Source: Lepidurus packardi
Taxonomy: Eukaryota; Arthropoda; Branchiopoda; Notostraca; Triopsidae
Length of the DNA: 64,000 nt
NCBI GenBank assembly: GCA_023053545.1
Contig: JAKZAN010000007.1
Span: 6,014,001-6,078,000 of the forward strand
Reading direction: 5' to 3'
This document shows, piece by piece, positions 1 to 64,000 of the stretch. Numbering within the stretch: the stretch's first letter is position 1; every line of letters starts with the position of its first letter. The notes under the pieces are model-generated. The model searched no databases and had not been told where the DNA came from. It was given only the letters and a program-made list of their open reading frames with translations. Position numbers and translations under genes: made by a program.

Positions 1-188
1 AATCACGATTTACGCGTGTGGTTTGGAAGACAAGTAAATTGCAGTATTGCACTCAAGCATTGACATTCAATTTTCGCAAGACATCTCGCGGAGATTACCG
101 AATACACATTAGGTAACTTGTTTTGAATTGCTGCCTTTGAACTGCATAACGGAAATCAAGGATAATTCATTCATTGGATGACATGAGT

Positions 189-2917
189 TTATGTGACAGT
201 TTCACGTTCAATGCATTCACGACGAGTATAATGTGCTGGAGAGCTCGTAGACAACGTAGCCATAGCTATATTCCCTTCATTTGTTCTGCACATATCTTGT
301 CTTCTATTACTCGCAAAGAGGCCAACCACGTAAATGAAGACACAGGCCCAGGAAGATCCCATTTTTATCCAGACCGTGGCCCAGTTCTTGTTAAAGCTCG
401 TCAAATTGGTTTCCTCTGGGCTGGCAAGTCCCAACAATACAATAATATCAAGTGTCAGCCAAACAAGAAAATTTTTTCCCTATTTTTTTTTTATGTAAAT
501 TCTTACCGAAACCAAGCTGTCAAGTTCATCATGATATACATGGAGGCCAGGCAAAAAATGACATGGAAAAAACTGTAGTTATAAGAAGCCCCGTCCCATT
601 CATTTCGCTCTACCCGTTGACCTCCTTCGTCTTCTACAATCGTTTCAACCAGTGTACCTATACAATGTTAATTGTTTTCGCTTAGCTTAAAAGACACCAG
701 TTTACTATAATGAAATTTAAACACTAACTTGAAGGGTTGCGGCAAGACCAGCATCCCTGTTTTTCAGCCGTCTTAGACCGCGGCGGCGAAGAAACCGATA
801 TCCCTAAGGCCACTGCTTGGTCAGAAGACGTGCCAATACTGCGACAAGCCAGCCAAAATTGTACATACAAAGCACAATCAAAGTAAAATAAACAAGTTAC
901 ATAAGCTTGGCTTGATAAAAAGATGACGCATGCGGAGGAAACGAGGCAAATATGCTCTCACCTTGAGTAAACGACCGTAAAAAACATTATAGCCACTCCC
1001 GCGTACGACAACACCCATTCATTAAAGGCCGAAGAGCTATCATCTGGGCCACAATAATACTCTTGATCCCAGATGCCTTGGTCCTTGATTTCGTCTCGCC
1101 GTGGACTCTATTCAATAACAAATAGTCCATTCGTCGGTTAGTTTTGAGACGTATTTACGATGTCTTTACAGGAGCAGCTCAAAGATTGGAGCATGCAAAT
1201 AAATCTAAAATTTCATCCCTACTTTACCTTTATCGAAACCTTTTCCTCTTTCCCACTCTCTCCTGATAATATCCAAGATTCCGGGACAGGTTTGGGCTCT
1301 CGGGGAACACTAGACAGAGCGTTCCACGTCAAATATAAGATGTACAAGGAAATAAGTCCGGATTGTAGGGTTGAGGTTTGCGGATGACCTAACCACAGAA
1401 GAGCATTGACGCAAATCGCAAAGAGCAATGACTCAAAACTGACCTTTCCATCTTCCGCAACAGACGAAGAAAGAAATAAGGGAAATTACGACGCAGAGTC
1501 CAGCGTTCACGCCAATAAAAATCTTGTTCAGATTACAGCCATCCCATGCCGAAAAGTAACGGAAGAGTAGAATCGTGGCTATTAAGCCTACCGCGTAGCA
1601 AAGGGCCGTAACGAGGGACGACACTGCACAAGCACACAATTCGTTTTACCCGGCAAATTTTGCACCGTTTTAATTACTCATTTACCTCCGTACCAGAAAC
1701 AAGCGCTCGAGCCTTGTTCGACGCGTTGCCGGATTTTTTTGCTCATGCTTTTGGCGAAAAATACAAGCAACCATAGCTGAATTATTATAAAGGACACACC
1801 GCCGACCAGCGCAATGTACATCCAAACTATTGGAAAGCAATTTAGGAGCCGGGTCTTTACATTTTGAGATCAATGTGTCAGAATATACCGGTCTGGAAAT
1901 GTCCAAGCATTTCCGTAGGAATGCTGAAGGCGCCAACGCACAATCCAGCAATAACGAAGTATTTAATTAGCCAGTAGCCGTTATGAATCCCAGCTCGACA
2001 ACCTCTACTTTTAGAGACTCCTACATCAAGTTTTAGTATAGAAAACTAGCAAAATACTGCACATTACCAATAGTGAGGACACACATTATCAAAAAGAAAG
2101 CAGCGATGGCAAAAGCCATGCGGTAAACTGCCATAAAACCAACCAATTTCTGGCAGTTAGCACCGATACTAAGAAGCTGGCATGTGTAATCAAAGTGTGG
2201 AACCTAAAAAGAATTCAAGTTCTGAACAAACGAGGCCGACATAAGGAAAAGTAATGAAAACATCTCAAAGTTAAACATCAAACATTCCACGGATGTCCCG
2301 TGGCAAACCAACAAGCTTTGATGAATAAACACACAATACAAATTACGAATAAAAAACGAAATTATTCTTGCAAATATAAAATTATGACTAAATGGACAAC
2401 ACAATTTAGGCTATTAGGAAACAGCTCACTTAAGACACGTATGTCGTAAGCTATGCCGGAAAACGGAAGTTCGCGATTTCGAAAGATTCATAGTCAATTC
2501 TCTTACCTTGTCAATGAGTTCTTTTTCTATTTCCGGGCTAAGACTCAGGCACATGATAACGGTGGATAAGAGTAAGATGAGGATATACATAAGTCGTGTA
2601 GCTGTAGATTCGAAGATCATTGGGCATATCCTGCAACAAAAGCGACATGCTTTTCCTGTGCAACAGCATGCGAACTGTAACGAAAAAATCGAGATAAGAT
2701 TATGCTTAACTGTAACTTAAACGATTTTCTGTAATTTCCCTGTTAAAAATAATGACCAAAAACATCCAATTTGCAATTATTTATAAAGTTTAGACCACAA
2801 GAAGGGAACTCAAATATCGCGGTTTGATAAACCACGATACTGTAACTTAAGTGTCTTTCCACTAAAATCTACCACGATTATATTTACCTGCGCAATGCAA
2901 CAATTTCCGCTTGTCAT
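189..2917 (-). CDS. Serinc: Serine incorporator (SERINC/TMS1 family) membrane protein, 11 exons
   Basis: Multipass membrane protein of the SERINC family, linked to serine incorporation into membrane lipids and to lipid scrambling. I could join 11 exons with consistent phases: 2888-2917, 2507-2674, 2068-2203, 1889-1993, 1686-1826, 1444-1623, 1228-1388, 962-1107, 729-838, 507-609 and 189-420, giving about 503 residues, near the family norm (450-500). Family landmarks are the N-terminal Cys cluster ([14 protein letters not shown]), then [16 protein letters not shown], the [16 protein letters not shown] loop, [69 protein letters not shown] and [13 protein letters not shown]. The start at 2917 is chosen because it splices in frame to the Cys cluster. 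The last residues diverge from the usual APL...DRDF end, so a further 3' exon is possible. It is divergent from the cathepsin cluster, about 1.2 kb away. Confidence 0.9.
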
Positions 2918-4080
2918 TTTTGTTCTATACTAAACAAGCCTTGACTAAGCAAGTTAATTACTTAGTCATAGTAACTATTGTACAAACACATCGAAAACAC
3001 TCTTTGCTGGGGGCTGGGCGCGGTCCAAACATATTAATCAAAACAGGCGAATTTGCGCCATTTTTAGAACTTCCACGCCATCTATAAAATGTAACTTTCA
3101 TCCAAGGGCCTGCAGGGAAATTCGACGGTTCGGATTTTATCGGAAAAACTCGGACCTAATTCGGAATAATATTTTTATTACTCTTATAGTCTAGAAAATC
3201 ATTATTAATTTAACAGTTCTGGATATAACTATACCGGATGTCAACTGTTTTTTTTTATCAACTTCTAACTTTTCACCTTCATGATAGCTCGTCTTTAATT
3301 TGCTATTAAACTAAGAAAAGAACGATTATATGCTTCATTCCCTAGGGCATACTGGTCTAGCTTCTAAATTTTTTTTTTTTAAATCGCAAAACCATATTAT
3401 TGCGGTGAGCGATGCTTATACCTTCTTGACCAATAAAACTGAAATTTTATATAATATGCGCTATAAAAACTTTCTCTAAGGTATTAGCGTGATACAGTTC
3501 TCGGGTTTCTCACTCACGTTTTAACTACGATAAATAAGGAGATTGAAGTAAACCATAATTTGACTAAACAAAATTAGTTTTTTTCGATCAGGGTTTTTCT
3601 GAGTCTGTGTCGGTGCACATTCACCTCTCGAACTCGTGCTTGACCGCAGAGCCTATAATTATCTGTGCAGTACTATCAATAAATTCACAGACTCCAGAGA
3701 TAATATTACGAGTAAAGCCGTCAAGCTCATGCGGAATTTTCTCACACTGAAAGGCACATTCCTTTTCTAATCAGATAGTTTTAAGTTCATTAAGGACACG
3801 AAAATATATAGATATACAAATGGGGAATGTTATACAACTATGATAAGCCGTACTTGCTTACAAGCGTAAGCAATTACTCTATGGTGTCAGGGACAAACTT
3901 GGACGTCCTAGCAGCATACATGCATCGGGAAAACCCGTTCTGATTATAACAAGTGCAAAATGAAATCCAAGAGGAAAAAACAACTGCTAATTAGTCCAGA
4001 ATACAAGAACTAAGGAGTTATTGTTCCCGTACATCTCGCATCACCTGGATAATTCTCATGCTTATCCGTTACGAGTAACA
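2918..4080. other. Intergenic, Serinc to cathepsin cluster
   Basis: AT-rich stretch between two divergent genes. It should hold the Serinc 5'UTR and promoter and the upstream region of the first cathepsin gene. I see no convincing coding region or repeat in it. Confidence 0.5.
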
Positions 4081-4088
4081 TATAAAAG
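4081..4088 (+). promoter_or_regulatory. TATA box of cathepsin gene 1
   Basis: TATAAAAG lies about 136 bp before the start codon. About 30 bp downstream is a segment (ATACACCGAACA) that also follows the TATA box of gene 2, which marks the probable transcription start. A 5'UTR intron follows: donor GTAAGG near 4148, acceptor TCTAG just before the ATG. Confidence 0.7.
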
Positions 4089-4216
4089 GGTAATGCATGA
4101 ACTCCATATACACCGAACAGTCCTACAACGAGGGTGACGAAACCGGGTAAGGCTTCAGTGAATCAAATTAAGCTCTTGCTTAATTATTATAATATTGTGT
4201 TTTTCTAGAAATCATC

Positions 4217-5609
4217 ATGAAGTTCTTAATTTTAGCCGTCTTGAGCGTGGCGCTTGTAGCCCAAGCCGCCTTCGTGCCCAACCCTAAGTTGAACTCTAAA
4301 TGGGAAAACTTCAAGGTTAGAAGCAAAACTCGCTAAGTAAACCAAAAGATACTATTAATTGCCCATTTGTATTAGGTCAAGTATGCGAAATCCTATGGCT
4401 CCCTTGAGGAAGTCGTTCGTCGCCAAAACTTCGAAGAAAACACTGCCTTCATTGCCCAGCACAACGCTGAATTCGCCGCTGGACTCCACACCTACAACGT
4501 CGCCGAAAACCACCTCGCCGACTTGGTATGACTAATTGTAATTTAAATAAGATTTTTGTTCCATACATTCCTTGCTTGCGCTTTGTTTAGTCTTATGAAG
4601 AACGCAAAGCCATGAACGGAGCTCGTGCTCCCGCTCGCGCTCCCATAACCAAGACCAAGATCACCGAAAAGACTCGTTTGCCCAAAGCTATCCAGGTAAA
4701 ATGGATGAATAAAACTAAAAAACAGACAAAATTTAAAATCTCTTTTGTAACCTAGGTCGATTTCCGTGACGATCCCTGCTTGCAGCCCGTTAAGGACCAA
4801 GGCCAATGCGGATCGTAAGTGTTTATGTCAACAATTATAATTTCTAAATGACACATTATTCTCTTGTTAGGTGCTGGGCTTTCTCCGCCGTCGGTTAGTA
4901 TTACCTAGCCTGAAATAGCAATTAGAGAACAGGATGGTTAATTTTGTTACTTACAGGTGTTTTGGAGTTCGAAGCTTGCAAAGCTACCGGAAAGGCTGTC
5001 TCCCTCAGGTTAGCTATTTACTTTTCTAGTTTTGTTTGACATTGAATGTTCTTTCATTCAGTGAGCAGAACTTGGTTGACTGCACCTGGAAGTACGGTAA
5101 CTTGGGCTGCAACGGAGGTTGGTACTCTGCCGGTTACGATTACGTCATCGCCAACGATGGTATCGACACCGAAGCATCTTACCCCTACCACGCTTCCGTA
5201 ATTCTGTAGATAATTAATTAGTCAGTTACGAATAAATTCGTAATAGGATGCCCTTTGCAAATTCGACGCTGCTAATATTGGAGCTACCATGACCAGCTAC
5301 TCTGACGTCAGGGCCCATGCTGCCTCCATGGTTGATGCCTTGGATTCCGGAAAGATCATCAACGTAGCCATTGATGCCAGCCGTCCCGGTTTCTCTTTCT
5401 ATTCCAGCGGAGTTTACGATGATGGCAGTTGCACCCTCAACGTCGATCACGCCGTTATTGTTGTGGGTTATGGCGTTGACGCTGGCGTTGACTACTGGAT
5501 TGTCCGTAACAGCTGGGGAGGTTCCTGGGGTGAGGCTGGTTACATCATGATGCGCCGTGGAACCAACATGTGCGCCATTGAAGATTATCCCCAGACTGTA
5601 ACTGCTTAA
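4217..5609 (+). CDS. Cathepsin L-like cysteine protease, copy 1
   Basis: Secreted papain-family (C1A) preproprotease of 328 residues, the usual cathepsin L size. Exons: 4217-4315, 4376-4525, 4591-4695, 4756-4814, 4871-4893, 4957-5008, 5062-5197 and 5247-5609, all in phase. Residues 1-17 are a signal peptide ([17 protein letters not shown]). The I29 propeptide has an ERFNIN-like pattern ([20 protein letters not shown]) and the unusual AENHLADL where most relatives read NEFxD. The catalytic domain shows the oxyanion Gln and nucleophile Cys in QGQCGSCWAF, then GCNGGW, the catalytic His in [12 protein letters not shown] and Asn in [13 protein letters not shown], so it should be active. A digestive or lysosomal role is inferred from the family. 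First of three tandem copies; nearly identical to copy 2, including parts of its introns. Confidence 0.93.
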
Positions 5610-6625
5610 ATAGCTCTTTGCAATGTTCTTGGTTCGAAATACTTTAAAATCGAAGAAATACATATTCAAAGCAAGCAAGATTATTAAGTGTCTTCACGTA
5701 CATTATATGTCATAGATGTAAGCTAAAGAATAAGGCACTACCCTGGATTGGAACTGAAAGCTATGGATTAACTTTTTGTACAGAACTGTAGAAAAAATAC
5801 CTGAATTTTTCGGTTCCTAATAGAACAATCTAAGCCCTAACTAGCCTATAACATGTAGTACAGTAACGAGCCAACTGATCGCTACATGGACATAGCAAAT
5901 TTACCTACCAAATTGCTTTTCCGTTGTTTAAATCAATCCTGTCATTTCAAGCCTACTTCTACGCTTAGGTAGGGTTCTCAACACGATATCCCTTCAAAAT
6001 TTCCCAGTCAATTAAAGGAGCAGGTCATTCCATTAAATAAGCTGTTCAATAGTGTAGCACTCAAATTTTCTAGAAAATACATTAAGACATGATTCTCATA
6101 TACATGATTACACGATTCATGATTACAGATACATGATTCTCACGTTTTGAACTGTACACATATATCAATGGCCTCTATCGCCAAAAAAGTCGACTTGCAG
6201 GAAATAAACCCAGAATTAATTATGAACAAAACCGAAATTTGTTACAATTCAAGTCTCGATTGGTATAAGCATGAATTAACTAGCCGCTTACTGTTAATGT
6301 AAGTAATTTACTTGTGGCGCATTTCTCTCATATCTTTTGCAACAAAGTCCAATTTTGTATAACGTTTCATCGTTTCATTTAAGGATACGAGATGTTATAC
6401 TTCCAATGAAAATTAGGACATTATGTCACATAAATTATAGATAAGCCCTAAAAGTTTCAAACGTAGCAATATTCAAAGGGCAAAATGCAATCATCACCTA
6501 AACGGCCATATCAATGGAGTGGAAAAAACAAGAAAAACTGGGAAAAATTAACCAAAATTCAAGTAAAAAATATTTCCCCATAGCACCACCTGTATAATTC
6601 TCAGGCTTATCTATCATTTGAACCA
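5610..6625. repeat. Intergenic between cathepsin copies 1 and 2, with a short ACATGATT-rich stretch
   Basis: About 1 kb with no gene. Positions about 6088-6143 hold four or five imperfect ACATGATT units, likely local slippage. The last part is the promoter of copy 2. Confidence 0.4.
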
Positions 6626-6634
6626 TATATAAAG
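6626..6634 (+). promoter_or_regulatory. TATA box of cathepsin gene 2
   Basis: TATATAAAG about 135 bp before the ATG, at the same distance as in gene 1 and followed by the same ATACACCGAACA segment and a 5'UTR intron (donor GTAAGG near 6693, acceptor CTCTAG near 6751). The promoter was duplicated with the gene. Confidence 0.7.
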
Positions 6635-6764
6635 TGATGATCGAACTCTTCACATACACCGAACATTCCCTACAACAAGAGTAAGGAACCAGGTAAGGCT
6701 TGAATAAATTAATATTTAAGTTCTTGCATAACTATCATAATTCTTTTTTACTCTAGAAGATATC

Positions 6765-8151
6765 ATGAAGTTCTTCATCTTAGCCGTTTTAAGCGCTGCG
6801 CTTGTAGCCCAAGCCGCCTTCGTGCCCAACCCTAAGTTGAACACCAAATGGGAAAACTTCAAAGTAAGAAGCAAACTCGCTAAGTAAACAGACAAATATT
6901 ATTTAACTGCCCATTTGTTCTTAGGTGAAGTACGCCAGATCCTATGGCTCCCTCGAGGAAGTCGTTCGTCGCCAAAACTTCGAAGAAAACACTGCCTTCA
7001 TTGCCCAGCACAACGCTGAATTCGCCGCTGGACTCCACACCTACAACGTCGCCGAAAACCACCTCGCCGACTTGGTATGACTAATTGTAATTTAAATAAG
7101 ATTTTTGTTCCATACATTCCTTGCTTGCGCTTTGTTTAGTCTTATGAAGAACGCAAAGCCATGAACGGAGCTCGTGCTCCCGCTCGTCGCCCTGCATCCC
7201 CCAAGATGGCCAAGGAGACCCGTGCGCCCAAGGCTATTCAGGTGAAATGAAAATTAACAGTAAACTGGGTAAGACTACATGATCTATTGCGAACCAGGTC
7301 GATTTCCGTGACGACCCCTGCTTGCAGGCCGTTAAGGACCAAGGCCAATGCGGATCGTAAGTGTTTATGTCAACAATTATAATACCTAAATGACACATTA
7401 TTGTCTTGTTAGGTGCTGGGCTTTCTCCGCCGTCGGTTAGTATAACCTAGCCTGAAATAGCAATTAGAGAACAGAATGGTTAATTTTATTACTTACAGGT
7501 GTTTTGGAGTTCGAAGCTTGCAAAGCTACCGGAAAGGCCGTCTCCCTCAGGTTAGCTATTTACTTTTCTACTTTTGTTTGACATTGAATGTTCTTTCATT
7601 CAGTGAGCAGAACTTGGTTGACTGCACCTGGAAGTACGGTAACTTGGGCTGCAACGGAGGTTGGTACTCTGCCGGTTACGATTACGTCATCGCCAACAAC
7701 GGAATCGACACCGAAGCTTCTTACCCTTACCACGCTTCCGTAATTTTATAGACATTTCATTAATCAGTTACTAATAAATTCGTAATAGGATTCCCTTTGC
7801 AAATTCAATGCTGCTAATGTTGGAGCTACCATGACCAGCTATGCTGACGTCGCCCAAAATGCTGACTCTATGGCTGAAGCCTTGGATTCCGGAAAGATCG
7901 TCAACGTAGCCATTGATGCCAGCCGTCCCGGTTTCTCTTTCTATTCCAGCGGAGTTTACGATGATGGCAGTTGCACCCTCAACGTCGATCACGCCGTTAT
8001 TGTTGTGGGCTATGGTACCGATGCTGGCGTTGACTACTGGATTGTCCGTAACAGCTGGGGAGGTTCCTGGGGTCAGGCTGGTTACATCATGATGCGCCGT
8101 GGTGTCGACATGTGCGCTATTGAAGACTTCGCCCAGACTGTTACTGCTTAA
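6765..8151 (+). CDS. Cathepsin L-like cysteine protease, copy 2
   Basis: Secreted C1A protease of 327 residues with the same exon plan as copy 1: 6765-6863, 6925-7074, 7140-7241, 7298-7356, 7413-7435, 7499-7550, 7604-7739 and 7789-8151. The signal peptide, I29 propeptide, catalytic Gln/Cys (QGQCGSCWAF), His ([12 protein letters not shown]) and Asn ([13 protein letters not shown]) are all present. It differs from copy 1 mainly in the propeptide-mature junction ([19 protein letters not shown]) and in the start of the last exon. Exon 2, intron 2 and the first part of exon 3 match copy 1 exactly over 232 bp, which suggests recent duplication or gene conversion. Confidence 0.93.
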
Positions 8152-9070
8152 ATTATTTGATTTGAGTTATTCCAGGTTATGAAACACCTTGAAAACAAAG
8201 CAATACATGCATGAAGTAAACTAAAGCTACTTAGCATTTTCGAGTACATATCTTTACTGGTACAAGCAAATGCAAAAGACCAGTTTTACACCAATTGAAA
8301 AAAAAAATCGGGCTTTCTGATGGATCAATAAGCTCTACGACACTGAGCTTACTATCTCATAATCTCAAAATAATACAGGTGCCCATGCTCTAATCGAAGA
8401 ACTTTTCATTTCCAGGGAAGGATACTAAGAGTTACACAAGAATACCATTAATAATGACCCTAAAGTATTATTATCAGTTTTGTCAAAGACTTTAGGAACT
8501 TATACACGTAAGATACAAACCGTAAAACTCGTATGTCTACTAAATAAACATTAGAATATACAGGTGAATAATCTCCATCACCCTTCTGCCAGAGACTATA
8601 ACTGTCCAAGGTCAAAAACAATCCTAAAATATGCCACCCGCAACGATATGCTTCCAAATAATAAAATTGCTACGACTAGCAAATATTCTTTCCAAACATT
8701 AATTCACGAATTAATTGTGAAAAAAATAAAAAAACCAAGTTCAATACAAAGCTTTAAACTCAAGGAAAGTAAAAAAGAGGCGAAAAATGAAATTATGATA
8801 CCGAGAATTCCTGAAAATTATTATTCTCTTGATAGCAGGACTCAAACAAAGGTCACGTTAAACCCGATAACATTTGTAGTTTTGTTAGATATGCCACAGG
8901 TATCAAGTGCCCTTTGTATGACAAAGAAACATCTCATATCACAGGAAAAGTTGAACTGGAAAATCCCAAAATAACACAGAAATACTACTTCTTCATTAAA
9001 AGCATGGGTTAACTTCGTATCTTCAATTCCACCTGCTCGATGTCCCACGCTTATCGGACATTAACGTACA
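8152..9070. other. Intergenic between cathepsin copies 2 and 3
   Basis: AT-rich spacer. An open frame of about 136 codons (8564-8974) has no ATG at its start, no recognisable domain and Lys/Ile-rich AT-driven composition, so I do not call it a gene. Confidence 0.4.
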
Positions 9071-9108
9071 TATAAATACGCACGGGGTACAATGCAATCA
9101 TCATCAGT
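9071..9108 (+). promoter_or_regulatory. TATA box plus TCAGT initiator of cathepsin gene 3
   Basis: TATAAATA at 9071-9078 and TCAGT at 9104-9108 are spaced as a TATA/arthropod-initiator pair. The leader is followed by a 5'UTR intron (donor CAG/GTAAGC near 9134). The sequence around it is not like the promoters of genes 1 and 2, so this copy is older. Confidence 0.65.
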
Positions 9109-9202
9109 TTCTAGTACGATTAACAACTAGCAGGTAAGCCAAGCCTAACTAAGCAACTATTTAAATAGTAATTAACCTCAAAATGTATCCTAGACTACCA
9201 AG

Positions 9203-10718
9203 ATGAAGTTCCTCGTACTTTTGTGCGTCGTTGTCGCCTCCCAGGCCGCCTTCCTCCCGAACGCTAAGCTCGAGAGCCAATGGCAAAACTTCAAGGTAAA
9301 ATAAGTCAACAGGATTTTACGATCGCAATTTCTAACCCCGAATTTTAGGCCACTTACGGCAAGACCTATGGAGTCGGTGAGGAACTCCGTCGTCGTCAGA
9401 CCTATGAAGACAACATTGCCTTTATCACCAAGCACAACGAAGAATACGCCGCTGGACTCCACAGCTACTACGTAGCCGAGAACCACTTGGCCGACACCGT
9501 AATTCAAATCCGCTATTTCTATACAGAATTCAGACCGAAATTACCCCTTTTCTCTATAGACCGTCGAAGAGCGCAAAGCTTTGAACGGTGCTCGTGCTCC
9601 CGCATCTCGTGATGGTGTCCCCACAAAGGACATGGAGAAGGTCTACGCTAAACTCGCTGGTCTTCCCAGGGCCGTTGAAGTAATATCCCAAGATTACACT
9701 AAGATCTCATAAGGTTACATCGCACTCCTATTCTAGTTTGATTTGCGTGGAGACCGTTGCTTGCAAGCCGTCAAGGATCAAGGCCAATGCGGATCGTAAG
9801 TACCTTTACGAAAGTACACAAGAATTACATACTAATGGAATTCTCTGAACACAGGTGCTGGTCTTTCTCTGCTGTTGGTCAGTAAACTTTCCTTTACTTC
9901 ATTTAATAAAACTAATTTAGAATTACCCTTAACTAAATATTTAATATAATTTAATTTACGAATGACCCCTAACTAAATGTATTCGACTACTATAGCTGCT
10001 TTGGAGTTCGCTGCCTGCAAGTCTACTGGAAACGCCATTTCCCTCAGGTACAATAACAAGGTTTACTTTTACTAATCTCTAACGCTTTTATATTTACGAA
10101 AACAGTGAACAGAACTTGGTTGACTGCAGCTCCAGATACGGTAACCAGGGTTGCAACGGAGGTAAACAATATTAGTAATTAATAACTTAGAAATGCAATT
10201 AAACATATTGAGATACAGGCTGGTACTTCTGGGCTTACGATTACATCATTGCTAACAATGGTATCGATACCGAATCTTCCTACCCTTACACCGCCGCTGT
10301 AAGTGGAATGTACAGCGTTATCACAAAAACACATTATTTACATACTATTCCATAGGACGGTACCTGCAAGTTCTCCTCGTCTCACGTTGGAGCTACCATG
10401 CGTAGCTACAGCTACATCCGTACCAATGCCGCTGCCATGGAATCCGTCGTTGGATCTGGAGAGGTGATCAACGTTGCCATTGATGCTAGCCGTAACGGAT
10501 TCTCTTTCTACTCTGGCGGAGTCTACGATGATGCTAGCTGCAGCACCAACATCGATCACGCTGTCGCCGTCGTCGGTTATGGCAATGAATCCCTTAAGGA
10601 TTACTGGATCGTCCGTAACAGCTGGGGCAGGTCCTGGGGATTGTCTGGTTACATTATGATGCGCCGTGGAGTCAACATGTGCGGTATTGAGGACTGGCCC
10701 ATGAGTGTCACTGCTTAA
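9203..10718 (+). CDS. Cathepsin L-like cysteine protease, copy 3 (diverged, one extra intron)
   Basis: Secreted C1A protease of 331 residues. Exons: 9203-9295, 9349-9498, 9560-9679, 9737-9795, 9855-9877, 9996-10047, 10106-10161, 10219-10298 and 10356-10718. The signal peptide (MKFLVLLCVVVASQA), propeptide (EELRRRQTYEDNIAFITKHN), active-site QGQCGSCWSF, NIDHAVAVVGYG and RNSWGRSWGLSGY are intact. An additional phase-1 intron interrupts the GCNGG/W codon region; copies 1 and 2 have one continuous exon there. The linker between propeptide and mature enzyme is longer (about 40 codons in exon 3). All introns differ from those of the other two copies, so this is the older paralogue. Confidence 0.93.
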
Positions 10719-11228
10719 ACGCCTTTATTTGTTGAGCATTCGTTTGACCTGAACATGGTCAAATTGTATCGGGAAATATAATAAAATTATACCAAAAATA
10801 CCCAGAATTAACTTCTAACTAACTGCACTAAACTAACTAATGCCTCGTTGAGGAACCAAAAATGTCGCCTAAACTTGTACGAATTCTTATCAACAGCAAA
10901 GCAACACTTAACCAACTCTTGGCAACACCGAGTCCCTTTGTCGAGTTGTCCTTGTATCTACTTCCCCTACTCTTGACCTCTTCAGCAACGTAACTTAAAG
11001 ATTTCGAAAAGATAGGTCTAATTTGACCTTAATTTGTTAATAGGAATATGCGGAATTCTATAGAAAGCCCAATTAAACTGGAAACTTTGTTGATTCCAGG
11101 TAACAGAGAGAAAAGAAACCGAAGAAAAGGTATTCCACGAACCACAATTGTATCTTAGTGTTTGAATAAGTTTGAGTTGTTACAAGATAAATATTACGCG
11201 ATATCTGCCCACTTCATTCAGTTACGCT
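10719..11228. other. Intergenic, convergent 3' ends
   Basis: Holds the 3'UTR of cathepsin 3 (AATAAAATT near 10780 is a plausible polyadenylation signal) and the 3' end of WDR24 on the other strand. Nothing else is seen. Confidence 0.5.
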
Positions 11229-14200
11229 CTAACCAAATTCACAAAGATGACCACAACCTGTCGGACACCGATCTTGTGACTGGAACCACTGTTTCATATG
11301 ATGTACGTGTCCTCCGTGCGAACAGCCTTGACACCACACGTACAACCCCCGAACTCCTAAATGGCAAATGCTGCAGGTATTGGTTGGCACTTTACAACTA
11401 TTGCACAGCCAACCGCAGCGCAGTAAGGCTCTGCCACAACGGTTGCAACACGTGTGCACCGTGGTTGACTGCTGGCTCAAGTGATTCACAGAATGTATGG
11501 GAGACAGTTTAATGATTTCGGCGCAGACGTCCCATAGCTGAAATCGACTTAACAAGTCCAAGTAACTTAAGTACCATTGTTCTTGCTGTGCATTACTCAC
11601 TACACGCTTCAGTCTTTCCCCCAGTACTAACAACAGCGAAACGGCCGTTTGAACGTCACCTTCACTCGCCAGATGGCACAACATATCTCCCACTACTGAA
11701 GTCCCATTCCACGGAACCGGACTGCACGATCCGCTGAAGCACAGCAAAGCTGAGGTTTGATCTTCAACTTTGACTGTCGTCGTATCTAATTGTTTTGGTT
11801 ACAGTTAAACATTAATTTTTAACACAAAACTTAACTTTCCCTGTACAAATACAAAACTTGATATAAACCCAAGTTGCTTATTTACTTAGTTATTTAATGA
11901 AAACGATCTACTTTACCTGGGTCGGTTGAAGTATCAAAATGATCTCGGGGAAAGTGTTCTGGGGGAGGCGATCGATCCTTTATTTCATGTCGCGGTTGAA
12001 AGGCTTCAATTGGCAAATCCCAATCTTCGATGCCATCAGCATCTAAAGCTCCTAAACCCGAAGAATCTCGATCAGTTGCGCTAAAATCCACTAAAGCTCC
12101 ATTGAAGTTCAAAGGATCCACATCAACGTCACCAAAAAACATATCCGCCTGCAATGAAAACAGTGAATCAAGTCGCTAGGTGAACAATAATACTTTTCGC
12201 CCACGACAAAAAGTATCAATTTTTGTAATAAAAATAAAAAAAAAAAAAATAAAAAAAAAAAAAAGGTTCGTTAATTACTTGCATATGTGCCATGCCTGAA
12301 GCAATATGCGTTAGTGTGCGTTCTTGAGTTTCAGTTTCCTCATTTTCGGATTCTGCGTCTTCGCTGACAGCCCCTGAAGTATCGCCTCTTTCACCACTGG
12401 CATACCCTTCCCCTGCTGCGGAAGCTGGGCCTGAACTACTGGCTATTTTAACTAAACCTTTCATGTCAGTGTCACTTCCAACGTTGGCACCGCTATCTTC
12501 TCGCACCAATAAACCACCTTTGGGCAAACCCCATTCACTGAAGCTTGTACCCGCGAATAACACTTTCATCATATTCCACGTGACTGCAGTTTGTGGTTGT
12601 TTAAGGTCCCACGAGAGCTTCGCATTGTAATCACACATATCTGCGAAAGGTTTGCCACTAATTTGGTATTGTTTAGCCATGCTCACAAAAACTGATGCCC
12701 AGGAGGTACTTGGTTCAGGAATACGAAAAACATGCAGCGTGCTTGTGGCCATTAAAAATTCTTCACTCAAATCTCTAGCCTTTCTTATTCTAAAAATAAA
12801 TTAATAATAAATACATAAAATAATAATAAATAAATGATAAACGGAGCTACAAATTTAAAACGGAAGATATTTACGATATGAAACCCGCATTTTTTGTCTT
12901 TGCTGGAGCATTTGGGCGGGAACGACCAGCAAAACTCACATCGCCTGCGGCGTTGAATACGGCACTTACAGGATTCGCTTTATCAGCCGGCCGAATTACT
13001 TCTTTGAATACGTGTTGATACAGGGTACAATCCTGGAAAGAGTGGGTTCAGTTTCCACTTCTTTTATGGCGGTAAATATACGAACTTTGCTAGTTGAAAG
13101 CAAAACGTGAGGATCTCCTCGCCAGACAATACCGGTAGTGATGTCTTTATGCTCGTTGAAGGTAGCAAAAGGAACGTAAGGTCGCCGAATATCCCAAACA
13201 TTGATGGTACTATCTACCACTAATGCCGAGCTCGCGATATGATTCCTTCGTTGGGGTCTCCACTTAATTCGGCCTACCGATGCAATGGTTTGAACGGTGT
13301 GAGTTAATATCGGACGTGGACCCAAATCCCAAACCTGGGATTAAAAACACAACGCGCGTTTAAGATCTGACAGAAAGTGAGATATTTTCGACGGTACTTT
13401 GATAGTTCTGTCTCTGCCAGCGGTAGCTAACCAAGTTTCCATTTCTGGATGCCAGTCGCAAGCAAATACCGGACCTGAATGGGCAGTAAACTGCTTTTCG
13501 CATCTATCAGTTCGCCGCATATCCCAAGTCTGCACGTTTCCGTTCTCGGATACTGCTACGAACGCGAAGTTATGGTGTGGACTGAATTGCACATCCCGAA
13601 CGCTCTCCGCGTTACTAAAAGTAAAACCACACTACACTTTAGTTCAAAACTATCATATCCGTTCGCGCTTTCGCAAAAATATGGCGCAGGAGCACCAAAA
13701 GAAAGATTTATAGCAGAGCGTGGTTTCGATCCACGGACCTCTGGGTTATGGGCCCAGCACGCTTCCACTGCGCCACTCTGCTTATAATACACCGCAATTG
13801 CAATATTACTCTCGGCGCTTTCGAAAGTGTGTGAAAGTTTAAATAAAATTTGCAACAAAAGAAAAGATATAGCAGAGCGTGGTTTCGATCCACGGACCTC
13901 TGGGTTATGGGCCCAGCACGCTTCCACTGCGCCACTCTGCTTATAATACACTGCAATTGCAATATTACTCTCGGCGTTTTCGAAAGTGTGTGAAAGTGTA
14001 AATGAAATCTGCAGCAAAAGAAAAGATATAGCAGAGCGTGGTTTCGATCCACGGACCTCTGGGTTATGGGCCCAGCACGCTTCCACTGCGCCACTCTGCT
14101 TATGGTATGGTATGCCTCCAAAATTCTGCGGGTCATTGAAAGTTAGCGAAAGTTTAAAATCTACTTTCCTATCCACTCGCAAAAGAATGTAACAATCGTA

Positions 14201-15183
14201 AAAGCTAAACAACGCGCGGTTCGATTCATGGACACTGTACCTCCCTTACTCTGTACTCGTGTTAGTAAAAATAAGTGCGAAAATGAATGCATGTTCGTTG
14301 GCAAAAATATACGTCAAAGATACAAGAAAAATATAGCAGAGCGTGGTTTGGATCCATGGACCTCTGGGTTATGGCCCCAACACGCTTATACTGCGTCACT
14401 CTGCTTATGGTAAAATGCTTGTTTGACATTGTCGGCCTTAGCGGTGACGAATCAAAGCATTAAAAAAATGGCACGCCCGTTGATAAATAAATTGGCGACA
14501 CGGCACAAAGGATAGTAGCAGAGCGTGGTTTCGATCCACGGACCTCTGGGTTATGGGCCCAGCACGCTTCCACTGCGCCACTCTGCTTATACTATTACGC
14601 AACTTTTCTTACCTGAAGAATGTTGAAACCGCTTCTTTCTGTCGAATATCAAAGCACTTCATGGTTCCGTCTTGAGATCCGGACAGCAGCAAGTTGGCGT
14701 CCTTGCTATGGAAAGTTACTTTGTTGACCGTACGGCGATGGTCCGTAAAAACCATTTCCTGCTTCATCCTAGACGGTCGGTTTAGGTTCCAAAGAACAAC
14801 GGCTCCATTCGTAGCGGCAGTTGCCAGCCATTGTTCTGAAAGTAATGAAACCATCTAACAATGAAACCAAGTAGTCTGACAGAAACGTAAGTTCTACGAA
14901 CCTTCGACCACGTTCCAAACAACGTCATTGCAGGAAAAGTTGAGGTTCAAATTCTTCCCCACACGTAAATTGGCTCTCTCAAAAAACTCATCCTCCCTTA
15001 TCTCGTATACCTTAAAGACTTTATACAAAACAACAAATAATTATAATGCTAGAGAGCAAAGTATATCTTAGAATTACCATTTCGTCCAGCAATCACAACC
15101 TGAGTGTTTTCCCTGTTCAAAGCCAAAGCGTTGGGAGGTCCTTCTTGCGCGGCAAACATTTTACGAGCATTGGGCAGGCTCAT
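11229..15183 (-). CDS. Wdr24: WDR24, GATOR2 subunit (WD40 repeats + C-terminal RING)
   Basis: Subunit of GATOR2, which relieves GATOR1 inhibition of mTORC1 at the lysosome when amino acids are present. Exon 1 is 15078-15183, starting [22 protein letters not shown]40 exons follow at about 14900-15035 ([20 protein letters not shown]), 14613-14840 ([30 protein letters not shown]), 13400-13614 and 12990-13335 ([12 protein letters not shown]). Family-specific middle exons follow (12216-12770; 11894-12154 with [14 protein letters not shown]). The C-terminal exon (11229-11747) carries the Cys/His-rich RING ([24 protein letters not shown]). The intron between 14613 and 13614 is 998 bp, far larger than the others, and holds the tRNA-iMet array on the same strand. 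An Asp/Glu/Ser-rich linker lies near 12310-12480. Confidence 0.93.
13711..13782 (-). tRNA. tRNA-iMet: Initiator tRNA-Met (CAU), copy 1
   Basis: 72-nt gene on the minus strand with anticodon CAU in loop CCCATAA. Initiator marks are all visible: the A1:U72 acceptor end (AGCAGAG/CTCTGCT), three G:C pairs in the anticodon stem (GGG/CCC) and A54 in the T loop (ATCGAAA). No intron. A short T run (CTTTTGG on the minus strand) follows as the Pol III terminator. It lies in a WDR24 intron, co-oriented with it. Confidence 0.95.
13870..13941 (-). tRNA. tRNA-iMet: Initiator tRNA-Met (CAU), copy 2
   Basis: Identical in its 72 nt to copy 1 and exactly 159 bp from it. Followed on the minus strand by TCTTTTC, a T4 Pol III terminator. 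Flanks are shared with copies 1 and 3. Confidence 0.95.
14029..14100 (-). tRNA. tRNA-iMet: Initiator tRNA-Met (CAU), copy 3
   Basis: Identical 72-nt gene, again 159 bp from its neighbour, with the same TCTTTTC terminator. Its upstream flank (plus-strand right side) differs, so it marks the edge of the tandem duplication. Confidence 0.95.
14334..14405 (-). pseudogene. Degenerate initiator tRNA-Met copy
   Basis: Same 72-nt length but seven substitutions against the intact copies. Changes hit the A box (GG18-19 to AT), anticodon stem position 27 and loop position 32, a T-stem base pair and the conserved T-loop G of the B box. The CAU anticodon and acceptor stem remain. Both internal promoter boxes are damaged, so transcription is unlikely. 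Confidence 0.8.
14516..14587 (-). tRNA. tRNA-iMet: Initiator tRNA-Met (CAU), copy 5
   Basis: Identical to copies 1-3 over all 72 nt but in a different flank, so it is not part of the 159-bp tandem unit. It lies about 25 bp from the 5' splice site of the host WDR24 intron. Confidence 0.95.
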
Positions 15184-16717
15184 TTTGAAAAGTTAATTTT
15201 TTCTATCTATTCGACCAACGAAGCACTCATCAGAAAAACGCCATAAGAATGGGGTATAACGAGCATCAAATTTTACGAACACAAAACAATCACAAAAAGC
15301 AAATGACGTAAACACGTGTAGAAGTCTCGAGGGCGTGACTACCATATGATACAACATAGAAGAATACAAAGAGCATGATTACAGGTGCACTTCCCTGGAA
15401 CTGCGATCCGTTCCCTTCGGTTCACTATCTTATCCGATGTAAACGGCGAACGTTTTGCCGTTTCGCAGGGGTGGCTTGGATCTTTGCTTTGTCTTTACAG
15501 CACCACTATGATATGTTAATATAAATGTGAGCTAGAGGAGCTATAATGCCTGCGCAAGGAATACATGCCCTTTAAATACCCCACTTTCTTTGGTAGTTGG
15601 CGCAAAAGACTTGAAGTTTTTCTTGATCAGACAAAACTGCTTGTTTGCCACAAAGCTATAATGAATGATACTTTAAAATTTTTAAAAGAATTTATTTGCT
15701 TTCAAAAGAAAAGTAGTGCCATGGTCTTTATGATGACATTGATGTTGGATGATTCCCCAGAAATCTATGCAGGGTTTCCGCGTCTTCTAGCATGCTTGCA
15801 AAGGCTGCTGAGTGAGGAGAAGACCATAACGCTTTTTTATGGTAATTCGTTGCCTCGAGTACTTGTCCTCCGGCGAATAACGTGCTAAAATAGAAAAAAT
15901 AGAATATAAATGCAATATAGGAGTGCTTTGCAAGTAGTTACCAGGATGTGCAGAAAGGGTTGGCTTTCCGCTTAGGTCAACGGGCTATATATAAATACAA
16001 GATATGGCTGTTAGATTAGGACTGGTGAGAGGTAACAACTTACTTTAAGGGTGTACACCCTTTCACCTTTCTCGTTAAAGTAATAGCGCAAATACATTTC
16101 TTGAATTCAAGAGTCGAAAATGAAACGTGGCCAAATGGTAAACTTATTAAGAGGCTGTTTACGCTGTACTGTCATGGTAACAGCGTCAGCCTTGTTACCA
16201 GCGCTCCTACTCGCAACCTTTGTCAAACACCTCAAGGCCAAAAGGGACCTAGGGCAGTCGATCATTGAAAATTTTTATTTAATATTCCGCTTCAGGCTTT
16301 CAGGGGGGATATCCGACATATGGAAAACGATGGAAAATGTAAAAATAAATGAGCAAGGGATATGTTCGCTTTTTTTCATCAACTAACTCCTAATACGCTT
16401 TATTCGCAATTCCAAAAATATTCCTGAACTTGCATTTCCATGAATTTAAAAGCGTAGGATAGTGTGGAAATTTGTGGTATTTTCGCGAAGTCCTTAAATT
16501 CCTTGTCTAGTATTTATTTGCATAAAAATAAGACTTGTAGGTCTTTAATTGCAAATAAGAACTAATTACTGTTCCGAGTGACAGATGCACATTTCCACTT
16601 ATCCAGCGGAAGTTCGGAACTTACAAAAATTTGAAATTCCGTTGATTAAACAAATTCTTCGTTTGGAATGAGTATATTTTCAAGACAACAAAGATTCAAC
16701 AAATAACGTTTCAATAA
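15184..16717. other. Intergenic between WDR24 and homeobox gene
   Basis: About 1.5 kb. It includes the WDR24 promoter side and one open frame described separately (15565-15888). The end nearest 16718 is the 3'UTR side of the homeobox gene. No RNA gene or repeat recognised. Confidence 0.4.
15565..15888 (+). CDS. Possible small hypothetical protein or exon
   Basis: 107-codon frame with no family I recognise. The stretch from LKYPTF-like codons to [12 protein letters not shown] reads as a mixed hydrophobic/charged helical protein, and a splice donor-like GTAATTC follows TTTTTATG near 15841. No upstream exon is certain and the ATG context is weak. It may equally be chance; I give it low weight. 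Confidence 0.2.
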
Positions 16718-18384
16718 TTAATTACTGTTATCCAAGTGCAGAAACATAAGATTTGACTCTTCACTTCGCGTCAATTCGTCTAGCTCAGTTTGAAAGTCCT
16801 GTTTTATACTAGCTTGTGATGGTATAAAAGCCAGGTTGGCCAAACGAACTTCTTCGCCAATGTCGTCACTCAACAGATAGTTGTCTTCATAGGTCTTCCT
16901 TTGCTCTACTGTCCCTGTGGTTTCTGCGGCGGTGTTCATTGTTTGAAACGTATTCCGTAGCAAGTCTTTCGAGTTAGATTCTTTCGCTAAAACATGACAT
17001 TCTTCCATGTATGTTGTAGGATTGTCGAGCAAATTTGAATGAAAGGGTTGGTAGTTGTTGAACGAAGTAGAGGCCTGTGGCGAATTTGGTGTGGCGTAAA
17101 TCAAAGGTGAAACATTCGGTGGCCATTCCAAATTGAAATAAACGCCTGGTAGACCCAACGCATTCATAGAACCACTATTTTCAGTGTGATCTAGACAATG
17201 AAGATTACAATTGCAGAGACGTTCTGTTTAGTAACCACATATTTACCTGAATATATTGTCTGGCTTGGTACAGCTAAGTTACTGCTCATTTTCCCTAAAA
17301 GGCATTCCAAATTTCATTATCTGTATTCATAAAACACGGACTTACTTCCATCTGCATCACTTGTCATAGAAAAAGATTCTAGCTCGCATTCCGTCTTAGG
17401 AGGTACAAAGTTATGCACCGAAAGTAATTCCGGCAAAGATTGACCCGGTAAGCAATCATCTATAACATGCTCCAATTGCTGTTCTGGTTTATACATCATC
17501 TTTTCTTGTTTCCTCCATTTCGCTCGCCGATTTTGGAACCATACCTTTTCACAGCTCATTCTTAGGATTATGGTAAAACACTTGGCTGTTGCTATACTTG
17601 CACTCTGGCTTCTGTTAGTTCAATCGTCGTAGCAAGTTCTTCACGGAAGAACACATCCGGGTAGTGGGTTTTGGCGAAAGCGCGTTCTAGCTCAGCCAGT
17701 TGGTAATTTGTGAAAGTTGTCCTGTATCTGCGCTGTTTCCGTTTCATAGGCCCTGAAGACGTAGATGGTACAGGAGAAGCTACCTGCGATGGTACCGGCG
17801 ACAATGGGGCATTACTTTGATTGAGTCCGGCTATATCATCTGTTGAGGGATTAATCAGAAAAAGTATGCAATAAAGCGGACGCATATAGTTAATACAGGA
17901 GTCACATAATGATTTTTGAGTATTCTTTCGTTGCGTCTAGCATAGCACGAGTGATTTTGCAGAAATACAATACTCGCCTCATCCTTTTGGGAGCCGTTTC
18001 AGAGCTAGGCACTAAATTCGATTTGCGCTTCCTCCTTAATTAGCTTACCATGTGGAGTCAGTAATAACATGTACCACCCCCTTTTCACCTAACTTAATTA
18101 AATTGGACGTTACAGACAAAATACTGCAAGTATATCCCCGAAACTCAGTAAGCACAAAGACCCTGTTGGTGCCTGTACGCTCAATTTTTACCGGGTCGCA
18201 AAAGTGTTACAAAGTTTGGATTGTTTAGAGAAAGTGTTGAAAAGTTACCATTGTAAGAAACAGGAGAGGGTGACTCATATTGACCCAAATCTAAATTTGC
18301 AGTCGTATTCCTATTGTCGGCACTTCCATCGAGTAGATCGTTGATAGTGTAACGATTCGACGAATGGAATAACGGGTTGTCCAT
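16718..18384 (-). CDS. Paired-like (Q50) homeodomain transcription factor, aristaless/Pph13 type
   Basis: Five exons with consistent phases: 18192-18384, 17598-17839, 17346-17544, 17247-17294 and 16718-17190, about 384 residues. The first residues ([20 protein letters not shown]) contain an octapeptide/eh1-like Groucho-binding motif (YTINDLL). A Ser/Pro linker follows, then a complete 60-residue homeodomain starting [20 protein letters not shown], with [12 protein letters not shown] and [14 protein letters not shown] (Gln at position 50). The intron after ARVQ, before VWFQN, is the classic homeodomain intron. The combination [17 protein letters not shown] and RAKWRKQEK is closest to what I know of Drosophila Pph13 and aristaless. 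No OAR motif is visible in the C-terminal half, which is acidic and Asn/Ser-rich. A further upstream exon cannot be excluded. Confidence 0.85.
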
Positions 18385-19091
18385 TACGTTCACTGGTCCA
18401 ATTACTCCTGAGCCCCCCCAGATTGTTACCTGATTTCTGGTGTGTACCCCAATGCATACATTTAGCAAGTGAAAAAGGCGCGCATGTCTTTTGTTATTTT
18501 TCTATATTCTTTCACTAAGTATTTTCCCCTTCCCTTCGGAGCTTCAACTTTTACTGGCGTTATGGGCTTCATCGAAGAAGAAACCCTTCAAGTTAACCAA
18601 TACGTTGAGAAATTCCATAGGTCCCTTTTGGCCTCCTTGTTATGTTTACTATATAAAAAAGCTGTGGCAACGAACTTAATTGATAAACCAATTTTCGCCA
18701 GTGGTTTCACTTGAAGTACGGCGCACGTGGGACCTGCCGGGTACTGCTACGAATTTGTATATGGAAGACTCGAGAACGTAGCTAAAGTCGTCCGATTCCA
18801 TCAGAAGCAGAAATACTTTCGTGTTGGCATTAAAGGCTGGTAAAAACTGGTAAGTTCTCGCGCTTCGCGTGCATTTCAGTATGCAAGCTTGGAGAAACCT
18901 TGGAAATGGGCGCTAAGCTATAATGCTGACCAAAGCGCTTATTAGTATTCAAAAATCAATACACTTTGATCTTCCGAGTATTGAAATGTTGCATACTTTG
19001 TGTTAGATGAAGAGTCAAGATTAAACATAATACAACTACATTTGGGTACGTTTTTGCAGAATGTATTGCTAATGCGGTTGTTGAAAATCAC
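18385..19091. other. Intergenic between homeobox gene and FG-GAP gene
   Basis: Upstream region of the homeobox gene. A plus-strand frame at 18469-18714 has no recognisable domain and is probably chance. Confidence 0.35.
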
Positions 19092-20863
19092 TTAAAGAGG
19101 GGCATATGTGAAAACCCAGATCGTATTAGCTGAGTAACCAGCAGCAATAATTTCGGTGTAACCGTCGCCGTCCAAATCCACAGCAGCGAGTTTGCCTATA
19201 AGAACAAAAATAAAGAAACCGTTAATAAGTGACCAAATAACACGGGATACGGAATTCCATATTGCTTACCGGTGGTAGTGCCCTCGGTATTGAGCAGAAC
19301 AACTTTAGTGTAACTCCAGTCGTCCACTTCGTCGGATACAGGCCTGAGAATGTAGCATTTGCCATCGTCATCTCCAGACAGAATCAACCACGGTTTGTGC
19401 TGACTAGAAATAGAGTTACACATTTGGGCAGTTATTAAGACGAGATAGTTTACCGTCCGTCGGCTAAGGTTTCATTTGCGTAGGAATCACTAGGGTAGAA
19501 AGTTTTAGGAGATCCGGGACTCATGGCGTTGCCGACGATCATAAAATGAGGATTGAAATTATCGGCAATGGTATGACGTGTCCAATTTCCGCTATTAATT
19601 AAAGAGAAAATGTCAACACATACCATTAAATTTTTTTCGCAATATTTACCTGAAGAGGTCATCAGGGATCTCGTAAACGTAAACGCTTCCCAACTTGCCA
19701 TCAAAAGCCGTGATAAGGACGTCCAGTTTGCCGTCCTGGTTGAGATCTTCCACCAAGATATCGAAAGGTTGGCCAAGTCCCGCATCGAAAACAACGGCTT
19801 GGATCTGTCATGTTTACGATAAAGATTTCTTAAAAATCCAGAGTCGAAATAAAATTACATTGTTAGGGTCATTCCAGCCATCAACGGCATCAGATGGGAT
19901 GCAATATGCTGTAGCTCTCTGGTTCCAGAACTCGGCAGCCAAGATACAGTCCATTACTACTCCAGCCGAAGTCAGTTCAACATTGCGGAAGTGCACATCA
20001 GGTCCTCCGAGAATAATATCGTGCTGAATCCAGCCTTTGATAGCAGCGCCGGGGTTTTCCAACCATGCCAAAGATTTGACATCAGCACCTATGAACCAAA
20101 CATGTATTATCCATAAAAACAATTGGGTAAATTAGTAAGTCAAACCGTTATGGAAGCGAGCGGTCAAGGCATCGAGGTCGCCGTCGCCATCCATATCCTT
20201 CCAAAGCACGCGATGGTAAGAGTAATCTTTATCCTATGGAAGGTACATATAGATATTTTATACTCTCAGCTTAAATTATGGCGAATTTTCAAACTGTACA
20301 TCAGCCGAAGCAATATTCAGGTCAGTGGAAGCGGGGTCAGCCTGTTTCATGTTGTAGATTTGGAGCTTGCCTGCAGTTTTGGTGGGAACCAAGAAACCCG
20401 AGGTCCAGATTACACCTTCAAATCCATTAAGAACGGTACCTGAAAAAAATCATGAGACAAAATATATTATTTTCCAAGTTTCTACTTGGAAGAATGTCGG
20501 GGTTGTTCGGCCAATACGCCGAGTCATCTAAACGTGCCAATTGCCAGTTGGGGACGTCATCCAAGAAACGGCCGGGAGCTCGCATGTAAAACACGGGATC
20601 ATGCTTTAAAAGTAGTCCACGATATCAGTTAGTGCATATTTTTCGTGGGAGTAATGGATTACCGTCAGTAAAGCGCTGGCATCAAAAGTCGAGACGTACA
20701 GAGTGTAGCGATCTACAAGTGGCTCAGCAGGATCTTCAAACTTGTGCACTTCAATGAATGCGGGTAAAGGATGAGCAAAAGAGCCAAGTTGCCTTGGCAA
20801 AGTTACGATATCCCCTAGAACCCCACAAAGTCCTAACGTAAAAAGTAATGCGAGACGTAACAT
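19092..20863 (-). CDS. Secreted FG-GAP/VCBS-repeat protein of unknown role
   Basis: Multi-exon gene with a clear signal peptide (MLRLALLFTLGLCGVLGD). Recognisable blocks in order: FEDPAEPLVDRYTLYVST; HDPVFYMRAPGRFLDDVPNW; VLNGFEGVIWTSGFLVP; then three Ca-binding-type motifs, DMDGDGDLDAL (about 20190), DLNQDGKLDVL (about 19735) and DLDGDGYTEII (about 19165), each after a beta-propeller-like block. The end is ...FTYAPL. No membrane anchor is visible, so I infer an extracellular beta-propeller (as in integrin alpha heads). Introns are short and normal for this genome. I do not recognise an orthologue or a substrate. Possible roles are matrix binding or a carbohydrate-related function; neither is shown by the sequence. 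Confidence 0.8.
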
Positions 20864-21742
20864 CTTTGGAGAAGACGCCTTAGGATGCGACTGTACGAGA
20901 TACGGTATCTACGGTCTTTTATATGTGTCGGTCCGATAAAGTATGTGAATAAAAACACCTGGTCTTATTATGGGAACGGATCTTATTAGAATTTCTTCAC
21001 AAATGAATATCGGAAGAAATTAACAACCTTCCTTGTGAAATGGCTTTGCGGATATAGATCCGCAACTCAGATGCATGGGAAATTAAAAAAATCCTGTTCA
21101 TATGTTCATTATTACCTAATACATCGATAAACATGCCATGGGGAACGTAGGCACATGAGAAGCTTTATGTTCCGCAATCAAGTCACGTGGGCCGATTTTT
21201 CCTCAACAAAAGAGAAACACCATCTGCTCCCATTGGCTTTTCTCACGCAGAGGCAAAAAGTCTTCTTTTAATCGAGATCAGGCGTGTGTGATACAATGTA
21301 TTAGTCCTTGTCAAAGCACAGCTATTATACAGTAAGAAAGTTCTCGTAACTGATCTGTTCTATTGCTACGCCTATGGCGCGTAAAGAATAATTATGTTTA
21401 GCAATTGCTGCGCCAGATAGTTTCAACAGAAATATGTCTGACTTTAAAAAAATTTAAACTTACCTAACCTATATCTAACCTAATATTATATAATGTATAT
21501 ATCGAGTTCCTGCTTCAGAGGTTTGGAGCAATTTAAAGCTATTCTTACATTAACATTTATGAAATGAGGAAAATGATAGAGGCGTTGGTGCTGCCATCTG
21601 TAAACAACTATGTGCTTCCTTTTTATGTATTCACGAGACACATGAAGGCGCAGCACCAGTAGCTCAGGTGATAGAAAAAGTCAAGTAAAGATCGGAATTG
21701 TAATGACTGAACTTATAGCTTAGAGGTTTGCAGAACGTTGTT
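20864..21742. other. Divergent intergenic region, FG-GAP gene and PDP
   Basis: Shared upstream region of two divergent genes; TTTTATATG near 20920 could be the minus-strand TATA region. No gene seen. Confidence 0.4.
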
Positions 21743-23536
21743 ATGGCTGCAGTGACGTGCTGTCGTTTGACATTGTCATCACTTGTAAGAGAAGTTCGCG
21801 TTGCTGCTGGACAACCACCACAGGCTCAGCAAACCAAGTTGGGACATCGCACTTACGTGTTGAACTCCCAGTACCGTCAGCAAGCCCATTTTTGTGCTCT
21901 TTGCCCCACTCATGGCGTGAACAGGAATGATCGGAAGCTTCAGAATGGAAGCAGCAAGCATGGGTTCAAGCACGATGTTTCAACATCCTCAAATTACCCC
22001 AGGTTAACACCTGATCAGGTTCAGAAGTGACAGGTCTGCTCTTCTTATAAACACTTAACACAATGATTAGGCCACCCACATACTTCAATCAGGCGAAAAA
22101 TGCAGAGAAGAAACGATACCAGGGCCAGTAAAATCATATGATTGGAACCAACTTTCTTCCAATAATCCAATGGAGGACACCTTAGCAATAGCCCACTGCA
22201 AAGCTACTAATGGTAAAACATTATACAAAATAAATTTGCGTATTAAGCGTGCATTTACTTGCAGGTATGCTTTTTGCCATTTACGACGGTCATGGTGGGC
22301 CGTCATGTTCTCAAGTAATCTCTAAGCGCCTGCTCACCTATGTATGCACAGCACTAGCTAAACCTTACCTGGAACCTTATAACCAGTTTTTACAACTTGA
22401 TCAAATTGACCCCAAACATTTCATTCAAGACGTCACTTCAACGGTTGAACTTCGAACGGAACTAACGAGCCTTTATCAAGAAAGTTACAGCGATTACATC
22501 CGTTATCTAGCTACGGAATTCAATAAAACCTCTCCAGAAGATTGCATAACGCAAGCCTTTCTCCACTTGGATAAAGACATTAGCCAAGAAGCCTTAATTA
22601 ACCTATTGGGAAACCAAGCCTCGTATCCTGTAGAAGAATTCAAGAGCTCTCACAAGAAGATGGCAACAGAGAAGAGTGTGGCTTTGGCGACGCTGAGCGT
22701 TGCCATGTCAGGAGCTGTGGCTTGTGTATCGTACGTCCATAATAATGAAGTTATGGTGGCCAGTGTCGGAGATTGTCAAGCCGTTGTTGGCTATCAAGGC
22801 GAAGACGGAAACTGGTTGCCTTTGAAAGTATCGGTGGAACACACGACCGAAAATCCTGGCGAGGTTGAACGAATATTTCAGGTATTTCTTTATTTGACCC
22901 TTTCGAATGTTTTTTACTTATGGGAATTCACAGGAACACCCGAAGAGTGAGCGAGATACAGTATTGCGAATGGATCGCCTTCTTGGCCAGCTCATGCCAC
23001 TTAGAGCCTTAGGGGACTATCGATTTAAGTGGCCTAGGAATATATTGGAAAAGCACGTGGTACCTATTATAGGCCGCAATGCCTTACCGCCCAACTATAA
23101 GACACCTCCCTATCTTTCAGCTACCCCTGAAATTCGCACTCATAAGTTAGCACCCAAAGATAAATTCTTAATCGTTGCGTCGGATGGGTTATGGGATCAG
23201 CTAACCCCATTGGAAGTTGTTCGGTTGGTGGGCGAACACATGTCCGGCCGTGAAGCGTTAGGTTCTTTGCATCTACCTCAAGGAGATGTGTCTCTTGCCG
23301 AGATTAATAACATGCTCACAGCTCGCAGGGAAGGTCTAAGAAAACGTCCTCTAGATAGAAATGGTGCTACCCATTTACTTCGCCATGCTTTGAGTACCAC
23401 AGAGACCGGCTTAGATCATGACAGGTTGTCGGAGTTATTGACTATGCCTGATGATGTCGTTCGGCTCTTTAGGGACGATATTTCGATTATTGTCATTTAT
23501 TTCAATACGGAATACTTGATAAAAGCTGTACCTTAA
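21743..23536 (+). CDS. Pdp: Pyruvate dehydrogenase phosphatase catalytic subunit, mitochondrial
   Basis: PP2C-type Mg/Mn-dependent phosphatase that dephosphorylates and reactivates the E1 subunit of pyruvate dehydrogenase in the mitochondrial matrix. Exons: 21743-22018, 22071-22212, 22265-22881 and 22934-23536, totalling 545 residues, near the usual 530-550. The N-terminus is rich in Arg/Ser/Val and lacks acidic residues (MAAVTCCRLTLSSLVREVRV), as expected of a targeting peptide. PP2C motifs are FAIYDGHGGPSCSQ, ASVGDCQAVVGYQ, PLRALGDYRFKWP and IVASDGLWDQLTP. The large second exon has the PDP-specific insert seen in the family. Separated by about 1.4 kb from the anoctamin gene on the same strand. 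Confidence 0.93.
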
Positions 23537-24935
23537 GCCGTCCGTAATCGACGTTGGAGCAAATTTTTCTTGAGTACATAATTAGCTTAGTTAAGTTTTA
23601 CATGTTAAACATGTGATGGATTCTCGAAGTGCTACTTAACGATTAACGCAGAAAGGTAAACGCAGATTTAATTACGATAGCACTACGGCCAAATGTTCGT
23701 ACTAGTCAGTTCATAACTTACAGGAAGATCGGCGAATAAGAGTCCTAAAGCGATAAAAAAAAATTGTGTGTAAAGTTGAGTGGCGTATCGCTTACCATTT
23801 TTAGGACATAGACTTGTGATTAGAATCTCGAGCGTTTATTACTTTAGTCCTGTCACATGTTTTGACATTTAGTTTAAATTTTGTTGTGGTTACAGAAATT
23901 CTAGTGATTGGTTTGTCAAGGAATACAGTTTTAGTGTTTTTTTCAGAAAGCGTTATCGGGTGTCCTTTTTTAAATATGAATAACGTAATCGTATTGTAAT
24001 CTCTTGGTCACGAGTTATACAAACTACATGTGGTTTTTGTGATTTTACAAAGGAGGAACATTACTCAAAACACTCTGCTTATCTTAACATGCTAAGTTGA
24101 AAATTTGGCCGATTAATTGACTAAATTAATTTCCTGGCTCATTAGCGGACTAGTCCGACCTTCGATGGATGGGAAAACCCGAACTACGGATTGGGGTGGA
24201 TCTAAGCGGAAATAACTAGTGCTTCGCTGTCATTGAGAAGATAAAGGAAGTTTTATAATCCAGGTCTTATTTCCGTTTGACATTTCAATTAGAAAATCAC
24301 TTCGCCGTAATGTACTCTCTCTTTTTTATACTTTCTATCGAAACGTCCCTAAAGAAAAACGAAAGTTCTGGCCCCAGGACCAATGCGACACCAGTGCCAC
24401 TTGCTTGCATCAAGCAATCTTTATCTTCGTGTTTTCTTTTGGTGGTGAAATGTGGTTTGTGACTAAACTACATTAACAAATACGGTAATTAATCAGGAAT
24501 ATTATTTAGAATGTGAATGCATGTGCTGTCTGCTGATATCTTCTTTGCTCACGGTACTTAAGACCTAAGCAATTATACCAATAATCAAATCAAATGAACA
24601 ATGGGACTTATTTGACCTTTTAAATATGTGATTAATTCAAAATCAACGTGTGCGTAAGTAAGTCCAATCTAGATTATGTCAGCTAAGCCAAGCTATAGTA
24701 ATCTGAGTTACGAGTTAGGCTGTATTGTATCTAGCTCTTTCATATAAGTATGAGATTAGATATAAATCTAGACTGTGTTTGCATTGATTTATCTCATTAT
24801 AGCATGCTGGGCTGGAATTGGCATTGAATAACGGGGTATTTCGTAGATTGGCTGAGTTTTTTTGTTGCTGCATGAGCATGGAGCTTACGTTGTTTATATT
24901 GAGTTTACATTTTAGTTTCCCACATCTCATTGGTG
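23537..24935. other. Intergenic between PDP and anoctamin
   Basis: AT-rich, 1.4 kb, no convincing ORF or repeat. It should contain the PDP 3'UTR and the anoctamin promoter. Confidence 0.4.
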
Positions 24936-27900
24936 ATGACTGACCCGTATCAGCGTCACTCGTCTCAGTGGGGTTACCCATCTCGTAGCAGCTTCTCCAA
25001 TGCTACCTTCATAGACCCCTCTTCCGTAGAGTTTCAAGACGAGGAAGCAAATGTCCTTATGGACGTTGCACACTTTGAATATTCAAATGGAAATCAACAC
25101 CCAGAGAAGAAACTGCCCGCACAATCATCACTGCCCAACCCATCCATTTCGTCGGAGTCACCAATTTTGGAAAAAGAGAGACACCTAACCGGTGCAAAAA
25201 AGCTGCTCTGGGAGCATGTAAGTTTCCAATTATAATACCGAGTCTTTTCTAAAGACACCCTATTTTCAGAATCCCAGCTTATTTTTCACTGATGGACTCA
25301 GGAAGATAGACTTTGTCTTAGTTTGGGACGCTAGTGTAGTTTCTCAAGCATGTGATGCAGCTCAATTAAAACGACATGTATTTGAAGCCAACTTAGAAAG
25401 AGAAGGCTTAGAAATTGAAAGCCAGGAAGGAGATGGACATACCTTACATTTTGTTAAGGTTCATGCTCCTCAAGAGGTGCTGAGTCGTTATGCCGAAATT
25501 CTGAAGTTACGAATGCCTATGAAGAAGGTATAATTCTTTGTATATTACCCAATTAATACGAATAATAATTAATATAATTAATACGTCGTGTTAAACGTAG
25601 ATTCGTCCCGAGGTAATGGAAGCTGTAGGACCTGCCAGTTTGGAGTTTCTCAATAAAATACCTGGAATGCTTCAGATCCAAAACGTGACAAACGAGATCG
25701 TTACTGGAGTCAAGTCTCGTTTCGATCAAGTATTGGATTACATCAAGCCTGACCCAATCCTTTTTCCTCCCAAAGAGCAGCGGTTTACCGCCGTTTTCAG
25801 CAGAGACAAAGAATATCTGTAATAGTGTTAAGTTTTTTTTTTACTAATGTCATCTAAGTTGGACGTCTGTTTTAGCTTCGATATGAACGAAGACGAATTT
25901 TATACGTCAAGTATGCGATCAAGGATTGTAGACTTCATCCTGAAACGGAAGAGATTCCGTGAAGATACCGAGGATGAATTTGCCTTTGGCATAGAACGAC
26001 TTTTGGCTGAAGGAGCTTACGGAGCAGCCTATCCGTTGCACGATGTAATAAGAATTGTACCAAAAGCTTTATTTAGGTATCTAATTGTTTTATTTGTGTC
26101 TAACTTATTCAGGGAAGCCTTAAAGCAGACGGCAATTTAAGATCACTGCTTGCTCAGAGATGGGCTACCTTGAGAGAGTGGTACAGGTATCAACCGTTAG
26201 ACTACGTGAAAGACTACTTTGGTGTAAAAATTGGCCTCTATTTCGCATGGTTGGGTTTTTACACCCATACCTTAATTTGGGCATCTATAGTAGGGGTACT
26301 TTGTTTTATGTTTGGTGTCAGCACAATGAGAAATAATCTTCCGAGGTAATAACAAGAATTTCTTGTATAATAGGGCTAAATTCATTTTCTTTTAGCGATG
26401 AAATATGCAGCGGTAAATTAAACCAGACTATGTGCCCAGCGTGCGACCACTTTTGCGATTATTGGTATCTGGGAGAAACGTGCTTGCATACTAGGGTCAC
26501 ATATTTGTTTGATAACGCCACCACGGTCTTTTTTGCCATTTTTATGTCATTCTGGGGTAAGATTCAAACAAGCTTCTACTCAATTCTTCTTAATAATAAC
26601 ATCCTTAGCGGCTATATTTTTGGAGTTATGGAAACGTTATAGTGCAGAAATCACTCATCGCTGGGATTTAACCGGTTTTGATGCTCAAGAAGAACACCCT
26701 AGACCCCAATACTTGGCCAGATTGGCCCACGTAAAAAGTAAAAAGGTACTTGGAACAGTGTTTTTATCTTCATTTTAATTATAGAATTTAAATTGACTTG
26801 TTAGGTAAACGTAATTACGAACACACTTGAGCCAAGAGTTCCGTTTTGGAAAATGAAGTTTCCTGCTACTTTGCTTAGTGTGTCATTGGTACTCTTACTA
26901 GTAAGCTTACGTTGAGTTTGTTTTGAACAAGTGTGATGTAGCAAATACTTGTTTAGGTATGCCTTGCGTTGTCAGCTGTCATTGGAGTAATTCTGTACCG
27001 AATGTCAACGTTAGCAGCTCTTAGCATTTATGGAGACTCCATCGTCACATCGTATGCTATGCTTTTCACCACAGCCACTGCCGCGTCCCTTAATTTGGCC
27101 TGCATCTTGGTCTTTAATAAAGTAAGTAAAGAAATTGTTTTGGTTTGAGTAATTAATCTTCATTTGGGTTAGTTTTACGAGCGAATGGCGGTTTGGTTAA
27201 CCGAGTTGGAACTTCTTCGGACGCAATCCGAGTTCGAAGATAGTCTTACGTTAAAGATGTATTTGCTGCAATTCGTCAATCACTACGCTTCTATCTTTTA
27301 CATTGCCTTCTTTAAAGGCAAATTTGTTGGGTATCCTGGTAAATATAACCGCTTTCTGGGTTACAGACAGGAGGAGGTAAAAATTAAATACTTCTAAAAT
27401 TTCCTATACTTACGAGTTGCGTATAACGCGTTTTAGTGTGGTCCTGGGGGTTGTTTGATGGAATTGTGCATCCAACTGGCTATCATTATGGTAGGCAAAC
27501 AAGCCATGAACTCCATCTTGGAAATGGTCTGGCCGTAAGTTTTCCTTTTATGAACTTAATATGACTTATTATAAAGAATTTATTAACTTTGTGCACCTTT
27601 TTTTTTTTTAGGATGGTCTTTAAGTGGCTTAATACATTGAAAGTACGTACGGGATTGGGCCAACGGAATAATTATTCGAATACCATCCGCTATCGTACCC
27701 AGTGGACCCAAGATTACAAATTGGTCCCTTGGGGGACCGAAACTTTATTTGGAGAATATTTAGAAATGGGTGATTATTTTTTTTTTTTTTATGTGAAAAT
27801 GTTAAATTGGGTATTAATTTTTACTTGTAGTGCTGCAGTATGGATTCGTGACCATTTTTGTGGCAGCGTTTCCCCTGGCTCCCTTGTTTGCCCTACTCAA

Positions 27901-28760
27901 CAATATACTTGAGATGCGACTAGATGCAAGGAAGATTCTTACGTTACACAGGCGACCTGTAGCCCAAAGAGTGAAAGATATTGGCATCTGGTACAGCATT
28001 TTGGATGGACTTGGCAAGCTGGCTGTCGTCACGAATGTAATTTTGGCTTACCGTTTGTAACGTAGTACCTAATATCCTTTTATCTTGTAGGGCTTTATTA
28101 TTGCGTTTACATCTGATTTTATTCCACGCCTGGTTTACACGATACGTGACAGTCCTGACGGAACTTTAGCAGGATATTTGAACCACTCGTTAGCTGCCTT
28201 TAACACTAGTGATTTTCCTGAACAGTCTCGCCCTGTGATTCATTTGTCGCAACATGTTGAACTCTGCTATTATCAAGACCATCGCAATCCGCCGGATAGT
28301 ACTAATCCGTAAGTTATTATACCCACTTCAGTTCTTCACCGAACTTTTACCTAATTCTGTACAGGCATGAACTCGTGCTAATAGTTCAATATTTTATTTT
28401 GCAAGGTATGAACATAACGCAAATTATTGGATTATTATGGCTGCACGCTTGGCATTTGTGGTCGTGTTCCAAAACGTGGTAGCTTGTCTGGTGATGTTGG
28501 TGCAGTGGGCTATACCAGATATGGCTCGTTCCTTGTCTGACCAGATCCGCCAAGAAGCGTATCTCACGAATGAGATAATCATCAAACAAGAAATGATCCG
28601 AGCTCGTGGTCGCCAAGCACCTGGTGCAGTGCAAGGTGATGCGACAGCTTGGGACCCAACTAAACTCACCGCTGAAACGAATGGGGCAGCTCCCGGGCAG
28701 TATTTAAGAAGAACAAAATCGTCAGAGCCCAGAGCGAATGCAAGATCTGTCCATGTGTAA
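24936..28760 (+). CDS. Anoctamin (TMEM16) calcium-activated channel/scramblase
   Basis: About a dozen exons encoding a full anoctamin. The cytosolic dimerisation domain shows [16 protein letters not shown] (about 25293) and [15 protein letters not shown]. The membrane part starts [20 protein letters not shown] (about 26190), then [73 protein letters not shown] and [10 protein letters not shown], ending [12 protein letters not shown] and [12 protein letters not shown]. The acidic residues of the TM7-TM8 Ca2+ site ([15 protein letters not shown]) are conserved, so Ca2+ gating is expected. It resembles the ANO1-7 group more than ANO8/10. The ATG at 24936 is the first in frame; a preceding in-frame TTG is not a start. 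Confidence 0.92.
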
Positions 28761-29659
28761 TGGATTTACTACAGTCACGAAGCAGCTTTCGTTTTATATT
28801 TCGTTGGCAGTTTTTCTCTCTTTGGTTCGCCTTTAACTGGGGTTATTTTTTGAAAGAATATCTATTAAGTTATTAGGTGTTTTTGTGGTTTCACTTGAAT
28901 TATGTATCTCCTTTACCCATGACTTATGCCAATAGCGCTTCTTGCTGCCCTTCGTGCTCCCTGTCCGCTTTCTGAGATCCTACCAAATTACCCGAGCAGA
29001 ATGATCTAGTCTTCCTGCGAATTTGGCACAAGCCTGCAAACCCAACGCTTTGACCCTTCCCTGGTTGTCCTTTTTACATTTAAGGTAGCTGCCAGTTGTT
29101 TCTCCATATTTCAATTATGGGGTTTGGAAATAATCGGGTTTAAAAAACTGTTTTTCTATCCTTGCCTTGACTGGAGTGCAATTATGTGGACGTTATTACT
29201 CTTACTAGTCCCCAGTGGATTTTTTTAGGATGTGATAGATATATAATATACGAAATACAAAAGATCTAATGTCTTTAACTACTGGTTTTCTTGCTTCATT
29301 TTCCATTTAGGGTGATTTCCACTAAATTCGTTCCCGTCTAGGGTCGAATTCCCCAGAAAAATTCAGTAAAGAGTTCATTATGTCTTTTGTCAAAGACAAT
29401 TAAAATAGGGATGATGGTATAGGAGCAGGCAACATTTCTGCAGAGCTAAACAGGCCTTCAACTCGTAAGTCGAAATCTAGCTGGCAAATTTCTTTGCTTG
29501 GAGCTGTTCAAGGGCAGGGAGAGATAAACGGTACCGCTAGCGGTAAAGTTATTTTCTAAAGAAAAACAAAAACACGTTTTCAAGTCTTGCTTTTCTCAGG
29601 ACACACCGTCTGGTCGTCGTGCCCACGGGACCCAGTTAGAAAATAATAAAGAATGTGCG
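28761..29659. other. Intergenic between anoctamin and DHODH
   Basis: About 0.9 kb with no gene seen. It includes the 3'UTR of anoctamin and the DHODH upstream region. Confidence 0.4.
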
Positions 29660-31232
29660 ATGGCGGCTAATAGTTTAAAAGTAATTAATATTTTAGCCAT
29701 TAGTTTATGTAAAAAACATATTATAATTGTTTTTATGTTTTCTCAAGAGGAAGCTATTTTCGCTTGGGGCCGTCACGTTTGGCGGAACTGTGGCCTTTGC
29801 CTCAATATGCACAATCAAAGGCAATGAAGACTTTTACGCGAACTTTCTCATGCCTGTGGTTCACAAATGGGTGGATCCTGAGCTAGCGCACAATGCTGCC
29901 GTTTGGGCAGCTAAACACCGCCTTATTCAACCGAAGACCAAGGAATATACGTCGCTTGTAAGAAACTTTGTTTTGATTGCTGCGTATAGCAACATTAAAG
30001 TACTTCATTTCTAGCGTACGAAACTGTTTGGAAAAGAATTCCGGAATTGTCTGGGGATGGCAGCCGGTTTCGATAAGCATGGAGAAGCGTTTGAAGGATT
30101 GTTTGATGTTGGATTTGGCTTCGTTGAAATAGGTTCAGTAACACCTGAACCCCAGCCCGGTAATCCTCGCCCTCGAGTTTTTAGGCTGCTTGAAGATAAA
30201 GCGATTATTAATAGGTAAGACGGGTACCAAAAAAAATCCTATATTCTAATGCCGGTATGCGGTTTCTCTAGATACGGCTTCAATAGCGAAGGACACGACA
30301 TTGTATACGACCGAGTGACAAGCTATATTGGGCAGGAGTCATGCGGGGTACTGGGAGTGAATCTAGGAAAGAACAAAATGTCTGAAGATGCGGCAGCTGA
30401 TTATGTTAAAGGCGTTGAAAAGTTCGGTGATGTTGCGGATTACCTAGTTATCAATATTTCCAGGTATATTTATTTCTTCTGTTTTTGCTTTCCATAAGTA
30501 GAATAATCGCGTTAATATAGCCCGAATACACCCGGACTGAGACTCCTTCAAAATGCAAAGGAATTGCAAGGTCTTATTTCGAACGTAATCCAGGCTAGAA
30601 ATTCTTTGCCGTCTCGGCACCCACCCGTTCTGCTAAAAATTGCCCCAGACCTAACAGAAGATGATAAACACGACATTGCGAAAATTGTTTGCAGTAAACA
30701 AGTAAATGCAACCTTAAACTTCTTATTTAAATAATGCATTGCGTTACTGAATATCTAGTACCGATTGGATGGCTTGATTATAAGCAATACGACAATTTCG
30801 CGACCTGCATCGTTGAAAAGCCTACATAAGACTGAAACGGGCGGACTCAGCGGTGAACCTTTGAAAGACATGTCTACGCAGACGATTCGCGAAATGTACC
30901 GGCTAACGAAAGGTGAAGAATCTAATCATCTTGAGCTTTTTTGATTGTGTTTTGCTTAGGAGAAATGCCGATTATTGGAGTCGGAGGAATTTCGTCAGGA
31001 GCAGATGCTTATGAAAAAATTCGAGCTGGCGCTTCCTTGGTTCAGTTGTATACAGCTTTTGCCAATTATGGTCCCCCGGTTGTGGAAAGAATTAAGAAAG
31101 AACTTGCGGATCTGCTCAAGTAATATTAATTAATTAATCAACGTATTTTTAAATACGGTTTTATCCTTCAGACGTGATGGTTTCAGTTCCGTCTCTGAAG
31201 CTGTTGGAGTTGATGGCGGAAAGCCTCAGTAG
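29660..31232 (+). CDS. Dhod: Dihydroorotate dehydrogenase (quinone), mitochondrial, class 2
   Basis: Inner-membrane FMN enzyme that oxidises dihydroorotate to orotate in pyrimidine synthesis and passes electrons to ubiquinone. Exon 1 (29660-29680, MAANSLK) is tiny; exon 2 from 29748 gives the single membrane segment ([20 protein letters not shown]). Later exons show [40 protein letters not shown], the active-site Ser in [15 protein letters not shown] (split by an intron), [29 protein letters not shown] and the FMN-phosphate block [20 protein letters not shown]. The last exon (from about 31174) gives [19 protein letters not shown], like the family C-terminus. It ends about 200 bp before the TDP1 start on the same strand. 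Confidence 0.93.
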
Positions 31233-31436
31233 ATCTATGTTTTCTATTCCACGTGTTAAAAATGCAGAAAATACAGAGATAAAACCCATGTGTTTAAATG
31301 TTACAGTTATTGTCGCTTTAAATCAAAATGCATGGGTTCGATATACAGCCCTTCCTTCCGGCAATCTGCGCGAGACATTGGGGTACGGAGCTTGCGCAGT
31401 ATACAAACACGTGTTTTTGTTATGTTAGAAATTAGA

Positions 31437-33725
31437 ATGGCAACCAGGTCGGAATGCTTGTTCGGTAGTAAATGCTATAGAAAAAATCCTATTCACTTCG
31501 CAGAATTTCAGCACGAACATGGTAAGCGTCGGCTATGAGTGCATTGTAGTAAGATAATTTTAAAATGCCATTTGATTTTAGTTGAAAAGTTGGCTAAGAA
31601 AGTCTTCACAAAGGAGGTCGCAAAAATTAGCGATCTTGGTGTTAATTCCGCCCTTGCTGAGCAAATTCAGTGCGTTTTGAGCTTGCTAAATGGTGGGAAA
31701 ATCAGCGTGTTTGGTAAATTTTAATTATTGTCCTTAAATGTATAGTTCCTGTAACACAAATTATTGATTTGGAGTAGGCCATGAAGTGAAGACAAAAGGA
31801 AAAGACATTGTGCCTACAGTTGAAGAAGTCTCATTCGCAACTGCGTCGACAAATGATGTTTCAGACGAATCCACTCCACCTCCACTCGCAAAAAAAGCTC
31901 GCCTGGATGAAGACCGAGATTCCGAAAAGAACGCGTATCTAAGCAGCTTGTCCAACGCGTCTCAGTGGACAATTCTTGAGAAATGGACTTTATCTGCCCC
32001 ATTTCACTTCTTCTTGAGCAGCATAGAAGATGTTCCAGCTACAGACAAAGAACTACTCAGCGTTAAGTTTTCAGGTTAGGTCGATTGTCGAATACCTGTA
32101 AAACACTTTGTCCTAACCGATTAACATAGATATCTTGGACCCTCTTTTGGGCGATTTGTCTGATAGCCTTCAGCTCAATTATATGGTCGAAGTGGGATGG
32201 CTGCTTGCGCAGTACTGTCGGTTTGGACTCCAGTAAAAATACGAATATTCCTTCTTTGTTTTTGCTTTCACATATTTGTTGTAGACGAAAACCTATGCTG
32301 CTTTTACACGGAGAAGACACTAATGAGCTGAGAAAGGTGTCGGAGGCTATTCCTAGCATAAAAGCTGTCCGGGTGAAACCCAAGTATCCTTTTGGTCATC
32401 ACCATACGTATGTAATCAAGTGTAAATGTAATCATTTCTAAACTTGTATTATCCCTTTGTATAGCAAAATGTGCGTTCTATTTTATGAAGATCGGAGCCT
32501 GCGGATTGTCATTCATACGGGCAACCTGATTGAATCAGACTGGAGTAATAGGACGCAAGGGTAAACTGCGAAGCTTTCGCGATTTTGAGATTAACTATTA
32601 AGAATAATTTCAAATTATAGAGTATGGATAAGCCCACCGTGTCCCCAACTAAGCAGTACTTCCTGCAGTGGGGAATCACCTACTTTTTTCAAGCGTGATT
32701 TACGTCGATACTTCCAGGCATACCAGCTTCCTGACTTGAAACCTTGGTTGGAGCGGATCGAATACTGCGATTTTTCCCATGTCAAGTACTAGAAGCCAAC
32801 TTTCTTTTTCTCAGTTAATTACCAAGTGTTTTCTGTAGCGTTTGTCTCCTTCCCTCCATCCCCGGATCTTATGAAGGGTCGGAAATAAAACGCTGGGGCT
32901 TGGGATACCTACAGTCTCTGCTGCAGACCCACGTTGTGATACCAGAAACGGACACGACTTCCTGGACCTCAGTTATTCAGTGTTCTTCTATCGGAAGTTT
33001 AGGCGCTACTCCAAATGACTGGTTCCTCAATGAAATGGGCAATGCATTATCTGCAAGCACTAAACCAGTATTACGTGATCAAAAGAATGTTAAATTGGTG
33101 AGTTTTCCCACATCATAATTCCTATAAATGTTATTTGCAAAAGAGCCGTACTCTTGTTTTAGATTTTTCCAAGTTTTAAGAACGTAGCGACGAGCCTAAA
33201 TGGAGTTTTGGGTGGAGGATGCTTGCCTTATACGAAGAAACAACACAGCAAACAGCCCTGGTTGAAGGATTACTTATAGTAAGAAGTAAAATGTAGAATC
33301 CGTGATTTGTATGATTGTTTTTGTAGTCAATGGAAGAGTGATCATCGCTTACGCACGAGAGCCGTACCACACATAAAAAGTTATGCTCGACTATCAGCAG
33401 ATAGTCAAAATGCGCTATGGTTTATACTGTCCAGTGCTAATCTGTCGAAAGCTGCTTGGGGAATGAAGAATAAGAAGGGGAGCTGTACAATTCAAGCATA
33501 CGAACTTGGTGTGTTATTTTTACCCAAATATGTGGTAAGTTCGTTAGCTCTACTTAGGAACAAGTCTTAAGAAATCGTATTCCTTAGACGGGAGCAAGTA
33601 GTTCTTGGTTTGAGATCGGTCGCGGTGGAAACCCACCAAAAAATTCATTGCCTTACCCATTCGATATTCCTCTGACGAAGTACGAACAGGAGGACGACCC
33701 ATGGTTTATCGAGCAACTGCGCTAG
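31437..33725 (+). CDS. Tdp1: Tyrosyl-DNA phosphodiesterase 1 with N-terminal PBZ zinc finger
   Basis: Repairs trapped topoisomerase I-DNA and other 3'-blocked ends in the nucleus. Exon 1 (31437-31521) encodes CLFGSKCYRKNPIHFAEFQH, a full match to the poly(ADP-ribose)-binding PBZ pattern (C-x5-C-x6-H-x5-H with the central [FY]G and CYR). A basic helical linker (about 31581-31710) and a Ser/Thr/Pro stretch follow, then the phospholipase-D-like TDP1 domain: TLSAPFHFFLSSI, DILDPLLGDLSDSLQLNYM, first HxK motif FGHHHTKMCVLFYE, IHTGNLIESDWSNRTQG, second HxK motif RAVPHIKSYARLS with LSSANLSKAAWG, ending DDPWFIEQLR. Both catalytic His-Lys-Asn sets are present. The start is the first ATG in frame with the finger; an upstream exon cannot be ruled out because open frame continues 5'. 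Confidence 0.9.
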
Positions 33726-34363
33726 AAAGTCTAGAACAAACGTTATTTGATAAAAGACAGGCAATGGACAAAAGGCGTGATTTACAAAAAATGGTTTTTG
33801 TATGTTTCCCAAGTTGAATGAGAAGACACATGACAAATATTAAACCAATTTGTTGCAGCAATACTTCCTGTTTTCCAGTCTGAATCGTTTTGCCAAAACA
33901 CATCCAACAACTTAAAATACTAGGGCTTGCGGGGCGAACAGGTATACAGTTATCAGAATTCGAAACATTGAGGCCATTTTTTTAAATACCAAGTGGAAAA
34001 AAAGTATTAAAAAAATCGAGCGAAAGTTAATCAACTCCATGTGTAAAAACTAAGTGATCATCAGCCTCCAAAAACTTGGTAACTATGTCGATGGGTTGTT
34101 TAGGGGCCTACAACACTAGTATGTATGGAATATTTTTTGGAAAACCGCATTGATGAATACCGTACGATACCCATGCCAGACAAATCAGTTTGTAGCCTAA
34201 GTTGTTTCTTAATAAACTAATGTCAGCTCGGGAGGGAGTAGGTAAAGAAATTTGAGGCTATTTACAAGACATGAGAATCTTCTTACAAAAAATGGCCAAA
34301 AATGAGGAAAACGGGGTAGTACAACGTGACGAAGGGCATGCCCGCCACAACGATGCGTATAAT
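33726..34363. other. Intergenic, convergent TDP1 and HMGB 3' ends
   Basis: 3'UTR regions of two convergent genes. AATAAA-like signals are visible on the plus strand near 34210. No gene seen. Confidence 0.4.
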
Positions 34364-35086
34364 TTAATCATCATCGCCGTCATCATCATCATCGTCGTCG
34401 TCAATTTCCTCCTCTGCTTCAGCTTCTGCTCCCTTTGCCTTCTTTTTGTAGGCAGTCATTTCCTGGACAAGTAACAACCATATGAAAACAAGCACTTTTT
34501 ACGGACAAGTAGATTCTTACCCTTTCATATCGGCCTTTGTCCTTTTCGGCCATGGATTCGTATTTGCTCTTAGTAGCTTGGTCAACATCACCCCATTTCT
34601 TACCCAACTCCTTGGCGATGTCTCCCACTCCATACTCTGGGTTAATTGCCTTGACTTTTCCACGCTCGTCATTGCAAAACCAGAAAAACGCCGACCTAAG
34701 GAATAACCAGAAATTTATAAAACGTCTGATTTGGTAAACGTAAACAAGTTGCAAAACGGTGCTACTTACAAAGCGCGTTTGGGTGCATTCGGATCTTTTG
34801 TTTGCTTGCGCTTGCGACCTCGGACTTTTTCGCCCTTGGGTGGGATATAATCCTTCATTTCATCATCGAAACGAGTCTTGTCGCGTTCGGCCATTTCGTG
34901 GAAACGTTTACGCTCCTTCTCATTCATGGTCTTCCACCGTTCGGCGCATTTCTTGGAGAATTCAGCGAAGACGACGGACTCATCGGGGTGTTTTTTCTTG
35001 TGTTCTTCACGGCAGGTCTGCACAAAGAACGCGTAAGCGGTCATACGACCACGTGGCTTGTTAGCGTCGGCTTTCGCACGCGGCAT
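34364..35086 (-). CDS. High mobility group B protein with two HMG boxes
   Basis: Non-sequence-specific DNA-bending chromatin protein. Exons: 34770-35086, 34521-34695 and 34364-34462, totalling 196 residues. Box A reads [20 protein letters not shown] ... [20 protein letters not shown]; box B follows [20 protein letters not shown] ... [13 protein letters not shown]. The basic linker ([10 protein letters not shown]) is present and the tail ends in an Asp-rich acidic stretch ([16 protein letters not shown]), as in HMGB1-3 and fly HmgD/DSP1 relatives. The start at 35086 is the first ATG, right at [15 protein letters not shown]. Confidence 0.93.
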
Positions 35087-37310
35087 CTTCGAAATATGCT
35101 AGGATCTCTTGAGACAAAGCCGAACTGATTACAAACAGGAATCCTAGGAGCAAAAAATAAAAAAAAGATACTTAAAAAAAATTAACATCACGTATTTAAC
35201 CTATTTTCATAGTAGGATTGGCGGTTATATTCGTGCTGGCATAGCAATGGACAAAACCATTTCCTTTCCTTGTAAACCCTATTTTCCTATAGCCGTTAGC
35301 CCTGCAGGGAAACCGTAGCAGGTATAGGTAGCTTCCCGTATACCTGGGTTCAAGCTTGCTTGCCTATAACCAAGGCCAGTTCCCTTTATGTCCTACCATA
35401 TCGGCCTATTGGCGATTCCCCAAGCCAAGCCACGCACAAGAAATGACAAGCCTGCTTTTCGGGTTTCCTATTGTGCTAGCTATAGTACAGAAAGACAATA
35501 AAAAGAAACAGGAATCTTCCTAACCTGCACTGGAGCCTAATCCTGTACTAAAAGTAGAGCAGCCTCCCATGTTTCAATGTAAAGTCGGGTTCTTGTGCTT
35601 TTCTAGATGCAATGGCGTCACTTGAAATTTAGTAACGGAAAGGCGCTAAGAAGTCGCATTTTACATTAACTCGAGTCTTAAATGCAAGTTGATAAGTGTT
35701 GAATGTAGTATGCAAAAGAAAAATGGCGTCGGAAAGCCACCGTCATGGTTTCCGAGCTCATTTGATATCTAACATATGCCCTTTCTGTACGGCGCACTCA
35801 ACGACCACGCTACGCCACCATGTTCAGGGCCGCAAGAAGCCTCGTCTATATTCCAGATGTCTGGATATTTTCTCTATGCTAAAGAGCTGACGCTATGGCG
35901 GACATCGTGAGGGTATAAAGAACTCGCTTGGCTAGGGCGCTTGAGCCTTGGCATTGCTTCGAGCTTCGCTTTATGGTATCCATCGCCCATGCTCAGTTGG
36001 CCATACCATATGAAGCTAGGATAGGAATATAGAAACCGCTAAACCGAACCGAACTGGTTTGCTCCCTTTAGCTCAATACTAAATGGTCTCTTAGGACACC
36101 GGTTCTCCCGCTCTCTTTCCTTGTCCTTATCCTCCCCTTGTTTGCACGAGGGGGAATGCTAAGGGAAAGCACCCGCGGGTTCCAAACCCGCTTGCTACAT
36201 GCAGAGCGTTGCCTGCACCTTTGCCTGTAATGGTGGACGCCGTGCTACAGCCCATGCTATGCTATAGCGCCCATAAGACCATGGCTACAAGGGGCCTTTG
36301 CTATACGTTTTCGTATGTAATAAACTAATGAGAATTAAAGCGAGAAATTGAAACTGTAACCTTTTAGGCGGTTACTACACAATGTCGCTATCACGAAATA
36401 CTCGGGAACTACTTAATTAACAAGAAAATCGACTTTGCGAGGTAGCTTGCCCAGGCTACAGCCGCCATAGCCCAAGCCCTGTGACAACGGTCCCTATGCT
36501 TTACAAAGGGAAAAGCATTTAAGGCCGCAACTCACGAAATATGTCGAAATGAATAGCGACATTTCAGACATACAAAATACTACATGCAATAAAGTGTTTT
36601 CAATTACTTACGTGCAAAATACACTTTCCTACACGAGCAAAAAAACTGAGAAATCTTACCTTGACTGCAATGGGAACAGAACAAGGGTATCTTCGCAGTG
36701 GAAGAGAAGGGACACCGTCGCTTGCAGCGGCAGCTTGGAACATAGATCCTATGGACAAACTCTCATTGGTGCGATTCATAACCAGCGCCTATGAGCAGCC
36801 AATGAAAAGAGAGCTTTGGTTTCTTTTAGGGTTAGCCCAATAGTTGACTGGGATACGAGCCGGCTTCGGGCTAGAGCAGGATATAGGAAGGAAATCGCCG
36901 CCCGCTGCTACATCTATTTAGCTCTCGAAGGAAATAATGCGGGTGTTTTGTTTTGGCGGGTTGTAACAGGAAAATTTGGGTTGTTGCCTGTGATTTAGAT
37001 AATTTAAAAACTGTAGAACCTGTGCTTTCTGTGAAAAGTCATACCAAGGTAAGTCTACTAATTTTATTGCTTGCCGACACTTGACAGATGGACAGTTTCT
37101 TTGTGTTATTTGCGCTCGTGTTACTTACATAAAGTTTGACTTTCACTGGCCCCTGTTTATTTCACTTGGCTATTAAAACAATGACGGCATACATTAAGCT
37201 ACGATAAACCTAAAACTGACAGTATAATAAATATTATAAGTCCTGTATCGTGTGTTAGCGTGTCATGGACTTAAAGGCTAACGCAGTTATTATTTAGCTT
37301 TTTGGGCGCC
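35087..37310. other. 2.2-kb gap between divergent HMGB and SAP30
   Basis: No gene could be supported. The first 1.3 kb (about 35.2-36.5 kb) is visibly less AT-rich than the other gaps and is full of short words such as CTATAG, CCATA and GCTAG. A GCGGGTT-cca-AACCCGC hairpin at 36175-36191 looks like a tRNA T-arm but has no matching acceptor stem. Small frames at 36549-36843 match no family I know. Confidence 0.4.
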
Positions 37311-37969
37311 ATGAATGGATTCAGCGCTGGCTCTGGGGAAGACCATGAAGACTCAAGGGAATCAAGGGCAAGTCATGATCAGTTATGTTGCTTAGTTGAT
37401 GACAGTGAAAGATGTATGCAAACAGCCGGTAATGCGTCGTACAGTAAACGGATACAAAAGATTGTTCAACAGCGCAAGCTAAGACTGCACATCGATCCAT
37501 CCGTAAGTCTTTTTTGGTATTAGCTAATTATAGTTGTAACGCTATTTTGTCTGATAGGCTAGGCACATATACATTTGTGATTACCACAAAGGCTTTATTC
37601 AGTCTGTTCGAGTACGCCAAAGGAAACGAAAAGATTCCGAGGATGATTCCAATGAAACGGACACGGATGTACCTGAAGTCGATTTGTTTCAGTTGCAGAT
37701 CAATACTCTGCGGCGCTACAAGCGGCAGTATAAAATTCCAACCCGTCCCGGACTTAATAAAGCACAACTAGCTGATGTAAATATAGCGTTCTTTCGTTGT
37801 TTTTTAAAAAATACATTCAAGGTTATTTTAACTTTTTCTTTTGTTTTAGGCGCTAATGCGACATTTTCGGACGATTCCCGTTGCGGAGAAAGAAACCTCT
37901 ACATTCTTTATTTATATGGTGAAATCAAATCGAAACAAGTTGGACTACAAAGCTGGGAACGACAGCTAA
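37311..37969 (+). CDS. Sap30: SAP30, Sin3-HDAC complex subunit
   Basis: Subunit of the Sin3 histone deacetylase corepressor in the nucleus. Exons 37311-37502, 37558-37776 and 37850-37969 give 176 residues. The N-terminal zinc-dependent module shows [20 protein letters not shown] then [19 protein letters not shown] and [19 protein letters not shown] basic/acidic bridge follows, then the Sin3-interaction region [20 protein letters not shown] and [16 protein letters not shown], and the conserved end [21 protein letters not shown] clear SAP30/SAP30L orthologue. The ATG at 37311 begins [14 protein letters not shown]. Confidence 0.95.
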
Positions 37970-39066
37970 GGCAGTTACTTGTGTGTAATGGACGAGTCCA
38001 GAGAACGACTGTGTTAATATTTTCCAAATTCTTTCACGAAATTTGAATTACACTAATTCTTGTTACCTGGCTTTTTCTTAAAATTATTAGTAAATGTATG
38101 CGGCCATCCGCTTTGTGAACTCTTATAATGGTTTTAGTAGAGATTTGGTGACGAAGGTGTTTACTTTGTGTTGAGCATATCGATCTTTTGTTCTGGAAGT
38201 CGTCGTTCTCCGTTTCAAGCTGTGAAGAGTTCAGCCTGTTCTTGCGGGGAGACATGCAAAAGGTATAAGGGACTAGAACCCGTTTTGTGAGTAGGTTTTA
38301 CGTACGGTTTCCGGTATTCTGGCTAAGTCGTTGGTGAGGTTTACGGTTTCTAAGCCACGAATAACAGATCTCACATCACAATGTTTTATTTAATAAAAAA
38401 ACAATATCTATATAATGCGTTTATTTACGTTCGATACATTCTTCTACTTATAACGCAGATTTTGTTTTACATTTTAATATACTCGCTTTGTCGCAGCGCC
38501 GCATTCATTTCAATTGTTAGCAGTGATTCGGGGCTAATATTGCTCAAAAGTAGCCGAAGGTTACTTTCCATAATAACTACATTAAATGCTACAAGAACGG
38601 AAAGAGAAATTATAGTTGTGTATTTGTTATTATTGAGAATTTTAGAAGAGTCAGAGATTGCTGTTTTTACTGGGCTACGTATAAATTCTCGCAAGTGCTT
38701 TTTATCAGTGCCAAATTTTTTGATTTACTCTTCTTTGTCACACAATGGAGTAGTCACAGGATTCTTTAAAATCTGGCTGGTGAAAAGCACTGTTGAGGAG
38801 AAAAATCAATGGTCCTACCGAGGTTTCAAACGTCTCTCCCAATACAAAGCATTATTCTAGCACCCAATCACGAAAGGACATGGTGTGTTTGGTTCACATC
38901 TTTCATTGGCCAGGCACACTCCTACTCGCATTTCGATATCGTGGATGTTGACAACTTGTAGCCGTGTGAGGGCTACAACGTCTACAATAAACAACATTAA
39001 ATTGAAGCAAAAGCTTTGAAATTTGCGCTTGATTTTCAGTTGGCACAGAAATTTGAAATTGCTGTC
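37970..39066. other. Gap between SAP30 and MED25
   Basis: About 1.1 kb. Between 38381 and 38860 both strands have open frames (plus 159 codons; minus 75 codons ending EYIKM, with an AATAAA-type signal beyond it near 38384). Neither matches a family I recognise. Confidence 0.35.
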
Positions 39067-42000
39067 ATGGTAGTGGGAACTTCTGAAATTCCAGCTGATG
39101 TGGTATTCGTTATTGAAGGAACGGCAGGATGTGGAGCATATTTTAACGACATTCGACAGAATTACATCTTGCCCACGCTCGAGTAGTTGTTTATGCATTT
39201 ATATTTTCGTTACTTTCTCTTAATAAATAATTTATTTTCACTTCAGACACTTCAACGGCGGCCCCTTAGACGAAAAACAGCAAGAATATGGATTCGAAGT
39301 AAATTTCATATCAATTACAATTATTAACATTTCAGGCCAACTTGCTAAAAAATTGTTTTTATTATTATTTTAGCGAACTGGTACACTGTTCGCACTGGTC
39401 CTTTTTCGTTCCTCTGACTGGTTGCCTTCTAACATCGTTGACTGCCATGGACCCATTCACAATGCCTCACGCCTGTCAAAAACTATAGACAAAATAGAGT
39501 AACTAATTAAAAATCTTTTCTTTACTTTTGATAACAGAAGACATTTAGGTTTTATGGCGGTCAGGCGGAGTTCCATTCGTATATTGCCGAAGGTCTGGCT
39601 ACAGCCATGCATTGTTTCGATGATTTTTCAGAACTTAGAGAACCTGATTTCGTTACTAAGAAGTACTGCATTCTTATCTGCAATTCGCCGCCGTATAGTT
39701 TGCCTGTCACTGAAACACCCAATTATGAAGGGCTGCATTTAGATCAACTGGCCACAATAATGATCGAAGTAAATTGCGTGCTTAAAGTTACTTATTTATT
39801 TATTATTTATGATCAATTTCGTCTTAGCGAGGGGTAAACCTGAGCGTGATGTCGCCTCGCAAAATTCCTGCCCTTGTCTCTATTTTCGACAAAGCTGGAG
39901 GTGACTGCCAAACAATGCAAACGAAGTTATACGCAAAAGATCCCCGTCATTTGGTTCTGCTCAAAGGCTATGGGTAATTTTTTTCTTACCAGTTCAGTGC
40001 CAGTACTTTAATTATGATGAATTATTGAACGGATATTTGAGTTGTGCTGACTGGAATGTTCGAGTTCAAGTCTGTCGCGCTTTGAAACCAAAAAGAGAAG
40101 CTCTGACTGATTAAATCTATTCTAATCCTTCTTAAATCTGAGCATATTTTGCCTTCAATTCCTAATCCTCCTTTTGTTTCAAAACAGACTTCAAGAAAGG
40201 CCTGTAACACCTCCAGTTATGAGAGAAAGCATACCACTGCCTACACCTGCAGCTTTGCAGACACCTGCGGAGCCGGCTCCTAGCCCTGCAAGCAATCTAT
40301 CCGTAGGAATAGCCAGTCCAAATCCGATGGTACGCGCAAATATGTCTGCTAGTGTTGCTGGCACGTCTATTCCCATGCAGAGGATAGCTACGCCCACTAT
40401 CCCGAATTCCGTTACATTATCGGGTATGCCTCGACCCAGCCCGATACCACAGCAACAAAACTTCGGCGTGGGCACGCCCAGTGTAGCTCTACGAAACCCT
40501 AACCCCGGTACAGCGGTTGCGCCTAACATGGGAAACGAAAGGGCACCCAATGGAATAACGAGATGGCCAGTTCAAGGGCCAGGAGTAAACGTCGGCAATG
40601 GCGTTGGTCCTACCGGGAATATGAACGCCCGTCAGACTTTCGTGTCGCAACCTAATGTGAATGCTGCCATGCTCAACCAAAACCTGAAGTCGTTGGCAGT
40701 TCCTGGGAACGCAGGTGAGTTTCTCTCAATACTCGAGAGAATTATGCGCTTTTTGCCCACTGTGATTTCCTCTTTTTCTTACCTTGCATTTATTTTACGT
40801 AATAGGCAACGTAATAATAATAATTTTATGAAAGGATAATTTAATAGTATAATAATCTTATATTAATATTAAATATTATATTATATTATATTGTAAATTT
40901 ATATACATTTTATGTATTGTTTTATAAATTTGGATGCGACGTAGGCTTTCGCCTATTGTCGTATCTTGTGTTCCTGCTTCGATATTCGTTCATTCCATTG
41001 AGGAATTTCATATTTTAATAATACAATAATTTTATGAAATATTTTAAAACGTAATAATTTTGAGTTTGAAAAATGGGTAAAATTAGGTTACAAAAATTAT
41101 ACGTTACAAGTTCTAAGTCGTTTTATTTTTCATAGGTGCTATGAACCAGCCGAACGTTTTACAACAACAGCAGCAACAGCAGTTACAGATCCAGGCGCAA
41201 GTACAAGCGCAGGTACAAGCTCAGCGTTTGCAAAGCCAACAGCAGCAGCAACAACAGCAGCAGCAACAACAGCAGCAACAGCAACAACAACAGCAACAAC
41301 AACAGCAACAACAACAGCAGCAGCAACAACAGCAGCAGCAACAACTCGCTCAGCAAGCGGCCCTGGCTCAAGCACAGTTACAACGTTTAAATGCAATAGA
41401 AAACCAAACTCAGCAAGTGCAACAACAGCCTGCCCCGCCCAATACAAACTTAGCTCCTCAGCAACAGCAACAACAAGCTCCTGGTGTCCAAACTGCACCG
41501 AATCTTCAGAACATTGCCACAAACGTTAATAATCCTTTAATGGGATCCCAAGTTCAACCTGGGATGGCTAATGTCAGTATCCTAAACCAGCAACAAGGTC
41601 AGCAACAAGGAGGTGTGATGATGGGCAATATGATGCAAACTAGTCTTAACGCTGCCAATCCGGGCCAGGCACACGGACCATCACCGTTAGCAAGTCGAGA
41701 GAGACTTAGTATCTGGCAAGGTACTCTTGAATGGCAAGAAAAAGCACGCGAGCTGCAGAAAACGTCGCGACAAGTTCCTTGTCAAGTCTCCGCGGCTGTG
41801 GTTCAACCTGGCGAGGCTGAAGTGTGAGTTTTCACTTCATATTATCATATTTTGTCTCAAAAATTAATTGCTGTTTATATCTAGGAAAGCTGAAAACTGG
41901 CCTCAGAAGCTCATCATGCAACTTATCCCGAAACAACTTATCAGTACGTTTGGAGGAGCATACTTGAAAAATGCCCGTTCTGTATTATTCCACCCTACAA

Positions 42001-43368
42001 ATTGCGAAGCGCTGGAGTCGTTATCCAAAGTCATGGCTTCAGGTTACGTAAGTTGTCCTCAATTAACTGTTTTTTCAATTTTCCAATATTGGCCCATTGA
42101 ATAGGCTGGGTGTGTGCATTTTACGACGCCAGCAAATCGTCAACCTTGCGAAATTAAAGTCCTCATGCTACTTTACAGTCCAGAGAAGCGGGCTTATGTA
42201 GGGTTTATCCCAAACGATCAAGCCGGATTCGTGGAGAGAATCAAAAGCGTAATCCAACAACAGAAAAACAAGCAAGGACAGGTAATCCAAGTTTTATTTT
42301 AAGCCGAACATTGACTGTTTCTTTTTTTTTCATTTATTTTATTTCAATTTTAGATGACAGCTCCCATGATGGGGCCTGGTGGGCAGCCTGCTCAAGCCAT
42401 GATTCCAAATTTCATGCCTACACAACAACAACAACCAGGAGCAGGAGCAAATCCTCAGGCGGGTTTTCATTTGACTCAAAGCAACATTTCAGCAATGGTT
42501 GGCGGACAACTAAGTGCCCCTGCACCTATGGCAACCCAACCGCAACAGCAAGCTCCTCCTCCTAATAATCAACCCCCCAATGCGCAGGTATGCCTATTTT
42601 TAATACTTGCTATTAGGCTGTAGGGTGCTACAGTAGTCATTTTTCTTCCTTAAGGCAACTGCTGGGCTGCTTCCCAACGCCAATTTACAACACAATACTG
42701 GAAATCCGACACCGGGAATTAGGGCTATTGGTACCATGCCGGAAATGAATGCTGGCGCTGGAAACGTGAGTAATGCAAATAACGCTAGCAATGTAGGTAG
42801 AGCAACGCCGCCAGGGGGCATTTCCCAAATGGAAGCCGAAAGGCAGCAAAACCTGCTTAAAATCCAACAATTGCAACAAACTCTACAGGCCGCACAACAA
42901 AAAGAGTTGCAGTTTAAGGCTCAAGTAAGCTTTTTTCCCCTCCCATTGGTATGTTGGCGTTGTCATTATGTTTCGGATTTGTAGCAACAGCAACAATTTC
43001 GTCAATTCGCGGATATTCAGCAATCCCAATTGCAAAATCGGCTCCTGAGGCCTGGAGTAGCAACGGGGGCAGCAGCCCAGATGCAAACTAATCCTGGTCT
43101 TCGACACTTACTTCAGGTAATTCTTCTGTGGTTTTATTGAATTCAACTGTGGTTTAACGAGGGTTTTACTTTAGCAACAACAAGCTGCACAGCAGCAGGG
43201 TCAAGTTGGGTTCAGACCGCAGGGAATTTTGCTACAACAGGGAAATCGAATGCAACAACCTGGGTTGCCCCAACAGCAACAACAGCAACAGCAGCAAGTA
43301 CAGCAACAACAGCAACAACAGCAAGGTCAAGGACAATTCAGTAGTTTGGGTTTATTGGATCTTATTTA
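39067..43368 (+). CDS. MED25: Mediator complex subunit 25
   Basis: Metazoan Mediator subunit that receives activator signals. Exon 1 (39067-39182) starts [20 protein letters not shown], the VWA domain; it continues [55 protein letters not shown] and [20 protein letters not shown] Pro/Ala/Asn-rich linker (about 40180-40710) begins LQERPVTPP, followed by the poly-Gln exon. The ACID/PTOV activator-binding domain shows [28 protein letters not shown] and [18 protein letters not shown]. Gln-rich C-terminal exons include an LxxLL box (LRHLL, about 43106) and end GLLDLI. All exon joins checked are in phase. The large intron at 40714-41135 is very AT-rich. Confidence 0.93.
41237..41344 (+). repeat. 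CAG/CAA tract coding for 36 glutamines in MED25
   Basis: Uninterrupted run of 36 Gln codons in mixed CAG and CAA, flanked by further Gln-rich sequence on both sides. The mixed codons make it less prone to slippage than pure CAG. It lies between the Pro-rich linker and the ACID domain. Confidence 0.95.
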
Positions 43369-43599
43369 AAGCTTTTAGGATATTCGTAAGACGTTTAAGC
43401 ATCTGTTTCCCGAGTTCCCGCAAGAATTATTTTCTATTTCTTATGTGTACATACGTTTTTTCAGTACTTTACAATACAGCCGTAAACATATTGTCATCTT
43501 TTAATTGCACTCTTTTTTTTTCCTGAATTGTGTGAAATGCATGCTAGAGCGTTGTATAATGATTTCGAAAAAAGCGCCATATTCGGGCTTGCTTCGGTG

Positions 43600-43920
43600 G
43601 CGCTACAGTCTTTCCGGTTCCCATCTTGTGTAGTGAACGTGGTACGTCTTGTTTTCCTACAATTTTTGTTAATTCTTATTGTTATAAGTTTAGTGAAATA
43701 ATTATCTTTTTAAAGATTATACTACTTTTCGTAAAGTCGCGTTAGGTGTTTAACAGTAAATTTTCGCATTTCAGTTTTTAGAACTTGTGTATTATCTAGA
43801 TGCTTTTAACTTGACGTACGAGTCCTGCAAACTTCCTGTTTCTAAATTAACTAGATCGGTTTAGTGTAAGGTGGTGTGTAGAGTGTTGGACTTCAATAAC
43901 CTGGATACATTTATTTGCAG
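43600..43920 (+). promoter_or_regulatory. RPL21 start region: TOP-like leader and 5'UTR intron
   Basis: A pyrimidine run (CAGTCTTTCC, about 43606-43615) resembles the 5' terminal oligopyrimidine start of ribosomal protein mRNAs. A leader exon ends at about 43641 (donor GTACGT), and a 279-bp 5'UTR intron ends with acceptor TTGCAG at 43920, 14 bp before the ATG. Confidence 0.55.
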
Positions 43921-43934
43921 ATTCATAGGTTACC

Positions 43935-44620
43935 ATGGTAAATTCCAAAGGTTATCGTCGCGGCACCCGCCATCTCTTCCAAAAGAACTTCAGGAAGCAT
44001 GGTGTTGAACCATTATCCACTTTCTTGAGGGTTTACAAAAAGGGAGATATCGTAGATATCAAGGTAAATAATTCACGTATTCTTTGCCGTTGTAGTTATG
44101 TTTCTAGTGAACGGTTAAATCTTACCAATAATGAAACTTTTATAGGCCAATGGAGCTTTCCAAAAGGGCATGCCTTATAAATTCTACCATGGAAAGACAG
44201 GACGTGTATTTAATGTAACTCAACATGCTGTTGGTATCATTGTTAACAAACAAATCCGCGGTAACATCATCCCCAAGAGGTTGTATTCTTGTTTCTTTTT
44301 CGTTCTGAATTTCTAATTAATTACGTGTATCTAGGATCAACGTGCGAGTAGAACACATTAGGCACTCAAAATGCCGACAGGATTTCTTAACTCGCGTGCA
44401 CCAGAACGAGAAGCTTAAGAAGGTAGCCAAAGCCAAGGGAACTCGTGTTGCCTTGAACCAGCTCAAGCGTCAGGTAACTTAATAAAAAGATTTAAATGCA
44501 TTAAGATTTATGTCGTATGTATATACATAGCCCAAGCAGCCCCGCACTGCACGCATCGTGAGTACCAAAAACAACGAGCCCGTCTTCTTGGCTCCCATTC
44601 CCTACGAGTTCGTGGCTTAA
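43935..44620 (+). CDS. RpL21: Ribosomal protein L21 (eL21)
   Basis: Component of the cytosolic 60S subunit. Exons 43935-44063, 44146-44279, 44335-44473 and 44531-44620 are in phase and give the expected length of about 163 residues. Landmarks: [75 protein letters not shown] and the family end [10 protein letters not shown]. Tail-to-tail with the TRP gene, whose stop is about 250 bp away. Confidence 0.97.
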
Positions 44621-44868
44621 GTGGCAACCTGGAGAATACAGAGACATTCTCAGTCCTAATTGACTTGGAATTTCATTTTTCCTAACTAAATTCATGTTGT
44701 TGCTAGTATAAAAGTGGACAAGGTCTTTTCTTATAGCCGAATGTATTCCTTCATATAGTCAGGATAAAGAAAATTGCGTTAGGTAGGTTTTGCTTTTACA
44801 ACCAAAATAAGAACTTTTTCCGGGTCCAACGCCAGGGTTTTCGGATCTGGAAAGCTAAGAGTTCTCGT

Positions 44869-47800
44869 TTAAATCCAGCCTTTGTTTTCGCGCTTTATTG
44901 TTTTAACGTCAGCCACACGTTTTGTGGCTGGAGCCGCAGAAGCTTGTTCTTGTTCGTTGCCAGGGGTTGCCTGTGGTTGACCGTCCAAGGTTGGCTGAAG
45001 TATCAGTTCAGGCGCGGGTGTGGTAACAGTCTTCTCGGGCGATTCCAAACCCTTCGAAAAACAAGATGGAGTTCCTGGGTTGGAAGCTGCAGTACAAGAC
45101 GGAGTTCCTGGGTTGGAAGCTGAAGTACTCCTTTCTTGGGAAGGGAAGCTCGTGAAAGGCTTCAGTGGAGCTGGTTTGGATTTTTGATGAGGTAGGGTGG
45201 GGTGATCGTCTATAGCTATTTTCGAGTCTTTAGGTAGGTTATCTGTAACCACCGTGATGGATTCTGAAGGAGGTACGGTTATGTCATTCTTGTCCATTGT
45301 AACCATTGGGACCGATCCTCGACGTTTAGTGCCGTTTCTTGAATTGCTCGTTTCATTGGTCACGGTAACGCTGGTTGAAGTTGTATCTTGAAATGAGTTT
45401 GGAGGAGCAGCTTTCTGTGCTGACGGGGTCTCTCCCTGTCCGGTCTTGCTGAGCGCGATGCACGCAACGTCCTCCCCAGATCGAGCGGCTGGACGGGTCA
45501 GATTGACAGGCTTGGGATTAAGGAAAGCAGAAGGAAAGCTGTCTTTACCAGAATTTGCTGTCAGACCGGATTCCGAAATCTGCTTGGTTGGGCAGGGAAC
45601 TTTGGAATCAGTTTTTTGAGTCGAGGATTGATTTGTCTTTTTCTCCGTTTCAGCTGTATTCTTCGTAAGGTCGGCAGGTTTCGGTTCATCTCCGGTTGTG
45701 TCCGAGTCAGGCGTAGGCTCGCTAGAGGACTTTGTCGGTGGTGAAGGAGCTTTCGTTTTTGTCCCCGTATTGGAATCGTTGGTAGTAGCTGTCGACAGCG
45801 TTGGTGCTGCACTTTTTTGCAGTTTCACAATAGCCTTCTCTTTCCCTTCGTCTTTCTTGGAATCGGGTTTCGGGAGTTTCCATTGGGCGATCGGTTTATT
45901 AATAGTATTGCTTTCGAAATCGAAGAGGGAATTTCCATCACCTTCTTGTTCTTCTCGTTCCTCTTCTACGATATTTTGCAGTAATTCCAGCGCACTGGAC
46001 CCCGAATCTTGCAGCAGAGGCATGGGCGAATCCCTCGGAGAACTGCCGGGAGTTGGCTCCATAACCTTCAAGCGGTTTGCTTCGTCCATAGCCTTACGCA
46101 GGTTTTGCGTGCTCTTGAAAGAATCGCTGCTCAAGGAGCGACCAATCTGAGACCTTAAGTATACTTGATTAATAAATTTACGCTTGACGTGAGCACATAA
46201 AGGTTAGATGACAACTTACATTGTCCTAATGCATTTGCCTGAACCTCCGGAGGTGGAAGTGGACGGAGACGCATTGTTTTTTACGACCATCATGGCTAGT
46301 TTGCGAAACTTGTCCGCTGGATTGTTCTCATCACCGTCACCCGAGGGAGATATGGGTTCGGTGTCTCCTTCACCCGCAACGGATACGACGTGGAAGTCCC
46401 GCAGTAAACGCCTCTCCCATACTCGCATACGACGCCCAAGCGTAGCTGCACAGGTAAATTTGGATTAGGTAACCCGTCAAACCCTTCGCGAAGCGTTACT
46501 TTTTGCGTTTTTGGCCGCGCATGAGATATCCATGCCATTCATTTTGAAGACTTCCAGAAGTTCAAAACGAAGGGTTGAAATATCTCCTTTGACTTCGTTA
46601 ACGTCGTCCTCAGTCACTTCAGACATCTCGTCTTTGCGGTGCATAGCTATTATGTAACGCCAGACGAGGGCTCGCATGACTGCAGCATAGCGGTAATCCC
46701 GTTCTTGAACATGACTTTGACGACGCTGAGAATTTCCAGGTAAAATCAATAACCGTGAAGCGGACAATGTCTACGCAGCATCGAATACCCACTAGCAAAA
46801 CTCTCGTTCCCCCTTTACTTTGACGACGAATTTGTCAAGCTCTTCTTACATTGTGTAACGTAAGCAAGGCAGACAGCACCGCTAGTACAGGGGAATGCAA
46901 TTAGAAAAAAAGGTATTGTTATGCGAAGCGTACTTAATGAGGAAGCTGGGAAAGGTAGTGAAAGAAGCGAATTTGAGAAGTTCAGTAAGTACAAAGGCGG
47001 ATAATTTTAATAAGAGACTGCGATTGCTAGGCGACGCTGTTCTTTGAAGAAACGCATGTTAGATTGTCAGGATACCTTGGAAGACACGTGGCGAATCTTA
47101 TCTTTTTCCCGAATACCGCACCATTTCATGAAGTCTTTTGGAGTTGGGAATAGGTTGAAAGGCGGGGGAAGAGTCCCCCCTTCTTCAAAATAACTTAGCC
47201 ATAATTTGCTTCTCGCGAACTTCCATTCTGTGTCGGAATGCTCCTGGTAATATGGAATGGAAATGACATTATAGCTTTAAAGCATACCCTAGGGCAATTT
47301 CGGAACAAGGGTAGTATAATAGGAGGGATTAAACAGGGACGACAGCGGCCGCACATATTGACACATGACTGTATGACCCCGAAAAGTTTGCCTTGAACCT
47401 GGGAACAAGATACAGCGTTTATCACGTATTTGAACACCGAATTCTCTGGTCCCACGTCATGCTAATAAATTAGGTTATACGTGCGTATTTTAAATGGCTA
47501 GTAAAAAAGGTTCTAACTTCTTGGATATCGCAGTTGGGATTCTTCTGTAGGATCATTATACTGCGAATGTCCTTTGCTATGTTGTTGACGCTTCTTCCTG
47601 ACCTTGGTAAATTACTAAAGGCTTTCTTTACAATAAATGACTCCCACTGCAGAAGAATTTCGGACTTCGTTAACTCTGCCGTTTCTTTTTCTAGGAGTAA
47701 TCAAGTGACTAATTGCCAAATCTGAAGCATTTTTTCTTTTCCTCGAGTGTTTCAAGTTCGTGGAGTTTTCTGGGAATTGCACGTGCAGATACAAACACGT

Positions 47801-50800
47801 GCGAAATAGGAAAGCCTAGAAAACGATTCCTGCGAAATCAACTGTAATTTCTTATCAGTGCATTATTAACTTTAGCTATGTGCTAACGATGATATTTTAC
47901 GCTATAATTCGTTGAGTTATTATTAAAATTTTGGAGCTAATAGAACGGATTATAGTTTAGCTAATTATCTTGTTAATTATTGTTAAAATGGAAAGGAAAC
48001 TTTCATAAGTAGCGAACGTTAAGTTAATTTACTTAGAAAGTTTCCTTACGGCAAGCTATGTGGACAGCGCAGTACATTGTAACGTAGACGTACCGTAATT
48101 ATAGCGTAGGAGTTGGACATCATAGCTATGAGGAGATTCAAAAGAACCACGACGTTTATTACAGAGTAGGATCCGAACATGAGCAATCCCCAGAAGCGAG
48201 TGTAAGTCTTGATGCCGGTTAGCTCAAATGTGGTAAGGTCCATGAGCCCGAAACTGGCCCAGAATAATGACTGGGAAGACTCAAACAAGCTGCGGAAAAC
48301 AAAGCAAGTCGAGAAATTGAATAAAGACACCCAAGCTGAGGCAGAAAAGAAAGTAATGGTCCTTTTACTTGGCAAATCTTCTCCATTTCAAGCAAGCATC
48401 AGGGTTTTTGTTCCAGTCAGGTAATCCGCCGGGTAACGTAAAACATTTTTGGCGTTCCAAGTCAGAAAAATACCAAAGCAGTTGATTAAGTCCTGTCAAA
48501 AAGGAGGGAATTAAAAGCTAAAAGATTACAAAAAGAAAAAGCTTAAAAAAATCCACTTACCACACGCAAAGGCGAATAAGACCAACGAGTAGATGAAAAA
48601 GAACTTGACAATGTCAATTACCTGAATAGTTCAAGGAAAGAACGATGGCCTTTAAACTTACATTCGAAAGTGCTGAAAATAAATAAAATTTTGCCAAAAC
48701 TTACCATACGACCCAAAGAAATCTGCAGTGGCCCCAAGTACGGATTGATGGAAAATAAGTGAACCAATTTCAGTGCACTGGTGAATACAATAATTTACTG
48801 TCTCATTAGTAAAACATATTGTAAACCATTGTAAAATATGATGTAAGCTACTCACCTAAAGATATTCGCCATTGCAAATATTCCTTCGGCAATCAGCTGC
48901 GGATCGAAAGCATCCCATTCTTCCCGCGGAATGTACGCAGTACTTGGATTCTTCGTGATTTCTGCTTGCTGCTGGATGTACGCAATAAGTCGGAGGATAA
49001 CGACCATCGAGTAAGCGAAATTACGGGACATGTCAATAAAGTTCCACATGTTCCTAAAATAGTTCTGGATGCCCTCTTTCCACATTTCTTTTCCGTCCTC
49101 AAAAATGTAACCTTGATGAAACCCATTCACAAGTTCATTAGACCACAATTTGGGGTTGGAAACATACCGAGAACATAAAGAGCAACGATTCCTTCAAGAA
49201 ATGTAGGTCCGTTGCCCCGCTGCCGCAGTAATTGATCTGTCAATGCCTTTTGCATGGATTCCGTTCCGAAGAACTGGATAACCAAGACTTCAAAGCGCTG
49301 CGATACCAGAATGAGTAGCACTGCAATTGCAATGTTTCTTTTCTTAACACAGAGTTCGTTAATTATAATGTGAGCTTATATATAGTTACGCAAGAAGAAG
49401 AGATAGGAAGACGCATGCATCAAGAACTTCATAAAGGGTTTTCTCATCAAATTGCCAGTTTGCGTATTCGGTGCAAACATGTACAGACAGCAATAAAAAG
49501 GGAAAAGAATGGCCGCGCGGGCAATATCAATGCATTTCTGCGCAAGAGTTTTGCGTTTGAACCCGGGCAGGCCTTCGTACCAAATCTGTCCAAGCAATTG
49601 CTGTACAGAAGGATGCGCCACAAACTTTAATGTAAAAAAAAATAAAGTAAAAAATCGGTTTTGGTTGAAATTATGTTTGTCAGATTTTATGTTAATAACC
49701 TTTTTCTGCTTGTAGTCAATAGCGAGCTCGAGTCTAGCCAATTTCATATGCTCGCCTTCTTCATACGGGGGTGAATTGGGATCGTGATTGAGAAGGATGG
49801 CCAACTCTTGCGAGCTCCTCGTGTGACTCAGCAATTCCACCGCAAACTCTTGACACTGACGGCGAAGCTCCTTTTTTTAAGGAAAAAAGATGAAAACCTG
49901 GAGTCGTATTTCTCAGAAAGGGGATCATAGCTTTCAGCTTTAAGGAAAGATTGGATTTGTCCCTCTAAGTAATATGGCTTTTTTTCTCCAGGTTGACGCT
50001 TAATATTTATCTTCTCTGTTTTTCATTTTTTCATTTGAAAAGGTGGAATGAACTGGAAAACTTACGATGTACTCCTGACGGAACTCATTTTCGGTGTACG
50101 CCAAGCTTTTTAGTTCCAGACTGAGCTCGAATGCGGTCAAAATTGGATCCGTGGACGATAAAGCAATTAGCGATGGACTAGCTAATGCACGATATGCGTT
50201 AATCCGTGACATGGAATGACGCAAGGAATCGTCTTGTACTCCACGAATGCAATCCGGACATCCACACCTAGATGCATAGTTTAGCAGTCGGGTTTCATTT
50301 ACGTTATGTCTAATGTGAGCATAGTATATAACGGAGGTTCTACCTCACATCATGGGGCATCGGTAAAGTAGCTCCGCGATCCAATAAAATTTTTAATATC
50401 TCGTAGTTATTGCGGTGTGCCGCCAGAATCAGTGGGGTTATATCCGAAGTAAATGAGGCCAGAGTCCTGTCCAACTTTTCCCAGCTCTGAAAAATACAAC
50501 GCGAGCAGCTCTTTTCAAATAGCCATATAAGCTATTTGTTTTTCTTTATCTAGTCTTTTATTCAATATTTTTCGTCCTTTCTAGTGTTATTGGTTTCAAG
50601 ATAGCAGAGCGTAGCTGATATAAGCGCAAAGCCTAGCTGATTTTTTAGTTACCCCGGAAACTTGGGCAAGATTCAAACCTACTTATATCGCCTCCTTTGT
50701 TCGAAGTTTCTTTCCCTCCTCGTACAACAAAGTTGAGCTAGGGAACTTACGTAAGGCTCTCCTTCCTTGTGGATGAGTTCTTCGTGTTCGAGTAAGAGTT

Positions 50801-51312
50801 CTACAGCTTCGACGAACTCTTTGTCGATGGCGTGCAAAAGTGCATCTCGAGTGTCGACGCCCATGACGACCAACAATTCCACCATTTGCAAATTCTCGCC
50901 TTCAATTGATATTAACAAAGCTCCTCGACCGAGTGGATCCATACAGTTGAGATCGACATGGTGATGACGATGAGTTTTCTGTATAATCCTAAAAGAGAAG
51001 TGCGACGCACATCACTTTATGCAGATCAAAAAGATAACTTGAAACGGAGGTCTTTTTTCGTTTTCTTTTGACTTACTTCTTCACACTAGCAAGGTCACCG
51101 CGTTCGACGGCTAACAAGTACTTTTTTTCTTCCAAGTTCAAAGACTTGGGAAGGGAAGGCATCTTCAGCTCCCCCTTCAGCTCCTTGCGACCCGATCCCT
51201 GAATTTAATTACATTAATTCGTGTGTGTGCCCATGGCCCATGCAAAGGTAATAGGAGAAACATTTACCTCCTCCATGTTTGCCTCGGCTTCTTTGGCTTT
51301 AGGATTTGACAT
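44869..51312 (-). CDS. TRP-family cation channel (TRPC, trp/trpl/Trp-gamma type)
   Basis: Calcium-permeable channel; fly relatives act in photoreceptors downstream of phospholipase C. First exon (to 51312) [15 protein letters not shown], then [17 protein letters not shown]. Ankyrin exons include [20 protein letters not shown] and [20 protein letters not shown] (about 50690-50960), then [19 protein letters not shown]. Linker and membrane exons: [18 protein letters not shown] (about 49600), [20 protein letters not shown], the pore [20 protein letters not shown] and S6 [20 protein letters not shown] (48086-48355). The TRP-box exon (about 47090-47245) reads [20 protein letters not shown]; a post-TRP exon has [20 protein letters not shown]. 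The last exon (44869-46153) is Ser/Thr/Pro-rich and low-complexity and ends ...RENKGWI. Some exon edges in the ankyrin part are not exact. Confidence 0.92.
45062..45127 (-). repeat. 33-bp tandem repeat in the TRP C-terminal exon
   Basis: Two copies, period 33 bp, with two or three differences, coding for the 11-residue units around ASNPGTPSC in tandem. Both are in frame and add proline-directed Ser/Thr sites. Confidence 0.85.
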
Positions 51313-54300
51313 TTTTGGCTTAAACAAACACGTTAACTTCTAATGGAATCACGGTTAGTTAAGAGGACATGACTTAGAAAAATTCCCCAGGACTTAGACT
51401 CTCGAAATGGTTTCGGTGGTAGATGCAACCTTATACTTGAGCCATATGACATCGTAAATCCCTCTTTTATACGTATAGTAAGTGGATTACTGTTGAGAAA
51501 GCCAATATATGCTGTTGGAATCGTGCCATGGCCAAGGTGCAAATTTCCCGGTTGGTGTCATCGCTCGAAGATTTTGTCTTCAGCATTTTAATCCGAATTA
51601 CCTTTTTCGCTTCGATTCCGTTTGTGAGACTTATGAAACACCGACTGCCATTGGTCAGCAAAAGTGAAAGAGTTGGTAAGCATGAACTTTGTGGGTATCG
51701 TGATCAGCATTTTTAATTCTTCAAGTAGAAAGCCAGTACGCAATACATTTATTATTCCTTTTTCGCTAGAATGATACGTCCGTTCCAATTAAGGCATTTC
51801 CAAATATCCCGCTTGTAGCAGAAAGCCTCACAGATGGCATAGGTGTCCAGTGGCTTTACTTTTTGCGCTTTCAAACATGGCTGAGAAAACTAGTGAATGA
51901 AGATTGAAGTGAATGTGAAATAGTCTGATAGTGAATGTTTCTCATCAGAATCAGTAAAAAAAGGGGTTGTCGAGGATCAAACATGACCAGTAAGTAAGAA
52001 TAAAGGCGACTGACCTAAACTTCAAGTACCAATCTCTTCGTGGCTATTTTTATGCTGGCTCAAGTCGAGTGTCAAACTTCTGTTGGATAATGGCTCAGAC
52101 TCACATAAACGCTTGTTTTGTAATTTTCTGGTTACATAAGTCGGGCAACCTCAGCTGCTGTTTACGTAGTCATAATCAGCTGTCGTTGAAGTAAGGATCT
52201 TCTAATGCTAAAATCAAGAATACCTAGCACATAACAGGATTAGGGAAACTGCGCTTATTAAGTTATTATAATCGTGTTTACGACCTGAAGCATATAACTT
52301 TCAGAATTAAAGCACCAGTAAGATGACTGTCCTATCCCTTAAGTTAAATAAAAGTACATTCTGAATATTTTAATGTCACGCCTTTCATTTCAGCCCGTTT
52401 CATTCCAACTTTCGGTTCTGGCGTGGACGGTGAACTGTAAATACTAATGAAGATAAGGCCAACATAGAGGACCTTTCTCTTTTGCCGCTCATCCCTGTGA
52501 GGCTTTCAGCCTCAATTCTTCCCATATTAGACCCTTCCTTCCTGCCCTTTTCGTTAACAAGGCAAGTATCACAGTCCTGGATCTAGTCTAGAGGCCGTAT
52601 CTTGGTTCAGAGCCAACTTGGCAAGCTCCGCGTTAACTGAGCGTACCTCACAGGCCGACCAGGCTCAAAAATTCCTTTTTTTTGGAGGATATACCTTAAT
52701 ACAGAACATCTGAAAGAACCACTAACTAGACCGAGAGCTGTGTCAATATTTTCGCAAAGTTCCAGGGTTGTTGACAAGACCGTCGATAACCTTGATAATA
52801 AGTGTAATAAAATTCGGTCTTCCCTTCGCTTTTTTTTTCTGCAAATATACAATTTGATACTAAATTGTCACGAATAGCCTGCTTTTTGTTTTCGTCTGCC
52901 CGTGTCTTGGGATTTTTCTCACGTCGGATTGTAGACGGGCATAACGTCTACGAGTGCTAAAAGGGCGCAAGCGCTTTCTATCTCGTCTTCGGGTCCGACT
53001 AATATAATAGCTTTTTAGCCCATATAATTAGTTTAACCAGTTACGCCTGCAAGTTTAGATCCTGCCATGATACAAGCTTTAAGGGAGACTACTTTCGGAA
53101 ATGGTTAGGTATTTTTAATTTTTTTGTCAAGTATAAATGACAGAAAAGCGGAGGTGTATGCGAGGCATCGGTCCTGTGTCGTTTCTCCATTCGTAGCCTT
53201 CACGACACGTCAGTACGAATCTGACCTTCCTGAGATCGTGACTGAGCATTGAGAGCTACGCTCCAGTCTGCTCGTGTCTGTTTTTGAACATTTTTGGTGA
53301 TGTTCTTCAACTTATAGTGTCCCAATTAGGAGCTTCGCTTTGTGACCTTTCTACTGTACAAGTGTCTCTAAACATTGGCGTATTGTGCTTCCTTGTCAAA
53401 AAACGCGGGTTTGACTAGTTTTTTCCACCCAGCCTCTTGTTCGCGGCGCGGATAGCTGCGGATAGCCACAACTTCTAACTTTAGTAACCCTCGCCAGTTA
53501 GACACGTAGACTCTAGCCGTTTTTTGGCTCGGGTTTGCTAGTTTGGTGTTGATAGTGGTCCTACGAAAAAACGAAAAAAGGCGAGGTTCGTCTTGGCTTC
53601 ATTACGCTTCTAAGATATTTTTTTTAAGATAATTAAGATATTTCCATAACCGAGAGCGTAGGAAAAGCGTTATGATGAAGGATTTTCTGTTTCGTCGTAA
53701 ATATAAAGTCATTTATTTATTTCCTATTGGTTTTCGTCCGAATCATGTGATGAAACCATCTCACGGTCGTACAAGTACAAGTAGTTCACAGGATTACAAT
53801 GTATCATACAAATTACCATACATTTATATTTAAAACTTAACCATTTCTTTTTAGCACCATTTAGATGGTGACACCTCCAGTTTGGCAGTTTTACTGTGCT
53901 GTAAAAACAGCTGAGTTTATTTTTCTCTGCGCCGTTCTCGGCCTCGCAGTTGTGTGTAGCAACAGAATATCCAGCAGCTTTTTTGTTTTTCCGTTTGTTT
54001 CACTACAGTACATTTACAGTACATTTACAGTGCAACTAATCAAATTCATTTCCCCCTCCTTTTACCAGAGCCTATGGCTGCCAGACATTACGGAATAATT
54101 ACGTATTAAGTTTTCCAGGTGTGTAGTTTAATTTGTGAGGATTGGACTGACAAAATTCTCCCTTCGCAAAGAAAAGAATTTATTGAAGCTTATTAAGTGT
54201 AAGTGGTTAATTTTTTTTTAAAATAGACTCAGGACTATGCTAATGTAAACGTAAAAATAATTGTTTTTCTTCGATAGAAAAACAATTTTTTTATGTTTTT

Positions 54301-54947
54301 CAGTTCAGTGGAAGTTTGTCAAGCCTGATGATCCCCAATTTTTATGTCTTGATTCGCTGGAATTCGCTTGTCAATAATGGTATACCAGTCTCAGACTGAT
54401 TTAAGAATGAGTTGTCAGAGGAGTTCGCAATCTTTATTTTAGTGTGCATAAATCATGTAGTGTTTGTTTATGCTGAGTGTTGATTGACATTAGCTATTGT
54501 GTACTTTTTTCTCCTTGTGTAGATTCCCGGTTGATTCACCGCGAACAAGAAACAAGGCGGTGCTTCGTTCTCGACTTCGTTCTCCTTCATTACGTAACAC
54601 TTTTCATAACGATTACAGCTTGGGTCAACATTGTGATGTTAACGATGCTCTGCTAAACTTGGGCTCGTAGATTGTGAGGCTTACAAGCTAACCTGAAAAA
54701 CTCAACGTGTATGTGCGTGACTGAAGGATTTGACCCAATTTACCTTCACATAGCATGTAAGCTGTTTCCCAGTGTCCCCAGTGACAGTTAGATCCGACAC
54801 TACTTATTAAGAAACTGTACTGTACTGCAACTATTTTCGTTCCTTACTAAAAATACAAGTGGAACTATAAACGTGAATACGTAAGCAAAACCTTTTCAAA
54901 TTTAGGATAAGATAGTGTAATAGTGTACGGCACAGACCGGCGTTATC
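51313..54947. other. 3.6-kb gene-free stretch between TRP and Met-like gene
   Basis: Divergent upstream region of both genes. No supported ORF. It contains a 12-bp-stem hairpin (54259-54287) and a short duplication (ACAGTACATTT twice, about 54004-54027). Non-coding leader exons of the Met-like gene may lie here but cannot be placed. Confidence 0.4.
54259..54287. repeat. Short perfect inverted repeat
   Basis: AATTGTTTTTCT, 5-nt loop TCGAT, then AGAAAAACAATT: a 12-bp perfect stem. AT-rich and probably incidental. Confidence 0.6.
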
Positions 54948-61999
<7,052 letters not shown>

Positions 62000-64000
62000 G
62001 TAAGATAGTACCGCATTTATTATTGTTTTGTGGCTGTATTGATTAGTCCAAGTAAGATAAAATATCGATTGGGATTGCTGGTGCTGTCTTGTGCAGTACA
62101 GTTGACCCTTGTATCGGTTTAGCAGTTAACCTAGACGTAAACAAATGCAGTGCAAATCCAATGAAACAATAATTGATTACCAATAAAAATAACTGAAAAT
62201 AGTAATTGATTAGCAATGAAATAATAATTGATTAGTTAATAGTAATTTATTCTTGAAATAATGTACTTTAATTTCATTTAGGCGTTGGGTTTTCGTCATA
62301 TCAGTATACTAATATAATACTGCAGTACTATAGTAATGTATTTTCGATTACGTTTATGAATAACTAATAAAAGGGCCGAGTTTTTAGTCGCGAGCCTATA
62401 GACTGAAGAGAAAAGCCGCTTTTAGGAATACCAAACATCCTTTGTCGGCAGTACTGGATTCACATGTTAACAGATTAATGGCTTTCAGGTTTTGATGCGC
62501 AAATTTTATGCACTGCAATAATACAAGCGAAGTAGGTATAAAATACTCGTTGGTGTATAAGAAAAAAGACTTTGATCTGTTTGTTTTTTTATACTCTCTG
62601 CGTTTGGTTTCTACATAAATTAGCTTATGGCTCGTGCCACATTCTGTAACAAATATAGTAATATTTTTGGGTTTCCGTGGAAGCTTTATATGTTGTACGT
62701 ATAAAACTTCCAAAGTCTCAGAATTGGCCATGTGACAGCGCAGGAAGATTATCTGCATATTGTGCAAACTATAACAAAATAAACCCACGCAAAAAGGTAA
62801 CCCAGAACGGGTCTGGAGTAAAAGAGTAAAATGATCCATAATTTTATTAACTGCCAGTTGTGTTCACCCCAGAAGGCTCTAAAAGCCAATTAGGAAGCCA
62901 AAGAAGTTGGATGGTTTCACACGTTTTGAAAAGTCTTTCTACTTTGCTCTCGCTGTGTTTTCAGTAACACTCAAAAACAACCCTGAACAGCTCAGGAGTG
63001 TTAAACCAAAAAGTTATCATGACCATCAACACTTTCTTTTGGCTGTCATTGGAGGAAACTTGATATTGAAATCGTTTTTCTAGGAAACAAAAACTTTTGC
63101 ATTACGTCTTTCGAGAACGCTGAATATATATCACTTCTTTGCGTTCTTTCTTTCCCTCTTCCGTTTCCACTGTGCTTTTCAGTATGGGACTTTTCAATCA
63201 GCAGCACGCAATACTGCAATCACGTTTTTATTGAATGAATCTTGTAGTTGCGCACGAAACAAGTATTTTGTTATTATTTTATAGACCAGGACATTGAGCT
63301 CTATTTTGGGCGATCACATTTGGTACCGGTGTACTGGTTTCTTGGCACGTACATTGCAGCGAGAATTTTTGTAGTTAGTATTAAGAAGCTTTTCTACGTT
63401 TCGCAAGTCATTTGAAGCCTTTTTTACGCATTTTGACTTAGTAGGAAATTTGCATGGAATTAGGAATAAAAACAGCAGCTGTCGTCTGATGGTGGCTCTA
63501 ACTTTACCAGTTGCTTTTCTAAAAGGAAACGCGTTTCGGACTGCTATTAAGATTAGCAGTTTCGCTGAATTTACGTTTTTTTATGTTGGTCAGACGTCAA
63601 TAGTTGCACGAGCAAGGATTCATTACTACGTGATACAGATTTGCATAATATGAAGCGGGAAACTTCTTCGCAAAAAAAGATGGCAACATCCTTTGTCTGC
63701 CTTTCGCATTTATATTATTTTTGTGGCTTCAAGCCTTTAGTTTCTGTGGCAAAGTTTTTTAGACTTTGTAAAACTAGCTATAACAAGTGGCAGCTTTTGT
63801 GTAAAAGAACAGTAGTGTATTCTGACTTCCTTATTGGGGCTGTTTTAGCGTATATTTAGTCACAAGTTGCCTGTTTTTGCGTCTTAAAGAGTGTGCATTG
63901 GGAAGGATAGCAGGCGGTATATTGAGATTCAATGCATGCTGTAAACAAATGTGTAAAAGTACTCCTTGACCTTTGGCGTAAATCGTGTCTGAACTTTCAC

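Follow-up and report, generated by a model that had tools for sequence, protein, structure and literature searches.

The TDP1 gene of Lepidurus is predicted to encode an enzyme whose N terminus carries a PBZ zinc finger. This finger is a putative reader of poly(ADP-ribose) (PAR), the polymer with which cells tag broken DNA, and would recruit TDP1 directly to PARP-marked breaks, a reading to which we assign a probability of about 0.78. The window (the whole 64,000-nucleotide stretch analyzed) is part of contig C6 in a compact assembly of 108,557,554 bases (108.6 Mb) and 344 contigs. A first-pass annotation of the window had proposed the joining of a PBZ to TDP1, and as a feature of the sequence this architecture is confirmed, being present as one open, spliceable frame.

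The gene occupies positions 31437 to 33725 of the window on the plus strand, and its 11 exons, joined by script, give a 573-residue frame that stays open across all of them, from the ATG at 31437 to the stop codon at 33723 to 33725 (Table 1). All 10 introns are of the GT-AG type and measure 48 to 65 bp each. The splicing is that of a gene model built on the open spliced frame, the splice sites, and the start-codon argument given below. The donor of exon 1 had been placed at 31521 in the first-pass annotation, exactly as in the model, and the start of exon 2 near 31581, one base too early.

Table 1. Features of the TDP1 gene, in window coordinates
Feature	Position	Strand	Content
Exon 1	31437..31521	+	residues 1-28 and first base of codon 29; encodes the PBZ finger
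PBZ finger core (R4-H26)	31446..31514	+	ligands C7, C13, H20, H26
Intron 1	31522..31581	+	60 bp, GTAAGC..TTTTAG; in-frame TGA at 31536-31538 if retained
Exon 2	31582..31713	+	residues 29-72, linker following the finger; lacks an in-frame ATG
Exon 3	31778..32074	+	linker with KKAR basic patch (by eye), then start of catalytic domain (residue 149)
Exon 4	32130..32232	+	TDP1 catalytic domain; Met190, first in-frame Met after Met1
Exon 5	32285..32407	+	TDP1 catalytic domain; H246 of first HxK motif near exon end
Exon 6	32465..32560	+	catalytic domain; remainder of first HxK motif (K248)
Exon 7	32621..32785	+	TDP1 catalytic domain
Exon 8	32839..33097	+	TDP1 catalytic domain
Exon 9	33163..33278	+	TDP1 gene
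Exon 10	33327..33534	+	second HxK motif, H474-I-K476
Exon 11	33588..33725	+	end of TDP1 gene, stop

When the whole 573-residue protein was compared with Pfam at E values up to 10, just two families were found, PBZ and Tyr-DNA_phospho. The latter (PF06087) matched residues 149 to 561 over profile positions 1 to 445 of 445 (390.4 bits against a cut-off of 22; E 1.4e-116), and a search of PDB sequences returned human TDP1 (1qzq) with an E value of 3e-96 over residues 123 to 568. Both HxK motifs, H246-T-K248 and H474-I-K476, aligned with those of 1qzq. The catalytic domain had initially been called intact with both motifs, and the full-length profile match bears this out. The complete catalytic domain and the two HxK motifs are shared with human and yeast TDP1, whereas the N-terminal domain of those enzymes is described in a passage of PMC6895789 as poorly conserved and structurally unresolved, and the Lepidurus protein starts with a PBZ finger instead. 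On the full-length Tyr-DNA_phospho domain and the two HxK motifs, the protein is a predicted TDP1. The gene is single copy in the assembly, with all three PF06087 matches falling within it.

Ahel 2008 is reportedly the founding paper on the PBZ, the family in which the predicted N-terminal finger is placed by its profile score and by its CCHH spacing with a basic-aromatic core. The Pfam family zf-CCHH (PF10283) matched residues 4 to 26 of the whole protein with 39.5 bits (cut-off, 22.7; E 5.6e-10), and the finger scored 44.5 bits in a six-frame genome scan. With residues 1 to 73 as the query against PDB sequences, the human APLF PBZ fingers (2kqb) were returned at an E value of 2.4e-13. The ligand spacing of C7, C13, H20, and H26 is the same as in both human APLF fingers and in the second finger of an APLF-like gene in the same genome, and the early description of exon 1 as encoding a complete PBZ finger stands. 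Besides all four ligand positions, the finger preserves the YRKNP core and the [F/Y]G motif, and identity amounts to 13 of 25 residues in comparison with APLF PBZ1, with APLF PBZ2, and with the second finger of that APLF-like gene. The finger had also been described as lying directly upstream of the TDP1 domain; its N-terminal position holds, but about 120 residues (27 to 148) separate the two.

In a passage of PMC6264785, the ADP-ribose contacts of APLF PBZ1 are given as Y381, Y386, and R387. These align with F9, Y14, and R15 of the TDP1 finger, in which the equivalents of Y386 and R387 match and that of Y381 is Phe. The consensus printed in PMC4030884 has [F/Y] at the position equivalent to F9, so that Phe is allowed, and a passage of the rotifer paper PMC6264785 describes a Tyr-to-Phe change at the equivalent position of the second PBZ finger in some metazoans. 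As printed in PMC4030884, the consensus contains one residue more between the second Cys and the first His than human APLF; taken literally, it fitted none of four fingers (both of human APLF, that of TDP1, and the second of the genome's APLF-like gene), and with that residue dropped, it fitted all four.

Likeness to APLF (PF10283; PDB 2kqb and 2kuo) thus extends over ligand spacing, YRKNP core, and identities to each finger, whereas APLF lacks a phosphodiesterase domain and has its fingers in tandem, and TDP1 here combines a single finger with the enzyme. The tandem PBZ of APLF is stated in a passage of PMC4030884 to bind more than 1,000-fold tighter than one finger, and the PAR affinity of the single TDP1 finger may therefore be modest. 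It is improbable, in our estimate, that the fusion is real and the finger no longer reads PAR, having taken on another role in RNA or protein contact or in stability. The replacement of the first adenine-contacting Tyr by Phe and the presence of one finger only would suit such a role, as would a statement in PMC4030884 that PBZ is structurally closest to ssRNA-binding tandem zinc fingers; however, the ligand positions, the core, and the [F/Y]G motif have all been kept, and a PAR system is present in the genome.

A chance match to the PBZ profile was ruled out by the Pfam E value and by the genome scan, in which only two loci exceeded the cut-off. The six-frame scan of the assembly with PF10283, which reads exon by exon and can let intron-split fingers escape, scored 9 candidates and gave 5 rows at E values up to 1. 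Three rows were over the cut-off, one at TDP1 and two at C1:9549913-9550092 (26.6 and 45.9 bits); of the two under it, one was again at the C1 locus (19.3 bits) and the other, which contains a stop, was on C4 (18.5 bits). The chance that one of two randomly placed PBZ loci would lie on the strand of the single TDP1 gene and no more than 1 kb 5' of it is about 1e-5. An APLF-like gene occupies the second locus (C1:9549784-9550092). It encodes two PBZ fingers followed by an acidic tail as in APLF, and an intron splits the first finger after CYR. When its fragments were compared with Pfam, one gave PBZ over the cut-off, and the one holding the split first half gave it under the cut-off. An FHA-like piece was recognized by eye upstream of these fingers, in a 46-residue fragment without a Pfam match. 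The possibility that the PBZ exon is a fragment of a local APLF duplicate was ruled out, the APLF-like gene being on a different contig and having two fingers.

Exon 1 is very probably part of TDP1, judging from the gene model, because it holds the sole start codon found ahead of the catalytic domain. The next Met of the spliced frame, Met190, lies 41 residues inside that domain, so that the domain would lack its beginning if neither exon 1 nor some other, unseen coding exon supplied a start. No start codon other than that of exon 1 was found in the spliced frame before the catalytic domain, and no ATG was found when the genomic frame of exon 2 was scanned back to the stop in intron 1. Splice sites were scored with a leave-one-out matrix made from the other nine introns, against 237 GT and 249 AG sites in positions 30500 to 34500. 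The donor of intron 1 was among the best 3 of the 237 GT sites, and its acceptor was unremarkable, with 73 of the 249 AG sites equal or better; with nine introns, the matrix is weak either way, and the intron 7 donor (149/237) and the intron 2 acceptor (98/249) also rank poorly.

That the PBZ exon is instead a relic, or part of another small gene, and that TDP1 has an unseen upstream or alternative first exon, appears very improbable. A stand-alone peptide of 33 residues can be read from the ATG at 31437 to the stop within intron 1, and the membership of exon 1 in the TDP1 mRNA rests on the gene model. This view has to contend with the missing ATG in the exon 2 frame back to 31536, the lack of a Met in the spliced frame until residue 190, the good donor score, the typical length of intron 1, and the open spliced frame, and a gene that encodes nothing but one finger would be unusual. 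Given the start-codon and donor evidence, exon 1 as a separate gene was judged unlikely. The ATG at 31437 has an A at -3 and a G at +4. Upstream, no stop interrupts the exon 1 frame as far as 31260, and two more in-frame ATGs (31422 and 31332) leave the exact start uncertain. A start at one of these two (window 31332 to 31436) would lengthen the protein by 5 or 35 residues, respectively, and the 35-residue extension is Arg/Ser rich and, by eye only, resembles a mitochondrial presequence.

Genome profile scans recovered genes of the PAR system together with XRCC1 and TOP1. Rows over the cut-off numbered 3 of 3 for HPF1 (contig C3), 14 of 15 for PARP catalytic domains, 4 of 4 for PARG, 2 of 3 for XRCC1, and 4 of 4 for TOP1, of which three were at one locus on C6 and one was on the small contig C42. 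A locus on C5 looks like a PARP1 gene by its sequence, because zf-PARP, PADR1_N, BRCT, PARP_reg, and the PARP catalytic domain were all found over the Pfam cut-off across the five fragments scanned; a partial WGR was under the cut-off in the fragment scanned. At the HPF1 locus, there was no PF10283 row, and a first-exon fragment had no match, in a scan that can miss intron-split fingers. With writers of PAR (the PARP1-like gene and HPF1) and its eraser (PARG) all present, a loss of PAR metabolism was ruled out. Replacement of a lost XRCC1 by the PBZ-bearing TDP1 was ruled out in its simple form, with XRCC1_N matched on C1 at 85.8 and 71.3 bits. The TOP1 gene on C6 (C6:6169018-6169891) lies about 120 kb downstream of TDP1 on the same contig, and its adduct is the TDP1 substrate. 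Some of the PARP, PARG, and TOP1 rows are carried by the small contigs C145, C164, and C42, which may be nonhost; the best PARP and PARG matches were on such contigs (C145:1282-1872 and C164:48285-48842), perhaps from another organism in the sample.

Recruitment by PAR, already suggested in the first-pass annotation, is a plausible and the most natural reading of the finger, because its residues are nearly canonical and the genome holds a PARP1-like gene, HPF1, and PARG. The sequence directly supplies the two domains, the frame that joins them, and the partner genes; splicing, zinc binding, PAR binding, and recruitment are predictions from it. PARP1 would first mark the break, whether TOP1-linked or 3'-blocked in another way, with PAR. 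The PBZ finger would then bind neighboring ADP-ribose units and hold TDP1 there, and the long linker (about 120 residues) would give the catalytic domain access to the 3' adduct. Vertebrate TDP1 makes use of protein contacts with XRCC1 and PARP1, to which this would add a direct route. In passages of the review PMC6895789, the N-terminal domain of TDP1 is said to bind the PARP1 C terminus, and PAR at damage is said to stimulate TDP1 recruitment, which might go via XRCC1. Because XRCC1 is present in the genome, the finger is probably an added or parallel means of recruitment and less likely a replacement; as a point against the PAR-reader reading, it may be redundant with XRCC1. According to a passage of PMC4858568, the PBZ-containing HPF1 of Drosophila binds PAR strongly and the human protein, which lacks the finger, does not, implying that a single PBZ can serve a repair protein.

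A more far-reaching proposal is that a lineage-specific fusion made TDP1 a self-targeting PAR reader, tying TOP1-adduct repair to PARP1 activity in one polypeptide. In this lineage, TDP1 would then be recruited in part without XRCC1, and PARP inhibitors would affect its recruitment directly; we hold this tentatively and consider it somewhat doubtful. If the finger is a PAR reader, TDP1 would find damage by itself. The relative weight of PAR itself and of PARP1 or XRCC1 contacts in TDP1 recruitment is the wider question here, PAR being said in PMC6895789 to stimulate recruitment, perhaps by way of XRCC1. A TDP1 that naturally includes a PAR reader would be a Rosetta-stone case, with the two steps joined by evolution. 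With the PBZ-bearing TDP1, point mutations could test direct PAR recruitment, and the protein offers a natural template for studying the contribution of a PAR reader to the repair of TOP1 adducts.

The PBZ-TDP1 protein is a new combination of two well-known domains, PBZ having also been gained by other repair proteins (HPF1, Ku70, Ligase K, and PARG). In the relevant passages of PMC4245714, PMC4030884, PMC6264785, and PMC4858568, PBZ is presented as a module of eukaryotes, linked to PARP biology, that has joined many repair proteins, including APLF, CHFR, and SNM1A in mammals; PARPs, Ku70, Chk2, and Rad17 in Dictyostelium; Ligase K, APLF, and PARG in rotifers; and HPF1 in insects, sea urchins, and molluscs. 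Drosophila CG1218/HPF1 resembles the present case in having one N-terminal PBZ on a protein of the PARP1 pathway, with a human orthologue that has none (a passage of PMC4858568), but it acts as a partner of PARP1, whereas TDP1 processes DNA ends. Bdelloid Ligase K and PARG and Dictyostelium Ku70, Rad17, Chk2, and PARPs likewise carry PBZ on DNA damage proteins, whereas the catalytic or binding partners of the finger in them are other than TDP1 (passages of PMC6264785, PMC4245714, and PMC4030884).

No statement of a PBZ in TDP1 was found in the literature searched, a set with subscription papers, supplements, and figures largely outside its scope and eukaryotic proteomes likewise outside it, and no paper in that literature combined “glaikit” with “PBZ.” The word “zinc” was absent from the main text of two papers with TDP1 phylogenies, including PMC10547559, and TDP1, “tyrosyl,” and “phosphodiesterase” were absent from the main text of PMC4858568, which lists PBZ proteins in its Figures 1A and S1A. 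Single-sequence peptide patterns matched 1 stretch in viral contigs and 3 in GTDB (prokaryote) contigs, none of them a relative, eukaryotes being outside both sets. It is more likely than not that PBZ-TDP1 is widespread in invertebrates and was lost in vertebrates and yeast, which would make the case one of ordinary annotation, would be compatible with the PAR-reader reading, and would bear on novelty only. A similarly patchy N-terminal PBZ in HPF1 of insects, sea urchins, and molluscs (a passage of PMC4858568) and two clusters of invertebrate TDP1 sequences (a passage of PMC10547559) favor a wide distribution, against which stands the silence of the literature searched. Our guess is that PBZ-TDP1 will occur in other invertebrates and possibly already lies unremarked in domain databases.

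Upstream of TDP1 is DHODH (PF01180, 74.4 bits in the fragment compared with Pfam). Just downstream, on the minus strand (window 34364 to 35098), an HMG-box-like protein with an Asp-rich tail was noted by eye. The contig of TDP1 also carries a COX1 insertion that translates under the invertebrate mitochondrial code and that reads, by eye only, as arthropod-like. From this fragment and the genes found, we infer an animal genome. COX1 fragments with TGA codons were numerous, being spread over C1, C2, C4, C5, C6, C21, and C38, as in frequent mitochondrial insertions, at a guess, and three stop-free COX1 frames, on C43, C52, and C214, looked bacterial, which is likewise a guess.
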